From Scytonema sp. RU_4_4 (GTDB taxonomy: Bacteria > Cyanobacteriota > Cyanobacteriia > Cyanobacteriales > Nostocaceae), in the NCBI GenBank assembly GCA_012031965.1, contig JAAUSC010000005.1, forward strand, positions 1-64,000: a DNA stretch of 64,000 nucleotides, read 5' to 3'. Shown one piece after another: positions 1 to 64,000 of this stretch. A program made the position numbers and the translations under genes. Every line of letters begins with the position of its first letter. Position 1 is the stretch's first letter. The notes beneath the pieces are model-generated. The model was not told the DNA's origin. It saw nothing but the letters and a program-made list of their open reading frames with translations, and did not search any database.

Positions 1-112
1 ATCAGAAAAATTTTGGACTTAATTAGCGTAATTTAGAAGTCCTTTTTAACTATAGGGTAAATAATTCTAGACTTACGTGTTTTTTCCATTTTCCAGCCTG
101 AAAATTTTCTGC

Positions 113-2191
113 TTAAGGTGCGTCTCTTCTAATTTTTTCGATAATCTTCGCAATTTCTGTTTTTTGCTTTGAAATTTCATCTTTTAATTCTTGACAAGAT
201 TCATTGATTTTTAATAACAATTCAGGTCGTGTATCATTTAAAAAAACATAAATTAATGTTTCAATTATTTTTAAACTTTTAGCTTCAGCGAAAATTTCTG
301 AAATTATCTGTTCGATAAAACTCTTGGGAATTATTTTTTTAGGATCGAATGCGAATTCAGGAAAATCTTTTGTTCGAGGATATTTTAGTCTAGCTTCTAA
401 ATTTTTAAAATAAGATAATATTCGCTCGACTTCTTCTAAAATCGTTTCATAAAGGGTAGGCTTTAATGTCTTTATAAAATCTTCAAAACTATCCGTGACA
501 CTCTTTTTTATTTCTGATTTCTTAAATCTGAAGTTGATATCACTTATTGAATTTAAAAACTCGGCTTGTTTTTTACACCACTTATCAACTTCTTCGTGTA
601 GTAAAGATTCACATTTATCTGGCAACCTAACTGTAATAGCATACCAAAATCCTCGTAGTGTTTCGTTGTGTAATTTCTTATCGCCAAAACGCTTATCCTT
701 TGTTTTTGTGTCACAACAAACTCGAATTATTGGAATTTCTGATGAAACTTTCTCTTGTATATAGTTTTCTAATTCATCCAGAGTATCATCACTAGTTAGG
801 TAGTCTGCATGAGTTAACACAACTATTACACGATATTTATCTGTAATTAATTTTTTGATGATATTAAACTCGAAATCTTCTACCCTTTTAATGGCTGCAT
901 TAATACAATAGAATATTGTATGAAACCACTCACTAACTGGACGATTTGTTCCACGCTTTTTTAGTTCATCAGTAAGCATTTCATACCATTCTGTAGCATT
1001 GCCAACTTCTAAACCCTCAGAATCATAAATATTGATGGGGATACTTTCCCAAATAAAATTATATTTCTCAAACCCTTTCGTTACTGATTTGCCTACACCA
1101 GTTTTAGCAACATCCTTATCAAAAAGATAATTGACCAATGAACTCTTCCCAACTCCTGCTTTACCAAAAACCGCGATGTTGTAAACAATTTGTTCAAATT
1201 CTGAAGATTGCATAAATACCTCCTTTGTTTGTTCGATTCTACAATGATTTAACTCTTGAGAATACGATTCTATCTTGTGGTCTAATAAAATCTGAGATTT
1301 TCTGATTCCAAGAATACTTTTAGGAAGACGAAATAATCTTTCTTGTCTCAAACTATCTGAATATTCAACAATTTTTTCATTTAAATCAATAAATTTGAGA
1401 ATACCTACAGGCGGATAATCAAGATTTGGTATTTGTAAATTACGTAGCTCATCTGGAATTGGCAAACCCAAATTGTGTAACAGATTCAATGCATTATTGA
1501 AAAATTGAGTAGTAAATTCAATTTTTGATTTAGTCTGATAATCAGGTGGTAGATGAGGTACGATATCATTTTTATTCTCTATCCTGAAATGTGGCACTTT
1601 ACAATCTTCATACCTAGATGCAAACGCACTATCTCCTACACGTGGTGCGCCAAAAGTATAAACATCACTAATAGGAAAATTCTGTCTTTTTAATCTATAT
1701 GCAGCTAACGTGGCTAATGCACCACCTAAACTATGCCCTGTTAAACATATCTTGCGTGGTTTTAATTGTTCTATTACAGATTGAATTTCAGACAATATTT
1801 CTTCCATCAGTAATGCAAAACCAATATGAATTTCACATCCATAAATGTCAATGTTTTTTATTTTCTGCTCACCTATCCGAGAATTCGGACTTTCTTGATG
1901 AATATCTAATGCAGGAAGAAAATTACAGAACATACAAGCTAGCATATCTAAGAAAATATCAGTCTCTTGATTGATATTTTTTGATACAACTGTCCCTCGA
2001 AATGCAATAATTAATTCTTCGTTTAGAAATCCCGATAATGCAATTACAGGAGCAGAAACAGTCTTGTCACTAGGCTGAATTAATTTAATATTACGTAGTA
2101 GTAATTGGGCATCTTTACTTTGGTAAGGTTTAGATTCGTAAGTTGCAGAGCATATATTTGCAAGTATTTTGGCTTTTTCCAGGCTAAACAT
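113..2191 (-). CDS. Class-3 lipase / P-loop GTPase fusion protein
   Basis: 692 aa. Residues about 1-320 look like an alpha/beta-hydrolase class-3 lipase: oxyanion region 'AFRGT', nucleophile elbow GHSLGG (Ser154), 'NKNDIVP' with Asp209, and a late 'LDHKIESY' with the likely catalytic His305. Residues about 330-530 are an Era/dynamin-like GTPase: P-loop GKAGVGKSS (343-351), switch Thr near 371, DSEG (390-393) as G3, THAD (460-463) in place of N/TKxD as G4. The C-terminal ~160 residues are charged and probably helical. There is no signal peptide, so it should be cytosolic. Domain assignment is from motifs. A role in membrane-lipid attack gated by GTPase sensing (a defence or stress function) is inference, helped by the neighbouring toxin-antitoxin genes. 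The start ATG has no Shine-Dalgarno, whereas Met327 inside the frame has a strong one. Confidence 0.85.
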   Translation of the reverse strand: MFSLEKAKILANICSATYESKPYQSKDAQLLLRNIKLIQPSDKTVSAPVIALSGFLNEELIIAFRGTVVSKNINQETDIFLDMLACMFCNFLPALDIHQESPNSRIGEQKIKNIDIYGCEIHIGFALLMEEILSEIQSVIEQLKPRKICLTGHSLGGALATLAAYRLKRQNFPISDVYTFGAPRVGDSAFASRYEDCKVPHFRIENKNDIVPHLPPDYQTKSKIEFTTQFFNNALNLLHNLGLPIPDELRNLQIPNLDYPPVGILKFIDLNEKIVEYSDSLRQERLFRLPKSILGIRKSQILLDHKIESYSQELNHCRIEQTKEVFMQSSEFEQIVYNIAVFGKAGVGKSSLVNYLFDKDVAKTGVGKSVTKGFEKYNFIWESIPINIYDSEGLEVGNATEWYEMLTDELKKRGTNRPVSEWFHTIFYCINAAIKRVEDFEFNIIKKLITDKYRVIVVLTHADYLTSDDTLDELENYIQEKVSSEIPIIRVCCDTKTKDKRFGDKKLHNETLRGFWYAITVRLPDKCESLLHEEVDKWCKKQAEFLNSISDINFRFKKSEIKKSVTDSFEDFIKTLKPTLYETILEEVERILSYFKNLEARLKYPRTKDFPEFAFDPKKIIPKSFIEQIISEIFAEAKSLKIIETLIYVFLNDTRPELLLKINESCQELKDEISKQKTEIAKIIEKIRRDAP
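1211..1224 (-). promoter_or_regulatory. Internal Shine-Dalgarno and start codon (GTPase-only isoform)
   Basis: On the minus strand AGGAGG (1219-1224) lies five bases before an in-frame ATG (1211-1213, Met327 of the fusion). Spacing and sequence are near ideal, and the codon sits exactly between the lipase and GTPase domains. Translation from here would give a 366-residue GTPase without the lipase. It may also be a relic of two formerly separate genes. Confidence 0.55.
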
Positions 2192-2570
2192 TGTTTTATT
2201 TGCTGAGTTATTAGTGAGACTTTAGAAGTTTCTCGCAGAAAACATTTCCTTTATTGAGCCTTAATCCGAGTATGCAACGTTTCCCGTATTTGCACCAGAC
2301 CAGATATATCAGTTAAGGTATCAGTTAAGAATTTAGTGGAATGCTTGTGTCAGCAAAGAGTGTGCAACGAAGCGCGATCACACTTCATTAACGCCATCCC
2401 AGTAGAGCGATCGCTTATTTGACACAGTTGTTAAGAGTGCGATCGCCTTTATGAAGGGATGAACATCAGGGGGGTGACTGGGTTAACAGCAGCGCAGCGA
2501 TCGGTACTTTTGGCTTTGGGGGCGGTGGATGGTGTGGGAAAATAATGGTAGTACCTGTCCCTACACACAA
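2192..2570. other. Non-coding spacer with dispersed repeats
   Basis: No convincing gene. It contains the first copy of a 66-bp direct repeat (2315-2380) and several GCGATCGC-type sites. The region separates the lipase-GTPase gene from the BrnTA pair. Confidence 0.6.
2315..2380 (+). repeat. 66-bp direct repeat, copy 1
   Basis: This stretch recurs without a mismatch that I can see at 3212-3277, in the same orientation. The two copies bracket the BrnA/BrnT genes. Confidence 0.85.
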
Positions 2571-2810
2571 TCAGAGATTTTTGATTTGACTATGCTGTTC
2601 GAGTCGCTCGGCAATCCATACTTTTATGATTGATTGTCGGGTTACACCAATTCGCTCTGCTTCCCTATCAAGTGCTTCAATTACCCATAAGGGGAAATCA
2701 ACATTTACCCGTCGCTGCTCGTAGCCAGGACGACGAACTGTAGAAAGGTCTAAGTAAGAGGTAATATCCTCTCCAGAGTCAAATTTTTCATCAAATTCTT
2801 CAGCCTTCAT
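2571..2810 (-). CDS. brnA: BrnA-like antitoxin (ribbon-helix-helix)
   Basis: 79 aa. The N-terminus (MKAEEFDEKFDSGEDITSY) is typical of BrnA-type antitoxins. Residues about 31-70 (RRVNVDFPLWVIEALDREA onward) fit a ribbon-helix-helix (CopG-like) DNA-binding fold in which the V-N-V-D strand pairs in the dimer. By family it neutralises the BrnT toxin and represses its own operon. It overlaps the end of brnT by 11 bp and is translated after it, the usual BrnT-BrnA order. GAGG lies nine bases before ATG 2810. The operator candidate is the palindrome upstream of brnT. Confidence 0.85.
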   Translation of the reverse strand: MKAEEFDEKFDSGEDITSYLDLSTVRRPGYEQRRVNVDFPLWVIEALDREAERIGVTRQSIIKVWIAERLEQHSQIKNL

Positions 2811-3075
2811 ATATTTTTACCTCTTCATCTCTTGCTCGCCTGACTGATATTATTCGCACCCGCTCTTCTCTGTATGTGATGACGGCAGACCAATGTTTCC
2901 CATTTATCAGTCCAATTACAAGAAACCTTGGTTCATCAATGTTACGAGCAGCGACTTCTACACGGTTTCTATCGCCCCACAGTTCTTGCGCCTCTATGAA
3001 ATCAATACCATGTTTTACTTTATTTGCAGCACTTTTTTGCTCGTCGAACTCAAATTCCATAGAGATTAGAGCCAT
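2800..3075 (-). CDS. brnT: BrnT family toxin (RelE-fold ribonuclease)
   Basis: 91 aa, the normal BrnT length. Recognisable features are 'FEFDEQKSAANKVKHGIDF' near the N-terminus, 'RFLVIGLINGKHWSAVIT' in the middle and the C-terminal 'RIISVRRARDEEVKIYE', where BrnT proteins carry the basic residues needed for RNA cleavage. Family knowledge: a RelE-like ribonuclease that slows growth when freed from BrnA. The start at ATG 3075 is preceded by AAGGA. ATG 3060 (MEFEFD) is an alternative closer to typical BrnT starts. It is the first gene of the two-gene operon. Confidence 0.88.
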   Translation of the reverse strand: MALISMEFEFDEQKSAANKVKHGIDFIEAQELWGDRNRVEVAARNIDEPRFLVIGLINGKHWSAVITYREERVRIISVRRARDEEVKIYEG

Positions 3076-3090
3076 TAATCCTTAAAAAAG

Positions 3091-3105
3091 GTATATTTAA
3101 TATAC
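3091..3105. promoter_or_regulatory. Candidate BrnA operator (perfect inverted repeat)
   Basis: GTATATTTAATATAC is a perfect 15-base inverted repeat 16 bases upstream of the brnT start. Position and AT-rich symmetry fit an autoregulatory site for the ribbon-helix-helix antitoxin. Binding is inferred. Confidence 0.5.
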
Positions 3106-3211
3106 TATTTTTCATCTTTTTTTGACTTTGGATTTGGATATTGGGATTGACACAAAACTCACCCATCGTCCTTAATCTGTGATGGCAGCGATCGCCGACA
3201 TCAATAACATC

Positions 3212-3277
3212 TAAGGTATCAGTTAAGAATTTAGTGGAATGCTTGTGTCAGCAAAGAGTGTGCAACGAAGCGCGATC
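3212..3277 (+). repeat. 66-bp direct repeat, copy 2
   Basis: Same sequence and orientation as 2315-2380. Together the copies flank the BrnT/BrnA operon. Confidence 0.85.
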
Positions 3278-3325
3278 GCGCCAAACGCACTCTCTAGAGC
3301 GATCGCCTATATCACACCCATCACC

Positions 3326-3399
3326 AAAAGTGCGATAGCTAGCCCCTTAGGGGGCGCTGCGCAAACGCTGCTGCCTTTGGCAGAACGTCCACATTAACC
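3326..3399 (+). repeat. 74-bp dispersed repeat, copy 1
   Basis: Nearly identical to 4504-4577, same orientation. The core AGCCCCTTAGGGGGCGCTGC recurs inverted between glcE and glcF. GC-rich and able to fold. A dispersed non-coding repeat. Confidence 0.8.
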
Positions 3400-3659
3400 T
3401 CATCATCACAAGTGCGTAGACGCTGCATCGGCTTGTCGATAGACATCGCCTGTAGTAAAGTAGCAAATGCGTAGGCGTAGCCCGTCGTAGACATCGCCTT
3501 TAACAGATCATCACAGACAGCATAAATCGTAAATATTTCATTGCTTTGCAGATGGCACTGGCAACGGTTTACGGTTGAGATTACCTGCTACCATAGAATT
3601 GCCTATTGTCACCATTCAAGATGCTGATGAAGTTCTGGCTTACCTGAGAGGTTGTGTAT

Positions 3660-3929
3660 ATGCCTTACCCTAAACTAAGTGACGAAGAAATTATCCGACG
3701 CGGTAAAGAATTATACGAGAAGCATATTCGTCCCCAAGTTGAGATAACAGAGAATATTGGTAAACTGATCTCCATCAATGTTGAAACGGGTGAATATGAG
3801 ATAGGCGACGATCTGCTAGTAACAAGCCGTCGTTTACAAGCTAAACAGGCTGATGCGGCAATTTGGGCAGAAAGGATTGGCTATGATGCTGTGTATGCTG
3901 TTGGTGGTTCATTAGTTAGGACTATATAG
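3660..3929 (+). CDS. Small conserved-type hypothetical protein, partner of retropepsin-like gene
   Basis: About 90 aa, charged and acidic, no membrane segment or known motif. 'LSDEEIIRRGKELYEKHIR' is probably helical. 'GKLISINVETGEYEIGDDLL' followed by 'AIWAERIGYDAVYAVGG' reads like the small partner proteins that precede clan-AA aspartic protease genes in cyanobacteria. ATG 3660 has GAGAGG eight bases upstream. GTG 3654 is possible but badly spaced. Its stop overlaps the next gene's start by one base (TAGTG), so the two are translationally coupled. Function unknown. An antitoxin-like or substrate role is only a guess. Confidence 0.7.
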   Translation: MPYPKLSDEEIIRRGKELYEKHIRPQVEITENIGKLISINVETGEYEIGDDLLVTSRRLQAKQADAAIWAERIGYDAVYAVGGSLVRTI

Positions 3930-4297
3930 TGATACACGGAATGGTGGTTGGACTTCAGGCACGAATGAGTGTTCTTGTTTGTTCAGAAGGAAATTCAGAT
4001 GTAGAAATCGAGTTCGTTGTCGATACAGGTTTTGAAGGTTTCCTCACCTTACCACCCAACATGGTTGCAGAACTTGGCTTGCCCTACATTGCTAAGATTC
4101 AAGCAAATCTTGCCGATAACTCCAAAGTGGCGACAAATGCTTATGCAATCAGAATTATATGGAACGGTGTTGAGCGTGATGTTGTAGTGCTGGCGATGGG
4201 TCGTCGTCCCCTGATCGGAACGGCACTACTTGAAGATTATCACCTCAGCATAGATTTCTGTGAAGGTGGTACTGTTTTGGTTGATGAAATCTTGTAA
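3929..4297 (+). CDS. Clan AA (retropepsin-like) aspartic protease
   Basis: 122 aa. 'IEFVVDTGFEGFLTLP' contains the D-T/S-G active-site triad (DTG) in the beta-hairpin setting typical of single-domain retropepsin-like proteases, which act as dimers. The later 'RRPLIGTALLEDYHLSIDF' matches the hydrophobic-hydrophobic-Gly block near the C-terminus of the fold. No signal peptide. GTG 3929 overlaps the upstream stop; ATG 3941 is an alternative. This protease plus small-partner arrangement is common in cyanobacterial accessory regions, but its substrate is unknown. Confidence 0.75.
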   Translation: MIHGMVVGLQARMSVLVCSEGNSDVEIEFVVDTGFEGFLTLPPNMVAELGLPYIAKIQANLADNSKVATNAYAIRIIWNGVERDVVVLAMGRRPLIGTALLEDYHLSIDFCEGGTVLVDEIL

Positions 4298-4737
4298 TCT
4301 CCTTTAAAGGAGAGGTGTTAGCGATGTCTACGACGGGCTACGCCTACGCAAGCTAACATATTCATTGTGGCAACAGCAAAAATACATTTTTTAACAAGTG
4401 CAAACTTTATCATCTGCGATCGCCTAAATCAATCCCATCAACAGTTGTTAAGAGAGCGTTCACGTAGTGGCGGCTTCCGCATCGCCCACATCACCCTATC
4501 ACTAAAAGTGCGATAGCTAGCCCCTAAGGGGGCGCTGCGCAAACGCTGCTGCCTTTGGCAGAACGCCCACATTAACCCTTCAACAAATTCTGATAGTGAT
4601 ACTTCTAAGCTAACTTATAGTGTGCTGATTGAAAGTGAGCAAGATGGTAGATAGTGTATTAAAAGAAGAGAAGTCCTAGCTAATACAGGAATAGAAGCAG
4701 TAGACTTTATAGAAGAAAGCTACGTTAAGTCATTGCT
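4298..4737. other. Non-coding repeat-rich spacer
   Basis: No gene recognised. It contains an inverted copy of the 3469-3497 segment (4321-4350) and the second 74-bp repeat (4504-4577). Confidence 0.55.
4504..4577 (+). repeat. 74-bp dispersed repeat, copy 2
   Basis: Matches 3326-3399 with a few substitutions, same orientation. Confidence 0.8.
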
Positions 4738-4950
4738 ATGACAACAAAAGACGCAATTTTTGAAGTGATTGAACAACTGCCAGAGCAGCAGCTGGAAGAC
4801 GTGTTGCGGTATGTTCAACAGCTGGCTTCCGGAAATCCCCAGAACCAGAATCCACCCACTTCCAGCAGCGACCCCCTGGCAAACTTTATCGGTGCAGTAT
4901 CTCATGGCTCCCTAGCTGTCAACTTAGACTCGGAACTGTATGGCGACTAA
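4738..4950 (+). CDS. Antitoxin-like small protein (DUF2281-like)
   Basis: 70 aa. 'AIFEVIEQLPEQQLEDVLRYVQQL' is the helical pattern of DUF2281/VapB-like antitoxins in cyanobacteria. The rest is polar and probably disordered, ending 'LAVNLDSELYGD', and would wrap the toxin. It overlaps the PIN-domain gene by 11 bp, the expected antitoxin-toxin arrangement. DNA binding by the N-terminus and autoregulation are family-based inference. Confidence 0.75.
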   Translation: MTTKDAIFEVIEQLPEQQLEDVLRYVQQLASGNPQNQNPPTSSSDPLANFIGAVSHGSLAVNLDSELYGD

Positions 4951-5368
4951 GCTTTTCATTGATACTTGGGGTTGGCTTACGCTCCACGACAAAAGTGAAC
5001 GCTATCATCATGAAGCTACAAAAGCTTACCAACGTGCCATTGCTCAAAATGGACAAATTTATACAACTGACTACGTTCTTGACGAAACATTCACTTTCTT
5101 TTTTCGACGACTTCCTGCACCAAGGGCTGATCAATCCATGAAAGCACTGCTGTCAGCCTTTTCGTCTGATAATTTTTATTTAATCCGCATTACTGAAGAA
5201 CGCTTTGCCCAAACCCAAGTACTCCGTTCTAAGTTTCTCGATAAGCCCCTGATTTCTTTTACTGACTTGACCTCAATGGTCGTTATGCAAGAATGTAACA
5301 TTACAACAATCCTCACCGAAGACGCTCACTTCACTCATGTGGGCATGGGCTTTCAGCTAGTTCCCTAA
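4940..5368 (+). CDS. PIN-domain toxin (VapC-like ribonuclease)
   Basis: 142 aa. PIN signature: 'KLFIDTWGW' with the first metal Asp, 'YVLDETFTFF' with D/E in the second acidic position, 'LISFTDLTSMVV' with the third acidic residue and the usual S/T-x-x-D block, and 'ILTEDAHF' with the last Asp. By family, a Mg-dependent endoribonuclease held inactive by the upstream antitoxin. The start ATG lies within the antitoxin gene. 'F-L-D' and 'F-T-D' spacing and length are normal for VapC-like proteins. Confidence 0.85.
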   Translation: MATKLFIDTWGWLTLHDKSERYHHEATKAYQRAIAQNGQIYTTDYVLDETFTFFFRRLPAPRADQSMKALLSAFSSDNFYLIRITEERFAQTQVLRSKFLDKPLISFTDLTSMVVMQECNITTILTEDAHFTHVGMGFQLVP

Positions 5369-5540
5369 TTAGTGTTGAACTAGCGTCAGGCTAGGCGGTC
5401 AGGGAGCATCCCAATTTTGCAAAAATAAAGGAACCAACATAATTCGCGATTGCGTTATACAGCAAGGCTTTCACCAAAGCTAATAACAATGTGCTTCTTT
5501 CATAAACCATATTGATATATAGAGAGTCTAAAACAAACAA

Positions 5541-6833
5541 ATGAAAGCGCTAGCCTCTTATTTCGCATCTATTGTCGGCACAGAAAATGCTGTCTGTTGG
5601 GAAGATGTTCCACTCAGTCAGCAAAAATCCATATTACAAGCTATTGCTTCCCCAAATCCTCCCGGTTGTATCGTCTATCCTCACACCACAGAACAGTTAG
5701 CGCAAGTCATAACAGAAGCATATCGCAACAAGTGGCGCGTTTTGCCATGCGGTAGTGGTAGTAAACTGAGTTGGGGTGGGTTAGTCAAAGATGTTGATGT
5801 CGTAGTCAGTACAGAACGCCTTAACCAACTCATTGAACACGCCGTTGGTGATTTAACAGTTACAGTCGCAGCGGGAATGAAGTTTTCCCATCTCCAAGAA
5901 ATGTTGGTAAACTCTCGGCAATTTCTTGCTCTTGACCCAATAACACAAGAGACAGCAACTATTGGTGGTATTGTTGCAACTGCTGATACAGGTTCCCTAC
6001 GGCAACGTTATGGTAGTGTACGGGATCAACTCTTGGGGATCACCTTTGTACGTGCTGATGGACAAATCGCCAAAGCTGGCGGGAGAGTGGTGAAAAATGT
6101 TGCTGGATACGACTTGATGAAATTATTTGCTGGGTCGTATGGCACATTGGGGGTAATTAGTCAAGTAACATTTCGTGTTTATCCTATGCACGAGATATCG
6201 GGAACGGTGGTGCTGACTGGTGACGCAAAGGCTGTCTCTCAAGCTGCTGATGTCCTCAGAGGTTCTGCGTTAACACCAACTCAAGCTGATTTGCTCTCAA
6301 CACAACTGGTGTCTAGCTTGGGGTTAGGACAAGGATTGGGATTAATTGCTCGCTTCCAAAGTATTGCTGAGAGTGTGAAGGAACAGTCAAACCGGCTTTT
6401 GGAAGTCGGGGAACAACTTGGGTTAAAAGGAACGATATATTCAGCGGCGGATGAAGCTGATTTATGGCGCATATTGCGAGAACAAATGCATTCTTCTGCC
6501 CATGAGTCTGTAATAAGTTGCAAAATAGGAGTGTTGCCTACTTCTGCTGTTGAAGTTTTGACTCAAGCAGATATGGGTTGGATTCACATCGCTAGTGGTT
6601 TGGGGGGGTTGCGGTTTGAGGGTGACAACAAGATTGATAAGGTGTTGGGGATGCGAAATCTTTGTCAAACCAATGGCGGTTTCCTCACTATTTTGGAAGC
6701 ACCAGTGAAGGTTAAGCAACAGTTAGATGTATGGGGCTACGCTGGTAATGCTGTGCAGTTGATGCGTCTGATAAAAGAGCAGTTTGATAAGGAATGTATT
6801 TTAAGTCCGGGTCGTTTTGTGGGTGGGATTTAG
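5541..6833 (+). CDS. glcE: Glycolate oxidase FAD-binding subunit GlcE
   Basis: 430 aa. FAD-binding PCMH-type domain: 'VLPCGSGSKLSWGG', 'LTVTVAAGMKFSHLQEML', 'ATIGGIVATADTG', 'GGRVVKNVAGYDLMKLFAGSYGTLGVI'. With GlcD and GlcF, GlcE oxidises glycolate to glyoxylate and feeds electrons to the quinone pool, the entry of photorespiratory carbon salvage. The N-terminus is somewhat longer than in enterobacterial GlcE. No clear Shine-Dalgarno. It lies 105 bp before glcF on the same strand, and no glcD is present nearby. Confidence 0.9.
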   Translation: MKALASYFASIVGTENAVCWEDVPLSQQKSILQAIASPNPPGCIVYPHTTEQLAQVITEAYRNKWRVLPCGSGSKLSWGGLVKDVDVVVSTERLNQLIEHAVGDLTVTVAAGMKFSHLQEMLVNSRQFLALDPITQETATIGGIVATADTGSLRQRYGSVRDQLLGITFVRADGQIAKAGGRVVKNVAGYDLMKLFAGSYGTLGVISQVTFRVYPMHEISGTVVLTGDAKAVSQAADVLRGSALTPTQADLLSTQLVSSLGLGQGLGLIARFQSIAESVKEQSNRLLEVGEQLGLKGTIYSAADEADLWRILREQMHSSAHESVISCKIGVLPTSAVEVLTQADMGWIHIASGLGGLRFEGDNKIDKVLGMRNLCQTNGGFLTILEAPVKVKQQLDVWGYAGNAVQLMRLIKEQFDKECILSPGRFVGGI

Positions 6834-6837
6834 GAAA

Positions 6838-6905
6838 CGAACCGCGTTAGCGTTTGCGCAGCGCCCCCTTAGGGGCTAGCGTGTCCGCAGGACATAGGCG
6901 CAAAG
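6838..6905. repeat. Inverted copy of the GC-rich dispersed repeat
   Basis: The glcE-glcF spacer carries GCGCAGCGCCCCCTTAGGGG, the reverse complement of the core of the 74-bp repeats at 3326 and 4504. The CCCCCTTAGGGG centre can form a hairpin between the two glc cistrons. Confidence 0.6.
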
Positions 6906-6938
6906 GACGCAAAGAAAGAGGGGAGAAGAAGAAATAAT

Positions 6939-8294
6939 ATGCAGGTTTCGGAAGGTTCTGAGAATAAGAAGGCTAGTTTGGAGAATTTGACTGGTTTTGA
7001 TGGAAATCATCCACCTGAGCCAAAGTTGATTGATACTTGTGTTCATTGTGGGTTTTGTCTTTCGACTTGTCCTAGTTATCGGGTGCTTGGTAAGGAGATG
7101 GATTCTCCACGAGGGCGCATCTATCTTATGGATGGGATTAATGAGGGTGAGATTCCTCTGAATGAGGTAACAGCACAACATTTTGATACTTGTTTGGGGT
7201 GTCTTGCTTGTGTGACGACTTGTCCTTCTGGTGTGCAATATGACAAGTTGATTTCTGCAACTCGTCACCAAGTTGAACGGAATTATCCGCGTAGTTTGCC
7301 AGATAAATTGTTTCGTCAACTGATATTTTCTTTGTTTCCTAATCCTGATGTTTTACGGGTTCTGCTGGTTCCATTGTTTTTTTATCAAAAGTTGGGTTTG
7401 CAGAAATTGGTGCGTGGAACTGGGTTGTTGAAGCGTTTGTTTCCTCGCTTGGCTGCAATGGAATCAATTTTGCCAGAGATCACTTTGAAATCTTTTCAAG
7501 ATAATTTGCCAGATATCATTCCAGCACAGGGTAAGAAACGTTACCGAGTTGGGGTGATTTTGGGATGTGTGCAAAGGCTATTTTTCTCTTCAATTAATGA
7601 AGCGACTGTGCGGGTTTTAACGGCGAATGGCTGTGAAGTTGTGATTCCCAAAACTCAAGGATGTTGTGCGGCGCTTCCGGAACATCAAGGACAAACAGAA
7701 CAAGCCAAAGCTTTAGCAAGGCAGATGATTGATAGTTTTGCAAATACTGGTGTAGATTTTGTGATTATCAATGCTGCTGGTTGCGGTCATACACTAAAAG
7801 AATATGGTCATATTTTAGAAGATGATCCACAATATCGGGAAAAAGCGAAAGCATTCGCGGGGAAGGTTAGAGATGCGCAAGAGTTTTTGGTTAGTGTTGG
7901 TTTAACAGCGAAATTATCACCTCTTGCAAATCAACCCTTGACTTTGGTTTATCAAGATGCATGTCATTTGTTACACGGGCAAAAGATTAGTGTACAACCG
8001 CGTCAGTTGTTGCGGCAAATTCCAGGGGTGAAGTTGCGCGAACCAGTTGATGCGGCTCTATGTTGTGGTAGTGCAGGGATTTACAATCTACTGCAACCAG
8101 AGGTGGCTGAGGAGTTGGGTAGACAAAAAGTGCAGAATTTGCTCAACACTGGTGCTGATTTAATGACATCTGCTAATCCGGGTTGTACTTTGCAAATTCG
8201 CAAGCATTTGCAATTGCAGGATAAGCAAATTTCCATCATGCACCCGATGGAGTTGTTGGATTATTCCATAAGGGGGGTGAAGTTGGAAGTTTAG
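6939..8294 (+). CDS. glcF: Glycolate oxidase iron-sulfur subunit GlcF
   Basis: 451 aa. Two ferredoxin-type 4Fe-4S motifs near the N-terminus: CVHCGFCLSTCPSYR and CLGCLACVTTCPSG. Two CCG domains follow, with 'GCCAALPEHQG', 'INAAGCGHTLKEYG', 'YQDACHLLHGQ' and 'CCGSAGIYNL'. It passes electrons from the GlcD/E flavins to the membrane. A purine-rich Shine-Dalgarno (GGGGAGAAG) lies before ATG 6939. Cotranscription with glcE is likely, although the 105-bp spacer contains a repeat that can fold. Confidence 0.9.
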   Translation: MQVSEGSENKKASLENLTGFDGNHPPEPKLIDTCVHCGFCLSTCPSYRVLGKEMDSPRGRIYLMDGINEGEIPLNEVTAQHFDTCLGCLACVTTCPSGVQYDKLISATRHQVERNYPRSLPDKLFRQLIFSLFPNPDVLRVLLVPLFFYQKLGLQKLVRGTGLLKRLFPRLAAMESILPEITLKSFQDNLPDIIPAQGKKRYRVGVILGCVQRLFFSSINEATVRVLTANGCEVVIPKTQGCCAALPEHQGQTEQAKALARQMIDSFANTGVDFVIINAAGCGHTLKEYGHILEDDPQYREKAKAFAGKVRDAQEFLVSVGLTAKLSPLANQPLTLVYQDACHLLHGQKISVQPRQLLRQIPGVKLREPVDAALCCGSAGIYNLLQPEVAEELGRQKVQNLLNTGADLMTSANPGCTLQIRKHLQLQDKQISIMHPMELLDYSIRGVKLEV

Positions 8295-8299
8295 AAAAA

Positions 8300-8322
8300 G
8301 CTACAGGCTTCTCGCCTGTAGC
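8300..8322 (-). terminator. Hairpin terminator between convergent genes
   Basis: GCTACAGGC, five-base loop, GCCTGTAGC: a perfect nine-base-pair stem. Read on the minus strand it is followed by TTTTTC, so it should end transcripts of the dienelactone hydrolase gene. On the plus strand it lies just past glcF but lacks a U-run. Confidence 0.7.
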
Positions 8323-8471
8323 TATTGCAAAGAGCTATACCTGCGCGGGTTTAAGCCGCTAATAGCACCCTGTCATCTGGTTATAGGTTTCACGTGATCA
8401 AGCATATGCAGTTGCAGGGAATATCAATTCGTGTGAAGCTACATATTTTAGAATCCCCTGACTTCTAATTA

Positions 8472-9305
8472 TTAAACGCCATGTTGCTTAAACCATGCTT
8501 GGAGGCGTTTCCAGCCTTCCTTGGCTTCTTTTTCCCGGTAGGAAGGGCGGTAATCGGCAAAAAAGGCATGGGGTGCATCAGGGTAGACGATGATTTCAGA
8601 TTTTCTGCTGCTGGACTTGAGGCGATCGCGCATTTGCTCCACTGTATTCAGGGGAATGCCTGTATCTTTACCGCCGTAGAGTCCAAGAATGGGAACTTTC
8701 AGCGTAGAGGCGATATCTACGGGATGTTTAGGTGTCAGTTCGGTAGTATCACCTACTAGTCGCCCGTACCAAGCCACGCCTGCTTTGATTTTGGGATTAT
8801 GTGCAGCGTACAGCCAGGTCATGCGACCGCCCCAGCAAAAGCCTGTAATCCCCAATTTATCAGCATTTCCCTTGCCAGACTTGACCGCCCAGTTTACCGT
8901 AGCATCAAGGTCAGATAGCACTTGGGCATCTGGTACTTTAGCTACAATTGGGCGAATTTCGTCAATACTGCTTAATTTGGAGACATCGCCCTGACGCACG
9001 AATAATTCCGGTGCGATCGCCAGATATCCCAACTTAGCAAAGCGACGGGTAATATCCTGAATATGCTCGTGGACGCCAAAGATTTCTTGGAGCACCAGCA
9101 CAATCGGGAAATTCTTGCCAGTAGCAGGCTCCGCTCTGTAAGCCGGAATTTCACCATCTTGGACGGGAATTTTCACCGCACCCGCAACCAATCCTTTGGT
9201 ATTGGTGGTGATGACTTTAGCAGAAATAGGTTGCACTGCCAAAGCAAAGCCTGTAGCAAGGGTAGCAGTTGCGATAAAGTTGCGGCGCGTTATTTCTTTT
9301 ATCAT
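8472..9305 (-). CDS. Exported dienelactone hydrolase family protein
   Basis: 277 aa. The N-terminus '[18 protein letters not shown]...ISA' is a twin-arginine (Tat) type signal, so the folded enzyme is probably periplasmic. The mature part is an alpha/beta hydrolase of the dienelactone hydrolase family: '[20 protein letters not shown]', nucleophile Cys in 'GFCWGG', 'LYGGKD' for the Asp, and '[12 protein letters not shown]' for the His. Family members hydrolyse lactones or esters; the substrate here is unknown. Single gene convergent with glcF, with a hairpin between them. Confidence 0.85.
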
Positions 9306-9479
9306 CTTTAATACCTTGAGCTATCCAGGTTCAATCTTATTTTTCCAGGGTAAGCTTTTACGCTTAGTTGTTTACATAGTGCAGGCGTTGACCTTACTTA
9401 TTAGTGATCCAACCCGGAATAATAGTTTGTTGCCTTGTATTTAAGAGATACGGTCGGGCTATATTTTTAGCAAAATATA

Positions 9480-10784
9480 ATGAAACTAGATTTAACAAGA
9501 TTTTATCAAGCATGTGACCCAAGTAAAACCCTAGTCGTAGGAAATGCCGAGGATCGGCAATACTATATTGATTTTTCCTCAGTACGCGGTGGCAAGATTA
9601 TTGGGGAATTAGAGCGAACTATCACACGCCTCTCACCTGATGAGCCAACTTGCCAGTTGTTTACAGGACATGTTGGTTGTGGTAAGTCTACAGAGTTACT
9701 GCGGCTGACAGCAGAGCTAGAGCAGCAGGGATTTCATGTTGTTTATTTTAACTCCAGCCATGATATGGACATGGCGGATGTTGATATTACAGATATTTTA
9801 TTGGCGATCGCCCGTGAGGTGAGTCAAAGCCTGGAAGCTATTAAAATTAGGCTGAAACCAAGATACTTTGTTGATTTGTTTCGTGAAATTGCAGATATTT
9901 TACAAACGCCACCAATTGACATCACCGAAGTACAGTTGTCTGCAGGTATTGCCACAATTACAGCGAAAACCAAAGATAGTCCCAGAGTTCGTAGTCAGTT
10001 AAGGTACTTTCTTGAGCCACATACAAATAGACTTTTAGAAGCAATTAACAAGGAAGTACTTGAACCAGCCATAGAAAAACTAAAATGGCAAGGCAAAAAA
10101 GGACTGGTGGTGATTGTTGATAATCTCGAAAAAATGCATAACTCTGTCAAGCCGTCGGGATCCTCTCAGGCAGAATATTTATTTGTTGATCGGGGTGAAC
10201 AGTTAAAACAACTGAATTGCCACTTAGTTTATACAATTCCTCTAGTTCTCATTTTTTCAAATGTTTTAGGACGACTGACGGATCGATTTGGCGTAGATCC
10301 CAAAGTTTTGCCTATGGTTCCCGTGCAGCTACGAGATAATTCTGAATTCCTACAAGGAATCACACTGCTGCAACAGATGGTTATGGTAAGAGCTTTTCCT
10401 GGTGTCAGTTGGGAAGGGAGTCGTCATTTGATTACGCAAGTTTTTGATACTCCTGAAACTTTAGAGCAATTGTGCCGAGTCAGTGGTGGTCATGTGCGAA
10501 GCTTACTGATGATACTCCAGGCTTGTCTCCAGAGGACAGATGCTCTACCTATCTCGCGTGACTGCTTGGGAAGTGTGATTAAGCAACGCTGTAATACGCT
10601 CAAGAATACAATTGCTGATGATGAGTGGGAGCTATTGCATCAAGTGGTACAAAAGAAAAGCTTGAAAGGAGAAGAAAGATACCAATCTCTGATACACAGT
10701 ATGTTTGTCTTTGAATATCGATATCAGGATGAGTTGTGGTTTGATATCAATCCGATTTTGGCACAAGCAAAAGAGTTGCAGTGA
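9480..10784 (+). CDS. P-loop ATPase, first gene of nSTAND-WD40 operon
   Basis: 434 aa. Walker A GHVGCGKST at residues 63-71 and a Walker B-like hydrophobic strand LVVIVDNLEK ending in Asp214. The region between has a helical insert (about 115-200). The C-terminal third ('GGHVRSLLMILQACLQRT') resembles the helical lid of AAA/KAP-type NTPases. Soluble, no signal. Function unknown. Its stop overlaps the next gene's ATG (TGATG), showing tight coupling with the giant TPR/NTPase/WD40 protein, so the pair probably works together as a sensor or regulator. Related ATPases beside STAND proteins occur in cyanobacteria, but I know of no assigned role. Confidence 0.8.
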   Translation: MKLDLTRFYQACDPSKTLVVGNAEDRQYYIDFSSVRGGKIIGELERTITRLSPDEPTCQLFTGHVGCGKSTELLRLTAELEQQGFHVVYFNSSHDMDMADVDITDILLAIAREVSQSLEAIKIRLKPRYFVDLFREIADILQTPPIDITEVQLSAGIATITAKTKDSPRVRSQLRYFLEPHTNRLLEAINKEVLEPAIEKLKWQGKKGLVVIVDNLEKMHNSVKPSGSSQAEYLFVDRGEQLKQLNCHLVYTIPLVLIFSNVLGRLTDRFGVDPKVLPMVPVQLRDNSEFLQGITLLQQMVMVRAFPGVSWEGSRHLITQVFDTPETLEQLCRVSGGHVRSLLMILQACLQRTDALPISRDCLGSVIKQRCNTLKNTIADDEWELLHQVVQKKSLKGEERYQSLIHSMFVFEYRYQDELWFDINPILAQAKELQ

Positions 10785-13700
10785 TGACGAACTCACATCA
10801 AACGGAAAATTTCGCCGCCGATAACGAAAGTTCGTTGCAGGCGCTGACGCGGGCGATCGCCCGTTCTCAAGGACAATTTTCACTCATTTTGCTACGTTGC
10901 AATTACGCAGTTTTACGGAAACGCATGGTGCAGCGTCTGCGAGAGCTAACGAATGTCCACATTCAAGAACTAGTTCTACCTGAGTCTGTCAAGACGCTCT
11001 ACACCACTATCGAAGCAAAACTCTGTTCACAACAGCCACCAGCATTAATGGTGTTTGGTCTAGATTCGGTAGATGACATTGATACTTTGCTAACTTCTAC
11101 CAATCAAGTTAGGGAGGAATTTCGCAAAAATTTTCCGTTCCCGATATTGGTGTGGATTAATGATAAGGTATTACAAAAGCTGATTCGGCTAACGCCAGAT
11201 TTGGAGAGTTGGGCAACAACAATTGAATTTGAACTCACTACCGAAGAGTTACTCAAATTCTTACAGCAAACTGCAAATGAGGTATTTTCCAAAGTTTTAG
11301 AGGTGGGTGCAGACACATTTCTGGACAATGCAGCCCTCAACTTAGGGATTGGTTCACCTTGTAGATTTGAACTTGAGTCAGCCCGCAAAGATTTACAACG
11401 TCGTGGCGTAAATTTGCAGCCAGAGCTCGAAGCCAGTCTGGAGTTTGTTCTGGGACGAGATGCTTGCAACTCAATGGAACAATCTCTAGAACATTATGAA
11501 CGGAGTTTAGCGTTTTGGGAAAAAAGCAATAACGCAGAGTGGCGAGGGTGTTTACTGTTTTGCCTTGGTTTATGGTGGCGCACATACGCTGTGTTACATC
11601 GCTCAAAGCAGGAGCAAGCTTTTCGTACAGCAAAAAGTTACTATCAGCAATGTATTCAAGTCTTCCAGCAAGCTAACCGCCCCGATCTAGAAGCTAAATT
11701 CATCAATGCTTTAGGAGAAGTTTTACAAAAGTTACACGAGTGGGATGAGTTAGACTCTGTTGCGAAAAGAGCACAGGTTCTGCATCAAAGCTATTTTAAT
11801 CCAATTAGACTTGCTTATAGTTATGGGTTACTAGCCGAGGTTGCACTGGCTGTGAAAACTTGGACTCAAGCACAGGAATACACTGAAAAAGCACGACAAA
11901 TTCTATACAGTGCTGGAGAGCCAGCCCTGAATTATTGTTACCTGGAGCAGAACACGAGGTTAGCTCAAGCTTGGCAATCTCATACAGGTTGGTACTTATT
12001 ATTACTGGCTCAGGCGCAACAGCATCTTGGGCAAGTTTCAGAAGCGATTGAAAAATTGGAAACTGCGAGAGCAGAAAGTCAGCCTAAGCATAATCCACCC
12101 ATTTACATTCGTATTTTGGAGGAGTTGCGATCGCTTTACTTTACCCAAGGTCAATATCCCGAAGCCTTTGAGATTAAACAAGAAAAACGTCAAATTGAAC
12201 ACCAGTATGGCTTCCGAGCCTTCATCGGTGCAGATCCACTGCAGCTAAAGCAACAGGTCATTAACTCAGCATTGCTACCATCTGCTCAGCTAACGACCTT
12301 TAACCAAGAAATGATCGCTTCTGCTCGTCGCCAGCAAGAAGTAGATTACTTGATAAAAGAAAGAATTTGTCGTCCCGATCATAAATTGATCGTGATCCAC
12401 GGTCAATCAGGGGTGGGCAAGAGTTCAATGGTGAATGAACTGGTTCTAGCGCTAGAACATCCCATCTGCCAACATAAGACTTTGCCCGTGGTGCAGAAAG
12501 GTTACACGAATTGGGTACAGGAATTAGGTCATGCTTTAGTCGATGCTTTAGAGAAAAAAGGTATTCACTTGCCGACAACTCCAGATTCCGTGGAGAACAT
12601 TATTGCACAATTGCGAAATCATAAAAATCATTATTTACTAACAGTTTTAATTTTCGATCAATTTGAAGAGTTTTTCTTTGTCTGTACTGAACCAACTCAA
12701 AGACGACCATTGTATGAATTTTTGCATACTTGCTTGAAAATTCCCTCTGTAAAAATCATTCTATTATTACGGGAAGATTATTTGCACTATTTGTTGGAGT
12801 GGGAACGCGTCACAATTTAGATATCATCAATAATGATATTCTGAGCAAAAATATTCGCTACTCTTTAAAAGAGTTTTCACCAGAAGATGCCAAATTAAAT
12901 ATCCAGAGTTTAACAGCGCAATCGCATTTTCACTTTGAGCCTGCGCTGATTGATGCTCTAGTGCATGATTTAGCCGGAGAGTTAGGGGTAGTGCGTCCAA
13001 TTGAGTTACAGATTGTAGGAGCACAACTCGAAGAGGACAACATCATCACCCTAAAACAATATCAACAACTTGGTTCTAATCCGAAAGAAAAACTGGTTGA
13101 ACAATATTTAGAACAAGTCATTAGAGATTGTGGTCCTAAGAACAAAAGTATTGCTCAACTCATTTTGTTTCTGCTAACAGATGAAATCGGTACCCGCCCC
13201 CTCAAGACTCGTGCTGAACTCATAGAGGAAATAGAAACAGCAGGTTTACAATTAGAAGCTAATCAACTGGATTTAGTTTTAGAAATTTTAGTCGGTGCAG
13301 GATTTGTCTTTCGGGTACGAGAAACACCCGCTGATCGTTATCAACTGGTTCACGATTATCTGCTGGCGTTTATCCGTCAACAACAGGAACCTGAACTATT
13401 AGAAGAACTGAAGCTAACTAAAGAAAAACTCAAGCAGTCACTGCTGCAAGAAAAGCAGGAACGCAAACGGGCAGAAATTGCTGAAATCGAGGCACTGAGT
13501 TCCCTCTCTCAAGCTTTGCTTCTATCACACGATGAGCTTGGGGCATTAATCGCCGCTGTCAAGGCTGGTAGAAAATTACAGGAAATGCTACCATTGGTAG
13601 ATGCTAAGCTTAAGCATAAAACTGTAGCTAATTTACAGCAGGCAGTCTTTGGAATTCAAGAGTGCAATCGTTTTCAAGGGCATAGCGCCAGAATTTTGAG

Positions 13701-15528
13701 CGTGAGTTTCAGTCCAGATGGTCAACTCATTGCTTCTGGCAGTGATGACAGCACAATTAAACTTTGGAAGTACGATGGTACTCTAGTTAACACCCTCCAA
13801 GGGCATAGCCTTGGTGTGAATAGTGTCAGTTTCAGTCCGGATGGACAGATGCTGGCTTCAGCAAGTACTGACAAAACTGTGAAACTTTGGCGGCTTGACG
13901 GTACAGAAGTGCGAACTTTCCAAGGGCATAACGATTGGGTTTTAGGCGTGAGTTTTAGTTCAGATGGTCAGATCATAGCCTCCGCTAGCAATGACAGGAC
14001 AGTCAAACTTTGGAGTCAGAACGGCACAGAACTGCAAACCTTACTCGGACATGGTAACTGGGTTAGGAGTGTGAGTTTTAGTCCAGATGGTCAGATGATT
14101 GCCTCAGCAAGTGACGATAGTACAATCAAACTTTGGAATCTTAATGGCACAGAACTGAAAACCTTAGTTGGGCATAGCGATAAGATCAGGAGTATAAGTT
14201 TTAGTCCAGATGGTCAGATCATTGCTTCCGCCAGTGATGACAGGACAGTCAAACTCTGGAGTCAAGACGGTACAGAAGTGCAAACCTTACTTGGACATTG
14301 TGCTAGGGTCAGAAGCGTAAGTTTTAGTTCAGATGGTCAGATGATTGCTTCCGCCAGTGATGACAGCACCGTCATACTCTGGAGTCTTGATGGAACTTTA
14401 CTCAAAACCTTGAAAGGACATAGAGCTAGAAGCAGGAGTGTCAGTTTTAGTCCAGATGGTCAGATGCTTGCTTCGGCTAGTGATGACAGTACAGTCAAAC
14501 TCTGGAGCCTTGATGGTATAAAAAAACCAACCCATCAAGGACATCGTGCTAGGGTCAGTTGCGTAAGTTTCAGCCCCAACGGGCAGATGCTTGCTTCTGC
14601 TAGTGAGGACAAAACAGTAAAACTCTGGGATCTCGAAGGTAAAGAACTGCAAACCTTACTCGGACATACCGACTGGATTAGAAGCACGAGTTTTAGCCCT
14701 AATGGGTATATAATTGCCTCAGCCAGTGAGGATAAAACCGTGAAACTCTGGAGTCTTGATGGAACTTTACTCAAAACTTTGAAAGGACATGACGATAGAG
14801 TCAGGAGCGTGTGTTTCAGCCCAGATGGACAGATGATCGTCTCGGCAAGTGATGATAAAACCGTGAGACTTTGGAGACTCGCTCGCGTATCTCCACAGGA
14901 GTTTTGCACAGAACTACGTACTTTTCAAGGACATTGCAATTGGATTTGGGGTGTGAGTTTTAGTCCAGATGGTCAGATAATCGCCTCAGCCAGTGATGAC
15001 AACACAATCAAACTGTGGAACCTGGAAGGGATGGAACTGTGTACTTTCCGGGGACATCACAACTGGGTTCGGAGCGTGAGTTTCAGCCCAGATGGTAAAA
15101 TGATAGCCTCAGCCAGTGATGATAAGACAATCAAACTCTGGAGTATTGTTCATAGTAGAGAACTGCAAACCTTTCAAGGACATAGAGATGCTGTTAACAG
15201 CGTAAGTTTCAGTCCAGATGGTAAAATGGTAGCCTCTGCCAGTGATGACAAGACAGTCAAACTTTGGAACTTAGAAGGCAAAGAGCTACAAACCTTTCAT
15301 GGACATAATCACTGTGTCAACAGTGTGAGTTTCAGTCCAGATGGTAAAACGATTGCTTCTGCCAGTGATGGCAAAACTGTGAGGATCTGGAAACTCAACC
15401 ATTTAGATTCCCCTATGGATTTAGATGCTCTTCTAGTACGCGGCTGTAAGTGGCTATATGCCTATCTGACAACTAACCCCAACGTTAGTGAGAGCGCTTG
15501 TCATCTCTGCAATGATATCAATAACTAA
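10784..15528 (+). CDS. Giant TPR - STAND NTPase - WD40 (nSTAND) protein, split by a one-base frameshift
   Basis: About 1,581 aa if the frame is restored. Order: residues ~20-160 a second NTPase-like region without a proper P-loop ('LILLRCNYAVLRKRM', 'ALMVFGLDSVDDID'); ~235-480 TPR-like helices; STAND-type NTPase with Walker A GQSGVGKSS (540-548), Walker B 'LIFDQFEEFF' (~620) and 'ILLLRED'; a helical region; then from about base 13672 fourteen WD40 repeats ('GH..SVSFSPDG..IASAS.D.TVKLW'), enough for two seven-bladed propellers. One frame stops at TAG 12818-12820 while the continuing homologous frame reads '...RHNLDIINND'. Adding one A to the AA in GTCACAATTTAG gives 'ERVTNLDIINND', so a single base is missing near 12813-12816. 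It may be a real mutation or a sequencing error. Role inferred: ligand-triggered signalling or defence. Confidence 0.82.
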
Positions 15529-15632
15529 AAAGTCATATAATTCCATCCATTAACGTGTTGGCTGATGTAAAGAAAGACCTTATTTCGACTTCAATGTCGA
15601 GAATTTTATGCTAGCTCCGTCATTTTTTCGTG

Positions 15633-15965
15633 TCAATAATTTATTCTGTAAAAGTGGTGATACTCAATTGTGTTATCAGCAATTGAGAACTGATGTCCTT
15701 TATTAAGGAAATAATAATATCCACCCTTAATTCCTGTAAACTTTGCTACTAATATGGAGCCATTTAGAAATTCAATTTCATAGGTTTCGCCAATCCTGAG
15801 TTCATGCGGTTGTATGCTTTCCATCTTGGTTTGTGGGGGAGGTGGGATGGGTTTTTGGCTTATTGGCTGGACACCTTTGCTAACACGATACCTGCGGCGA
15901 GCAAAGCGATCGCAGGTATCAGCGCTGTTGTTCACTAGGTAAGCTAAAACACATTTAAATTGCAT
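15633..15965 (-). CDS. Hypothetical small protein (SH3/KOW-like fold possible)
   Basis: Up to 110 aa. Residues 48-110 (MESIQPHELRIGETYEIEF onward: 'NGSILVAKFTGIKGGYYYFL') look like a small all-beta domain. The first 47 residues are low in recognisable content, so translation may start at Met48 (about 15824). No known function. Single gene convergent with the WD40 gene. Confidence 0.45.
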   Translation of the reverse strand: MQFKCVLAYLVNNSADTCDRFARRRYRVSKGVQPISQKPIPPPPQTKMESIQPHELRIGETYEIEFLNGSILVAKFTGIKGGYYYFLNKGHQFSIADNTIEYHHFYRINY

Positions 15966-17387
15966 AATTAATAGTTAGGTTTGTTGGCTGCTGATAGTTG
16001 ACAGTCAACAGTTAACGGTCAACAGCCAAGACGATAAATATGCAAGTTAAAAGTTCAACAGCTTAGTAGGCAAGGTTATCCTACTGCACAACTAGTCAAT
16101 CTTAGAGGGTGTTTATGAAATAAATCTGTCATTCTCAGTGAAGTGAAACGGAACGTCCCGCAGCGCGTGTCCCTTTGGGACTCAGAATCTAGATTTTGCA
16201 ACGTAGTTGATAGATGCAACACTTGTGCGATCGCTACGTATGCACTCTTGGTACACGCTACGCGAACAGCATGACAAATCAAGGTTTTTGCCGAATTTAT
16301 AAACACGCTCTTAGTTATCGTACAGTAACTAAAATTTAAATGACACAGTATTGGACTAGTAAAAATACAAAGAGATAGCGTATTACCACGCTGTCATTTA
16401 TATCATCAGTATTTACAAATTCATTTGTGACAAATTTTGGGTTTCGCACCGCAAACTAGGCTACTCTGAAAATAAATTTTCATTGGTGGTGCTGAACTGC
16501 AAGTTCATAACCCACTAAACTCCAGATTTTATAATCTGCTTATAAAGACAACCTTAAATTTTTAGGCTATGTTATTGTTACTGAATAACACACTATCATA
16601 GTGTGCTTTTGAATACTTAATACAAGTTTTATAAATGAGCTATACTTATTTATTTTATAAGTAGAAAATAATATCACAAAACTTACTCAACTTGGGTTAC
16701 CTGATTGTAAATTTATATAGCTACAAACGATTCTTAGAATAATAAGTAAACAACAGTACTCTGATGATTGACTTTTGTAACTAGCGATTGGACAATATAA
16801 CAACTCTAGCTTTTTTAAAATTGTTATCAAAGGTGCATCAATTCCGGTATAAATGATTTTGTTTGTGTTCCTAGTTAATGACATCACAGAAAATTGGGGG
16901 GGTGGAAGCCTTCAATAGCTAATATTCATGTGAACCATTCACAAATCAACATTTAACAATATTGGCGGCTGAAATAACCTAGCTAGAGTATGATTTTACC
17001 CAAGGTAGTACCTTCCACATATCTTCATGAAGGATAGTATCTCCATGGCTCTATTAGTGTATATCACCATTTCTCCTCGATATTTAAGTAGCTCTAAAAA
17101 AAGAATGTACATACTAGGTAAACTTTTGCCTAAGCACTTTCTTTGAAACAAAACTAAGTGATTCGCTTTTAAATAGGCTAGAACTGTGCATTTGTGTAAC
17201 TTTATTTACACTTGACTGAAAATTTGGCAGACATTGTTAGTTGCTAGAACACCCTTTTCATCAAAGTTTTGAGCTTAGCGTATATTGATGTTCCACCACT
17301 GAAACTCCTTTATTGCGGATCCATTGAATATGGGTGTTTCTTAACCTTTGCTAACAATCTCTGTTGTTAATCACTCGCCAACACTGT
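15966..17387. other. Long AT-rich non-coding region
   Basis: About 1.4 kb with no gene I can support. It holds heptad-like repeats near 15995-16025, a MITE-like element (16102-16313), and an isolated hairpin CACACTATCATAGTGTG followed by CTTTT at 16589-16610, which could be a terminator of an unseen transcript. Promoters of the 17388 gene presumably lie in its right part. Confidence 0.5.
16102..16313. repeat. MITE-like element (about 210 bp)
   Basis: Imperfect terminal inverted repeats: TTAGAGGGTGTTTATGAA on the left against TAAGAGCGTGTTTATAAA read inward from the right. No transposase inside. Confidence 0.6.
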
Positions 17388-18131
17388 ATGAATACCATTG
17401 TTCGTTTGCTTGGTGTATTCGCTATTTCGGTGTCTACATATGCTACTGTGTCTTGCTTTGCAGTAGCGCAGGAGATTCAAACTGTTCCCCAGTCCGGAAC
17501 ACCTCAGAAAACTCCAACTGTTCCCCAGTCCGGAACACCTCAGAAAACTCCAACTGTTCCCCAGTCTGGAACCACTCAGAAAACTCCAACTGTTCCCCAG
17601 TCTGGAACCACTCAGAAGATTTGCTCTTTTGATGCGGTAGATAATTTGCTACCTCCACCAACAGATGGGCAAACTCCTTCCCCCCTTTCCTACCTCCTAC
17701 AGCAAGGTTTTACACAGAAGCCAGACGGTTCTTGGGTGTGTTACGTGAGAGATAGCCAGAAACAGGAGCTTTATTACACCCTCTTTAAAGTTCAACAAGT
17801 GAGTGGAAGGCTCATAGCAAGTTCTTTTTTGAATAACGGCAGTCTGGTTGAGGGGCAAGACGCTCGCACCTTGGACTTGTTCATGATGCTCATTGACAAT
17901 CATACCAAGACAAATCAGGGGAACCGTCAGAGTGTACGCAGGTATTTTGAATCTTTTATTACTTTAGTTAAGCAAGGGAAAATTCCAGCCTCAACGCGTG
18001 GGTATCTTTTTGACCAGCCAAATCAAGGGTTCATCATATACAACACCGTCACAGGAGGAGAACTTCAGGGTACAGCAATCACGATTAATATCAATTCACC
18101 TCAGAATTTACGTTCCTCCCCAGCCTCTTAA
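17388..18131 (+). CDS. Secreted protein with four 12-residue tandem repeats
   Basis: 247 aa from ATG 17388. Sec signal peptide (MNTIVRLLGVFAISVSTYAT, cleavage probably after 'AVA'). Then four copies of a 12-residue unit (TVPQSGTPQKTP and variants), and a globular domain beginning 'ICSFDAVDNLLPPPTDG' with a few cysteines. No catalytic motif recognised. It precedes the PEP-CTERM protein on the same strand (148 bp), so both may belong to an envelope or matrix system. The repeat-rich linker resembles spacers in exported proteins. Upstream TTG 17364 would spoil the signal peptide. Confidence 0.6.
   Translation: MNTIVRLLGVFAISVSTYATVSCFAVAQEIQTVPQSGTPQKTPTVPQSGTPQKTPTVPQSGTTQKTPTVPQSGTTQKICSFDAVDNLLPPPTDGQTPSPLSYLLQQGFTQKPDGSWVCYVRDSQKQELYYTLFKVQQVSGRLIASSFLNNGSLVEGQDARTLDLFMMLIDNHTKTNQGNRQSVRRYFESFITLVKQGKIPASTRGYLFDQPNQGFIIYNTVTGGELQGTAITININSPQNLRSSPAS
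17481..17624 (+). repeat. 36-bp coding tandem repeat, four copies
   Basis: Units begin at 17481, 17517, 17553 and 17589. The first pair and the second pair are almost identical within each pair, which suggests recent stepwise duplication. In frame in the secreted protein. Confidence 0.9.
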
Positions 18132-18279
18132 GTTGAATCTTTCATGGGCAGGGTAGGAGTGTAGAAAAATTTAAAATTCAAAAATAAAAAATTAAAAAAA
18201 TTTTGAATTGAACTGTCTCTTACATTCTATACTCCATATTCCCATGCCCCCATACTCTTGTTTAGTGGAGGTAAATCCT

Positions 18280-19590
18280 TTGAAGTCAACAGCCAAAAGA
18301 ATCGTAATCACACTATCATCTTTTGCATCAGTACTCACAGCATCTCAGTCTGCTTCTGCTCAGCTTACGCTTGGGCGCTATGGTATCCAACCAGGACTGG
18401 AGCAAAACTATCTCCAGTACCAGCTATCGGGTCGAGATGTGACTCAAATGCGAGGTATTGCTGCATGTAGTGTGGGATTTGGTGTCGCTTGTAACAAAGC
18501 AGGTGCAGTCTTTCAGAAATTAGTTGAGTCAAATGGTGGACCAACCTATGAGCAGTTACTGATGCAAGCAGCTGGGGGGGAAGAAAACTACCGGAATTTT
18601 GCTTCTCTTTACGGAAACAACCCCAATCTGACTCAGATACCCTACGCTTCATTCTGGCAGGACGACAACCTCAGTATAGTGGACGGGTATCGCTATGTTC
18701 TTGGTACTTCAGTCAATCAAACTCCACTAGCGGGTTTGGGACAGGTGACCAAAAACTTTTACTGGGCACCTGAAGGAAGTGGGAACTCACTCGACCCACG
18801 TAATGGCTTACTGGATTTGAAATACTCTTATGGGCGTTTGTTGCTTGAGGAGGTGGCAAAAATTCCCAATGCTCAGCAGCAGATTCAATCTTTGGGTTTA
18901 GCGCCAGAGTTAACCAAGTTCTACTCAGACAAACTCTCGAATTCGATGCGTGTGTTGAACTCTGGGAATGAAGAGTCTCTCAAAGACACGATTCTCAAAG
19001 ACCTCTCCATGCCATATTCACCAGATGGAGCAGAGTTCGGACGCCCAAATCTTGGCATTCCTTCAGGTGATTTACTGACTGGGGAAACTCTGGCTGGAGA
19101 TGTCGTTTCATGGGAAGCTCCAGTAGCGTTAGAACCAGAAGCAACAAGCATTGACATTATCCCTAACCTTGTAGAAGATGTTGTGTTGCAACAAGGTCAA
19201 GGTTCGGGGAACTCTTTTCCGACGATCTGGCTTGCTGGCGGCGGTTTGGGCTTACTCCTACTGCTTCTCACCCTTGGTGGTGGTGAAGATAATTCTTCAG
19301 GTCAGGGATCAGGTACAGTAACGAGTACACCCTCAGTTAGTAATCCGCCTTCCTCTGGCGGTTCCGTCCCTCCTTCAGGTGGTGATTCTCCCGGTGACAA
19401 CCAAATCACTGAAGTTCCACCCACTCCTCCTGTGATTTCTCCGCCTGGACAGGAAGTGAAGAAGGTACCGGAGCCAACAACAGTATCAGCTCTTGTGTTG
19501 CTGATAATCGTATTGTGGTTGCTTAGTTATGGACAGCGACGTACCCAGACAGGGAAATTTGGTAGAGTTTGCCAGAGCATCCTAAACTAG
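18280..19590 (+). CDS. PEP-CTERM sorted surface protein
   Basis: About 436 aa. TTG 18280 is chosen because GGAGG ends nine bases before it and it starts exactly at a signal peptide (KSTAKRIVITLSSFASVLTA...SASA). The mature domain (~30-310) is unrecognised. A Gly/Leu-rich hydrophobic stretch 'IWLAGGGLGLLLLLLTLGGG' and a Ser/Pro/Gly linker follow, then 'VPEPTTVSALVLLIIVLWLL' with basic residues after it: a PEP-CTERM sorting signal, by family recognised by exosortase for surface display. A further 15-residue tail follows the basic cluster. A longer start at ATG 18235 is possible but lacks the ribosome site. Confidence 0.75.
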   Translation: MKSTAKRIVITLSSFASVLTASQSASAQLTLGRYGIQPGLEQNYLQYQLSGRDVTQMRGIAACSVGFGVACNKAGAVFQKLVESNGGPTYEQLLMQAAGGEENYRNFASLYGNNPNLTQIPYASFWQDDNLSIVDGYRYVLGTSVNQTPLAGLGQVTKNFYWAPEGSGNSLDPRNGLLDLKYSYGRLLLEEVAKIPNAQQQIQSLGLAPELTKFYSDKLSNSMRVLNSGNEESLKDTILKDLSMPYSPDGAEFGRPNLGIPSGDLLTGETLAGDVVSWEAPVALEPEATSIDIIPNLVEDVVLQQGQGSGNSFPTIWLAGGGLGLLLLLLTLGGGEDNSSGQGSGTVTSTPSVSNPPSSGGSVPPSGGDSPGDNQITEVPPTPPVISPPGQEVKKVPEPTTVSALVLLIIVLWLLSYGQRRTQTGKFGRVCQSILN

Positions 19591-19621
19591 AGCGCCGGTC
19601 AAGTATTCACGCATTAGACAG

Positions 19622-19689
19622 AAAAACCCGGTTTCTTTGCGTCTTCTAATGAAATATTAGGCATTCCAGCGAACAGAAACCGGGTTTTT
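19622..19689. repeat. Inverted repeat with AAACCCGGTTTCT arms
   Basis: AAAAACCCGGTTTCT at 19622-19636 is matched by its reverse complement at 19675-19689. The same arms occur inside the element at 35873-35983. Just past the PEP-CTERM gene, it may also act as a terminator. Confidence 0.7.
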
Positions 19690-19697
19690 GGGATGAC

Positions 19698-19865
19698 CAG
19701 GACTTACGCATTTTAACGAAAAACTGTCATTCTGGAGCGCGCAGCGTGCCCGGAGGGCAGTGTAGCGAAGAATCTCCCTTGATACTTCGCTACACTCCGT
19801 TTCGCACCCTGCGGGAAGCCGCAAAGCGTCTACAGTATGACATTCTCGACTTTGCGTAAGTCCTG
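19698..19865. repeat. MITE-like element with CAGGACTTACGCA ends
   Basis: 168 bp with terminal inverted repeats CAGGACTTACGCA. The interior is rich in short palindromes (e.g. around 19735-19830). No open frame. First of two adjacent MITE-like units. Confidence 0.75.
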
Positions 19866-19897
19866 ATGACTTGACCGATACTCTAGTAAAACTAAAC

Positions 19898-20036
19898 TAT
19901 AGCGGTTCTCGTTTGCATGCGGTACATTTTTCAACCTCACCCCCAACCCCTCTCCTTGCTAAGGAGAGGGGAGCGTTGCGTCAGCAAATGCGGGGTGAGG
20001 TGACGACTGTATTGCACCGAAGTGAGAACCGCTATA
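19898..20036. repeat. MITE-like element with TATAGCGGTTCTC ends
   Basis: 139 bp with near-perfect terminal inverted repeats TATAGCGGTTCTC. The centre is CTCACCCC...GGGGTGAG. A related element is at 46953-47059, and a solo end (TAGCGGTTCTCGTT) is at 20087-20100, just upstream of rnhA. Confidence 0.75.
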
Positions 20037-20138
20037 AAAGATTTCAGTTGAGTTGAAAAGGGCGCTATTGGGTATGTTGTGATATGTAGCGGTTCTCGTT
20101 ATTTTGTCTTCTGTCTTGGCGATTTTATTTTCTTAAGT

Positions 20139-21035
20139 ATGTCTTCAGTTTCCACAATCAAAAGTATATACACCGATGGCGCTTGCACAGGCAATCCCGG
20201 TCCTGGTGGTTGGGGTGTCGTTGTCTATTTCAGTGATGGTTCCACTCACGAAATGGGCGGTGTATCCCCCAGAACCACCAACAACAAGATGGAGATGCAA
20301 GCTGCGATCGCCGCTCTCCAATTTTTCAAAGATTCAGCACAAACCGAACCCATCACTCTTCACAGTGATAGCGAATACCTCATCAACTCTGTGACAAAAT
20401 GGATGAAAGGCTGGAAAAAGCGAGGCTGGAAAAAGGCAGATGGAAATCCTGTGCTGAACCAAGACCTGTTGGAAATCTTAGACGACCTCAGTAGCCCACA
20501 GGTTAAGTGGGAGCATGTTCGGGGTCATGCAGGTAATATTGGTAACGAACGCTGTGATGCGATCGCCCGTGCTTTTGCTAATGGCAAAACCATATCCCTG
20601 CAACAACAAGACTTTTTCTTGGAGCAAAAAAACGAGGTTAATATATCAAGAGCATCTGATTTAGAAACAAACTCTACAATAATTAACAAAAAGAAGCAAG
20701 AAATCAGTACTCTTGCAACAGATATAACCAATATGGAACCACAAACTCACTCTGCTACCTCCGTCAGTGAGGAATTACCTCAAGAAATGAGGGTAACGCA
20801 ACTCCGCAATTTAGTGGAAACCCTCCGCATTGCAGACGAAATTGCCGAAAAAGGTTACCTGATTACAAGTTCTGAACTGGCGGACTTGATGGACGTTCAC
20901 GCCAGTGCTGTTACCAGTCGTGGGGATGAGTGGCGCTGGCGGAACTGGATTGTATCACGAGTGCGGCGTGAAGGCAATCAAATTCTCTGGGAATTGGAAC
21001 GAGGCGATAAGGTAGAGAGTGAAACTGAGTCGTGA
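20139..21035 (+). CDS. rnhA: Ribonuclease HI with C-terminal extension
   Basis: 298 aa from ATG 20139. Residues 1-150 are a full RNase HI: 'IYTDGACTGNPGPGGWG' (first Asp), 'NNKMEMQAAIAAL' (Glu), 'LHSDSEYL' (Asp), 'GWKKRGWKKADG', 'VRGHAGNIGNERCDAIA' (last Asp). It cleaves RNA in RNA/DNA hybrids. After a variable linker, residues ~225-298 ('LRNLVETLRIADEIAEKGYL...WRWRNWIVSRVRREGNQILWELER') form a separate helical domain, probably a small winged-helix or hybrid-binding module, seen fused to RNase HI in cyanobacteria. Starts upstream of 20139 would add residues with no match. A repeat end lies in its leader. Confidence 0.9.
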   Translation: MSSVSTIKSIYTDGACTGNPGPGGWGVVVYFSDGSTHEMGGVSPRTTNNKMEMQAAIAALQFFKDSAQTEPITLHSDSEYLINSVTKWMKGWKKRGWKKADGNPVLNQDLLEILDDLSSPQVKWEHVRGHAGNIGNERCDAIARAFANGKTISLQQQDFFLEQKNEVNISRASDLETNSTIINKKKQEISTLATDITNMEPQTHSATSVSEELPQEMRVTQLRNLVETLRIADEIAEKGYLITSSELADLMDVHASAVTSRGDEWRWRNWIVSRVRREGNQILWELERGDKVESETES

Positions 21036-21086
21036 AGTACCTACACTGCATCCTTTGGGTACAGTGTAGGCTTCCGGTCTCGTTCA

Positions 21087-22310
21087 TCACTCAGTACTGT
21101 ACTTGCGCCCTCGCCACTCTCTGGGGGTGCGGAATGCAGAGAGAAAAATCCGCAGGACTGCTATTGGATCAGCAAAAGGCGACAGCCAAAACAACCAACC
21201 GCCTTTTGCTTGGGTGCGGTCGTAAGAGGGTGCGATCGCAAAAAGCATAGCAAAGCGAATGACCACCAGAAATAGATTTAGCGCCAGTAGGAGGAGCTCT
21301 TGAGCAGAGAAGCTCTGGAGCGGAGGAAGAAACAAGAGGTAAGTGCAGACGACGATTGGGGGTAAACCTTGAACTCCCGAAAGGAGCCATAAATCTCCCC
21401 AAAGTTGAGCGCGGGAGGAAGCATCTTTCAAGTCAAGGCTTCGCCCCCATTGTTGCCAAGTTTCCATTGCTCCTTCGTACATCCGCACCTTGAGAACTTT
21501 TGCCCCATCTAAAAAGCCAACCTTATACCCACAGGCAGCTATGTTCCGTGCTAAGGTGACATCATCACAAAAAGAACCACTTGCAGTCGTATATCCACCC
21601 ACAGCCGCTAGAACAGAGCGACGACACAAGTAGCATTGCCCATTTGCCATGACCCGTTCTGAGTTCTCAGCATTGACACCAGCAGGATTAAATCGGTAAA
21701 GCAGAGTCATCAACAATGCAGGTTGTAGCCAGCACTCTCCTGGATATTTGAGAATAAATTGGGGTGAGAGAGAAACCAAGTCATAGCCTTGAGTTTCTGC
21801 GGTCCTCACCAAACTAGCAACCAAACCAGGTGATGGTTGTATATCAGCATCCAGACCTAGAAACCACTCACTCGCCTCTGAGATCTGTAAAAAACCGTAA
21901 TGCAAGGCCCAAGGACGCCCCACCCAACCGCTTGGTAAGGGATCATCAGTCATCAGACGAAAGCGAGGGTCTTTCTGCTGTGCTGTTTTTATCAAGTCAG
22001 GTGTGCCATCACCAGACTTGCTATCTACAATGATAATTTCTCGGACTTCATAGCTTTGCTGAGAGATTCCGTCTAGCAGAGGACTAATACGAAGAGCCTC
22101 ATTCAGGGTGGGAATGACAATGCTGACACAGCCCAAAAGTTCTGGTGTGGAATTTTGGGGTGTCATGGGAGGATGGCGGCTAGGTCCTTTTAGGAGGCGC
22201 GACAGCAAAATTGCTGTTGCTGGTAGTTGAATAAGCAGTAACAAAAGTGAGATAGCACTTGCTATCGTCCACGCGTCTAGCACAGCAAAATACCTGGCGA
22301 TGGAAATCAA
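21087..22310 (-). CDS. cruG: Carotenoid 2'-O-glycosyltransferase CruG (family 2)
   Basis: 407 aa. An N-terminal membrane helix (residues ~10-38), then a GT2 catalytic domain: 'VSIVIPTLNEALRISPLLDGI', 'EIIIVDSKSGDGT', 'WFLGLDADIQPSP' (DxD-type metal site), 'ASGSFCDDVTLARNIAACG', and C-terminal membrane helices. By context, five bases after cruF, it is the enzyme that glycosylates the 2'-hydroxyl in myxoxanthophyll synthesis, as for the paired genes in Synechococcus. The sugar cannot be told from sequence. Confidence 0.8.
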   Translation of the reverse strand: MISIARYFAVLDAWTIASAISLLLLLIQLPATAILLSRLLKGPSRHPPMTPQNSTPELLGCVSIVIPTLNEALRISPLLDGISQQSYEVREIIIVDSKSGDGTPDLIKTAQQKDPRFRLMTDDPLPSGWVGRPWALHYGFLQISEASEWFLGLDADIQPSPGLVASLVRTAETQGYDLVSLSPQFILKYPGECWLQPALLMTLLYRFNPAGVNAENSERVMANGQCYLCRRSVLAAVGGYTTASGSFCDDVTLARNIAACGYKVGFLDGAKVLKVRMYEGAMETWQQWGRSLDLKDASSRAQLWGDLWLLSGVQGLPPIVVCTYLLFLPPLQSFSAQELLLLALNLFLVVIRFAMLFAIAPSYDRTQAKGGWLFWLSPFADPIAVLRIFLSAFRTPREWRGRKYSTE

Positions 22311-22314
22311 AGTT

Positions 22315-23232
22315 TTACTTTACAGCAACTTTGATGCTTGCTACAGAAATTTCCGTACTTGTTGGTGCAACAGGAACATTAGCAGATGTGTCTTTTGAAC
22401 TCCACCAAAGTGCGATCGCAGGAACTACGCCTAGCGCAAAGCCCAGCGAGACAGGAAGAGCAAATCCAGCGGCTAAGCTGAGTCCAGCGGCGAAAACAAA
22501 ATTGCTCAAATAAACGACTAAGGGTATAGAAAGTTGCGATCGCTCTAATTTTACCGGCGTGTTTCTCCACAGCAGTCCTGCTACAGTCATGAACAAGGCG
22601 CTAGTGCCAAACCAACCCGCATAATTTTGATAGGGTGTTCCAAAGAAAGCTCCAGGATTTTCCCAATACCAAAATGGGAGAGATGTTTGACTCATGGCTG
22701 GTTCCAATGCAAAGTCCCAGCAGGTGAAAAGCAAAGCACCTAACGCTACGGCACTCAATTGGCGCAGTAAACTGGGATTTTGAGCGACCCTCAAACCAGC
22801 ACGAGCAATGAGGTAAGAAGACAAGCCCACGTAAAACCAGGATAAGGGAATTGTAAATGGGACAAGTCCCGCAATCTTATATCCCAAGCCACTCAAGTAA
22901 CTGTAGTATCCAAAGGGAAACCCAGTGCTAGTTCCTAGTAATTCGCTACCCACCGATATCGACACAGCTGGTAGCATAAACCCCAGCCAAGTGCGCCACC
23001 CCAATATCCGATATGCATAAATGGAGACGGCTATTGTCCCCAAAATAATATCCACCACACCGCCGTCAGCCATACTCAACTGTATGGCTTTTTGTCCAAC
23101 CCCTCCTGCCTCTCCTAAGTTCAAAATCATTTCGGCATTAGGTATGACCAATAGAATGCCTATCAGTCCAAAAGCCTTTGCCAAGATATGACCAGTGAGG
23201 CATACACGCTCAGCGATAACAAGTTGTCTCAT
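22315..23232 (-). CDS. cruF: Carotenoid 1',2'-hydratase CruF
   Basis: 305 aa integral membrane protein of the DUF422/CruF family: about seven or eight hydrophobic segments, with 'GSELLGTSTGFPFGYYSY', 'VPFTIPLSWFYVGL' and 'CWDFALEPAMSQTSLPFWYW' holding conserved acidic and aromatic residues. It adds water to the psi end of gamma-carotene-type intermediates, making the 1'-hydroxyl of myxoxanthophyll. First gene of the cruF-cruG operon. Confidence 0.85.
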   Translation of the reverse strand: MRQLVIAERVCLTGHILAKAFGLIGILLVIPNAEMILNLGEAGGVGQKAIQLSMADGGVVDIILGTIAVSIYAYRILGWRTWLGFMLPAVSISVGSELLGTSTGFPFGYYSYLSGLGYKIAGLVPFTIPLSWFYVGLSSYLIARAGLRVAQNPSLLRQLSAVALGALLFTCWDFALEPAMSQTSLPFWYWENPGAFFGTPYQNYAGWFGTSALFMTVAGLLWRNTPVKLERSQLSIPLVVYLSNFVFAAGLSLAAGFALPVSLGFALGVVPAIALWWSSKDTSANVPVAPTSTEISVASIKVAVK

Positions 23233-23560
23233 GATAATCCCTTAACAAGACATGATACGCGGCTACTTTGCTGCTAATAGTTTACAAATGTTTAAGAAAA
23301 TATTTAATACTTTGTGCCGGAATTGTTTGCAAACTGACTTTGCTTTCTTGTGGAAAGCATAACAGTCTCTTGATGAAAGGTAGGAAAAATATGATAATAA
23401 ATCTATAGTTTAAGCTATACAAGCCAGTCTCTATCAAGTAAATTGGCTTTTTTCTGACGGATTATATTGTAGCAAGCGATTCATCATTTTCTACAAAGCA
23501 GTACGCTTTGCTTTAGATTGTTGTGGAATGATAGCCTGTCCTTAATACTGGGAATAACCC
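23233..23560. other. Intergenic region between divergent genes
   Basis: 328 bp AT-rich spacer between cruF (minus) and the 23561 membrane gene (plus). Promoters for both are expected here. No repeat or RNA gene recognised. Confidence 0.5.
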
Positions 23561-23986
23561 ATGTCAATCTTGAAGAGACTGCCTTTGTTTCCCCTAGCAT
23601 TGCTACTGCTTACTTACACGACCATCGGCTGGGTAATCTCTAAAACATACACTCCTTGGTATATGTGGCTACTGGCTGTGATTGCCATCTTATTCCTTAT
23701 GGGAGGTTTAACCACTTCCTGGACAAGGTTTACAGATTGTTCTTTTGTCTTATTCAAATCAAATCTTAGGTCTTTTGGTCTTACCCTTTTGAGTGCTTTC
23801 TTGTTTTTTTTGATGATAGCCAAGTTTCGACTATTTCTTGATACCTTACTGGTTGTTGCAGCGGCTGTACTGGCAAGGATAGACTTTCAAACTGCTGGCT
23901 TCAAAGAAGGACAAGTTTTCTGGTTTTTGTCTATCCTCTCTTTGACGGGGTTAGGCTTAGGCGCGCTGATCCATAAGTTGACTTGA
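23561..23986 (+). CDS. Hypothetical four-helix membrane protein
   Basis: 141 aa with four hydrophobic segments (~8-28, 33-53, 70-95, 115-138). 'ISKTYTPWYMWLLAVIAIL' and 'LTTSWTRFTDCSFVLF' are notable. No known domain. Convergent with rpmA and separated from it by a repeat-built hairpin. Confidence 0.65.
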   Translation: MSILKRLPLFPLALLLLTYTTIGWVISKTYTPWYMWLLAVIAILFLMGGLTTSWTRFTDCSFVLFKSNLRSFGLTLLSAFLFFLMIAKFRLFLDTLLVVAAAVLARIDFQTAGFKEGQVFWFLSILSLTGLGLGALIHKLT

Positions 23987-24066
23987 GAAGAACTCAGTTA
24001 TCAGTTATCAGTTATCAATTCACTGTTTACTGTTTACTGATAACTGCTCACTGTTCTGAGTTCTTT
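23986..24066. terminator. Repeat-built bidirectional terminator (heptanucleotide repeats)
   Basis: AAGAACTCAG near 23988 pairs with CTGAGTTCTT near 24055 and is followed by a T-rich end. Between them AGTTATC is repeated three times and ACTGTTT twice, the heptanucleotide tandem repeats typical of heterocystous cyanobacteria. It lies between convergent genes. Confidence 0.6.
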
Positions 24067-24069
24067 TCA

Positions 24070-24351
24070 TTAACTAGCGACTGACTCAGCTACCGCAGCA
24101 ACTGGATAGACGCTAATCTTTTTACGAGCTTTGCCTTTGCGTTCAAATGTGACCACGCCGTCCACTAAGGCAAACAGAGTATCATCCGTACCAATACCAA
24201 CGTTGTTACCAGGGTGAAATTTAGTACCACGCTGACGTACTAGGATATTTCCCGCCCGGACAACTTGACCACCGTAGCGTTTAACGCCAAGTCTTTGAGC
24301 ATTGGAGTCACGACCGTTACGTGTACTACCAGTTCCTTTCTTATGAGCCAT
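24070..24351 (-). CDS. rpmA: 50S ribosomal protein L27
   Basis: 93 aa, normal length. '[20 protein letters not shown]' is the classic L27 start, followed by '[20 protein letters not shown]' and '[18 protein letters not shown]'. The N-terminus reaches toward the peptidyl-transferase centre. Encoded 30 bp after rplU, the usual rplU-rpmA operon. Confidence 0.97.
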
Positions 24352-24381
24352 AATTTCCTCTTGTATCTCTACTTTTATTTA

Positions 24382-24908
24382 TTATTGAGCATCAGTTTCT
24401 TCGGCAGGCTGATTTTCAGCAACGGGTTCAGCAACGGTTGTTGCAGCAACTTCAACAGTTTCTGGGGTTTGAGAAGTTGCTGCTGGTTCTGAAGTGACTT
24501 CAGTGTTTGATACTTCAATGTTTGATGTTATGGCGATAGCTTCGCTGCTGCGCTCCGCGCAGATCGCGCTTTCTTCTAAAGCAAGTACCGAATCGCCGAG
24601 GCTAATAGAGTTAATCAATAATCTCGTGATTTCCTGGCGATGACCCCGCTTTTTACGGGTTTTCTTTTTCGGTTTCATCTTATATACCAGGACTTTGCGA
24701 CCTCTAAAATGCCGCATCACCGTGCCTTCTACCTTTGCTCCTGCGACAAGCGGCTGTCCTATGGTGACTTCGCCGTTGTGCTGAACTAACAATACCTTTC
24801 TATGGTAACTTTTTCGTCTGGTTGGGTAGAGAGCAGTTCAATATCGTAAAAGTGACCAGGTTCGACTCTGAGTTGTTTGCCGCCAGTTTCAATAATTGCG
24901 TAGGTCAT
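24382..24908 (-). CDS. rplU: 50S ribosomal protein L21, with a one-base frameshift and long acidic tail
   Basis: The true start is ATG 24908 (MTYAIIETGGKQLRVEPGHF). This frame runs into TAG soon after 'VTIER', while the rest of L21 ('VQHNGEVTIGQPLVAG', 'HFRGRKVLVYKMKPKKKTRK') is in another frame. One extra T in the TTT run at 24797-24799 (A on the coding strand) restores 'EKVLLVQHNG'. L21 is essential, so an assembly or sequencing error is the simplest explanation. After the usual end near 'ITRLLINSISLGD' comes a ~65-residue Glu/Ala/Thr-rich tail. Part of it (about 24533-24575) is encoded by a GC-rich palindromic repeat of the type dispersed in this genome. First gene of rplU-rpmA. Confidence 0.88.
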
Positions 24909-24956
24909 AAAATTGTCCTTGAGGTTGCCGTACAGGTAGCTGGACTGTATGCGCTT

Positions 24957-24974
24957 AAAAAGCTTTCCAGCTTT
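24957..24974 (-). promoter_or_regulatory. Hairpin in the rplU leader (possible attenuator)
   Basis: AAAAGCTTTCCAGCTTTT forms a seven-pair stem about 50 bases upstream of the L21 start. On the minus strand it is followed by UU. Ribosomal leaders are often autoregulated, but this assignment is weak. Confidence 0.25.
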
Positions 24975-25113
24975 TGTATTGCCTTTACCTGATCCGAGCA
25001 GGAATTAGACAGACAATTTCTGATATTACCTCAAGGACTCTATTTTTGTCAAAATAACAAACAATAATTAACCTTTTCGTCTTAAAGGTTCTTAGACAAC
25101 ACTTTCTAGTGAT

Positions 25114-25302
25114 TTATCTAAAGTTATGAGTGCTAACTAGATTTTCGTAAGAAGGTGCAAAATATGGGACAGATAAAGAGCAAGCTTTCCATCCAGATTT
25201 CACCGACACACTTAATAATCCACAAGTACCACCACGCTGACCCTCTGGAGTATAATACCGACAGTATCGACAAGTTGAAACACAGGACTTCATGGTTGTC
25301 AT
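25114..25302 (-). CDS. Small cysteine-rich protein, probable metal binder
   Basis: About 62 aa. Cysteines occur as 'SCVSTCRYCRYYTPEGQRGGTCG' (spread over ~25 residues) and one more in 'KACSLSVPYF', a pattern fitting zinc or Fe-S binding. Similar short Cys-rich proteins are widespread in cyanobacteria, without known role. Starts at ATG 25302 or ATG 25293; neither has a good Shine-Dalgarno. Confidence 0.6.
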   Translation of the reverse strand: MTTMKSCVSTCRYCRYYTPEGQRGGTCGLLSVSVKSGWKACSLSVPYFAPSYENLVSTHNFR

Positions 25303-25510
25303 AACTAGCACGCTTATTAAATCAGAATCTGTTTAACGTAAAAAATGGTTTTATCCCTCACAAGTATGGCAACCTTTTCTTGAGAAATGCATAGAAATTC
25401 CATAATTTTATGAAAAAATTTGCATTACTAAATATTACTTCACGTACAAGTTGAAATCAAAATTTGTACTTAAGTACAATCAATAAAATTTGGATGAAAT
25501 AACTGGAAAA

Positions 25511-26674
25511 TTATGCCCTTGCTTGTGGTTTTTGCCGACGCTGTATAAGCAATCCTATTGCCATACCAATGCCAATAATGGCAGTAAAGTAGAATAAACC
25601 AATCAACCGGATATAAAGTGGTGGTGCAATCCCCTCAACTTCCACCTCCTGCGCCACTTTCACCCCATAAAATTGACGCTTCGCTCCTGGTAAGGGAGTT
25701 GCTTCCACCTCAACTTTATGGGGTGCGCCATCAAAAAATTGTTCTTGCCATGTTAACTTCCCGTTAGAGTCGGGAATACCTTTGTAGGTAAAGATTGTTA
25801 AATTATCTTCTAGAGCGATCGCCTTGACTTGCAACGCTACATCCGTCAGAGGTTGTCCTGTTGCAGTATCCTTCACCCGTACCGTTAAATTCGCAAGTTT
25901 TCCGACAGTCGCGTTTTTATCTCCCTCAAGATGCACTTCCAACTCTTGAGATTTTTGAACTGATGGTGCAATAGCTTCAGTAGTGTTTGAGTGTCCGCTG
26001 CCATGAGCTTCTGCGACTTCTGCACTAATGTTGATAAACAATAGGGTTACTATAGCCACGACTGTCAACGCACTTAACAACAGACGCACTGACTGGGGTG
26101 CAATTTCTCCTTCTCGCAGTTTTTCTTGTCCACCGATAACCCAGCCACCCAATAATCCAACTGACAGTAGAATAGCTGCGACGACAGCAAAATATTTATA
26201 TTTGACTGGGTTTTCCCGGACATTCAAATTCAATGTTTGCTCGTAGGGAGCAAAAGCATTTGCTACCAACGGTGATACATTCACTCGCAGTTGGTAGTTA
26301 CCACGGATGGGTAACATTTGCTGAATTTCTAGCTTACCATCAGGTGCAGCCGCCTCCATTTGCAGTAGTTTTGTTCCCTCAACAATGGGAAAATCTGTCG
26401 TCAACCAAGGATTAGGATTAGGCGTCAGAATTTGTAAGGCAATTTTGGCATTTTCTAATGGTTTACCAACAGCATCAATAGCTTGTAGTGTCAAAGTAAC
26501 GGGAGATTGTTGTTTTTCTGTTCCTGCTTCAAAAGGGAGAATACGTTCTAGGGGTGGGTTAGTGATGAGTTGTACTCTGGGTATAGGAGTTTGGGAAACT
26601 CCTACAAAGGAATAAAGAATTGACACTGCAACGCAAATAGTGCTAATGACTCCAAACAGCCGATATTTTTTCAT
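25511..26674 (-). CDS. Membrane protein with two extracytoplasmic beta domains
   Basis: 387 aa. Signal anchor (~5-27), a beta-sandwich-like domain (~35-150), two close membrane helices (~160-215), a His-containing segment 'AEAHGSGHS', a second domain (~240-345, 'LEVHLEGDKNATVGKLANLT' and 'VRVKDTATGQPLTDVAL', resembling YtkA/FixH-like or carboxypeptidase-regulatory modules) and a final helix with a basic tail. Function unknown. A metal-related role is only suggested by the His-rich loop and the cbtB-like gene upstream in the same orientation. AGGAG lies ten bases before ATG 26674. Confidence 0.6.
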   Translation of the reverse strand: MKKYRLFGVISTICVAVSILYSFVGVSQTPIPRVQLITNPPLERILPFEAGTEKQQSPVTLTLQAIDAVGKPLENAKIALQILTPNPNPWLTTDFPIVEGTKLLQMEAAAPDGKLEIQQMLPIRGNYQLRVNVSPLVANAFAPYEQTLNLNVRENPVKYKYFAVVAAILLSVGLLGGWVIGGQEKLREGEIAPQSVRLLLSALTVVAIVTLLFINISAEVAEAHGSGHSNTTEAIAPSVQKSQELEVHLEGDKNATVGKLANLTVRVKDTATGQPLTDVALQVKAIALEDNLTIFTYKGIPDSNGKLTWQEQFFDGAPHKVEVEATPLPGAKRQFYGVKVAQEVEVEGIAPPLYIRLIGLFYFTAIIGIGMAIGLLIQRRQKPQARA

Positions 26675-26984
26675 TGAAACTTAACTCCTGTTCATCCTGG
26701 ATTTTGAGGATTAGTTTCTTAGGGTGAAACTTACCTTACCGTTTCATAACTTATGGACAAATATTCCACTTGTTACTTCGTTGGGGAGTCAGCACTGCAG
26801 GAGGGTTTATCTCCGTAGGTGACTGAAGTCATAAATGAATGCCCGACCTATAGCAAGTGCGTCTCGTTCGTGGCGACTGGCGTTGCGTTTCGTTTTTGTC
26901 TGGGTATTTATCCCACGCTCACACTTCGTATAGAGACGTGGGGTTTCTACCCGATTAAGCTAAAAAATACTGGAATATGATAAT
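26675..26984. other. Spacer between cbtB-like gene and 25511 gene
   Basis: 310 bp containing degenerate GC-rich repeat pieces near 26811-26890 (GGAGGGTTTATCTCCGTAGG) related to those at 57 kb. No riboswitch recognised. Confidence 0.45.
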
Positions 26985-27176
26985 TTAGTGACATGCAACG
27001 CCTAATGTGTGATGACGCGCTGAGTGTGCTGTGTTGTGAGCCGCAGGATAAGTGGAGAAGAAAACAGTCCAGATAACAAGAGTTGATAGCAGCATATAAA
27101 GCGTTACCTGCACAGGTTTAGATAGGGTAATACCTGCAGTCTTCTGCAATATTGAAGGACGAGAAAAAGCAGTCAT
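26985..27176 (-). CDS. cbtB: CbtB-like cobalt transporter subunit
   Basis: 63 aa with one membrane helix (~27-46) and the C-terminal His pattern 'AAHNTAHSARHHTLGVACH', characteristic of the CbtB family (single helix plus HxxxHxxxxH-type metal site). By family it works with CbtA in cobalt uptake; no cbtA is seen next to it. GGGAGG lies six bases before the ATG, a strong ribosome site. No cobalamin riboswitch is visible upstream. Confidence 0.7.
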   Translation of the reverse strand: MTAFSRPSILQKTAGITLSKPVQVTLYMLLSTLVIWTVFFSTYPAAHNTAHSARHHTLGVACH

Positions 27177-27478
27177 TTTTGACCTCCCACAATTAATTTG
27201 GGTAATTCATTAATCAAAGGGCATTTTACCGCTTAATCGTGAAAAGATATACGATAAACTTTGTGTTTGACAAGTGTGTATAAAATGTATTGCAAGAGTT
27301 CTACTTTCTAGAGATCCAAAAGCATTTTTGAGTGCTTAAATGCTTGGTTACTGTTACAAAGTTTTTTGGGTTGGCTGCATCTTGTCCCTTAATTTTTGTG
27401 ACCCGTATACAATAGTCGTAATCAGGAACAATTCTGTGCCAATCTACCTCGTATTTCTAGCGCGGGGAAAGTTAAGTC
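27177..27478. other. Divergent intergenic region
   Basis: 302 bp AT-rich between cbtB (minus) and the TPR gene (plus). It presumably holds both promoters. Nothing else recognised. Confidence 0.45.
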
Positions 27479-28156
27479 ATGAACTACCTTCATAAAGCGA
27501 TTGCAATCCTGGGAATAACGAGTGTAGTGGGTGGTTTGCCTGCTGCTATCTCTGCACAAGTACCACAAACTCGCATCCAGCAAACGAATTTTCAGAAACA
27601 CTATAACCAAGGAGTGCAAAAGCTAAAGCAAGGCAACTTTAGTGGAGCTATTGAGGCTTTTCATTCTGTAGTACAATTGAATCCTAAATATTACGAAGGT
27701 TATTGCCTGCGGGGGCTGGCAGAATTTCATATAGGAGACTTGAAAGCAGCGCTGATCGACTTTAACTGGGCGCTACAGCTAAATCCCAACCACGCTGATG
27801 CTTACAGCGGTCGGGGGACTGTTCATGCCCAACTGGGAGATAACCACAAAGCGATCGCCGACTTTAACCAGACAATAAAAATTGATCCAACTTCACCAGA
27901 TGGCTACTACAATCTGGGACTTGCCAACTATAAACAGGGAAATCATCAGCAAGCTGTTGCAAACTTTAACTCTGCCCTAAACAGAAATCCCAATCTAGCT
28001 GATGCCTATGGTAACCGGGGACTTGCCCAATATGCTTTGGGAAATAAGCGCAGCGCTGTTGCTGATTTAAAACAGGCTGCAAGTCTATTTCAACAGCAAG
28101 GAAATACTCAAGGGTATCAACAAACACAAGCCCTCCTTCAGCAGATTCAGCGCTAA
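27479..28156 (+). CDS. Exported TPR-repeat protein
   Basis: 225 aa. Signal peptide (MNYLHKAIAILGITSVVGGL...ISA), then about five tetratricopeptide repeats starting 'YNQGVQKLKQGNFSGAIEAF', each with the A-x-x-x-[FY]-x-x-A-[IL] pattern ('ALIDFNWALQLNP', 'AIADFNQTIKIDP', 'AVANFNSALNRNP'). TPRs mediate protein contacts, here in the periplasm. No partner is evident nearby. Confidence 0.85.
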   Translation: MNYLHKAIAILGITSVVGGLPAAISAQVPQTRIQQTNFQKHYNQGVQKLKQGNFSGAIEAFHSVVQLNPKYYEGYCLRGLAEFHIGDLKAALIDFNWALQLNPNHADAYSGRGTVHAQLGDNHKAIADFNQTIKIDPTSPDGYYNLGLANYKQGNHQQAVANFNSALNRNPNLADAYGNRGLAQYALGNKRSAVADLKQAASLFQQQGNTQGYQQTQALLQQIQR

Positions 28157-28690
28157 GCAATTCAAAACGCACACATTGTAAAACCTGTTCTTGACAAGCT
28201 TATTTATAGGGTGGGCTGGCTTTGCTCACCCTATTATTTAACAAAACTGGGCACAGACGGAAACAAACGTGTGGTGGGTATTGTCAAACTAGATATTCCA
28301 GAAGGAAATTCACTCTCAATACGGTTCGGATAAGATCAGAATGCCTGCGGCGACCCCCTTAAAAAGGCGGGGCTGTTTCATTCCCTGGAAGGCGCTGATT
28401 TGCAAGCGTAACATTCAAAAAAATCAGGTCGTTAAAAAAAATGAGCATGGCGATCGCACTTAAAGCGCATAAGCTCATCAGCTAAATCAGCCCAAAACTC
28501 CATTGCGCCCACCCATAATCGACCATGGACATCAAGTTGTCATCACTAAAGGATTAAAGTGCGGACTCAACCAATATTGGTTACTTTACTGAAGCCTGGA
28601 ATCCCCCCGGATAATGGGTTTCTCCAGAACGAATCGCACTTACAGCTATCTCGGCTCGACCCCAGATACAGCAATTACAAAAATCTGATT
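28157..28690. other. Non-coding region with possible gene relics
   Basis: 534 bp. On the minus strand around 28430-28540 a short frame reads 'GRLWVGAMEFWADLADELMR' and breaks at stops on both sides. It looks like coding DNA, but I cannot assign a family. No intact gene. Confidence 0.4.
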
Positions 28691-29551
28691 TTAGCGCAGT
28701 AGGAATTTGTCACAAACTATGGGTTTTTGGACAAATTCTCCATCTGGTTCCTGGTTAGGAAATATTAATGCAATACCGAACTCTTTATTTTGAAATTCCT
28801 TCTGTAGACTTTTCCAATTTTTAGCAAGATAACGCGCACTCCCATATGTAGCGCTAGAACCAAGACCGCCACAGATAAATACACTTATCTTGTAATCTAC
28901 ATCAATGATACGTAAGATGAATCCAGGCTCGTTACCTTTATCACGCCCCTCTATAGGTGCATTCTTAATACCTTTTCGATTGATACCTATAACTCTTTGT
29001 CCTTTATCATCTTTCTCATGAAAAAAGTAGCAAGAATAACGTTGTGAGTATTTTTTAAAATAGTCATTCAAATAGTGATGAGATAAACTGTTGTATATTC
29101 CAGTACCAATAAGTATAAGATTATCACGAAAGACTCCATCATCAATGGGTCGTAATGAACTCAATTTAATAGGCACATCAATGGTTTTAAGCTCTATACT
29201 TTCTTCACCTAGCCAATCTTGGACTTTTGTAGGTAGTAACGCTAAAAGTCTTGATTTCAATTCATTTTGTATAAGTAAGGCTCCATCATATTCTAGCTTG
29301 GTGATTGCTGCTCCGGAATATCCTCTTTCAACATACTCAATAGCTTCTGTGCCTCCGGATTTTATTGTTAATCTAGACATATAGACGCAAATACTGGGGC
29401 GTGAATTTCCAATCCCAAAGAAACGCAAAATTCCTCTTCTATTTTTCCAGTAAAGAGAGATATATATGATAATTCCTATTAATGCAAATATCAGTGCAGC
29501 TACAATCTCCGATGCTAAATTTATTAAAAAATCCTGAATGAAATTTTTCAT
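28691..29551 (-). CDS. Membrane-anchored protein with Rossmann-like cytosolic domain
   Basis: 286 aa. One N-terminal membrane helix (~12-34, 'IVAALIFALIGIIIYISLYW') and a soluble domain with alternating strands and helices: 'RDNLILIGTGIYNSLSHHYL' (Gly-rich turn after a strand), 'ISVFICGGLGSSATYGSARY' and 'FGIALIFPNQEPDG'. It resembles nucleotide-sensing (SLOG/TIR-like) receptor folds coupled to a membrane segment, but no diagnostic catalytic residue is clear. Function unknown. Same strand as otsB, 33 bp downstream of it. Confidence 0.6.
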   Translation of the reverse strand: MKNFIQDFLINLASEIVAALIFALIGIIIYISLYWKNRRGILRFFGIGNSRPSICVYMSRLTIKSGGTEAIEYVERGYSGAAITKLEYDGALLIQNELKSRLLALLPTKVQDWLGEESIELKTIDVPIKLSSLRPIDDGVFRDNLILIGTGIYNSLSHHYLNDYFKKYSQRYSCYFFHEKDDKGQRVIGINRKGIKNAPIEGRDKGNEPGFILRIIDVDYKISVFICGGLGSSATYGSARYLAKNWKSLQKEFQNKEFGIALIFPNQEPDGEFVQKPIVCDKFLLR

Positions 29552-29584
29552 TTCTTGATTTCCTCACTATCGCTCAGAGAAAAT

Positions 29585-30394
29585 TTACATTATTTTGTCT
29601 AAAAAGTAACTTGAACTAGCCTGTTTCCACTTAGACAAAAAATCCACTAGTTCTTTGGGAGGTTTTAACCACAAATCAGCAGCAGTTGGGCGAAAATATT
29701 GACAAACCAAAACACTAACCCCCCTTGGTTTAACAGCATTGAAAGCATCTTCATCGGTTAAATCATCTCCCAGATAAGCTACAGCTGCCTTTGCACCTAT
29801 TCCGGAAATAATAGTTTGTACGGCTGTACCTTTATTTTTTCCCATCACACACAGTTCAATACCGCCATTAAAAGGGCGGATTTCAAGTTTTGTTTGCTCG
29901 GTAAGTTTAGTCCATTTCTTCATGACTTTTGTATGTATTAAATTTGCTATATCTGCTGCAAGACCGCGCCAGTGAACTGCTATACTTGCTGGTTTTTGTT
30001 CGCAGTAATCTAGCAAATTTAGTGAAGCGATGTAATCTCTTGCATCAGCCAGTGCTTGCTTAGTGTCATTGTCAAAAGAGGTCATTGTGTATTTACCATC
30101 AACGGACAGATGTTCCCAACCATGCGATCCCCAAATCTCTGGAATCGGATCAAGATTCAGCAGTGGGATTATGTCCTTTATTGAACGTCCAGTAATTATG
30201 ACTATGCGTGTTGTCTGAGTTTGAATTATCTCTTTCAGTAACTTAGTTACTTCCGGATACGGGAAAGCTTTATCACGTTCTACACGAAAAGGAGCTAATG
30301 TCCCATCGTAATCAAGCAAAAGCAGTCTTTCTTCAGCTTCAGTAATTTTGTCAAAAAAATAATCCAAATCAAGTTGTGGTGATAGAGTCTGCAC
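29585..30394 (-). CDS. otsB: Trehalose-6-phosphate phosphatase
   Basis: 269 aa, HAD superfamily. 'LLLLDYDGTLAPF' holds the nucleophile Asp and acid/base Asp, 'TRIVIITGRSIKDI' is motif II, 'GGIELCVMGKNKGTAV' carries the Lys, and 'VAYLGDDLTDEDAF' is the metal motif. It removes phosphate from trehalose-6-P, the last step of OtsAB trehalose synthesis. 96 bp after otsA, same strand. Trehalose protects against drying and salt. Confidence 0.92.
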   Translation of the reverse strand: MQTLSPQLDLDYFFDKITEAEERLLLLDYDGTLAPFRVERDKAFPYPEVTKLLKEIIQTQTTRIVIITGRSIKDIIPLLNLDPIPEIWGSHGWEHLSVDGKYTMTSFDNDTKQALADARDYIASLNLLDYCEQKPASIAVHWRGLAADIANLIHTKVMKKWTKLTEQTKLEIRPFNGGIELCVMGKNKGTAVQTIISGIGAKAAVAYLGDDLTDEDAFNAVKPRGVSVLVCQYFRPTAADLWLKPPKELVDFLSKWKQASSSYFLDKIM

Positions 30395-30490
30395 TTAACA
30401 CCTCGAATGTATGAATTCATTGAAATTTTCATTTTTTTTCATTTTACGCAAGTTAGGTGTGTGACAGCTTAACTTACTCTGTTTTGTCAT

Positions 30491-31900
30491 TCACTTAATT
30501 GCAAACCCCTGTAAATCAGTCAAAAAACAATCGCGCCATGCCCCGGCTGTATGGTTACACACACGCTTCATAAGGGCTTGCCAACGAGCACTGCGCTCTC
30601 TGTTGGGCATTTCCAAGGCAAACTTAAGAGCATTCGCAGTCTCATAAATATCATAAGGGTTGATTATAATAGCTTCTTGTAAGTCCTCAGATGCTCCACA
30701 AAACTTTGATAAAACAAGAACACCGAAGTTGTTGCTTTGCGAAGCAATGTACTCTTTCGCTACAAGGTTCATGCCATCGCGCAAAGAAGTGACAAAACAG
30801 ACATCAGCCTCACGGTAAAAGGCAGAAAGTTCCTCTTGGAGATACGAACGATACAAATAAACGACCGGAAGCCATTCGTCTTCAGAAAAACGGCTATTGA
30901 TATTTCCTACGAGGCGATCTATCTCTTGTTTGTAAGCTGCATATTCGGGCATATGGTCACGTGAAGGGACAGAAATCTGTATCATTGATACTTGTTTTCG
31001 CCAATAAGGATAGCGCTCTAGGAACTGCTCAAAGGCTAGAAGACGTTCGCAAATACCCTTTGTGTAATCTAAACGGTCTACACCCAACACAATGCGACGG
31101 TTATAGACAGATTCTCGAATACGCCTTCGCTTTTCGATAGCGTCTGCGCTGTTAACCCAAAACTCAAAAGCACTAGGGTTTATACCAGTTGGATACGCAT
31201 TACAGTGAACAGATAACTGTTTGTAGTAATAGGTTCTTCCGTCAAAAGTTCCGCCAAACTCTTTACACAACGCATCAATGAAATTTTTACAATACCTCTG
31301 GGTGTTAAAGCCTAAGAGATCGTAATCCATTAGGTTTTCCAGTATTTGTTTGCTCTGGGGGATTATTTCTAGAATATCAATTGGTGGAAATGGGGTATGG
31401 AGAAAGAAACCCAGTCGTCCCATCCAACCCAAGCGGCGTAGCTCTGTTCCTATAGGGATATGTTGATAGTCATGAACCCAGACTAAATCATCTTCTCGCA
31501 AGTAGGAAATCAGGATAGCGGCGAAGTCACGATTGACAATTTGATATGTCTGGTAGGCATTCTGGCATAGCCTTACATAGGAAGGTAAACAGTGGAAGAG
31601 CGGCCAGAGAGTACTATTACAAAATCCGGTGTAGAAACCATCTACCTCACCCAAAGTTAGATCAACGGTCACTAGCTCAATTGAGCCATTGCAAGATTTC
31701 TGAGGAGCAGCTTTCCTTGATTTTGTCACAGCTTGACCACTCCAGCCAAACCACAAGCTATCAATATCTTGCAGAGCAAAATGGAGAGCACTAACCAACC
31801 CACTGACAGATTTGGTTCTTTGCTTTTCATCTGACTCTAAAATAGCAGACTTTGGTACCCGAGTTGAGATTACAACCAAGCGTTTTTTTTCAGCATTCAT
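30491..31900 (-). CDS. otsA: Trehalose-6-phosphate synthase (GT20)
   Basis: 469 aa. GT20 signatures: 'KSVSGLVSAL', 'LWFGWSGQ', 'DLVWVHDYQHIPIGTEL', 'GFFLHTPFPPIDI', 'AYPTGINPSAF', 'VLGVDRLDYTKGICERLLAF', 'YREADVCFVTSLRDGMNLVA'. It joins UDP-glucose and glucose-6-P. Related GgpS enzymes make glucosylglycerol-P, but the partner HAD phosphatase is OtsB type, which favours trehalose. The upstream treS fragment points to an older, larger trehalose locus. Confidence 0.88.
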   Translation of the reverse strand: MNAEKKRLVVISTRVPKSAILESDEKQRTKSVSGLVSALHFALQDIDSLWFGWSGQAVTKSRKAAPQKSCNGSIELVTVDLTLGEVDGFYTGFCNSTLWPLFHCLPSYVRLCQNAYQTYQIVNRDFAAILISYLREDDLVWVHDYQHIPIGTELRRLGWMGRLGFFLHTPFPPIDILEIIPQSKQILENLMDYDLLGFNTQRYCKNFIDALCKEFGGTFDGRTYYYKQLSVHCNAYPTGINPSAFEFWVNSADAIEKRRRIRESVYNRRIVLGVDRLDYTKGICERLLAFEQFLERYPYWRKQVSMIQISVPSRDHMPEYAAYKQEIDRLVGNINSRFSEDEWLPVVYLYRSYLQEELSAFYREADVCFVTSLRDGMNLVAKEYIASQSNNFGVLVLSKFCGASEDLQEAIIINPYDIYETANALKFALEMPNRERSARWQALMKRVCNHTAGAWRDCFLTDLQGFAIK

Positions 31901-32008
31901 CTCTCAACGACCGTTTGAACAGTTTTATAAGCGAGATCTGCAACTTGAAATAAGCTGATTTCTCGTTATAAATCCCTTAATTATACTTCCACGGTATATA
32001 AATCACAT

Positions 32009-32239
32009 CTAAACTATTATTGCGTTTACCTTTCTAGCAACTTCGTTACTGGCATTTTGACACGGTAGCAACCAAACAGTCGTAACACCTAAGTCTTGCA
32101 GATAATCCAGTTTTTCTGTTAGTCCTCGAAAGTCACTAATACCATCACCATTGCTGTCCGCAAAAGCACGAACAGGCACTTCATAAATAATGCTGTTCTT
32201 AAACCATAAGGGATCATTTTTCAACATTGAATTTGTCAT
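32009..32239 (-). pseudogene. treS: Truncated trehalose synthase (treS) N-terminus
   Basis: 76 codons. '[20 protein letters not shown]' and '[21 protein letters not shown]' are the start of GH13 trehalose synthase/alpha-amylase (normally over 500 aa, with TIM-barrel catalytic residues later). After 'WLLP' homology stops and an unrelated 16-residue end follows, so nearly all of the enzyme has been lost. Immediately upstream of otsA. Confidence 0.8.
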
Positions 32240-32507
32240 TTTAGTTTTAACTGTTCGGTGTGTGCATCTGTCAAAGTGAATTGGCAGTGGTTAGGCGAGT
32301 TTATGAAATAAAGTTGTTAGATCTACTTGCATAACTGTTGTAGATAATCAATACATGTTAAAAAATCAACTTGAATTTTCATGAATCAAGTTAATGCAAA
32401 GATATTGTCGGTTACCAAAATACCTAAAATCTTCAAGTTTGCCCATCTAACGCAAGTAAGAGCAATACCTAATACAATAATCTTTACCATTGGGATACTC
32501 CCTAACC

Positions 32508-34154
32508 TCAGTTCTCTAAATCTCCATCAAAAGTATCTTGTGATGGAGATTGAACAACTTTTTGATTTCCTTTTTGATGACGCACTTGCCATTCAGTGTA
32601 AAAGAAGAGAATGGCTAGTAAAATGTAGCCAACAGCCCAAGGCGTTCCAGCTCCAAAACCCAAATTAACAATAGTATCTGCGATAGTCCAGCGGTAGCTA
32701 TGCATTAAACCAACCCAAGAAAGTAAAGCTGCTGCAATAGACCAATAGCCAGCTTTGCGGAAGTCTCGCTCAATAATATAAACTGTGATACCAGCCAAAA
32801 TCATAGCTGAAAAAATAAACCCCTGCTCTAAGGCAAAAGCACCATTAATATATGTATCACTCAGCTTAAACTGTTCAATTAAGGCTGGTGTTAAGGGTTT
32901 TTCTGGCGTTCCCAAACCTGCTGCGCGTAGTGCATTTTTAGCAATTAAAGCACCCCAGCCTGCGATACCTGGTAACAAACCAACAACAACAGCAGGGGCA
33001 TGGTGAGGAGGAGTTGCTGTGAAGCTTTGAGCTACAATGACAATACCAATCCACAACACAATTGCCATCCCAGCTTCAACGGGGACAAAATAAGCAAGCA
33101 TTGCAACGGTTCCAGTCAAGCACAGCAAGCCCATAAAAATACCGTTGAGAATGGAGTAACCCACTCTTGCTCCTAAAGCTTTCCAACCAGGATGTCCAAT
33201 ATAAATGGTTGTTGGGAAACAAGAACCACAAATAGCTGCAACCAACGTACCAATACCATTAGCTGCAAGACTTGGAGTCGCAGGATAAGCATCTCCAGCA
33301 GCTTCAGCACTTTCTAAGTTTTGCAAGCTACCGACAAGATTAAATAGTCCCATTGGTAAGATGATGCTGAAATAGTCTAGTAAGACTGCGCGACTATTCC
33401 ATAGATCCCCTAACCATAACCTTGGTATGTAAATTCCAATCGGTTGTAGTGCAGTGACGAACTTGGTGTTATCCCAACTGACCAAACCTGTACCCCACGC
33501 CAACCCAATTCCTAAAAGAACTGCTAATAACCCACCAGGAATGGCAAATCGAACTTGTCCAAAGTAGGTTATTAGAATAACGCCTAAGGGAACTAAACCC
33601 ACTACGGGATTAGCAAAAGTCCGAAATAGAAAGCCAATAGCAATGAAGGTAATAGCAATACCACCTAAAGTGGAAAGCATCGCTGCACGCGGAACAAGAC
33701 GACGCAGTGGATTACCAATCCATGCACCAACTAATTCAATCAAACCTGAACCCAAGCAAGCAACCAAACCTGCTTGCCATGCGAGTTCAGCAGCTTGTTC
33801 TGATGATACACCTTGGGCGATCGCCGTCAACCGCACAGGTAGCATGACTAAAAATATATACGCAAACAGGCTTACAGTATTAATGCCATAAGGTAAAGCA
33901 GTGAGATCATCTCGTTGTTCTCGTTGTCCTTGTTTGTAGGCTAACCATCCATAATAAAAGTTACCGACAATTAAACTTAAAGCAATTCCTGGTAGAATAC
34001 GCCCGTATATGAGCAAGGGAGAGAAGCCAAGTACCCCTTGACACAAATTAACAATCAACAAAATTTGAATCAAGTTGTCGAGAAAAAGCCCAAACAAACC
34101 ATCTATATCTCTGCGTACAAACCACCGGGGAGTTTTAACTGTTGAGATTTCCAT
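32508..34154 (-). CDS. NCS2-type permease (xanthine/uracil/AzgA-like)
   Basis: 548 aa, about 12-14 membrane segments. 'LDNLIQILLIVNLCQGVLGF', 'DDLTALPYGINTVSLFAYIF', 'LPMGLFNLVGSLQNLESAEA' and 'ATPPHHAPAVVVGLLPGIAG' fit the NCS2/SLC23 fold, where acidic and polar residues in half-helices bind nucleobases. Substrate uncertain; sulfate-like or unknown anions remain possible. Single gene. Confidence 0.7.
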   Translation of the reverse strand: MEISTVKTPRWFVRRDIDGLFGLFLDNLIQILLIVNLCQGVLGFSPLLIYGRILPGIALSLIVGNFYYGWLAYKQGQREQRDDLTALPYGINTVSLFAYIFLVMLPVRLTAIAQGVSSEQAAELAWQAGLVACLGSGLIELVGAWIGNPLRRLVPRAAMLSTLGGIAITFIAIGFLFRTFANPVVGLVPLGVILITYFGQVRFAIPGGLLAVLLGIGLAWGTGLVSWDNTKFVTALQPIGIYIPRLWLGDLWNSRAVLLDYFSIILPMGLFNLVGSLQNLESAEAAGDAYPATPSLAANGIGTLVAAICGSCFPTTIYIGHPGWKALGARVGYSILNGIFMGLLCLTGTVAMLAYFVPVEAGMAIVLWIGIVIVAQSFTATPPHHAPAVVVGLLPGIAGWGALIAKNALRAAGLGTPEKPLTPALIEQFKLSDTYINGAFALEQGFIFSAMILAGITVYIIERDFRKAGYWSIAAALLSWVGLMHSYRWTIADTIVNLGFGAGTPWAVGYILLAILFFYTEWQVRHQKGNQKVVQSPSQDTFDGDLEN

Positions 34155-34334
34155 CGTCTACTTTTACCTCGACAATTTTTTTGCGTTCGCGTAGCGGCTG
34201 CTTTGCAGCATCGTCTTGTTGGTTTAAGGATATCAGTAAGGATGCCAGGGCAAACGCATCTAAACTCAAACAGTCGTGCAGGAAACCCAACTTCTACTAC
34301 TGATTTACAACATTGAAACGGAGGAAATAGTGCA

Positions 34335-34560
34335 GTGACTTTATTATATTTGGCAGTGCGCGACAGCGTATTTACAGCTTTGTTTTAGCAACCAATTGGT
34401 AAACTTTTAATAGAAATTGATGGCAAAATTTGGGTGCAACAAGATAATACAGAAGATAGCCTGACCTACGAATTAGTAGCCGCAGGCATTCCCAAAGATA
34501 AAATTGTCTTGGGATTTCACCAGCTTAATGTCAGGCAACACACAGGATACGGTGTTCCCG
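34335..34560 (+). pseudogene. xisH/xisI chimeric remnant
   Basis: In one frame 'LYLAVRDSVFTALF' then an amber stop (34386-34388) then 'QPIGKLLIE' looks like the C-terminal part of XisH. It continues directly into 'IDGKIWVQQDNTEDSLTYEL' and 'AAGIPKDKIVLGFHQ', the C-terminal half of XisI. The two genes, normally adjacent, seem fused by an internal deletion. XisH/XisI are fdxN-element excision control factors also found widely as orphan pairs in cyanobacteria. Confidence 0.6.
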
Positions 34561-34670
34561 CAGGTGCAGCGCGTACAGCCACTCCACTTAGGCAGCGGTT
34601 TTCAGCCTACTTTTTTATAAGACTACCACCTGCGAATAGCAGTGGCACTAGCACAATAGCAGATTATCTT

Positions 34671-35771
34671 TCACTTAAGAAATTCAGCAAGCTGTTCCAA
34701 CTTATTCCAGGCAATCCCGCTTTGGAGAATTTCCTTAGCAAGGATAACAGCTTGAGAAAAAGTTTGATAATCATCTTTATCGTCTGGCACTGCTTCGCCC
34801 ACATACAATGCGAACGCTGCATTTAGAGCAACCACGTCTTGCTTTGCCTGAGTACTTTTGCCTTGAAGGACGGCTTTGAGAATTTCTGCATTTTCTTGGA
34901 CATCCCCGCCCCGTAGTTCACTAATGGGAGTGGGGTTTAAGCCTAGCTCTTCTGGAGAGATTTCAAGCAAGTGTATTTGTTGGTTTGACACGACAGCCAA
35001 GTCAGTTTTATCTCCCAACCCCGCTTCGTCTAATTTTTCGCGTCCGTGAAGTGTAATTGCTCGGCGAGTCCCTAGTTGATTTAGAACCTTGGCAAAAGTT
35101 TCTACCAAAGCTGGAGAATTGATACCAATAACTTGTCCTGTTGGTTTTAAGGGGTTGATTAATGGACCTAGTAGATTAAAAACTGTGCGTACTTTCAGCG
35201 TTTTTCGCAAAGGAGCGATCACTTTCAGAGCCGGATGCCAATCAGGTGCGAACAAGAAAGTCATGCCAACTGCACTCACAGCTTCTTGAATCTTCTCAAG
35301 ATTTGCTTTGAGATTGATACCCAAAGCTTCTAACACGTCTGCTGAGCCAGAGCCAGTTTTCCCGGATGCTGAACGATTACCATGTTTAGCCACTTTTACT
35401 CCAGCAGCGGCAGTCACAAAGGCAACAGCTGTGGAAATATTAAATGTTGATGCTCCATCTCCTCCTGTACCACAGGTATCTACAAGTGGTGAGGTGCCAA
35501 CAATCAAATCTCGTTGTGTTGGTTTGATTGATTGAGAGTATAGAACCTCAACCATGCCAAGTAACTCTTCGGCAGACACTCCCTTTGCCTGAATTGCTGC
35601 TAAAATAGCACCCGATAATACAGGGGGAATATCTTCTTTTAGCCAACCAGACATTAAGTTGGATGCTTGAGACACCGAAAGTGATTGACGGTCTAACAGT
35701 TGCTGCAATAAGGCAGACCAATGAGAAAAGTCTTGATTTAATGGGTTTGTGTCAACATTAGCTGTTATCAT
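34671..35771 (-). CDS. trpD: Anthranilate phosphoribosyltransferase
   Basis: 366 aa from ATG 35771. '[19 protein letters not shown]' (PRPP-binding loop), '[20 protein letters not shown]'-type block (as [20 protein letters not shown]), '[12 protein letters not shown]' and '[14 protein letters not shown]' are diagnostic. It transfers phosphoribosyl from PRPP to anthranilate in tryptophan synthesis. Single gene here. A TTG at 35789 would add six residues. Confidence 0.95.
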
Positions 35772-35872
35772 AACTTCCGATACGTACAACTTTTACGAGC
35801 TTTATGTTAGTTCAGTCCGAGTATATTTTTATCGTTGGGATTTCGTCACAGACAAACATCTGAAAAACTGAC

Positions 35873-35983
35873 ATCTTGCACCATTCTCAACAAGATCTAA
35901 AAAACCGGGTTTCTAAACGGAAAATTAAGGTTTTCAAGGGTTATCTTTCTCAAGAAACCCGGTTTTTGATCCTGGTGCAAGAT
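35873..35983. repeat. MITE-like element with ATCTTGCACCA ends
   Basis: 111 bp. Terminal inverted repeats ATCTTGCACCA / TGGTGCAAGAT enclose a second inverted pair AAAAACCGGGTTTCT / AGAAACCCGGTTTTT, the same arms as at 19622-19689. Downstream flanks of trpD promoter region. Confidence 0.75.
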
Positions 35984-36339
35984 ATAAGAAAAATGTCTGG
36001 AATTCCATATCAACGAAGTACATCCTTTTTCTGGTGACTGTAGTTAATTTTATAGAGAAAATTATCTCATACTAAAGTTGTGCTTAACAATCTGCAAAGA
36101 CTATTTGACTATTTGACTATTTGTAAATTTTTTTGTAAATAAATATTGAGATCATCATGAGTCTCTTTGATTGATCTGCAAGTTTGATTGCTGCTCCCGA
36201 CGACTACCTCTTTTGCCTTGTGCCATCTGCCTTTCTTTGGTAAAGATTAACCAGATAAGTTGTTAAATAGAACGAGTTCTGAAATGGAAAGTTAAGATAC
36301 ATTGACTATTTGAACATTTCAGTATAATTTTAGTTAATG

Positions 36340-36498
36340 TGTGGGTAACGCAGCCTAATTCAATCCAATCTTGTTGTTGAAAAACTTTAAAGCTGGGTTA
36401 GAAGCGGAGGAACCAATGTATTGGGGCGAATCTTGAATGGAGAGACACCTTCCAGTCTTAGCCCGTCAGCTAACTCCGTCGGCATTGGAAGGAGTACC
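36340..36498 (+). promoter_or_regulatory. Cyclic-di-AMP riboswitch (ydaO/yuaA class)
   Basis: Conserved blocks in order: GCAGCCTAATTC (36350-36361), GCGGAGGAACCAAT (36404-36417), TTGGGGCGAATC (36421-36432) and CCCGTCAGCTAACTCCGTCG (36462-36481), followed by GGCATTGGAAGGAG. These match the ydaO-type c-di-AMP aptamer consensus as I know it. Its last bases include the GGAAGGAG ribosome site of the next small frame, so translational control of that frame is possible. Genes downstream: a 34-residue frame, the 36622 protein and perhaps the methyltransferase. Confidence 0.82.
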
Positions 36499-36499
36499 T

Positions 36500-36604
36500 A
36501 TGGCATCTGCTTATTCTAAGCTGTTGTCCCCAGGTCCTCCTAGCTGGTATTGCTGTCAAAATTGGCAGTGTAGACATATATCTGTTGATTTGAAGTTGAT
36601 TTGA
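36500..36604 (+). CDS. Putative 34-residue small protein directly behind the riboswitch
   Basis: ATG 36500 follows GGAAGGAG at an ideal distance. It encodes MASAYSKLLSPGPPSWYCCQ... with three cysteines and two tryptophans, ending at TGA 36604, 17 bases before the next gene. No family recognised. It may be a leader peptide or the remains of a larger riboswitch-controlled gene. Confidence 0.4.
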   Translation: MASAYSKLLSPGPPSWYCCQNWQCRHISVDLKLI

Positions 36605-36621
36605 AGTGTAGGGGGTATCCT

Positions 36622-37017
36622 ATGTCTTTTGTTGATTCAAAAGTTAAGAAACAAAAGAATTGTGTGCATCTCTACCAGCAATTCCCTCTACTAAAAAATC
36701 AGCATCCCTACCAGCTAAAGGTTAAAAATCAATTTGAGCGAGATTTCTTTCCTAAGGATTCAGGAGAAACTATGCCTATTAAAAATCAGACTTTCTATAC
36801 TGATGAAGTAAACTTTTTTCCAGAACATCAATTCAAATTAATTGGAGAGTGTGCAGGAAAAAAACTTTTATTAATTGGTAGAACTAAGGCATACAATGAT
36901 CCAATTGTGGCAACAAGTCAGACTGACGAGCCGAGTCAGGAAGATTTATATGCTTATGACCTCTACGAGTTAATGAAGTTTAGCCACGAACTCGTTAAAA
37001 TTAATGACAAAATTTAA
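36622..37017 (+). CDS. Hypothetical protein under the c-di-AMP riboswitch
   Basis: 131 aa from ATG 36622, six bases after AGGGGG. The first ~50 residues are basic and low in structure. Residues ~52-131 ('FYTDEVNFFPEHQFKLIGEC', 'GKKLLLIGRTKAYNDPIVAT', 'LYAYDLYELMKFSHEL') look like a small folded domain. No signal peptide, membrane helix or known domain. Its place behind the riboswitch ties it to osmotic, potassium or cell-wall physiology by inference only. Confidence 0.6.
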   Translation: MSFVDSKVKKQKNCVHLYQQFPLLKNQHPYQLKVKNQFERDFFPKDSGETMPIKNQTFYTDEVNFFPEHQFKLIGECAGKKLLLIGRTKAYNDPIVATSQTDEPSQEDLYAYDLYELMKFSHELVKINDKI

Positions 37018-37055
37018 AATTTATTTCGCTCATACATCAGTTTTCATGATTGTTT

Positions 37056-37826
37056 ATGAGTTCTGCACTTGATTACGAGCAGATTGCGCATCTTTATGAT
37101 TCGTACTTACGTTTCACAGATGATCTGCCGTTTTTCCTTCAAGAGTGTGAAAAGATTGATGGTTCCGTACTTGAGTTGATGTGCGGTACCGGGCGTATCT
37201 CTATTCCACTTTTGGAAGCGGGTGTAAGCTTGACATGTGTGGATGCTTCGCCAGCAATGCTTGCCCAACTACATCAGAAACTGGTAGCACGCGGACTGAG
37301 AGCTCATGTCATGCAGGCTTCGGTCACTAGCCTCAAATTAGAATCAACATTTGATTTGGCTATCCTACCTTTCCAAAGCTTTCATGAGCTGCATACCGAG
37401 GCTGAACAACGGAAGGCTCTCAACGAAATTGCGAAATCACTGAAGCCAAATGGACGGTTCATATGTACACTGCATAACCCTAGAGTACGCCTCCAGTCTA
37501 TTATCCACGGTTCAAGTCACTATGGTCCCTTTCCCCGTGTGGATGGAGTTGGTTCTGTCAGCTTATCCGTAGATCTTAACTATGAGCCAGAAACTGGAAT
37601 TGTAAGAGGATGGCAGACGATTTGTGAGTTAGATTCAACAGATCGAATGCTGGTAGAACACCGATTACCAATCCAGTTTTCACTCATTGAGTTTGATGTT
37701 TTCCAGGAACTTGTACAGTCAGCCGATTTCTCCATTGAGGAGGTGTTTGGGAATTATGATTTCTCCCCGTTTGTTCCAGAGACAAGTCCGTACATCATTG
37801 TGTGTACCCGCAAGCTAAACACCTAA
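37056..37826 (+). CDS. Class I SAM-dependent methyltransferase
   Basis: 256 aa. SAM-binding motif I 'VLELMCGTGRISIPLLEAG', 'LTCVDASPAMLAQL' (acidic residue binding ribose), 'DLAILPFQSFHEL' (motif IV region) and 'EIAKSLKPNGRFICTLHNPR' (motif post-III). Small-molecule type methyltransferase; substrate unknown. ATG 37056 lies 38 bp after the previous gene, same strand, so cotranscription from the riboswitch leader is possible. Confidence 0.85.
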   Translation: MSSALDYEQIAHLYDSYLRFTDDLPFFLQECEKIDGSVLELMCGTGRISIPLLEAGVSLTCVDASPAMLAQLHQKLVARGLRAHVMQASVTSLKLESTFDLAILPFQSFHELHTEAEQRKALNEIAKSLKPNGRFICTLHNPRVRLQSIIHGSSHYGPFPRVDGVGSVSLSVDLNYEPETGIVRGWQTICELDSTDRMLVEHRLPIQFSLIEFDVFQELVQSADFSIEEVFGNYDFSPFVPETSPYIIVCTRKLNT

Positions 37827-37869
37827 TACCAATTTAAAAAATGATTGCTACACTTGTAGGCTGGGGAAG

Positions 37870-38040
37870 ACACTTCTCGTGCTAAGAGTTGTCTGTAGAC
37901 GGGGAGCGAGGCTCAGAACTGACGCTGCGCGTACCCCGTTTCGGGAGCGTTTTGCGCTTATGGAGGGTTTTCCCCGCCCTTGGCGACTGCGGAGGGTTTC
38001 CCCCGTTGTAGCAACTGCCGTTCCGTTTGAGGTACATTAT
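37870..38040. repeat. Degenerate GC-rich dispersed repeat
   Basis: Contains GGAGGGTTTCCCCCGTTGTA followed by GCAACTGCC, closely related to segments at about 26811, 54497 and 57265-57420. Non-coding. Confidence 0.5.
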
Positions 38041-38071
38041 GTCTTTGGCAATTCTTTAATTTCAGTCCAAT

Positions 38072-39370
38072 ATGGTTCTTAACCGCAAACTGGACACTTT
38101 TTCGCTAGCAGCTCTGCTAGTATCGGCTCATTATGGTTTGGGGTTTCTTTTGGGAACCGCTGAGAAATCCCTAACTTTAGGTACTGCTGGGAGCCTTTAT
38201 GCTGTCTGCCTTGGCTTGGGTACAATTGTTCTTCTGGGACTAGCAAAGTTTTACTGGAGACAAGGAGAGCAAATTTGGACATTGCTAGGTTCTGCTTACG
38301 GAGATGGAGTAAAAGTTTTTGTAGGTTTGATGTCCTGGTCTTCGCTGATTGGCATTGAAGCCGTTCAGTTGATTTCTGGAGCATCTATCCTCAAGGTTTT
38401 CGGAATACCCACCCTTCCCACAATGGTTGTTTTGGCTATCCTGTGTTCAACGATTTCCTTACTCCCAGTAGAAAAAGTAGGCTGGATATTACGAGGGTTA
38501 CTCGTTCTGAACTTTTTGGGTTTGCTTTATGGGCTATGGGTGTTACACGCTTTCCCGGACTACTTGCGATCGCCCATAGAGTTTGCTAGCTCACTCAAGG
38601 GTATGAGCTTGCCAAGCATAGTGGGCATCTCAGTGTCTACAATTCTGCTGGTACCTATAGATATGAAGCATCAGCAGTTTGTTGTCCAGGCAAAAGATGT
38701 GCATAGCCTATATCGAGGGTGTCTTTTATCAGCTATTTTGCTACTACTGCTTGCTTTTTTGCCTTCAACAGTTGTTGTGGCGGCACACAACGCAGGAATT
38801 TTGCCTGCTGGGATTGATGGTAAAGAAACTCTTCCATTTATCCTAGCCTGGATTGGCGGTGGCACCCAAAAGCCTTTGGGTATTGCTCTGATTGCATCTT
38901 TACTGATTCCCGCACTAGGTGTTGGTAGCAGCATATTACGTGTGCAAAGCAAGACTATTTTGGATTTCAATATTTTACCTGCATCTTTATGGAGTCGTAT
39001 ACTCGTTACGACGGTAAATACTCTATTGGGTCTTGCCGTTGCTTTTAAAGGTGGGGATATTGTTAATTTAATTGTGTGTTTTTATGCTGCATACGTAGGA
39101 GCAGTGTTTTCTCCTTTTGTTGCTTATTTAGTCGCTCAAACTGGACGCTATAACTTCTCAAAAGGAAGCGTTAAGCTGTCTTTAAGCATAAGTAGTTTCT
39201 CGGCTATCTCATGGCTAATTATAACACTTATAAATCCTGATTTTGTAGGATTTGGTAGCGTTGAATTGGACATCATGGGAATAGGAATTTTGAGTGGGAG
39301 CTTCTTTTTATTGGTTGGGGAGGTATTAGAAAAATACTTCCTGATATCCAAAGTTAAGGAAAAAGCTTAA
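38072..39370 (+). CDS. Sodium:solute symporter-like membrane protein
   Basis: 432 aa, about 12 hydrophobic segments. 'LLVSAHYGLGFLLGTAEKSL' at the first helix, 'GLMSWSSLIGIEAVQLISGA' and 'LLIPALGVGSSILRVQSKTI' fit the LeuT-fold SSS (SLC5) family in a short form. Substrate unknown. Separate from the upstream methyltransferase by 245 bp of repeat. No Shine-Dalgarno is obvious at ATG 38072. Confidence 0.65.
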   Translation: MVLNRKLDTFSLAALLVSAHYGLGFLLGTAEKSLTLGTAGSLYAVCLGLGTIVLLGLAKFYWRQGEQIWTLLGSAYGDGVKVFVGLMSWSSLIGIEAVQLISGASILKVFGIPTLPTMVVLAILCSTISLLPVEKVGWILRGLLVLNFLGLLYGLWVLHAFPDYLRSPIEFASSLKGMSLPSIVGISVSTILLVPIDMKHQQFVVQAKDVHSLYRGCLLSAILLLLLAFLPSTVVVAAHNAGILPAGIDGKETLPFILAWIGGGTQKPLGIALIASLLIPALGVGSSILRVQSKTILDFNILPASLWSRILVTTVNTLLGLAVAFKGGDIVNLIVCFYAAYVGAVFSPFVAYLVAQTGRYNFSKGSVKLSLSISSFSAISWLIITLINPDFVGFGSVELDIMGIGILSGSFFLLVGEVLEKYFLISKVKEKA

Positions 39371-39615
39371 AACCAAATCTCTCTATTGCTCTCACTCATG
39401 AAATTTTTTTGAAAACAATATGTTTTCGTACATTATTGCAACTAAAGGTATGTTAATAAGCCAAACTCAATTTTGAAACTGGCTCTGTAACTGGGTTTCA
39501 AACACCTGAATCCTTACATATAAACTTTCTTATGATAGATGACAACAAGCATTAGAAGGTATAAACATGGAAAAAGAGGGATTTTTGGTTTGACGTCTAA
39601 GATAAACAAAGTCTA

Positions 39616-40902
39616 ATGGAAAGAATACACTCAAATAGTCATCAAAAGTTGATCAATCTAAAGATAGATGCTCTAGGTAGAAAAATAAATAGAGTAAAGA
39701 AATTATCTAAAAAAAAATCGAGAAATCACTTATTGCTACCGCTTATTGGAGTTGGAATAACATTTGTGAGTGGCTGCTCAATAAACTCATCGAGAAACGT
39801 GCAGCCCTCAGAGACTAATACTGCTCAAGCAGTCCAAGAGTCAGCTCCTTCAAATAACCGTTCTCTGGCACCAACTCCTGAGGATACTAATTTTGTAGTT
39901 GCTGTTGTAAATAAGGTAGAACCTGCGGTAGTGCAAATTAATACTGCCAGAACTGTAAAAACTCAAGTACCAGAAATATTTAATGACCCATTCTATCAGC
40001 GGTTTTTTGGTCAACGAGTACCAACGCAGCCTCAAGAGCGAGTTGAGCGTGGTGTTGGTTCTGGTTTTGTGATTAATTCTAATGGTCAGATTCTTACTAA
40101 CGCTCATGTTGTCAACAATGCTGATACGGTAACGGTATCATTTTCCAACGGTCGCACTGTTGAAGGAAAAGTCTTGGGACAAGACAGATTGACTGATATT
40201 GCGGTTGTGCAAGTTCCAGTAAATAATCTCCCAACTGTAGAACTGGCAAAATCTGAGCAGGTACAGCCAGGACAGTGGGCGATCGCAATTGGTAATCCTT
40301 TAGGTTTGCAAGAAACAGTAACAGTAGGCGTTGTGAGTGCAACTGATCGCTCTATTAGTGATATCAGTGCAGTTGATAACCGGGTTGCTTATATTCAGAC
40401 TGATGCAGCCATTAATCCTGGAAACTCCGGCGGACCACTGCTAAATGCTCGCGGTCAAGTGATTGGGGTCAACACAGCTATTATCCGGGGCGCTCAAGGA
40501 ATAGGCTTTGCAATTCCCATCGATACCGCTCAACGAATTGCTCAGCAATTAATTACTCAGGGTAAAGTTGAACATCCCTTCATTGGGATTCAGATGGTAG
40601 CCCTCACGCCTGAAGTTAAGCAACGGATTAACAGCCTTCCAAATACTAACGTCCGGGTGCAAGCAGACCAAGGTATTCTTATTGTTCGCGTTCTTCCTGG
40701 TTCTCCAGCTGATAGAGCCGGAATACGTCCAGGAGATGTCATCCAACAAATCAACAATCAATCTGTTACCACGGCGAATGCAGTGCAGCAGATTATTGAC
40801 AAAAGTGGGGTAGGTGCAAATGTGCAAATGCAACTGCAACGCAATGACAGAACTTTGCAAGTCACAGTACAACCTGCACCTCGCCCAGCAGATACGCAGT
40901 AG
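39616..40902 (+). CDS. HtrA/Deg-family serine protease
   Basis: 428 aa. A basic N-terminus, a hydrophobic helix with a lipobox-like 'FVSGC' (Cys54), then a trypsin-like domain with triad His164 ('TNAHVV'), Asp194 ('LTDIAVV') and Ser271 ('NPGNSGGPLL'), and a C-terminal PDZ domain ('GILIVRVLPGSPADRAGIRP', ~340-420). Periplasmic or lipid-anchored quality-control protease, equivalent to cyanobacterial HhoA/HhoB/HtrA. Which of the three cannot be told safely. Confidence 0.92.
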   Translation: MERIHSNSHQKLINLKIDALGRKINRVKKLSKKKSRNHLLLPLIGVGITFVSGCSINSSRNVQPSETNTAQAVQESAPSNNRSLAPTPEDTNFVVAVVNKVEPAVVQINTARTVKTQVPEIFNDPFYQRFFGQRVPTQPQERVERGVGSGFVINSNGQILTNAHVVNNADTVTVSFSNGRTVEGKVLGQDRLTDIAVVQVPVNNLPTVELAKSEQVQPGQWAIAIGNPLGLQETVTVGVVSATDRSISDISAVDNRVAYIQTDAAINPGNSGGPLLNARGQVIGVNTAIIRGAQGIGFAIPIDTAQRIAQQLITQGKVEHPFIGIQMVALTPEVKQRINSLPNTNVRVQADQGILIVRVLPGSPADRAGIRPGDVIQQINNQSVTTANAVQQIIDKSGVGANVQMQLQRNDRTLQVTVQPAPRPADTQ

Positions 40903-40913
40903 CTTTGCTGGAC

Positions 40914-42023
40914 TTATGCTTCAGCCTCACTATCTTCAACGGCTGGACTAGGCATACCATCGTCCACAATTTTTGCATCTTGTTTGTGATTATCTTTTTT
41001 ATCTCCCCACCAGTTATTTAGTACATCTTTGACCAAAGCTTCTTTTATCCAAATTTGGAACACAATTACTAAGGGAATTGCAAGGAAAAGTCCTAAAAAT
41101 CCAAAAAATGAGGCGAAAACAACCACTGCTAACAAGGTTACTGCTGGTAATAGAGAAACCTGAGACTTCATAACTAAAGGAACCACAATCAAGCTTTCAA
41201 CTTGCTGGATTCCAAAGTATAACGCTACCACTGCGGCTGCTTTCCAAGGTGCATCAACTAATGCCAGTAGTAAAGGAGGAATTAAACTTAATGTTGGTCC
41301 AACATTAGGGATAAACTCTAATAATCCTGCTAAAACAGCATTAACGAGTGGCAGTCGTACCCGCAAAGTTAACAATCCAATGTAGCTTAAGCAACCGATG
41401 AGGAACATAGTCAAGAGTGTGCCTTTTATCCAACCGACTAAAGAGGTTTCACACTCACAAAGAATTTCATCAACTCGCCGACGGTAGAACGCAGGAAATA
41501 GCAGTATAAACCCCCGTCGATATGGCGAGGGGTCTACTAATAACATGATGGTCAAAACCAAAAACAGTAAAAAAGTTAAAACAATGTTCAGTGACCTACT
41601 GATTATGGAGAAAAAGTTGTTCACTAGCTGGGTTAACCAAGTTTGTAGACCTTGAGTCAGAGTTCTAAGACCACGGATGTTCTCTAACAATTGGTCTGGA
41701 ATTGCATTTTGTAACCAGTTATTCCACAAACGCATCCGCTCCAACGTCCTGGGCGCAAAGTCGCTAAATTGTTGCAATTGGTCAACAACCTGCGGAACAA
41801 TCAATGCAAAAAATCCCACTACAATAGTTAGAAGAAGAACAACTGAGATGGCAACAGCAGTACCTCGTTTGATGCGATATCTTTGTAAAAATTGTACAAG
41901 CTGGTTTAAGACTGTTGCTAAAACGACAGCTGCAAAGACGACTAAAACGATTTGTCTAATTTGCCACAAAATATAAACAGATGTGACAAGGACAAATATG
42001 CCGATCCATTGACCGAATCGCAC
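40914..42023 (-). CDS. AI-2E family membrane protein (PerM-like)
   Basis: 369 aa with about eight hydrophobic segments. 'YRIKRGTAVAISVVLLLTIV', 'LVDPSPYRRGFILLFP', 'LLEFIPNVGPTLSLIPPLLL' and 'FLAIPLVIVFQIWIKEAL' are family signatures. Members are implicated in export of small molecules or in Na+/H+ exchange. The C-terminal tail is acidic. Convergent with the htrA-like gene, 11 bp apart. Confidence 0.88.
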   Translation of the reverse strand: MRFGQWIGIFVLVTSVYILWQIRQIVLVVFAAVVLATVLNQLVQFLQRYRIKRGTAVAISVVLLLTIVVGFFALIVPQVVDQLQQFSDFAPRTLERMRLWNNWLQNAIPDQLLENIRGLRTLTQGLQTWLTQLVNNFFSIISRSLNIVLTFLLFLVLTIMLLVDPSPYRRGFILLFPAFYRRRVDEILCECETSLVGWIKGTLLTMFLIGCLSYIGLLTLRVRLPLVNAVLAGLLEFIPNVGPTLSLIPPLLLALVDAPWKAAAVVALYFGIQQVESLIVVPLVMKSQVSLLPAVTLLAVVVFASFFGFLGLFLAIPLVIVFQIWIKEALVKDVLNNWWGDKKDNHKQDAKIVDDGMPSPAVEDSEAEA

Positions 42024-42197
42024 AACTTAGCCTCCAATTTTTGCTATTTCCAGCGATTGTGCTGAATATTTATGCTTTTAAACTAGCGGTGTCTTCATTT
42101 TTATAAAAGCCTCTAAAAGACTGATTTTATATGATAACAAATAGATATATCTTGAGATAGATGAAAATCAAGTGACTTGTAGGAATGGTGAAATAAA

Positions 42198-42392
42198 ATG
42201 AAAAATAATCGTCCTAGCAACACAATAATCAATGCCTTTTTATTGGTTGTAGCAAGTTTAGCTATATACCTTGTAGGAGCTTTGATCATTTCAGGATTCC
42301 AACACACCAATAAAAAGATTTTCAAGCAGCTTGTAGTACAAGTAGAAAATCAACTAAATAACATTTCTCCATCAATTTACAATGGCAAATAA
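42198..42392 (+). CDS. Hypothetical single-helix membrane protein
   Basis: 64 aa with one membrane helix (~13-35) and a basic/polar tail. It overlaps the 3' end of the convergent histidine-kinase gene by 16 bp. Weak ribosome site. Could be spurious. Confidence 0.4.
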   Translation: MKNNRPSNTIINAFLLVVASLAIYLVGALIISGFQHTNKKIFKQLVVQVENQLNNISPSIYNGK

Positions 42393-43789
42393 ATCGTGAA
42401 GGAAGCTCCTTGACCGAACTGACTAGTCGCAGTGATACGACCTCCATGTGCTTCGATAATGCGCTTGGCGATCGCCAAGCCTAACCCAACTCCCCTACCT
42501 TTACGCGAGCGATCAGCCGTGTAGAATTGCTCAAAAATATGGGGAAGGTCGCTTTCTTTGATTCCTTCTCCTTGATCTTGGATGGTGACAATCGCCTGTT
42601 TACCTTCTTTGTATCCTGTAATCAGTATCTGAGAATTTGGAATTGAGTGCTTAATAGCGTTATCTAGTACATTGAACAACGCTTGCAGAAGTCGTTCTGA
42701 GTCGCCCTGTATTTGCAAGTCAGCTACATTCACCTGGGTTGAAATTTGGGAATTTTGTATTCGCGATTCCACGGCTTTGACGACACGGTTAATCAAGCTA
42801 TTGAGCGGGACATTCTGCTTTTCAAGAAGTGTCACCCCAGCTTCCAACCTTCCTAGATCTAGCAAGTCATGAATTAACCGTGATAGCCGTTTGGTTTCGT
42901 CTTCTACGTTCTGGAAAAAGCGATCGCCCACGTTTGGATCATAAGCAGCTCCATTGCGGAGGGCTTCAACTGTCACGAGGACATTGCTGATTGGGGTGCG
43001 AAGTTCGTGAGACACGTTTGCCAAAAACGCTCTCCGTTCCTGATCCAACGAAGCCAAGCGTTCGCTCATACGGTTGAGTTCCATTGCTAATTGATCCAGT
43101 TCATTGCTCTGACGGATCTCAAGCTTATCCCCAAAATGCCCGCCTCCCAGCCTAATAGCAAAGTTCTTCATTTTCTGAATGGGACGGGATAAACTACGCG
43201 CCAGCCACTCACTGATAAAAGCGCACAGAAAAAGCGTCAGAAGCAGCGTTCCCAAGACAGTCCAGAGGATGGTAGAAAATTGCTTTTGAAACTGTTGCAG
43301 GGTGATAGACATTCGCAACGCACCTAACAACAGACCGTTACGCACAATTGGTCTGGCAATATATAGTCTGTCATCGTTGCTCAATACACCTTTTGCAACC
43401 CCTTGTTCTTCCCGATTTTTTAGCGCGGCGCTTATCCCAGGAACTTTCAACCAGTTTGTCACTTGTCGGTCTTCTTGAAAGTTAGATGTAGCGATGAGTT
43501 GACCATTTGTATTAAAAACTCGTATTGTGATGGTTTCTGCTGCACCAAAACGCAGCACCAATACCTGCACTTGTTTCAAGTCATCTTTTTCTAGCGCATC
43601 AGCAACACTTTCACCAATAGCTGTACTCCAGTTGTGCAAATCTAGCTGTCTTGCTCTTTTGAAGTAAGCATGGAAAGACCAGAGAATGTATCCTCCCATT
43701 AAGGAAGTTCCTAAGGCTGTCAGCAGCAAGTAAGTTGCTAACAGTTGCATATGAATGGAATTCTTCTTGATATGCGGTATCCAACCCAT
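42377..43789 (-). CDS. Sensor histidine kinase
   Basis: 470 aa. Two membrane helices (~16-42 and ~172-195) around a periplasmic sensor of ~130 residues, a HAMP linker, dimerisation domain with 'VSHELRTPISN' (phospho-His261), and a HATPase domain with 'NVLDNAIKHS' (N box), 'DQGEGI', 'GVGLGLAIAKRIIEAHGG'. It phosphorylates the receiver protein encoded directly upstream (six-base gap). The signal is unknown. Confidence 0.92.
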   Translation of the reverse strand: MGWIPHIKKNSIHMQLLATYLLLTALGTSLMGGYILWSFHAYFKRARQLDLHNWSTAIGESVADALEKDDLKQVQVLVLRFGAAETITIRVFNTNGQLIATSNFQEDRQVTNWLKVPGISAALKNREEQGVAKGVLSNDDRLYIARPIVRNGLLLGALRMSITLQQFQKQFSTILWTVLGTLLLTLFLCAFISEWLARSLSRPIQKMKNFAIRLGGGHFGDKLEIRQSNELDQLAMELNRMSERLASLDQERRAFLANVSHELRTPISNVLVTVEALRNGAAYDPNVGDRFFQNVEDETKRLSRLIHDLLDLGRLEAGVTLLEKQNVPLNSLINRVVKAVESRIQNSQISTQVNVADLQIQGDSERLLQALFNVLDNAIKHSIPNSQILITGYKEGKQAIVTIQDQGEGIKESDLPHIFEQFYTADRSRKGRGVGLGLAIAKRIIEAHGGRITATSQFGQGASFTIYLPL

Positions 43790-43795
43790 TATGAA

Positions 43796-44170
43796 TTATG
43801 ATTGCTTTTCTGAGCGACGACGTAGCACTGCTTTAATGCGTGCCAAAAGCTCACGAGTATTAAAGGGTTTGGTCACATAATCATCAGCGCCTGCTTCTAA
43901 ACCCCAAATTTTATCAGAGTCTTGGTCTTTGGCAGTCAGCATGACAATCGGGACGTCTGAGAAAGCGCGAATTCGCCAGCAAACCTCCATTCCATCAACT
44001 TCTGGCAGCATCAAGTCTAGCAGAATAACATCTGGCACTTGCTTGTGAAACTGTTTAATAGCACTGTGACCATCTGCTGCTGTTGTTACGGTATAACCTT
44101 CTTTTTGCAACGTGTAGGAAAGGCTTTCACGCAAAGGTTCTTCATCATCTACTAGCAAGACGTGGGGCAT
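43796..44170 (-). CDS. Receiver-only response regulator
   Basis: 124 aa. Receiver domain with 'VDDEEPLRE' acidic pocket, 'VILLDLMLPEVDG' (phospho-Asp52), 'VMLTAKD' Thr and 'DDYVTKPF' Lys. It ends 'RIKAVLRRRSEKQS', exactly where OmpR-type regulators would continue into a winged-helix domain, but that domain is absent and the kinase gene starts right after the stop. It may relay phosphate to another protein, or be a truncated OmpR regulator. Confidence 0.9.
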   Translation of the reverse strand: MPHVLLVDDEEPLRESLSYTLQKEGYTVTTAADGHSAIKQFHKQVPDVILLDLMLPEVDGMEVCWRIRAFSDVPIVMLTAKDQDSDKIWGLEAGADDYVTKPFNTRELLARIKAVLRRRSEKQS

Positions 44171-44400
44171 TGTTCACTACATCTTTATATTTATAGATAT
44201 TTATAGCTATCTCCTGTTATTAGTTTTGCATTCTGTGACATTTCCCGCTTCTTTCTAAAGAAACAAAAATGTCTCATCAGTTGCACCTTTACGGGAAACC
44301 AAAGAGTGTGTCTACAAGTTGGGAAACCCTTTCATCAGAGCCAGCATGAGGAAAATCTTCCACAGCGCTGGCTCATGCATGAGTTCTCAAATTGCGGGCG

Positions 44401-45504
44401 CTATTTTTTCTGGATTTTCTTTAAATCCCAAGTGTAATAACCAAGTTTTTCCGGAACTCTAGAGAATCTTCCTATCCGATGACCCCTAGAAAGTTCATTA
44501 TGCACCGCAGTTTTTATCTCTCTTAGTTGTTCAGCATTGAGTTCTCCATAAAGTCCTGTGATGACATCAGCTACGCTGAAGATTTTCCCGGAATTTTTCT
44601 GCAACAGTATGCAGATAGCATCAATCAAAAACTTACCTTCATATTCAGGTAGCATTGGTACCCTTTTAGCCTTCGGGAGTAGGAAGGGTTTCTTCCTTTT
44701 AGGTTTGATTGTTTTGGATTTGACCTTGCTATTTGGTGGTCTTACCAAACTTAAATCCAGGGTGTAACATCCAGGCTCATCGGGAACAGCCGCCCAGTAA
44801 CTTTTTTCTTTGCCATGTGTTAGAGAGGACTGGATGCGACTTTTGACAATTTTAAATACACTTGACTCTAAATCGCCAAAAAGTGAGCGCACGATGAAGT
44901 CTATATGACAGACAGTCCCAGCATTCTCTCGCAATATTTTTTCAATCGCTTGCATTCGCGTGAGAACTTGGTACTGAGCGAGCATTGGAATCTCTGTCCC
45001 AAAACTAGAGTTATCGTTGTTCTGTGTTGGTGTCTCCCTTTGTGGTGAGATAGTAAATCTTGCAACTACTGTATTTTCGTCATTGGATGACTCTTCATCC
45101 AAGTCAATCTCTTGCTCCTCATCATCTTGGAGAGATGACTCGATAGCTTCTTGTTGTCCACCATCATCCAAGTCAATCTCTTGCTCCTCATCATCTTGGA
45201 GAGATGACTCGATAGCTTCTTGTTGGATAAGATTGGAAATGCTATCGAGCTGCTGTAGTGACAGGGATTTTTGTTGGGGAGGAGTGGGTGCAAAAGACAA
45301 CGTCTCAACAACAGCCATGAGATTGTCGCATTCATCGACAGCAGACCAGTTGGATAACAACGCTTCCACATGCACAAGTTGCGATCGCGCTGTTCGCCAT
45401 AAACGTTCATACTCTTCAGTCAGAGTAGTATAGTAATCTCGTAATTCCAAGAGTGGCTCCAGCAAGGCTTGCGGTGGCGGCTCTAACTTTCCCTTAGTTG
45501 TCAT
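44401..45504 (-). CDS. Protein with two winged-helix-like repeats and acidic linker
   Basis: About 367 aa. N-terminal ~80 residues helical. A central acidic linker contains two near-identical 23-residue units (QQEAIESSLQDDEEQEIDLD). Two homologous C-terminal modules: 'MQAIEKILRENAGTVCHIDF...FKIVKSRIQSSL...GCYTLDL' and 'IDAICILLQKNSGKIFSVAD...IKTAVHNELSRG...GYYTWDL'. They look like HARE-HTH/winged-helix domains joined by a basic KPKRKK stretch. Probably DNA-associated. ATG 45504 preferred; TTG 45519 would overlap the upstream stop. Confidence 0.65.
   Translation of the reverse strand: MTTKGKLEPPPQALLEPLLELRDYYTTLTEEYERLWRTARSQLVHVEALLSNWSAVDECDNLMAVVETLSFAPTPPQQKSLSLQQLDSISNLIQQEAIESSLQDDEEQEIDLDDGGQQEAIESSLQDDEEQEIDLDEESSNDENTVVARFTISPQRETPTQNNDNSSFGTEIPMLAQYQVLTRMQAIEKILRENAGTVCHIDFIVRSLFGDLESSVFKIVKSRIQSSLTHGKEKSYWAAVPDEPGCYTLDLSLVRPPNSKVKSKTIKPKRKKPFLLPKAKRVPMLPEYEGKFLIDAICILLQKNSGKIFSVADVITGLYGELNAEQLREIKTAVHNELSRGHRIGRFSRVPEKLGYYTWDLKKIQKK
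45095..45225. repeat. Coding tandem duplication, 69-bp period
   Basis: 45095-45156 and 45164-45225 are identical over 62 bases, producing the duplicated acidic segment in the winged-helix protein. It looks recent. Confidence 0.9.
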
Positions 45505-45515
45505 ATGGCTTTCAT

Positions 45516-45761
45516 TCAATCCAAATCAGTTTTAGATTTATAGGTCATTGCTCTGGGCTTAGCCTTTTGAGGCTTCATTAACGATTTTTTGGGTGCTTGA
45601 GGAGGACGACATTGTTCACAATACAAGGGTCGAGGTCCGTAAGTCTCGCGCTTCGTAGGAACACCGCATTCCTTACAAACAAAGTTAAAAACCCGCGTAT
45701 GAATCTGTCGTTGATGTGCCCTAACAGTGTATTCTCTAACAGAGACTAATTTAGTTGCCAT
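45516..45761 (-). CDS. Small zinc-ribbon protein
   Basis: 81 aa. '[23 protein letters not shown]' has two CxxC pairs 15 residues apart, a zinc ribbon. The flanks are basic ('[10 protein letters not shown]'), suggesting nucleic-acid binding. Lies a few bases before the winged-helix gene on the same strand, so the two form an operon of likely DNA/RNA-binding proteins. No known name. Confidence 0.65.
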
Positions 45762-46952
45762 AATCAGGATTTGTGAATTTCTGTCCTATCAATCTAGCTA
45801 TTCCAGCAGAGGAACTTGCATAAATATGACGCAAATAACACGTTTTTGCCACTCATTCACTTAGCTATTGCTTTTTGTGCTTTACAGGGGCAAAATTCCA
45901 TTTCGTCAAGTCAGAAAGGCTTCCTCGTCGTTTGTCAAGACAAGGAATTGGTTTTTGAATAAATCCCCAAACACCCTTCTACAATAATATCCCTCACGAA
46001 TCGCGCTGGTGTTGTAACTCTAGCACAGCATTTTGCACTGACTATGCCAATATGAGGCAAATACTAGATACGTTTTTTGGATAGCGCCATCCTTGTGCAA
46101 GATTGTCTTGAAGAGTTCTTTGAGGAACTCGGATAGAGTGTTGGAATCAATACTACGAAGTAACACAGGTTTTTAGCTACAAAGAGTCAAATTTATCTAC
46201 ATATTTCAATTAAAGCATTGCGAATTCCCTCTTGGTTCATCTAAGCTTCAGCATTTCAAGCAAAAATAAGTTCTACAAATTCCACATTTGCTGGCGTTAT
46301 CTTTAGTGCCACAGTTAGCGTAGTTTTTATACGCCGTCAATGCACATTAACTCAACCATGAGCAATAATTTCTGCGGTGTGTTTAAATCTGTCAAGGTTT
46401 GCATACATTACTTTCAGATTGTTGGCATATTGTAACTTTTCTTATGAGGCAATCCTTCTTATGAAAAGGCAATCTTTTGTAGCAATGATAAGACCATTAG
46501 TGTCAACTTAACTTCAAACCTTTATCCCATGTTGATTTGACCCTGAATCTTATACTAAACTGCGTTCTAAACTGTAACTTTTAAATGACCATAGTTTTTG
46601 ATTGGGCTAGAAAATCAAAATTTATAAATTACACTTTTGAACGCGAATTGGTATTCATCCTCTCCCCTTGCTTGCGAGAAGAGGCGTTTTGAGCACCAGA
46701 CGAAACTGGGATGGGGTTGTACGAAAATTCTGGGCAATATCACACGACAGATGAGTGAATGAGCTTGACCAAAAAAGTGCAACATATACTCCTATCATTG
46801 AATAGCTCAATAGCTTAACTCATTGACCAAGAAAGAATTCAAAGGTCATGTGGGAGTGCATGTGTGTCATCTGTTTTTTGGGTAAAAGCGGCTTTGTTGC
46901 AAGCAACAGAACCATGACAATTGATATGGGATTGCACCGAGAAGGAAGGGAT
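45762..46952. other. Long non-coding region
   Basis: About 1.2 kb without a supportable gene. A vestige of a CTCTCCCC...GGGATGGGG inverted repeat lies around 46660-46715. Otherwise nothing recognised; it may hold promoters for the zinc-ribbon operon. Confidence 0.45.
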
Positions 46953-47059
46953 TATAGCGCTTCTCGTTTGAATGAAGTACAGAATTTATCTGCGTCTATC
47001 TGCGTCCATCTGCGGTTCTTAATTCTTTGATGTATTGTACTCAACTGAGAACCGCTATA
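46953..47059. repeat. MITE-like element with TATAGCG(C/G)TTCTC ends
   Basis: 107 bp. TATAGCGCTTCTCGTTTGAA on the left is mirrored by GAGAACCGCTATA on the right, and GTAC lies inside both arms. Same family as 19898-20036 but with a different interior (repeated CTGCGTC/TATCTGCGTCCATCTGCGG). Confidence 0.7.
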
Positions 47060-47144
47060 TTGCCTGAAGCCATCGGTGCGTAAAACCAATTTGGTTTGGA
47101 GCGATTTGGAGAAGCCCCATCCGCGCGGAGCAGTGGGGAGAATG

Positions 47145-49562
47145 TCACTCAGCATCCTCGTGCAGATCTTGTGCGAGTGTTGACAGCTTGTCTAAGGACT
47201 TAGCTACTGCCATAACTTGTTCAGAAGTCTTGCTAGCAATACTCGCAACTTCCAGAACAGATTGGCTTGCGGAGGTTGAAGTTTTTGCTTGGACAGGAGC
47301 GGTCTGGACAAGCTCCTCGACCAGTTTTTTTATTTGGTTACTAACAGTAACAATCTCATTGAGCTTGTGCTGAGTTTCTTGCGCCAACTTCATCCCGATC
47401 ATTGCCTGTTCTGCCCCGTACTCCATAACAGCAATAGCTTCATGAGCTTCTGTCTGAATTTCCGCAACGAGTGATTCTATTTCTGTAATACTCGCGTTTA
47501 ATTGATGCACTTGAGCAAGGGCTTTGTCAGCGAACAAAGCAAATTTTGGACCAGCTTTTTCTCCAGCGTGACTCGTTTCAAGTAGCGTATTCATAGCTTG
47601 GAGCTTTATTTGAGACGCGATATTACTAATGAGGCTCAGGATCTGGGAGAGCTTTTGGGAAGGTTGGTCTAGATGCTTGACCTTCTCGGCAGCTTCCATA
47701 ATCCTTACTTGAATATCACAGAAGTTTTCTAAAATCGGGTCTATGAACTCATGTCTATCCTGTACTATTTGACTGAGCTGCTGCTCTTGAAGTTGTGCTT
47801 GTTGGGCACAAACCAGCATTTTCATAGCTGAATCAGCTAATGTTTGAATTTGATTGTAGGCAGCGGTAAGGGACTCCATCTGGTTAAGAGCCTCTGTTGA
47901 AAGGGTTTGGACAACTGTTTCACTACCTCTGAGTAGTTCTGACACCTGATACTGGAGTGTTTCTTTTTGTTGACGCTGCTCGTACGAGGTCGCTTCAGCA
48001 GAGTGGTACGCCTGCTCTACTTGGTATACAAGCCTGGCATGGTCGAGAGCAAATCCCACTTGTGTCGCTATCTGAGCGAACAAATCAATTTCATACTGCT
48101 GCCAATCACGAGGTTCTGAACACTGATGTGCAATCAATAAGCCAAATAGGTGGTCATCTTTGAGAATGGGCGCAACCAAATTTGCTTTGACAGCAAAAGA
48201 TTCGAGTTGGCTAATGTGACAAGCGGTCAAAGAAGCTTCATAAATGTTATTGGTGGCTTGAACTCGACCCGCTTGATACTGTTCTACATAGCCCTGTGCG
48301 AAGCAGGGGTCTTTGATTTTGGCTCGTAACGCTTTGGGAAAACCTGGAATGACTGATTCTGCAATCACAGTTCCATACCAGTTGATGTCAAAGCTATAGA
48401 CGAGCACTCGGTCAGCGCTCAGTGCTTTGCGGGTTTCTTCAACGGTGGCTTTTAGGACATCCTCTTCGTTGAGCGATTCTCGAATGTGACGGGTTATGTC
48501 TATAAATGCCTGAGCTTGATCGGCTTTTGTATCTATCCGTTCTAGCAGCCTAGCGTAGTCGAGAGCGAATCCCACTTGCGTGGCTATTTGGGCGAACAAA
48601 TCAATTTCAGCCTGCTGCCAAATACGGGGTCTGGAGCACTGATGTGCAATCAATAAGCCAAATAGCTGGTCGTTCTTGAGAATGGGCGCGATGAGATTGG
48701 ACTTGACAGCAAATCGCTCTAGCAACCCAATATGACAATCATTGAGATTCGCTTGATAGATATCATCAATAGCACGAACGCGGCCATTTCGGTATTGTTC
48801 GACATACTCTGTCTGGAAACAGGGGTCTGAGATTGTAGTCCACAACATTTTCGGCAAACCAGATGCTGCTGATTCTTCCACACAAGTTCCATCCCAGTCA
48901 GGATTAAAACGAAAGATGAGCACACGGTCAATTCTTAAGACTTTGCGAATTTCTTCAACAGTGGTTTTAAAGACATCTTCTTCATTAAGTGATTTCCGAA
49001 TACGGAGGGTAATGTTCATCAACACCTGGGAGCGTTCGGCTTCGGCTTCTTGTTTCCATAGCAAATCCGGAAGCTGCTCTTTGATGAAGTTGATGTTTGT
49101 CTCTAAAACAACCAGTTCATCTTTGCTGGCGATGGGAGTGTGAGTCTGTGCATTGTCTTGACGTAACCTATTCACCATAGTGGTAGAAACTGAGGCTGCG
49201 TTCAGGACTGGACGAAGGGCGCGATTTGCTAGAATTGCGGCGATCGCACCTGCCAACACCGCCGTCATCCCCGTTCCCATTAACAGGAGTGATAGTTGTC
49301 TGTGTAGTTCTGTAACACCCACTTGTCTGGTTGGGGAAATCTGTTTAGCGCTCAACTGCCTACCAAAGTAGTAGGTAGCTGTCCCAACTGCCAACACGGG
49401 GAGCATACTGACAACCATAGCCCAAGCTATTGCCTTGGTCTTCAAGCTCCATTCCTGTCGCCCCTGCTGCTGAGGACGAGGAGACTTTTGAGGCTTTTTT
49501 GGCTGATTAATTGGCTGATGAAATTGTTGCTTGGATTGCTTTTGAGAAGAAGGCTGAGTCAT
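47145..49562 (-). CDS. Phototaxis-type methyl-accepting protein with two DXCF cyanobacteriochrome GAF domains
   Basis: 805 aa. A basic Pro/Gln-rich N-terminus, two membrane helices (~44-64, ~91-112), a HAMP-like linker, then GAF1 (~175-340) and GAF2 (~350-515), then a signalling coiled coil. Each GAF has the Asp-x-Cys-Phe motif (DPCF, Cys248 and Cys420) and the canonical bilin Cys-His (Cys276-His277 and Cys448-His449), 28 residues apart as in PixJ-type receptors. So both should bind bilin and sense blue/green light. The coiled-coil hairpin ('IASQIKLQAMNTLLETSHAG') departs from the usual chemoreceptor tip, so CheA/CheW coupling may be altered. Function inferred: light-directed motility. No che/pix genes nearby. 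Confidence 0.87.
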   Translation of the reverse strand: MTQPSSQKQSKQQFHQPINQPKKPQKSPRPQQQGRQEWSLKTKAIAWAMVVSMLPVLAVGTATYYFGRQLSAKQISPTRQVGVTELHRQLSLLLMGTGMTAVLAGAIAAILANRALRPVLNAASVSTTMVNRLRQDNAQTHTPIASKDELVVLETNINFIKEQLPDLLWKQEAEAERSQVLMNITLRIRKSLNEEDVFKTTVEEIRKVLRIDRVLIFRFNPDWDGTCVEESAASGLPKMLWTTISDPCFQTEYVEQYRNGRVRAIDDIYQANLNDCHIGLLERFAVKSNLIAPILKNDQLFGLLIAHQCSRPRIWQQAEIDLFAQIATQVGFALDYARLLERIDTKADQAQAFIDITRHIRESLNEEDVLKATVEETRKALSADRVLVYSFDINWYGTVIAESVIPGFPKALRAKIKDPCFAQGYVEQYQAGRVQATNNIYEASLTACHISQLESFAVKANLVAPILKDDHLFGLLIAHQCSEPRDWQQYEIDLFAQIATQVGFALDHARLVYQVEQAYHSAEATSYEQRQQKETLQYQVSELLRGSETVVQTLSTEALNQMESLTAAYNQIQTLADSAMKMLVCAQQAQLQEQQLSQIVQDRHEFIDPILENFCDIQVRIMEAAEKVKHLDQPSQKLSQILSLISNIASQIKLQAMNTLLETSHAGEKAGPKFALFADKALAQVHQLNASITEIESLVAEIQTEAHEAIAVMEYGAEQAMIGMKLAQETQHKLNEIVTVSNQIKKLVEELVQTAPVQAKTSTSASQSVLEVASIASKTSEQVMAVAKSLDKLSTLAQDLHEDAE

Positions 49563-49990
49563 AAACGAAATCTACTTTTGCTGCGAAAACTGATTGAGGA
49601 CAAAAGTGTCGGTTGCTACATTCAGTTCCTCAACAGGGGAGGTAGGGTAATGCACCTTTAGGATTGCTGCTGACTCAAAGGTAGATTTAAACAGTTGCAA
49701 CCTTGTCTTGACTTTATCTGGGGCTTTTGTATAGGAGTGCGCTGACCATGATTATCGGTAGAATCAGAGTCCGGTGCAACAAGGGGCAAAGTCACTCTAA
49801 AACCCTGACATGGTTTGTTTTTCACTCCTTAGCCTTGCTTCCTCTCCTCAAGGGTCTGATGCTTTAAATTTATGATTTTAGTTTATTTTAGTATTCAATA
49901 TTATCAAAATATATTATATTCTTGACTTCTTCAAGTAAATTGTACAAATGCATCAATTTTTAGGGTGCAGCACGTAGCTAGATAAAACGC
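49563..49990. other. Intergenic region
   Basis: 428 bp upstream of the photoreceptor gene. AT-rich toward 49880. No gene or repeat recognised; the photoreceptor promoter is expected here. Confidence 0.45.
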
Positions 49991-50779
49991 TTAATCGTTC
50001 AAAAACTGAGTGCGAGAGCTGTTTATAAAAATGGGTAGGACAAGAACTACTGCACAGACCAAAGCCACTATTCTTAGAGTCGGATTATTCCACTGTTTGA
50101 GAGCGATCGCAACCAAAGCCCAAACTGCAACTCCTGTATAAGCAATATCTCGGTGCTGAATAGCAATCACCCCAGCTAGTCCTGCTGCAATCAGCAACAT
50201 GATAACTGTCCAGATTTCAGCAGAAATCCCCCAGCCATTCCAACCTACAAAGTACAGCGCACAAGCCACATTAACGATGGTTGCAACACTAATCCATGCG
50301 AGATAAATGCTAATAGGAATGTGAAGGCACCACTTCTTGATACGAGATACAGAGTTTGTGCTAACAATTAACCGTACATATATAGCAATTAGAGATACCA
50401 GAATTCCTAGCATTGCTACAACTGAAAGTGAAAAAAGCCGGGAGAGGAAGAGATAAACCCAGATAATTTGAGCCAAACAAGCAATGACTAGCAAGTAGCC
50501 TATTTGACGTAAATCAGAATCGTGTCTCTGGTTTGGTAGAACTTGATAGATTCCGAGAGCAAATAGACCAAGATAAATCAATCCCCAAATTGTAAAGGCA
50601 TAATTAGCAGGAATAATCTGTACGTTTTTGAATAGAGTGTTAGAAATTTCACCGATGGTGAGTCCATTTAAGGGAAAGATGTTCGCCAAGACGTTGACTA
50701 GAAAAGCGCCGATGATTGCAGCCAGGGTAGCAAGCTGTCGCAATAAATCTTGGTTAAAGCTAGAGTTAGACTGCTGCAT
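49991..50779 (-). CDS. TspO/MBR-related membrane protein
   Basis: 262 aa, about seven hydrophobic segments. 'IIPANYAFTIWGLIYLGLFA' and later 'IYLAWISVATIVNVACALYF' resemble the tryptophan-rich sensory (TspO) family in a longer form. Possible ligands are tetrapyrroles or sterol-like compounds by family. Role here unknown. Confidence 0.65.
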   Translation of the reverse strand: MQQSNSSFNQDLLRQLATLAAIIGAFLVNVLANIFPLNGLTIGEISNTLFKNVQIIPANYAFTIWGLIYLGLFALGIYQVLPNQRHDSDLRQIGYLLVIACLAQIIWVYLFLSRLFSLSVVAMLGILVSLIAIYVRLIVSTNSVSRIKKWCLHIPISIYLAWISVATIVNVACALYFVGWNGWGISAEIWTVIMLLIAAGLAGVIAIQHRDIAYTGVAVWALVAIALKQWNNPTLRIVALVCAVVLVLPIFINSSRTQFLND

Positions 50780-50832
50780 ATGTTAGATGGCATCACGACT
50801 CTGTTGTTATGCTTTTAGCTTACATGGTGACG

Positions 50833-50858
50833 GGGTCTAACATGTACGTGTTAGACCC
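50833..50858. repeat. Intergenic hairpin
   Basis: GGGTCTAACA, six-base loop, TGTTAGACCC: a perfect ten-pair stem between two minus-strand genes. No U-run, so processing or weak termination rather than a strong terminator. Confidence 0.55.
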
Positions 50859-50883
50859 TGTGACTGAAGAAAAAGAGCCAGGC

Positions 50884-52224
50884 TTATGCTGGCGTACAGT
50901 AACTATTGCTATCTTTAGCCTTTGCGTGTTCCAAAAGTTTCTTACCTGTAATCAATCTTGCGCCACGCCTGCGGGTGAAATAGTTCCAGCCCCACTGAAT
51001 CATGACTATTAGCTTGTTGTCAAACTCAATTAAGAAGTAGATGTGAATAAACAACCAAAATAGCCAAGCAAAAAAGCCTGCAAATTTGATAAACCCTAAG
51101 TCTACAACAGCAGAATTTTGTCCAATAACTGCTAAACTACCCCAGTCAAAATAACGAAATTGTGATAATGTCTTACCTTTAAGCCGTTTTTTGATCAGTG
51201 ACGCAACGTATTGTCCTTCCTGCATCGCGACGGGTGCAACACCAGGTAAGGGTTTACCGTTTTGATGGGCAAAATGTGCTAAGTCTCCGATAACAAAAAT
51301 ATTCGAGTATTCTTTAAGACTCAAATCAGGTTCAACAATGACTCGTCCAGCGCGATCGCACTCAGCACCTGTACTTTCTGCTAGTACTTTCCCTAGAGGT
51401 GAAGCTTTCACACCTGCTGCCCATAATACTGTCTTGGCATGAATTTGCGTCATTTCATCACCTTGTTTGAGGGTGACAACATCACCTTCTATGTTCGTAA
51501 CCAGTGTTTTTGGTTGTACGGTGACACCCAACCGCGTCAGTGATGCTTCTGCTTGTTGTGATAACTGTGGTGTAAACGGTGGGAGAACTCGATCTAAACC
51601 TTCGAGGAGTAAAATTTGTGCTTCGGAAGTATCGATGTTGCGGAAATCTTCTTTCATTGTGTGGTATGCAAGTTCGGCGATCGCCCCTGCTAATTCCACG
51701 CCAGTAGGACCACCACCAACAATCACAAAAGTTAACCAAGCACGACGTTTTTCAGGATCAGTTTCCTTTTCTGCGGCTTCAAACGCCATGAAGATGCGGT
51801 GACGCATTTCTATCGCATCTTCCACAGTTTTTAAACCAGGAGCAAATTCTTCCCATTGGTCCTTGCCAAAATAGGAATGCTTTGCACCTGTCGCGAGGAT
51901 TAAAGAATCGTAATGTATTGCTTCCCTACCCATGAAGACTTTTTGTCCTTGGGGATCGATATCATTCACTTCTCCCAGCAGCACTTTCGTATTTTTGCTC
52001 TTATTCAGCACAGAACGCAGTGGAGAGGAAATATCAGCGGGAGATATTGTACCAGTGGCGACTTGGTATAAAAGCGGTTGGAATAAGTGAAAATTACGTT
52101 TATCAATCAGAGTTACATGGACATCAGCACACGACGAGAGTGCTTTTGCTGCATATAATCCTCCAAATCCGCCACCGATAATGACAACGTGATGGGGTGG
52201 CTGATTTTCTACTGTGTTTACCAT
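50884..52224 (-). CDS. Type 2 NAD(P)H dehydrogenase
   Basis: 446 aa. Two Rossmann dinucleotide motifs: 'VVIIGGGFGGLYAAKAL' (FAD) and 'FVIVGGGPTGVELAGAI' (NADH), plus 'TVLWAAGVKASPLG' and 'IFVIGDLAHF'. A C-terminal amphipathic/hydrophobic stretch ('FAWLFWLFIHIYFLIEFDNK') anchors it to the membrane. It passes electrons from NAD(P)H to quinone without pumping protons. One of the Ndb-type enzymes of cyanobacteria; which one is uncertain. Confidence 0.9.
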   Translation of the reverse strand: MVNTVENQPPHHVVIIGGGFGGLYAAKALSSCADVHVTLIDKRNFHLFQPLLYQVATGTISPADISSPLRSVLNKSKNTKVLLGEVNDIDPQGQKVFMGREAIHYDSLILATGAKHSYFGKDQWEEFAPGLKTVEDAIEMRHRIFMAFEAAEKETDPEKRRAWLTFVIVGGGPTGVELAGAIAELAYHTMKEDFRNIDTSEAQILLLEGLDRVLPPFTPQLSQQAEASLTRLGVTVQPKTLVTNIEGDVVTLKQGDEMTQIHAKTVLWAAGVKASPLGKVLAESTGAECDRAGRVIVEPDLSLKEYSNIFVIGDLAHFAHQNGKPLPGVAPVAMQEGQYVASLIKKRLKGKTLSQFRYFDWGSLAVIGQNSAVVDLGFIKFAGFFAWLFWLFIHIYFLIEFDNKLIVMIQWGWNYFTRRRGARLITGKKLLEHAKAKDSNSYCTPA

Positions 52225-52543
52225 AAGATTTATTTCCTTTTATTGACTTACTGTTATTTTTATTAACAAATATTAAGCATTTTTGTCAGAGTAGTTCTGC
52301 TCATTTTTTACATATTAAGAAATGTAAATAGTCTTTGATTAGTCTAGCAAAAATGTAACAGAAACTACAGTTTATAGTTTCTGTGAGAGTTTATGTGGTT
52401 GTGATTGGTGCAGACCCTGCCTACTGTATAAGCTTCAGTGATGACTACATATTCTTGTTTGGCTTTTCCAGGTTTGCAGGTACTGATAAGCTGTTGTGCA
52501 TTTTTAACGCACAACAGCAAGGTAGAAGGAAAGAGGGTTTTTG

Positions 52544-52835
52544 CCAATTCTGAGGTAGCGCGTCATATCAAGTTCGCCTAATTACTTACAATAAAAAGAC
52601 CTCACCCCGCCCTCCGGGCACCCCTCTCCTTAATAAGGAGAGGGGATGGGGGTGAGGTTCTTCGTTTTTTATAAGTGTTTATCCGAACATGATATAATGC
52701 ATTGATGCTGATGGGAGGCTTGGGATTAAGTCTTCGCGGTTGCACAGATAGCTCATACCACGCGACATCATGCCAAGCACCACACTACTTATATCCTACG
52801 CCTTGATATAGACCTACAAACTGAAATCCCATCAC
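52544..52835 (-). pseudogene. Duplicated 3' fragment of the GNAT gene, interrupted by a MITE
   Basis: 52544-52564 and 52696-52835 match 59697-59853, the C-terminal part of the intact GNAT gene, in the same orientation with a few substitutions. Between them lies a 131-bp MITE-like element. There is no 5' part, so it is not functional. Together with the intact gene it brackets the ndhF3-cupA cluster. Confidence 0.85.
52565..52695. mobile_element. MITE-like insertion in the GNAT pseudogene
   Basis: 131 bp. Imperfect inverted ends: ATATCAAGTTCGCCTAATTA and, inward from the right, ATATCATGTTCGGATAAACA. The interior is a long CTCACCCC...GGGGTGAG palindrome. The intact GNAT copy lacks this segment, so insertion is shown by comparison within the window. 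Confidence 0.75.
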
Positions 52836-52879
52836 CAAACAAGGCAAAAGTTAAAAGTAAAAAGGCAAAAGTTAAAAGT

Positions 52880-52924
52880 AAAAAGGCAAAAGAAAGAAAA
52901 AGGGATTCTTTCTTTTGCCTTTTT
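52880..52924. terminator. Bidirectional terminator downstream of cupA
   Basis: AAAAAGGCAAAAGAAAGA (52880-52897) pairs perfectly with TCTTTCTTTTGCCTTTTT (52907-52924). It is preceded by two shorter copies of AAGGCAAAAGTTAAAAGTA. It should end the ndhF3-cupA transcript. Confidence 0.75.
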
Positions 52925-52965
52925 GCTCTTTACTTTTACTGGTGCAGACTTTTGTCAGAGGTCTA

Positions 52966-54279
52966 TTATCTATAATCTTGCCTTTGAATATCCCGTAGGC
53001 GAGCAGCATTGCGAATACCATACTCAGGACGAGTAAAACGATTTAACTGAGACTCAAAAAAGTCTCGATTTGCTTGTAAATGTTCAGGATTCGCATCATC
53101 TAAAGGATGACAAAGTACAGTCCGCAATGCTTGAATAACAGCAGAAGTCACACAGTACATTGAACGTTGAAAACTAACTCCCAACTGAATCAACATATCT
53201 TCTTCTCCTCGGCAATATTGCTTGTAGTAATCAACAAGATATGGTGGCAAAAAATGCAACATATCTTGCATGAGCAGTGTTGGTGGAATACCTGCGGTAC
53301 CTACTGGAAAGACATCTGCATAAAGAATTCCATAGTGAAAGTCTTTTTGGTCTGTTGGCACTTGTCCTGCCTGAGCATTATAAGATTTTGTACCTCTAAA
53401 GGGAGCAGTACGATAAAAAACAGCTTCCACATAAGGTAATGCAGCTTCGTGAAGCCAGACAAAGCCTTTTGATTTAGGAACGATTTCGTAGCATTCACCA
53501 CGGATGTAAACATGATGGTAAATAGGACGATTTGCAACTGCAAAAATTCCATTCACCAAAAAATTCATTGCTTCTGGGACAGTCGTAATTTTTCCTTCAT
53601 CATATAAGTCTGACATTTCAAAAAAAACGGGAGCCATAACTTCCCAGAACAAACCCAGATTAGCGTAATAAGACATCTGACGGCACTGTTCTATAAACAT
53701 ATCTGGGAACAGTTTGTAGAGTCCCAACATGAATGGATTGCCTTGGAAGTAAGCTTTGATTGCCCTATCGGCATTAGCCTTGTATTCTTCAGTATCCAGA
53801 TAAGGGTCAAATTTCCCACCCATTCCTCTATGCCAAAGCATTGCTCGCATACAAGCTTCAGCAAACTCCATGTTAATTCGGTCATGGAATAAGTGATGCA
53901 ATAACTTAGGCATTTTGAAGGTTTCACCCTTCTCCATAAATGCTAAGAGTTCCGGATGAGCAGTCGCCTCACCGCGCCAAACTCTTAACTCAGCATCATC
54001 ACCAGCATAATGATTATGACGTTCTAAATACTCTTGAGAAATGAAGTATTTCAAAAAGGGAAATGGGTCTAAAAATACCTGTTCAGCAATATATAATAAG
54101 TCGCGCCAGTAGAAGTCCATCGGCACAGCATAAGCTTTGTAAAGACCGATAATTTGCATTAAATTTTCTGGTGTATCAGGCAACATTGCACCACCTGCTT
54201 CTAACCGATGAATCACTTCTGCAAATTCATGAGTAGAAGGAGGTAATTTCGCTTCAGTTTTATTTGGAGTTTGTACCAT
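52966..54279 (-). CDS. cupA: CO2 hydration protein CupA (ChpY)
   Basis: 437 aa, soluble, full length. The family is recognised by 'MDFYWRDLLYIAEQVFLDPFPF', 'HLFHDRINMEFAEACMRAML' and 'RPIYHHVYIRGECYEI', rich in His, Asp and Glu that can hold a metal. It binds the NDH-1MS complex and is thought to hydrate CO2 to bicarbonate, driven by electron transport. Last gene of the ndhF3 cluster, ~290 bp after ndhD3. cupS, often next, is absent. Confidence 0.92.
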   Translation of the reverse strand: MVQTPNKTEAKLPPSTHEFAEVIHRLEAGGAMLPDTPENLMQIIGLYKAYAVPMDFYWRDLLYIAEQVFLDPFPFLKYFISQEYLERHNHYAGDDAELRVWRGEATAHPELLAFMEKGETFKMPKLLHHLFHDRINMEFAEACMRAMLWHRGMGGKFDPYLDTEEYKANADRAIKAYFQGNPFMLGLYKLFPDMFIEQCRQMSYYANLGLFWEVMAPVFFEMSDLYDEGKITTVPEAMNFLVNGIFAVANRPIYHHVYIRGECYEIVPKSKGFVWLHEAALPYVEAVFYRTAPFRGTKSYNAQAGQVPTDQKDFHYGILYADVFPVGTAGIPPTLLMQDMLHFLPPYLVDYYKQYCRGEEDMLIQLGVSFQRSMYCVTSAVIQALRTVLCHPLDDANPEHLQANRDFFESQLNRFTRPEYGIRNAARLRDIQRQDYR

Positions 54280-54425
54280 TTTGACTTCCTCTTAACTTGT
54301 AGCCTTCAATTCATCATGCAACTTGAGAGCATAAAAAAATACTCAAAACATCATGTGTCTAAACAGGTAAAATAAACGTCATAGCACTTTATTCCACACT
54401 TTTCTCAAAGTCAAGTTTTTGAAAA

Positions 54426-54540
54426 GGAAACCACAGATGCAAACAGATAAATCATCTGTATTTATCTGCGTCCATCCGCACGCCAGTCGCCACAACGGGG
54501 GGAACCCCCGCAAGGCGCTGGCTCGTCCATCTGCGGTTCC
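54426..54540. repeat. Inverted repeat with GGAACCGCAGATG arms
   Basis: GGAAACCACAGATG on the left, CATCTGCGGTTCC on the right. The centre includes the GC-rich CGCCAGTCGCCACAACGGGG motif related to the 57-kb island. Lies between cupA and ndhD3. Confidence 0.6.
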
Positions 54541-54572
54541 AAACACTCTTAAATCGAATATTTGCAAAAAAT

Positions 54573-56075
54573 CTAATGATTAAGAGCGACTGGAGTCGTT
54601 ACAGTTTTTTCAATAGGAGGAATAGCAGCAACCATTGCTGTACTTGTTGGTTCACTCCAACGCACTAACCAACTCGGTTGTACTCCCAAGAACAAGATGA
54701 AGGCTGCTAAGATAAAAGCTGGCATTTTCTCAGACAACAGAACTTTAGGATAGTAAGCTAAGTCGTTATCAAGTTTGCCAAAACAGGTACGGTTAAGGAG
54801 GATGATAAAGTAGACTGCGGTTAACCCACTGGCGACGACACACAACAGTGTTGGTATGGGAAAGACAGAGAAACTGCCTTGAAACACGATAAATTCAGCA
54901 ATAAATCCTGTCATACCAGGAATACCAGCGCTTGCCATACCTCCTAAAATGAGTAGAGCACTAATCAGGGGTAATCCGCGTATAGGACTCATTAAGCCAT
55001 TGAGTTTATCCAACTCACGGGTTCCGACTTTGGCTTCCACAACTCCCACCAGATGGAAGAGGATAGCGAGGATAATACCGTGACTGAACATTTGAGCGAT
55101 CGCACCAATGAGTGCTAAGGAGGTGCTGGCTGCTGCTGCTAACAATATATAGCCCATGTGCCCAATAGAACTATATGCAACCATGCGCTTGATATCTTTT
55201 TGAGCAATAGCGGTGACTGCTCCGTATATAGCACTAACTGCTCCCCAAATTGCTAAGCTGGGTGCAAGAATACTCCAAGCTTCAGGAAACAGCGCCATCC
55301 CAAATCGTAAAACGCCATAAGTTCCTAACTTTGCCAGTACTCCACCAAGAAGAATAGCAATGGGGGCTGAGGCTTCAACGTAAGCATCCGGTAACCAAGT
55401 GTGTAAGGGAACTAGGGGAATTTTGATACCAAACCCTAGCACGATTCCTACAAGTAGAATGATTTGCAGTGCTGTTGATAAGGTTTGAGTTGAGAGTGTA
55501 TTGTAATCAAAACTAGTTGAACCAGTGAGCCAAACTGTACCCAGAAATGTCGCCAGAATTAATGCTCCCGACACAGCGGTATAAATTAGGAACTTCATGC
55601 CCGCATAAGCCCGCTTTTCACCTCCCCATATGGAAATCAGGAGATAGAAGGGTATTAATTCTAGTTCGTAGAACAGGAAGAAAAGCAACAAATTCTGTGC
55701 TGCAAATGCACCTGCAACTCCTCCACTCACTAATAAGATGAGGGAATAGAAAAAGCGGGGGCGTTCTGTTTGTTGGTTGCTGCTGTAAATAGCAATCCAA
55801 GTCAGCAAACTATTTAACAACAGCATGACTATGGAAAGTCCATCAACCCCTAATTGGTAGCTTAAACCAAGGGTTTCATTCCAAGGTAAGTCTTCCTGCA
55901 ACTGCATCCCAGGATGAGAGATGTTAAATTTAAACAGGAGAAAAATATTCCAAAGAAAAACTAAGCCAGCAACGGTTAGGGCTGTCAAACGAACATTGAT
56001 TGCAGAAATAGCACGAGGTAATAAACTAATAACAACGGCTCCTAAAATAGGTAACCAAATTAAGGTACTGAGCAT
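54573..56075 (-). CDS. ndhD3: NDH-1 subunit NdhD3
   Basis: 500 aa, about 14 membrane helices. 'LLFFLFYELELIPFYLLISI', 'LVPLHTWLPDAYVEASAPIA', 'AQKDIKRMVAYSSIGHMGYI' and 'LFHLVGVVEAKVGTRELDKL' are proton-channel motifs of the NuoM family with the key Lys and Glu. In the inducible high-affinity CO2-uptake NDH-1MS complex it partners NdhF3 and CupA. The number 3 is assigned from context. Confidence 0.88.
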   Translation of the reverse strand: MLSTLIWLPILGAVVISLLPRAISAINVRLTALTVAGLVFLWNIFLLFKFNISHPGMQLQEDLPWNETLGLSYQLGVDGLSIVMLLLNSLLTWIAIYSSNQQTERPRFFYSLILLVSGGVAGAFAAQNLLLFFLFYELELIPFYLLISIWGGEKRAYAGMKFLIYTAVSGALILATFLGTVWLTGSTSFDYNTLSTQTLSTALQIILLVGIVLGFGIKIPLVPLHTWLPDAYVEASAPIAILLGGVLAKLGTYGVLRFGMALFPEAWSILAPSLAIWGAVSAIYGAVTAIAQKDIKRMVAYSSIGHMGYILLAAAASTSLALIGAIAQMFSHGIILAILFHLVGVVEAKVGTRELDKLNGLMSPIRGLPLISALLILGGMASAGIPGMTGFIAEFIVFQGSFSVFPIPTLLCVVASGLTAVYFIILLNRTCFGKLDNDLAYYPKVLLSEKMPAFILAAFILFLGVQPSWLVRWSEPTSTAMVAAIPPIEKTVTTPVALNH

Positions 56076-56195
56076 AAATTGGTTAGTATGTGATTGACAA
56101 AAAGAGTTTTAAAAAAACTGATCAAGACGCTCCATAACGCAGAGGAAGGTAGAAGAGAGAGGAGTTTTTGCGTCTATTTTGGATATGATTGTTTG

Positions 56196-56225
56196 TACCA
56201 AGCCTGGTACGTACCAGGCTTGGTA
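56196..56225. promoter_or_regulatory. 30-bp perfect palindrome between carbonic anhydrase gene and ndhD3
   Basis: TACCAAGCCTGGTAC followed at once by its reverse complement. In the RNA it would be a long hairpin between the carbonic anhydrase and ndhD3 cistrons; in DNA it could bind a dimeric regulator. No U-run follows. Confidence 0.55.
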
Positions 56226-56240
56226 TTATTGGGTATCTTG

Positions 56241-56963
56241 TTAACCCACCATAGTGACTGTGCCATTGTCTAAATCGTAATAAGCCCCGACGACTTTTAC
56301 TTTGCCTGCATCAATTAACTGAGAAAGAACTGTTGATGATTTCAACTTTTCTACCTGCACCAAAATATTTGCTTTACAGGCATTTTCTACCTTGTCACCT
56401 GGTACGTTTTTCGACCTTTCTACACCTAGTTTAATGGCATCAAGCAAACTAGAAATGTGACCAGGAACTTGAGCACCTTTTATTGTGGCATCTACTGCAC
56501 CACATCTTTTATGACCAAGTACCATAATGACCTTTGCTCCCAATACCAAACTGCCAAATTCCAAGCTGCCAATCTCCTCTGGGGTGGCGACATTACCAGC
56601 TACACGACACACAAATAAATCCCCAAGTCCTTGGTCGAAAACAATTTCAGCAGGAACTCTTGAATCTGCACATCCAAGAACAGATGCAAAGGGTTTCTGA
56701 CCTTTTGCGACTTCAACAAGACGTGTTACAGTTTGGTTCGGGTTGCGACGTTTTCTTGTGACAAAACGTTGATTTCCCTCTATTAAAGATTGCAGAGCCT
56801 GATCGGGAGTTATGTCTTTTTTTTCTTTCTGTGCTACGGCTCGTTCAGGAACAACTAAATTAGAGCTAATTCCTGCTGTTAAAATTCCTGTTCCTAGCGC
56901 TCCTGCACCAACTTTGAATAAATTTCTTCTGGAAATGTTTTTCTTCTGAGTTTTTGTGTTCAT
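56241..56963 (-). CDS. Tat-exported beta-carbonic anhydrase
   Basis: 240 aa from ATG 56963. The N-terminus 'ISRRNLFKVGAGALGTGILT' is a twin-arginine signal. The mature part is a beta-CA: 'SVLGCADSRVPAEIVFDQG' (first zinc Cys and Asp-Arg pair), 'VCRVAGNV', 'VMVLGHKRCGAVDA' (zinc His and Cys), ending in the usual small dimer region. It interconverts CO2 and bicarbonate, probably in the periplasm or lumen. Encoded between ndhF3 and ndhD3 on the same strand, tying it to CO2 uptake. The longer open frame upstream runs through a repeat and is not coding. Confidence 0.9.
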   Translation of the reverse strand: MNTKTQKKNISRRNLFKVGAGALGTGILTAGISSNLVVPERAVAQKEKKDITPDQALQSLIEGNQRFVTRKRRNPNQTVTRLVEVAKGQKPFASVLGCADSRVPAEIVFDQGLGDLFVCRVAGNVATPEEIGSLEFGSLVLGAKVIMVLGHKRCGAVDATIKGAQVPGHISSLLDAIKLGVERSKNVPGDKVENACKANILVQVEKLKSSTVLSQLIDAGKVKVVGAYYDLDNGTVTMVG

Positions 56964-57039
56964 TGTTTTATGATGATGTTTTGAATTGTTGATTGTGAAT
57001 TGGATGTCTTGAACAAATCGGATTTGAAAGTATTTGGAA

Positions 57040-57425
57040 CCGCAGATGGACTCTTGCGTGCGTTGGGGAGGACAGTGCCGTGGGCGGGTTAAGCGACTTG
57101 TAGACGCCCAGAGGGCGGCTTCCCGATAGCCGTAAGGCGTGGCGGAGCGCCATAGGGTAGCACCTGTCCGTTGAGCCAGTACTGCAGTCCGTGTTTCCCT
57201 CACGCTTGTTCTGGTGAGACCAGCGCTGCAGGAGGGGAGCCAGTGCGGTCTTGGGGAGCCAGTGCGTTGCGGAGGTTCCCTCCGTTGTAGCACCTGGCGT
57301 GTCTCCCCAAGTAGAGCATCTGGCGTTTTCCCTCCGTAGGCGACTGGCTCCCTTCGCAGCGAGACCGGAGGTCTTCCCCGAAGGGCGTCGGGTTGCCCGA
57401 CTTGTAGCACCTGCCGTGCAGATGT
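57040..57425. repeat. GC-rich repeat island between ndhF3 and the carbonic anhydrase gene
   Basis: Contains several degenerate units such as GGAGGTTCCCTCCGTTGTAG followed by CACCTGGCG (about 57270) and TTTTCCCTCCGTAGGCGACT (about 57325). Related pieces are at 26.8, 37.9 and 54.5 kb. Its base composition is unlike the flanks, and it creates spurious open frames. Confidence 0.65.
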
Positions 57426-57521
57426 ACAAAAGACAAATTTTCTTGCTAGTTATTGATTGTGAGTTGACTACTTTCTATGGGCGTAAGGCTGTGTGCTCCA
57501 TCTTACTAAGGGGTCTGGAAA

Positions 57522-59384
57522 CTACAATATCAAGTTTAAAACATAAGATCCCCAGTATTGCCAACTCACTAGTATTCCTAAAATACCTACTCCCAGTAGC
57601 ACAGTGAATGCATAAAACTGTGCTTGTCCGGAGGTGCTATATTTCAAACCTTCTCCACTCAATATGGAAACTAAGCCAACTAAGTTAACAATTCCATCGA
57701 ATATCAAGCGGTCAATCATGTCTGCTAGTTTTGAAATTAAGTCAACGCTGAAAACTATGCTCATCCGATATAGTTTTGGAGTGTAAAAGTCGTATGCTAG
57801 CAAGTTTTGCAAAGGTTTTAAAGGGAAGCGAATTGGTTTGGGAATGACGTTACCTAGATAAATAACGCTAGCAATGCTGCAACCAAAAACACTTGACCAC
57901 ATCAACAGGAGTGCGACATCTTTGTTAAGAGTTGCCCAAGTTGGTAGCAGTGATAAGCTTTGCAACACTAAGGGTAAATGCAGAGTAAAGCCGAGCAAAA
58001 TAATCGTGGGTAGAGCCATTTGCCAACTGACTTCAGGTGAGCGATCGCTCATTTGCTTTGGTTGTCCGCCAAAGATTAAACTAAATTCCCTGGTTAAGCT
58101 GAAGGCTGTTAAGGTGTTGACTATTATGAGTACTCCCACAAGCCAAGGTTGTGTTGTCCACAGTCCTGACGCTAATTTCAGTAATGCCCAAAACCCGCCT
58201 AAAGGTGGAAACCCAATTAATCCGAGAGTCCCTACGATATATGCTATTCCAGAGACTGGACGGCGTGACCAAAGTCCCCCCAGAAGACTAACATCTTGAG
58301 TGATGCTGTTCCAGACAATAGCACCAGTACTCATGACGAGGAGTGCTGAGGCTAAGGCGTGGGTAAGGACTAACAACAGCGCTGCTTCATCTTGTTGCGT
58401 TCCTACGGCGATAAATACTAAACCCATGTAGGTACTGACGGAGTAAGATAAGCAGCGTTTGATATCAACTTGGGCGATCGCAATTAAAGAAGCACCCAGT
58501 GCTGTGACTGTACCAATAGCTATCATTGCAGAGGTTGCTACAGGCGACAAGCTGAAAACAGGTTGCAGTTTAATCAGCACCCAAGCACCACTGGCAACGA
58601 CTACGGAATTCCGTAAAATTGTACTGGGAACAGGTCCTTCCATTGCTTCATCTAACCACAAATGCAAGGGAAACTGAGCACACTTACCCATCGGACCTGC
58701 CATTAATGCTAGACACACTAACATTATTAAGGTTGGGTTGACATTGGCAGTAGTCGCCCACTGTGCTAATTCGGTGTAGTTCCAAGTCCCAGCTTGTGAC
58801 CATAGTGCTAGAACTCCCATGAGCAGAAATAAATCTCCCACCCGTTTGGTTAAGAAAGCATCTCTAGCACCTGTGACAACCAAAGGCTGACTAAACCAAA
58901 GTCCTACCAATAAGTAGGTTCCTAAAGTTAGGATTTCCAAAATGACATAACTGAAAAACAAAGAGTTGCATAATGTCAGAGCACATAACCCAGCTTCAAA
59001 CAATCCCAACAGTGAATAAAAGCGCGCCCAGCCCCAATCCATCTCCATGTAGCCGACAGCAAAAATTTGTGCTAGCAAATTTAAGCCAGTGATGACAACC
59101 ATCGCGCCGACACTTAATGAGGAGATTTCTAAATCAATAGAGAGATTTAAACCAGCCGTATTCAGCCAAGGTATAGATATCTCATATGGTACTTGATTCC
59201 AGGCTATTGGTAATACAAAAGCAGAATGAACAAACGCAAGAAATGTCATGACCAAATTGATGTAACCTGCTGGTCTTGGTCCCGTGCGTTTAATGATTCC
59301 TGGAGACCAAGGCACGGCTAAAAGCGCACCAATTAAAGCATAGCAAGGAACTAACCAAACAGTTTCAAGCAGAAAATGAGCCAT
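57522..59384 (-). CDS. ndhF3: NDH-1 subunit NdhF3
   Basis: 620 aa from ATG 59384, preceded by GAGG. NuoL family: 'FFSYVILEILTLGTYLLVGL', 'LTKRVGDLFLLMGVLALWSQ', 'FPLHLWLDEAMEGPVPSTIL', 'IAQVDIKRCLSYSVSTYMGL'. About 15 membrane helices. With NdhD3 and CupA it makes the distal module of the high-affinity CO2-uptake complex. First gene of the cluster; promoter expected in 59385-59646. Confidence 0.9.
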   Translation of the reverse strand: MAHFLLETVWLVPCYALIGALLAVPWSPGIIKRTGPRPAGYINLVMTFLAFVHSAFVLPIAWNQVPYEISIPWLNTAGLNLSIDLEISSLSVGAMVVITGLNLLAQIFAVGYMEMDWGWARFYSLLGLFEAGLCALTLCNSLFFSYVILEILTLGTYLLVGLWFSQPLVVTGARDAFLTKRVGDLFLLMGVLALWSQAGTWNYTELAQWATTANVNPTLIMLVCLALMAGPMGKCAQFPLHLWLDEAMEGPVPSTILRNSVVVASGAWVLIKLQPVFSLSPVATSAMIAIGTVTALGASLIAIAQVDIKRCLSYSVSTYMGLVFIAVGTQQDEAALLLVLTHALASALLVMSTGAIVWNSITQDVSLLGGLWSRRPVSGIAYIVGTLGLIGFPPLGGFWALLKLASGLWTTQPWLVGVLIIVNTLTAFSLTREFSLIFGGQPKQMSDRSPEVSWQMALPTIILLGFTLHLPLVLQSLSLLPTWATLNKDVALLLMWSSVFGCSIASVIYLGNVIPKPIRFPLKPLQNLLAYDFYTPKLYRMSIVFSVDLISKLADMIDRLIFDGIVNLVGLVSILSGEGLKYSTSGQAQFYAFTVLLGVGILGILVSWQYWGSYVLNLIL

Positions 59385-59646
59385 TAATTGTCCTCTCAAT
59401 TTGCAGCACAACAGAGCACAACTGTCAAGAAATCACCGTTGCTTTAGATAACGCAAATATGCGAATTGAAAAACTTAAGTTTTATTTCATCTTTGTTAAA
59501 TCATAGATTACCCTTTATCACATAAAAAGGGAATAAGCTAACTAAACAATTAATAGATGCTTACTGTAATAAATTCTTATAGTTTTGGAATTTTCAATAG
59601 TTACTATTACTTTCTATCTATCGTGGTACTAGGTCTACTGAATTTG

Positions 59647-60252
59647 TCAATCAACAGCAAGTTTGAGAAAAGGTACCCCACTTGCTAAGGCGTATTCCAA
59701 TTCTGAGGTAGCGCGTAATGCGTTGATGTTGATGGGAGGCTTGGGATTAGGTCTTCGCGCTTGCACAGATAGCTCATACCACGCGACATCATGCCAAGCA
59801 CCACACTTGTATCCTACGCCTTGATATATCCCTAGAAACTGAAATCCCATCACTTCATGAAGCTTTTCACTACCTGTGTTTGGGAGAGTGATACCTGCGT
59901 AGGCGCTGTAATAACCTTGAAGCGCTAAAATTTTAAACAGCGACGTATATAACGCTCGTCCTATGCCTGAACGACGAACAGCTTCATGGATATAAACGGA
60001 TACATCAACAGCCCACTGATAAGCAGTTCGGTCTCTGTGAGGTGCAGCATATACATATCCTATAACTTCTCTATTATGCTCGCACACCAGCCAAGGCAAC
60101 TTCTGTAGAACTGTTGCAATGCGCTGCTGCATTTCATCTGGAGTTGGTGGTTGAACTTCAAAAGACACAGGTGAATCATCGCAGAAGGGAGCATAAATTT
60201 CCAGAACTTGCTCGGTATCTTGTTCAGTAGCAAGCCTGATGATGGATGACAT
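59647..60252 (-). CDS. GNAT family N-acetyltransferase
   Basis: About 201 aa. 'IIRLATEQDTEQVLEIYAPF' and 'PWLVCEHNREVIGYVYAAPH' are strands 1-4; 'SVYIHEAVRRSGIGRALYTS' carries the acetyl-CoA loop (R-x-x-G-x-G), and 'GFQFLGIYQGVGYKCGAWHD' matches the phosphinothricin/arsinothricin-acetyltransferase-like subgroup. It acetylates a small amine; substrate unknown. ATG 60261 is an alternative start. A broken duplicate of its 3' part is at 52544-52835. Confidence 0.88.
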   Translation of the reverse strand: MSSIIRLATEQDTEQVLEIYAPFCDDSPVSFEVQPPTPDEMQQRIATVLQKLPWLVCEHNREVIGYVYAAPHRDRTAYQWAVDVSVYIHEAVRRSGIGRALYTSLFKILALQGYYSAYAGITLPNTGSEKLHEVMGFQFLGIYQGVGYKCGAWHDVAWYELSVQARRPNPKPPININALRATSELEYALASGVPFLKLAVD

Positions 60253-60319
60253 AGAAAGCATACTCCCTTAACATTTCCCTTAACATTTAGAATTCTATCC
60301 ACAGTGGTATAATGCTCCT

Positions 60320-60427
60320 CTATTTTTTCCAAGGTGACTTTGTGCCCATTTCAGTTAATGCAGAGAAGATAAGGTAGAGGATGAGAGCACTAGCGCCCAG
60401 AAGAAAAAGAACAACCTCGTTATCCAT
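60320..60427 (-). CDS. Possible 35-residue membrane peptide
   Basis: MDNEVVLFLLGASALILYLI... then a short polar tail 'EMGTKSPWKK': one membrane helix. No ribosome site. Listed because the composition is typical of small cyanobacterial membrane proteins. Confidence 0.3.
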   Translation of the reverse strand: MDNEVVLFLLGASALILYLIFSALTEMGTKSPWKK

Positions 60428-60574
60428 AATTGACTTAGAAGTGATGACCAGTACTGATAAAATGATATTACTTATAGCGCTTTTCAATTGACTGAAAGAC
60501 ACATTTTCTGTAGTGGTAGGGTGAGCATTACCCATGCCCACCCTACTTAATTCTTAAGCTCTTCGGTTTAACGA

Positions 60575-61090
60575 CTAGCTTTTAATCATTTCCCGTACTT
60601 TTTGCTGAAGTGTCGGATCTTGTCTGACTGCTGCATTAATTTGCTTGAAACGTTCTGCCTGTAGCCCTTCCTTTTGCAGGACTTGCTGCATCTTTGTGTT
60701 GGCTTCTTGCTGAACCGACCTCAGACTTGTGAAAGCCTTATCAAATTGCTGCTTTTCCTGTGGGGTAATTGCTTGTGCTGGCGGCTGGGAAGGATTTTGC
60801 TGTGCTTTATTGATTTCCAAAAATCGTTGTTCACTCAGACCAGACTTACTAACAATTTCTGTTATTTGCTGATTTGCTCCCTGCTCAATCACTAGCAATT
60901 GTTTTAGGGAGCTTGCAAATTTTTGAAGTTCCTCTTGACTAACTTTGGTCCCAGAAGTCTGGGGTGTTATCGGAACTTGAGGTTGAGAAGATGGAGATGT
61001 CGGTTTTGGTGCTTGTTGTGCATGAGCCGACAGGCTGCTGACAAGCAGAAAAACGAAAACATAACTACCTATCAGAATTTGCTTGAACAC
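60575..61090 (-). CDS. DUF4168 secreted protein
   Basis: 171 aa. Signal peptide (FKQILIGSYVFVFLLVSSLS, cleavage after 'AHA'), a Pro/Ser/Gln linker, then two helical halves with similar pattern: 'KVSQEELQKFASSLKQLLVI' and 'EKQQFDKAFTSLRSVQQEAN', each followed by a 'GL..RF..IN.A...P' block, the DUF4168 arrangement. Role unknown. Starts with GTG 61090 after AAGGAGG, and this whole start region is duplicated in tandem. Confidence 0.8.
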   Translation of the reverse strand: MFKQILIGSYVFVFLLVSSLSAHAQQAPKPTSPSSQPQVPITPQTSGTKVSQEELQKFASSLKQLLVIEQGANQQITEIVSKSGLSEQRFLEINKAQQNPSQPPAQAITPQEKQQFDKAFTSLRSVQQEANTKMQQVLQKEGLQAERFKQINAAVRQDPTLQQKVREMIKS

Positions 61091-61125
61091 GTTGAGTTCC
61101 TCCTTAACACGTTGAGTTCCTCCTT
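61086..61125 (-). repeat. Tandem duplication of ribosome site and start codon
   Basis: A 20-base unit (AAGGAGGAACTCAACGTGTT on the minus strand) occurs twice in a row. The downstream copy starts the DUF4168 gene. The upstream copy starts a short out-of-frame reading frame of about 12 codons that overlaps it. Confidence 0.85.
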
Positions 61126-62156
61126 GGGGATTTCCAGCCCAGTGTTAGAGAATTTGTTAAATTTCTTAAATTGGGCATGGGGTTCCATCGATTTGTCAGG
61201 CATATCTTAAGGCAGGACTTAAACAAAAACGAATAGTTCCTGTTTATTGCTAGCTACTCTAGGTATGCTCTATGGTGGTACAGCTTAATACATATTAACC
61301 AAAGGATACTTCTATGTGTGAGTGTTTCTTTTGATATCAAGATTTCTATATATTTCTGGGTCTCTAAAAGTGCTGTTATCTCTAATGGGTAGTATGCTCT
61401 GGATAATCGCTTCAAAGGGGCGCTAGATTCTGCACATCGCACTTATTTACTCTAGCCGACAGTATGTCCACAATAGAGTTATTGAGGTTATTACTGGATT
61501 TATTGTCTCCACTATTACTATTAGTAAATGAGTGTAAGAAATAGAAACACCCTTTCTTCGCTTAAGGAGGAAGCTATTGATTGAGTTATCGTTGCTGTAT
61601 AGATAAATAGAAAAGAAAATGCTCTCGTTTAGAGACGAGGTGCTCTCCATCAAAGTTGCTAGTCCCTAAAGCTGTGGTTTCCTGATTTTTATTGATGCTA
61701 GGAACTAGAAGTTCGAGAAGCAGTGGCGTCCAAACAGCAAAACATACTAAGGTCAAAATACCTGTCAGTGTTTTCCTGCGAGCACTTTTTTTATTTGATT
61801 TTGGTCGTTCTGATTGACTACAAACTGTCTGTGGGGGCCAGAAGTGGTCATTGAAGTTGTAGTAACTCACTGACAAACTCTCTTTTCGACATGGTGACAC
61901 CAAAGTCTATCAAACTTTTCTTTTTTATTTATGAAAATTTCATTAAGACATTAACAAGGTGAGGTAAATGACGCTTCCGGATTTATGGAGCTCAATCTCT
62001 GTGTCAACATCCTTTAGAAATATTCTGAGTTCTGCGTTGGTGCATTGTTGCGTTCTTCCCAACAAGAAGTTTCCTGTCATCTGAAGAAAGTATTTGTAGA
62101 AACAGAAAACATAGTGCAAAATAGGCGCAATCACAATGTGTGACGAGGTTCATGGA
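61126..62156. other. Intergenic region without convincing gene
   Basis: About 1 kb. A TTG-started minus frame (61586-61903) has one hydrophobic segment but no ribosome site, and I do not accept it. No RNA gene recognised. Promoters for murE and the DUF4168 gene should lie here. Confidence 0.45.
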
Positions 62157-63656
62157 ATGAAACTGCGGGAGTTATTAGCGACTGTAGATGGTGTTGTACA
62201 ATTACCACAACATCCAGCAATGGACGCCGAAATCAAAAATTTAAAGACAAATTCTCATGCTTGCGTTGCGGGAGATTTGTTTATTGGGATGCCTGGAACA
62301 CGAGTTGATGGTGGGGATTTTTGGCAAAGTGCGATCGCCTCTGGCGCTGTAGCTGCTATTATTTCTCCTCAAGCAGTACAGAAACATCCACCAACACCAG
62401 AAGCTTGTGTCATCAGCAATAATGACATGACAAAAGCTTGTGCCCAATTAGCAGCTACTTTCTACGGCTATCCTGGGCAAAAACTCAAACTCGTAGGTGT
62501 GACGGGCACAAATGGTAAAACCACAACCACCCACCTGATTGAGTACTTTCTCAATCAAGCAAATCTACCGACAGCATTAATGGGCACTCTCTATACTCGT
62601 TGGAATGGTTTTGTCCAAACTGCTGTCCATACAACACCGTTTGCAGTGGAACTGCAACAGCAGCTGGCGACTGCTATGGATGCTGGTAATGAGTACGGGG
62701 TGATGGAAGTGAGTTCCCACGCTTTGGCGCAGGGTCGAATTATGGGTTGTCAGTTTGAGGTAAGCGTGTTTAGTAATCTTACCCAAGACCATCTAGATTA
62801 CCATCGTGATATGGAAGATTACTTTGCGGCAAAAGCACTGTTGTTTAGTCCTCAATATTTCAAGGGACAAGCAATCATTAACGCTGATGACTCCTACGGT
62901 AAGCAGTTAATTGCATCCTTAAATTCAGAGAAAGTGTGGAGTTATAGTGTCAACGATTCTACAGCCCATTTGTGGATGAGTGATCTGAGGTACGAACCGA
63001 ATGGTGTCAGTGGTACATTGCATACGCCAAAGGGTGAGGTTGCTTTTCGTTCACCACTCGTTGGTCAATATAACCTAGAAAATTTACTAGCAGCAGTAGG
63101 AGCAGTTTTACAGTTGGGGTTAGATTTGCAGTTAGTCGCTTCTGTCATACCTGAGTTTCCTGGAGTTCCCGGACGGATGGAAAGAGTGCAAACCACTCCT
63201 GAGCAAGACATCAGCGTGATTGTGGATTATGCCCACACACCAGATAGTTTGGAAAATTTGCTCAAAGCTTCACGTCCGTTCATTCCAGGGAAAATGATTT
63301 GCGTGTTTGGGTGTGGTGGCGATCGCGATCGCACCAAACGTCCGAAAATGGGTAGAATTGCTGCTGAATTAGCAGATATTGCTGTGGTGACATCTGACAA
63401 TCCCCGGACTGAAGACCCACAAAAGATTTTACAGGATATTTTAGAGGGAATTCCAGAAACAGTGAAGCCGATCGTGATTGGCGATCGCGCAACCGCCATT
63501 CGTACTGCTATCTTGCAAGCGCAACCTGGAGACGGCGTTTTGCTTGCAGGTAAAGGTCACGAAGACTACCAAATTCTGGGAACAGAAAAAATCCATTTTG
63601 ACGACCGAGAGTACGCGCGGGAAGCCTTAGAAGAAAGGATGAAATTAAAAAGATAA
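62157..63656 (+). CDS. murE: UDP-MurNAc-tripeptide synthetase MurE
   Basis: 499 aa from ATG 62157. 'VGVTGTNGKTTTTHLIEYF' (ATP P-loop), 'VMEVSSHALAQGR', 'SNLTQDHLDYHRDMEDYF' (carbamylated Lys region follows), 'VDYAHTPDSLENLL' and 'VVTSDNPRTEDP'. The DNPR motif indicates meso-diaminopimelate as the added residue. Cytosolic step of peptidoglycan synthesis. ATG 62136 is an in-frame alternative; GAGG lies upstream of 62157. Confidence 0.95.
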   Translation: MKLRELLATVDGVVQLPQHPAMDAEIKNLKTNSHACVAGDLFIGMPGTRVDGGDFWQSAIASGAVAAIISPQAVQKHPPTPEACVISNNDMTKACAQLAATFYGYPGQKLKLVGVTGTNGKTTTTHLIEYFLNQANLPTALMGTLYTRWNGFVQTAVHTTPFAVELQQQLATAMDAGNEYGVMEVSSHALAQGRIMGCQFEVSVFSNLTQDHLDYHRDMEDYFAAKALLFSPQYFKGQAIINADDSYGKQLIASLNSEKVWSYSVNDSTAHLWMSDLRYEPNGVSGTLHTPKGEVAFRSPLVGQYNLENLLAAVGAVLQLGLDLQLVASVIPEFPGVPGRMERVQTTPEQDISVIVDYAHTPDSLENLLKASRPFIPGKMICVFGCGGDRDRTKRPKMGRIAAELADIAVVTSDNPRTEDPQKILQDILEGIPETVKPIVIGDRATAIRTAILQAQPGDGVLLAGKGHEDYQILGTEKIHFDDREYAREALEERMKLKR

Positions 63657-63669
63657 AAAAGAAACACGC

Positions 63670-63702
63670 ACGCAGATGATAACTTCATCATCTGCGTTTT
63701 TT
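63670..63702 (+). terminator. Rho-independent terminator of murE
   Basis: ACGCAGATGA, eight-base loop, TCATCTGCGT and six T's, 14 bases after the murE stop. Convergent with the following minus-strand gene. Confidence 0.85.
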
Positions 63703-63732
63703 GTTGTTTCTAATCTGCATCACCAAAAAGCT

Positions 63733-64000
63733 CTAGAAAACAGACCACTCTACCGGAACAGTCTCTGTAGAAGCTGCAGATGCTGTGGTACCATTCATCT
63801 GCCAAATAAGATTTTCTCCAGTATCGTATCTGCGCCAGAAGATATCACTCTTACCATCACCATTGTAATCGCCAACACTCGGTTGCCAGGATACATCAGT
63901 TGCAGGCAAGAAAGCCGAAGTATCAACTGATGTGCCATCCATCAACCAGGCAGTGTTTTCACCAGTTTGAGTATTGTGCCAGAAGATATCGGTTTTGCCG
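63733..64000 (-). CDS. FG-GAP/VCBS repeat protein, C-terminal part (cut by window end)
   Basis: Only the last ~88 residues are in the window. Two repeats of the type 'VGDYNGDGKSDIFWRRYDTG' (calcium-binding DxNxDGxxD loop) with 'ENLIWQMNG' and 'ENTAWLMDG'. These build beta-propellers in secreted or surface proteins. The 5' part lies beyond 64000. Confidence 0.8.
   Translation of the reverse strand, partial: GKTDIFWHNTQTGENTAWLMDGTSVDTSAFLPATDVSWQPSVGDYNGDGKSDIFWRRYDTGENLIWQMNGTTASAASTETVPVEWSVF

What the first reader, a model, noticed from the sequence alone, without database searches (positions are those of the whole stretch)
113..2191. Class-3 lipase fused to a P-loop GTPase in one protein
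Both halves look catalytically complete: Ser154/Asp209/His305 and the GTPase motifs at 343-351, 390-393 and 460-463. A GTPase switch coupled to a lipase would fit a sensor that attacks membranes when triggered, and the gene sits beside three toxin- or protease-type units. I do not know of a described system with this fusion.
Basis: partly seen in the sequence, partly recalled or inferred. Interest (0 to 1): 0.75.

Follow-up and report, generated by a model that had tools for sequence, protein, structure and literature searches.

The report
Portable lipase–GTPase effector gene
A cyanobacterial gene joins a fat-splitting enzyme to a molecular switch, and close relatives of it have been spliced into the business end of predicted bacterial immune systems, which suggests a cell-killing or anti-viral weapon that can be passed around and plugged in.

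Summary
The fusion is real: window 113-2191 (-) encodes 692 aa, a class 3 lipase (about residues 1-320) followed by a septin/GIMAP-type GTPase and a helical tail. Six lipase-GTPase genes in five genomes of one family keep Ser/Asp/His and the P-loop; the G4 motif is degenerate (THAD here).

Five of the six, the window's included, stand alone; the BrnT, protease and PIN genes near the window copy are beside none of the other four. The sixth (G793) lies in an iSTAND-MoxR-vWA 'ternary' conflict operon, in the slot that elsewhere holds CHAT/caspase, FGE or receiver domains, and seems captured together with leader sequence. In G733 the same slot holds the GTPase without lipase, where an operon of the window's own genome, 92-94% identical around it, has DUF1257.

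The module is AT-rich, horizontally spread (dS below groEL/asnS) and changes fast as protein (omega 0.58-1.24 against 0.04-0.26).

Best reading: a portable, probably membrane-lipid-attacking effector with the GTPase as switch. Known kind (predicted ternary systems, GIMAP-type GTPase effectors), new variant (lipase fusion, free form). No activity is shown.

The parts
113..2191 (-). lipase-GTPase fusion gene, 692 aa, ATG start, stop included; free-standing, last gene before the contig start
   Evidence: ORF; Pfam; six genes with both halves, this one included; window = G000:C314:1-64000
1232..2191 (-). class 3 lipase domain, about residues 1-320
   Evidence: Lipase_3 E 4.1e-28; model and Foldseek hits to fungal lipases and feruloyl esterase
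1730..1732 (-). Ser154 codon (nucleophile, GHSLG)
   Evidence: invariant in 30 lipase sequences and in 6 of 6 lipase-GTPase genes
1565..1567 (-). Asp209 codon (triad)
1277..1279 (-). His305 codon (triad, DHxxxxY)
692..1189 (-). GTPase domain of the septin/GIMAP/Toc clade, about residues 335-500
   Evidence: MMR_HSR1, Septin, AIG1 above cut-off; low-confidence model matches septin, Toc34, GIMAP
1139..1165 (-). P-loop GKAGVGKSS, residues 343-351
   Evidence: GxxGxGKS in 6 of 6 lipase-GTPases and in the G733 GTPase
1013..1024 (-). G3 motif DSEG, residues 390-393
   Evidence: DSxG in 6 of 6; EFWG in the G733 GTPase-only copy
803..814 (-). degenerate G4 motif THAD, residues 460-463
116..691 (-). 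C-terminal region, about residues 501-692, helical in the low-confidence models; least conserved part
   Evidence: identity 43-47% where the lipase has 71-74% (window against G026, G729, L034)

Best explanation
A portable effector module of bacterial conflict (immunity/suicide) systems. The N-terminal class 3 lipase is the weapon, most likely attacking the cell's own membrane lipids; the C-terminal septin/GIMAP-like GTPase with its helical tail is the switch or oligomerisation part that gates the lipase. In some Nostoc-related genomes the module (or its GTPase alone) is plugged in behind an about 250-residue N-terminal domain encoded next to vWA in iSTAND-MoxR-vWA ternary operons, so that iSTAND/Death-like-domain sensing would trigger it. 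In the window organism and four other genes it stands alone, either sensing by itself or acting in trans with a ternary system of the same genome. Shown by sequence: both halves, conserved catalytic residues, presence in the effector slot (full module once, GTPase alone once), signs of horizontal spread, fast protein change. Inferred: enzymatic activity, GTP gating, membrane target, trigger, and death or dormancy as outcome.
For: G793:C397 operon (L190), one strand: calcineurin phosphoesterase with a bDLD1 hit just under its cut-off (24.4 against 25 bits), bDLD1+iSTAND, MoxR-position AAA_5 ATPase, vWA_CoxE, a 1036-aa protein with N-domain + lipase + GTPase, bDLD1+PNP; PADLOC matches the PNP and calcineurin proteins to its 'Effector' profiles (E 6e-19, 2e-13). 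G733 (L192): EAD8+trypsin, EAD8+iSTAND, AAA_5, vWA, Uma2, N-domain+GTPase. The N-domain occurs in 105 of 211 family genomes; in 20 matches that I opened, vWA lies directly before it or is fused to it in 20, MoxR in 18, iSTAND in 17, and what follows it varies: CHAT 4, receiver 3 (one with a caspase domain), FGE 2, DUF1257 2, seven others once each, two without a family there. L192 matches the own-genome operon L243 at 92% DNA identity from 6604 to 9510, then the GTPase half of the free genes at 75-83% from 9511 to the gene's end, then L243 again at 94% from 10701. The G793 fusion keeps the free gene's Met, and the 24 nt before it resemble the leader of the clade-A free genes (0, 0, 3 and 10 of 2000 shuffles as good). 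G026/G729: 73 nonsynonymous and 15 synonymous changes, omega 1.24; six control genes pooled 0.113, Fisher p 1.4e-19.
Against: Five of the six lipase-GTPase genes, the window's included, have no ternary-system gene nearby (for all five and for the far end of the window's contig). The full-module slot fusion rests on one 10.8-kb contig of one genome, the GTPase-only one on another genome. The ternary systems are described as predictions in the papers that I saw. Omega is not significantly above 1 (p 0.28) and could be relaxed constraint; between the window and the free G793 copy it is 0.38 with dS 1.28, so recent transfer is not indicated between the two clades. The G4 motif is degenerate. PADLOC gives the module itself only weak partial hits (LeoBC E 8e-6; mad8, LeoBC). 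No inhibitor gene is recognised beside the free copies.
Confidence: 0.62

Rival explanations
1. A stand-alone anti-phage protein of its own: the GTPase senses a phage process or membrane disturbance directly (as recalled for bacterial dynamins and Eleos) and releases the lipase; the two ternary-operon copies are secondary captures.
For: Five of six lipase-GTPases are free-standing; the G793 fusion seems to have captured a free gene with part of its leader; lone GTPases of the same subfamily sit on small plasmids and, by my reading of ORFs, beside type I R-M genes; weak LeoBC similarity.
Against: No conserved neighbour and no test of sensing; its use in the effector slot suggests that it can obey an external sensor.
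Confidence: 0.22
2. A housekeeping or lipid-turnover enzyme: a GTP-regulated lipase that remodels membrane or storage lipids in these cyanobacteria, without an immune role.
For: Class 3 lipases are common in cyanobacteria and on viral contigs; in G026/G729 the gene lies among genes that look like housekeeping genes.
Against: Rare and patchy: both halves in 6 genes of 5 genomes among 217 of the family and in 2 of 386 genomes sampled across the phylum; low GC in every copy, dS below groEL/asnS between genera, high omega; slot copies in conflict operons.
Confidence: 0.11
3. A secreted or injected lipase toxin for killing competitors or hosts.
For: A 2012 survey notes OTU-type effectors of intracellular bacteria accompanied by domains such as GIMAP GTPase and lipase (PMC3482391, passages).
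Against: By eye no signal peptide; no secretion or immunity gene recognised beside it; slot copies are part of an intracellular system. The one hydrophobic stretch (residues 79-97) lies inside the lipase.
Confidence: 0.05

Closest known systems
iSTAND-MoxR-vWA ternary conflict systems (PMC7159879, 2020; bDLD paper PMC8195603, 2021)
   Same: One lipase-GTPase and one GTPase-only relative are encoded in such operons, in the variable position after vWA; [quoted passage not shown]
   Different: No word beginning with 'lipase' occurs in either paper (counts; PMC8195603 again). Here a lipase is fused before the GTPase, and the module also exists as a free-standing gene, as in the window.
Multi-domain effectors of intracellular bacteria with GIMAP GTPase and lipase domains (PMC3482391, 2012)
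   Same: Passages seen name GIMAP GTPase and lipase among the domains that accompany OTU peptidases in such proteins.
   Different: Host-directed effectors with other domains and repeats; whether the two domains lie in one protein was not clear from the passages. Not compared by sequence.
Eleos (LeoA/LeoBC dynamin-like GTPases)
   Same: GTPase of a membrane-associated kind; weak profile similarity to LeoBC and LeoA.
   Different: No second GTPase relative near the free copies; lipase fused instead.
EDS1/PAD4 plant immunity proteins
   Same: Class 3 lipase fold at the N-terminus of an immune protein; Foldseek hits.
   Different: The second half is a GTPase, not the EP domain (recalled).
GIMAP/AIG1, septin and Toc34 GTPases
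   Same: Pfam AIG1 and Septin above cut-off; best fold matches of the low-confidence model.
   Different: Degenerate G4 motif; fused to a lipase.

Membership tests
Class 3 lipase | Lipase_3 profile over cut-off | tested here: met
   98.5 bits against 22
Class 3 lipase | Ser/Asp/His triad | tested here: met
   invariant in 30 of 30 aligned sequences and in 6 of 6 lipase-GTPases
Class 3 lipase | Lipase fold | tested here: met
   17 of 32 ten-residue blocks of residues 1-320 have pLDDT 85 or more; Foldseek E 6.6e-10 to a feruloyl esterase
Class 3 lipase | Lipid hydrolysis | not testable with these tools
   needs an assay
Septin/GIMAP-clade GTPase | P-loop and DxxG | tested here: met
   6 of 6 lipase-GTPases; the G733 copy has EFWG
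Septin/GIMAP-clade GTPase | G4 [NT]KxD guanine motif | tested here: inconclusive
   THAD, TKAE, TRAE, TNSD
Septin/GIMAP-clade GTPase | Fold | tested here: inconclusive
   model mean pLDDT 50.6; best hits septin, Toc34, GIMAP
iSTAND-MoxR-vWA ternary system | iSTAND, MoxR and vWA genes beside the effector: window copy and the other four free copies | tested here: not met
   no hit in the window, in contig bases 60000-77910 or in L052, L189, L034, L191; own-genome iSTAND matches are on C190, C343, C202
iSTAND-MoxR-vWA ternary system | Same, for G793:C397 (lipase-GTPase) and G733 (GTPase only) | tested here: met
   iSTAND and VWA_CoxE above cut-off, AAA_5 above cut-off but bpMoxR below it; same gene order in most of the 20 other loci opened
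Eleos | LeoA plus LeoBC gene pair | tested here: not met
   partial LeoBC hit E 8e-6 only; no second relative of the GTPase near the free copies; the window's downstream side is cut by the contig end
Known PADLOC defence protein | strong full-length profile match of the module | tested here: not met

The most novel reading that the evidence does not exclude
The gene is a one-protein innate immune executioner: a GTP-gated membrane lipase that senses infection through its own fast-changing GTPase tail, works without partners, moves between genomes, and is recruited as a ready-made warhead by Death-like-domain-bearing ternary systems.
Probability: 0.33. Interest if true: 0.8.

Novelty: new variant of a known kind. 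Interest (0 to 1): 0.62.

Why it matters
The predicted ternary systems of multicellular bacteria combine Death-like, caspase-like and STAND-like parts, but their outputs are mostly guessed. A lipase-GTPase that exists both as a free gene and as the plugged-in output of such a system gives a small, testable protein with clear active-site mutants, and the G733/G000 operon pair is a natural effector-swap experiment. If confirmed it would add lipid attack under a GIMAP/septin-type switch to the outputs of bacterial immunity.

Tried and rejected
Neighbour-toxin idea: BrnA/BrnT, the clan AA protease and the PIN gene of the window have no homologue in the 18-19.5 kb held around the other four free copies; rejected as partners. 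Phage or plasmid origin: of 51 plasmid and 11 phage records with a match none covers 80% of the protein; scans of viral contigs with the whole alignment, the GTPase alignment and the plasmid GTPase confirmed nothing; of 75 complete lipase ORFs from 80 viral loci none exceeds 420 aa. Six long lipase ORFs of other cyanobacteria (in L053-L057) show no GTPase in Pfam. With the GTPase half alone, 16 of 386 phylum genomes matched at 1e-20; apart from G000 and G026 all lie in open frames of 379-483 aa, too short for this fusion. G741 (673 aa frame) and G773 (537 aa) were not opened. DUF697 GTPases are a wider family; lone GTPases upstream of iSTAND operons in G328 and G760 were seen, operon membership not proved. 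The GTPase half could not be modelled well, so nothing is said about an interface. Omega is from my own Nei-Gojobori script; AT bias can lower dS, but whole-gene identity of synonymous codons in the clade-A pairs (0.82-0.98) is far from that expected at saturation (about 0.5). The 20 N-domain loci were chosen by me, mostly from the top of the list, two of them from the window's own genome; the other matches were not opened, except two more of the own genome (L197, L199).

Full report
WHAT IS THERE. ORF 113-2191 on the minus strand, 692 aa, holds a class 3 lipase (Lipase_3 62-217, E 4.1e-28) and a P-loop GTPase that scores above cut-off with MMR_HSR1, Septin and AIG1. In the full-length model 17 of the 32 ten-residue blocks of residues 1-320 have pLDDT 85 or more and the best matches are feruloyl esterase and fungal lipases. 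The GTPase half is poorly modelled (mean pLDDT 50.6), yet its best fold matches are septin, Toc34 and GIMAP2; I treat this as weak support. The gene is the last of its contig (window = G000:C314:1-64000): 112 bases remain downstream, so the downstream neighbour is unknown.

IS THE FUSION CONSERVED? Yes, but it is rare. With an alignment of three full-length copies, 217 genomes of the family gave six genes with both halves in five genomes: window, G026, G729, G749 (the same contig as the Nostoc indistinguendum MAG record L034, 71,399 bases in both) and two in G793. Samples drawn evenly, which overlap with each other, gave the whole protein in two genomes, G000 and G026, of 388 in the order and of 386 in the phylum. 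All six have the Ser/Asp/His triad, GxxGxGKS and DSxG; G4 varies. Identity to the window is 71-74% (lipase), 59-67% (GTPase domain) and 43-47% (tail) for clade A (G026, G729, L034), and 47-54%, 50-52% and 32-34% for the two G793 genes.

THE DECISIVE CONTEXT. Two relatives are not alone. In G793:C397 (L190) the lipase-GTPase forms residues 255-902 of a 1036-aa protein. Its gene follows, on one strand, a calcineurin phosphoesterase with a bDLD1 hit just under cut-off, bDLD1+iSTAND (E 1.4e-22), an AAA_5 ATPase in the MoxR position (the bpMoxR model itself is under cut-off) and VWA_CoxE, and is followed by bDLD1+PNP. In G733 (L192) the same N-terminal domain is fused to the GTPase without lipase, after EAD8+trypsin, EAD8+iSTAND, AAA_5, vWA and Uma2. 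These match the iSTAND ternary systems of PMC7159879 (section 20 read; other passages), which describe effector domains at the C-terminal end of the vWA component, FGS being commonest, with caspase-like, TIR and a GTPase of the AIG/GIMAP-septin clade. PADLOC profiles called 'Effector' match the PNP and calcineurin proteins of L190.

THE SLOT. The N-terminal domain of L190/L192 (alignment A6) has no Pfam match of its own (one weak TPR hit inside it in L255) and occurs in 105 of 211 family genomes. I opened 20 of the listed matches: vWA lies directly before it or is fused to it in 20 of 20 (in L243, L244, L251 and L254 with a small gene between or a partial vWA), MoxR is found in 18 and iSTAND in 17. 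L243 misses both at a contig end; L261 lacks iSTAND and L262 both: in these two, where vWA and N-domain are one protein, unmatched ORFs lie at the expected places. Behind the N-domain come CHAT (4 of 20), receiver domains (3, one with a caspase domain), FGE-sulfatase (2), DUF1257 (2), and once each TPR, AAA_35, DUF3102, Cas_APE2256, KAP, CHASE2 and bDLD1; two show no family there. The lipase-GTPase of L190 and the GTPase of L192 thus occupy a position used by known effector-type domains.

HOW THE MODULE GOT THERE. Two traces. (a) Swap: L192 is 92.2% identical in DNA to the own-genome operon L243 (G000:C352, vWA-212 aa ORF-N-domain+DUF1257) from 6604 to 9510; from 9511 to 10597 it matches the GTPase half of the free clade-A genes (75-83%) to the end of the gene; from 10701 to 11168 it matches L243 again at 94.2%. 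G026 has the DUF1257 form too, so I infer, without proof, that the GTPase is the newcomer. (b) Capture: in L190 the module begins with the free gene's Met, and the 24 bases before that Met resemble the leader of the clade-A free genes (0 of 2000 shuffles as good for L034 and G729, 3 for the window, 10 for G026, but 1665 for G793's own free copy). The first 40 residues of the G793 slot copy are nearer to clade A, and from about residue 81 it is nearer to the free copy of its own genome: probably a recombinant.

THE FREE COPIES. Around the five free copies (the whole window and the far end of its contig, and 18-19.5 kb for the other four) no relative of iSTAND, MoxR, vWA, the N-domain, bDLD1, EAD8, a second such GTPase, or of the window's BrnA, BrnT, protease and PIN genes was found, except those of the window itself (phmmer, E <= 1e-3).

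EVOLUTION. All seven copies have 31-35% GC against 38-48% around them or in the fused N-domain. Between genera the module's dS is 0.27-0.37 within clade A, while groEL and asnS give 0.64-1.31, which suggests horizontal transfer. Between the two clades dS is 1.28 and omega 0.38 (window against the free G793 copy). Protein change is fast within the clades: omega 0.58-0.82 between genera against 0.04-0.07 for groEL and asnS; in the same-genus pair G026/G729 73 nonsynonymous and 15 synonymous changes (1.24) against a pooled 0.113 for six control genes (single genes 0.05-0.26). It is not significantly above 1 (p 0.28), so diversifying selection is suggested, not shown. Frames and catalytic residues stay intact. 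The names groEL, groES, asnS, trmA and rsbW are my reading of the sequences; only the response regulator was checked by Pfam.

MECHANISM, WITH STEPS MARKED. Shown by sequence: lipase plus GTPase, conserved active sites, presence as an exchangeable C-terminal module of the ternary slot, signs of mobility. Inferred: GTP binding or dimerisation (recalled for GIMAP, septin and Toc GTPases) changes the state of the lipase; the lipase attacks own membrane lipids; the cell dies or stops. For the free copies the trigger is open: own sensing by the variable tail, or a ternary system in trans. The window genome does have iSTAND operons elsewhere.

LITERATURE. Searches for a lipase-GTPase fusion or its use in defence listed no title or abstract start that describes it; only openly licensed PMC papers are held, so absence is not proved. 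PMC3482391 (2012; passages) does name GIMAP GTPase and lipase among domains accompanying OTU peptidases in proteins of intracellular bacteria. Seen: PMC7159879 (passages and section 20); PMC8195603, PMC3482391 and PMC12839542 (passages); others as search listings only.

VERDICT. A real, conserved, rare and apparently mobile lipase-GTPase fusion, best read as a portable effector of predicted bacterial conflict systems; a new variant of a known kind.

Noticed in passing
L190:3602-4342 (-), L192:8697-9479 (+) and relatives: An about 250-residue domain without a Pfam family of its own, in 105 of 211 genomes of the family, next to or fused with vWA in 20 of 20 opened loci: an unnamed docking domain of the ternary systems.
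   Followed up: partly
window 1901-1957 (-), residues 79-97: Hydrophobic stretch IFLDMLACMFCNFLPALDI inside the lipase (Kyte-Doolittle 1.73; 1.96 in G026, 1.91 in L034; the free G793 copy's best is 1.34 elsewhere), above the guide value of about 1.6 that I recall for membrane spans; low pLDDT. Possibly a membrane-touching lid.
   Followed up: no
window 10781-12820 and 12730-15528 (+): An nSTAND1 ORF and a WD40-repeat ORF overlap in different frames; they may be one broken nSTAND-WD40 gene. An ATPase gene (9480-10784) precedes them.
   Followed up: no
window 2571-3075 (-), 3929-4297 (+), 4940-5368 (+): BrnT toxin with a likely antitoxin ORF, a clan AA aspartic protease and a PIN protein: ordinary small units, not conserved beside the lipase-GTPase.
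   Followed up: yes
L254:7735-9654 (+): N-domain protein with a Cas_APE2256 domain (CRISPR-associated) in the ternary effector slot.
   Followed up: no
L051:3-1636 (+): Faecal contig filed as phage: a GTPase of the same subfamily after a small hydrophobic protein and upstream of ORFs that look like type I R-M genes (by eye).
   Followed up: no
L045:166-1966, L046:3887-5687: Tandem septin/GIMAP-like GTPase genes, one 43% identical to the window GTPase, on small Acinetobacter and larger Klebsiella plasmids.
   Followed up: no
L263:12867-14003 (-), L264:5142-6290 (+): Lone GTPases in same-strand gene arrays upstream of iSTAND operons in G328 and G760.
   Followed up: partly
L065:4851-7437 (-): Two adjacent AIG1-type GTPase genes in the window's own genome, C9.
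   Followed up: no
L198:1920-5068 (-): Own genome C343: iSTAND and MoxR read as one ORF and only the first part of vWA matches; possibly a decayed system.
   Followed up: no
L189:8611-9176 (-): Beside the G729 copy, two small overlapping ORFs that look like a ParD/ParE-type pair (by eye).
   Followed up: no
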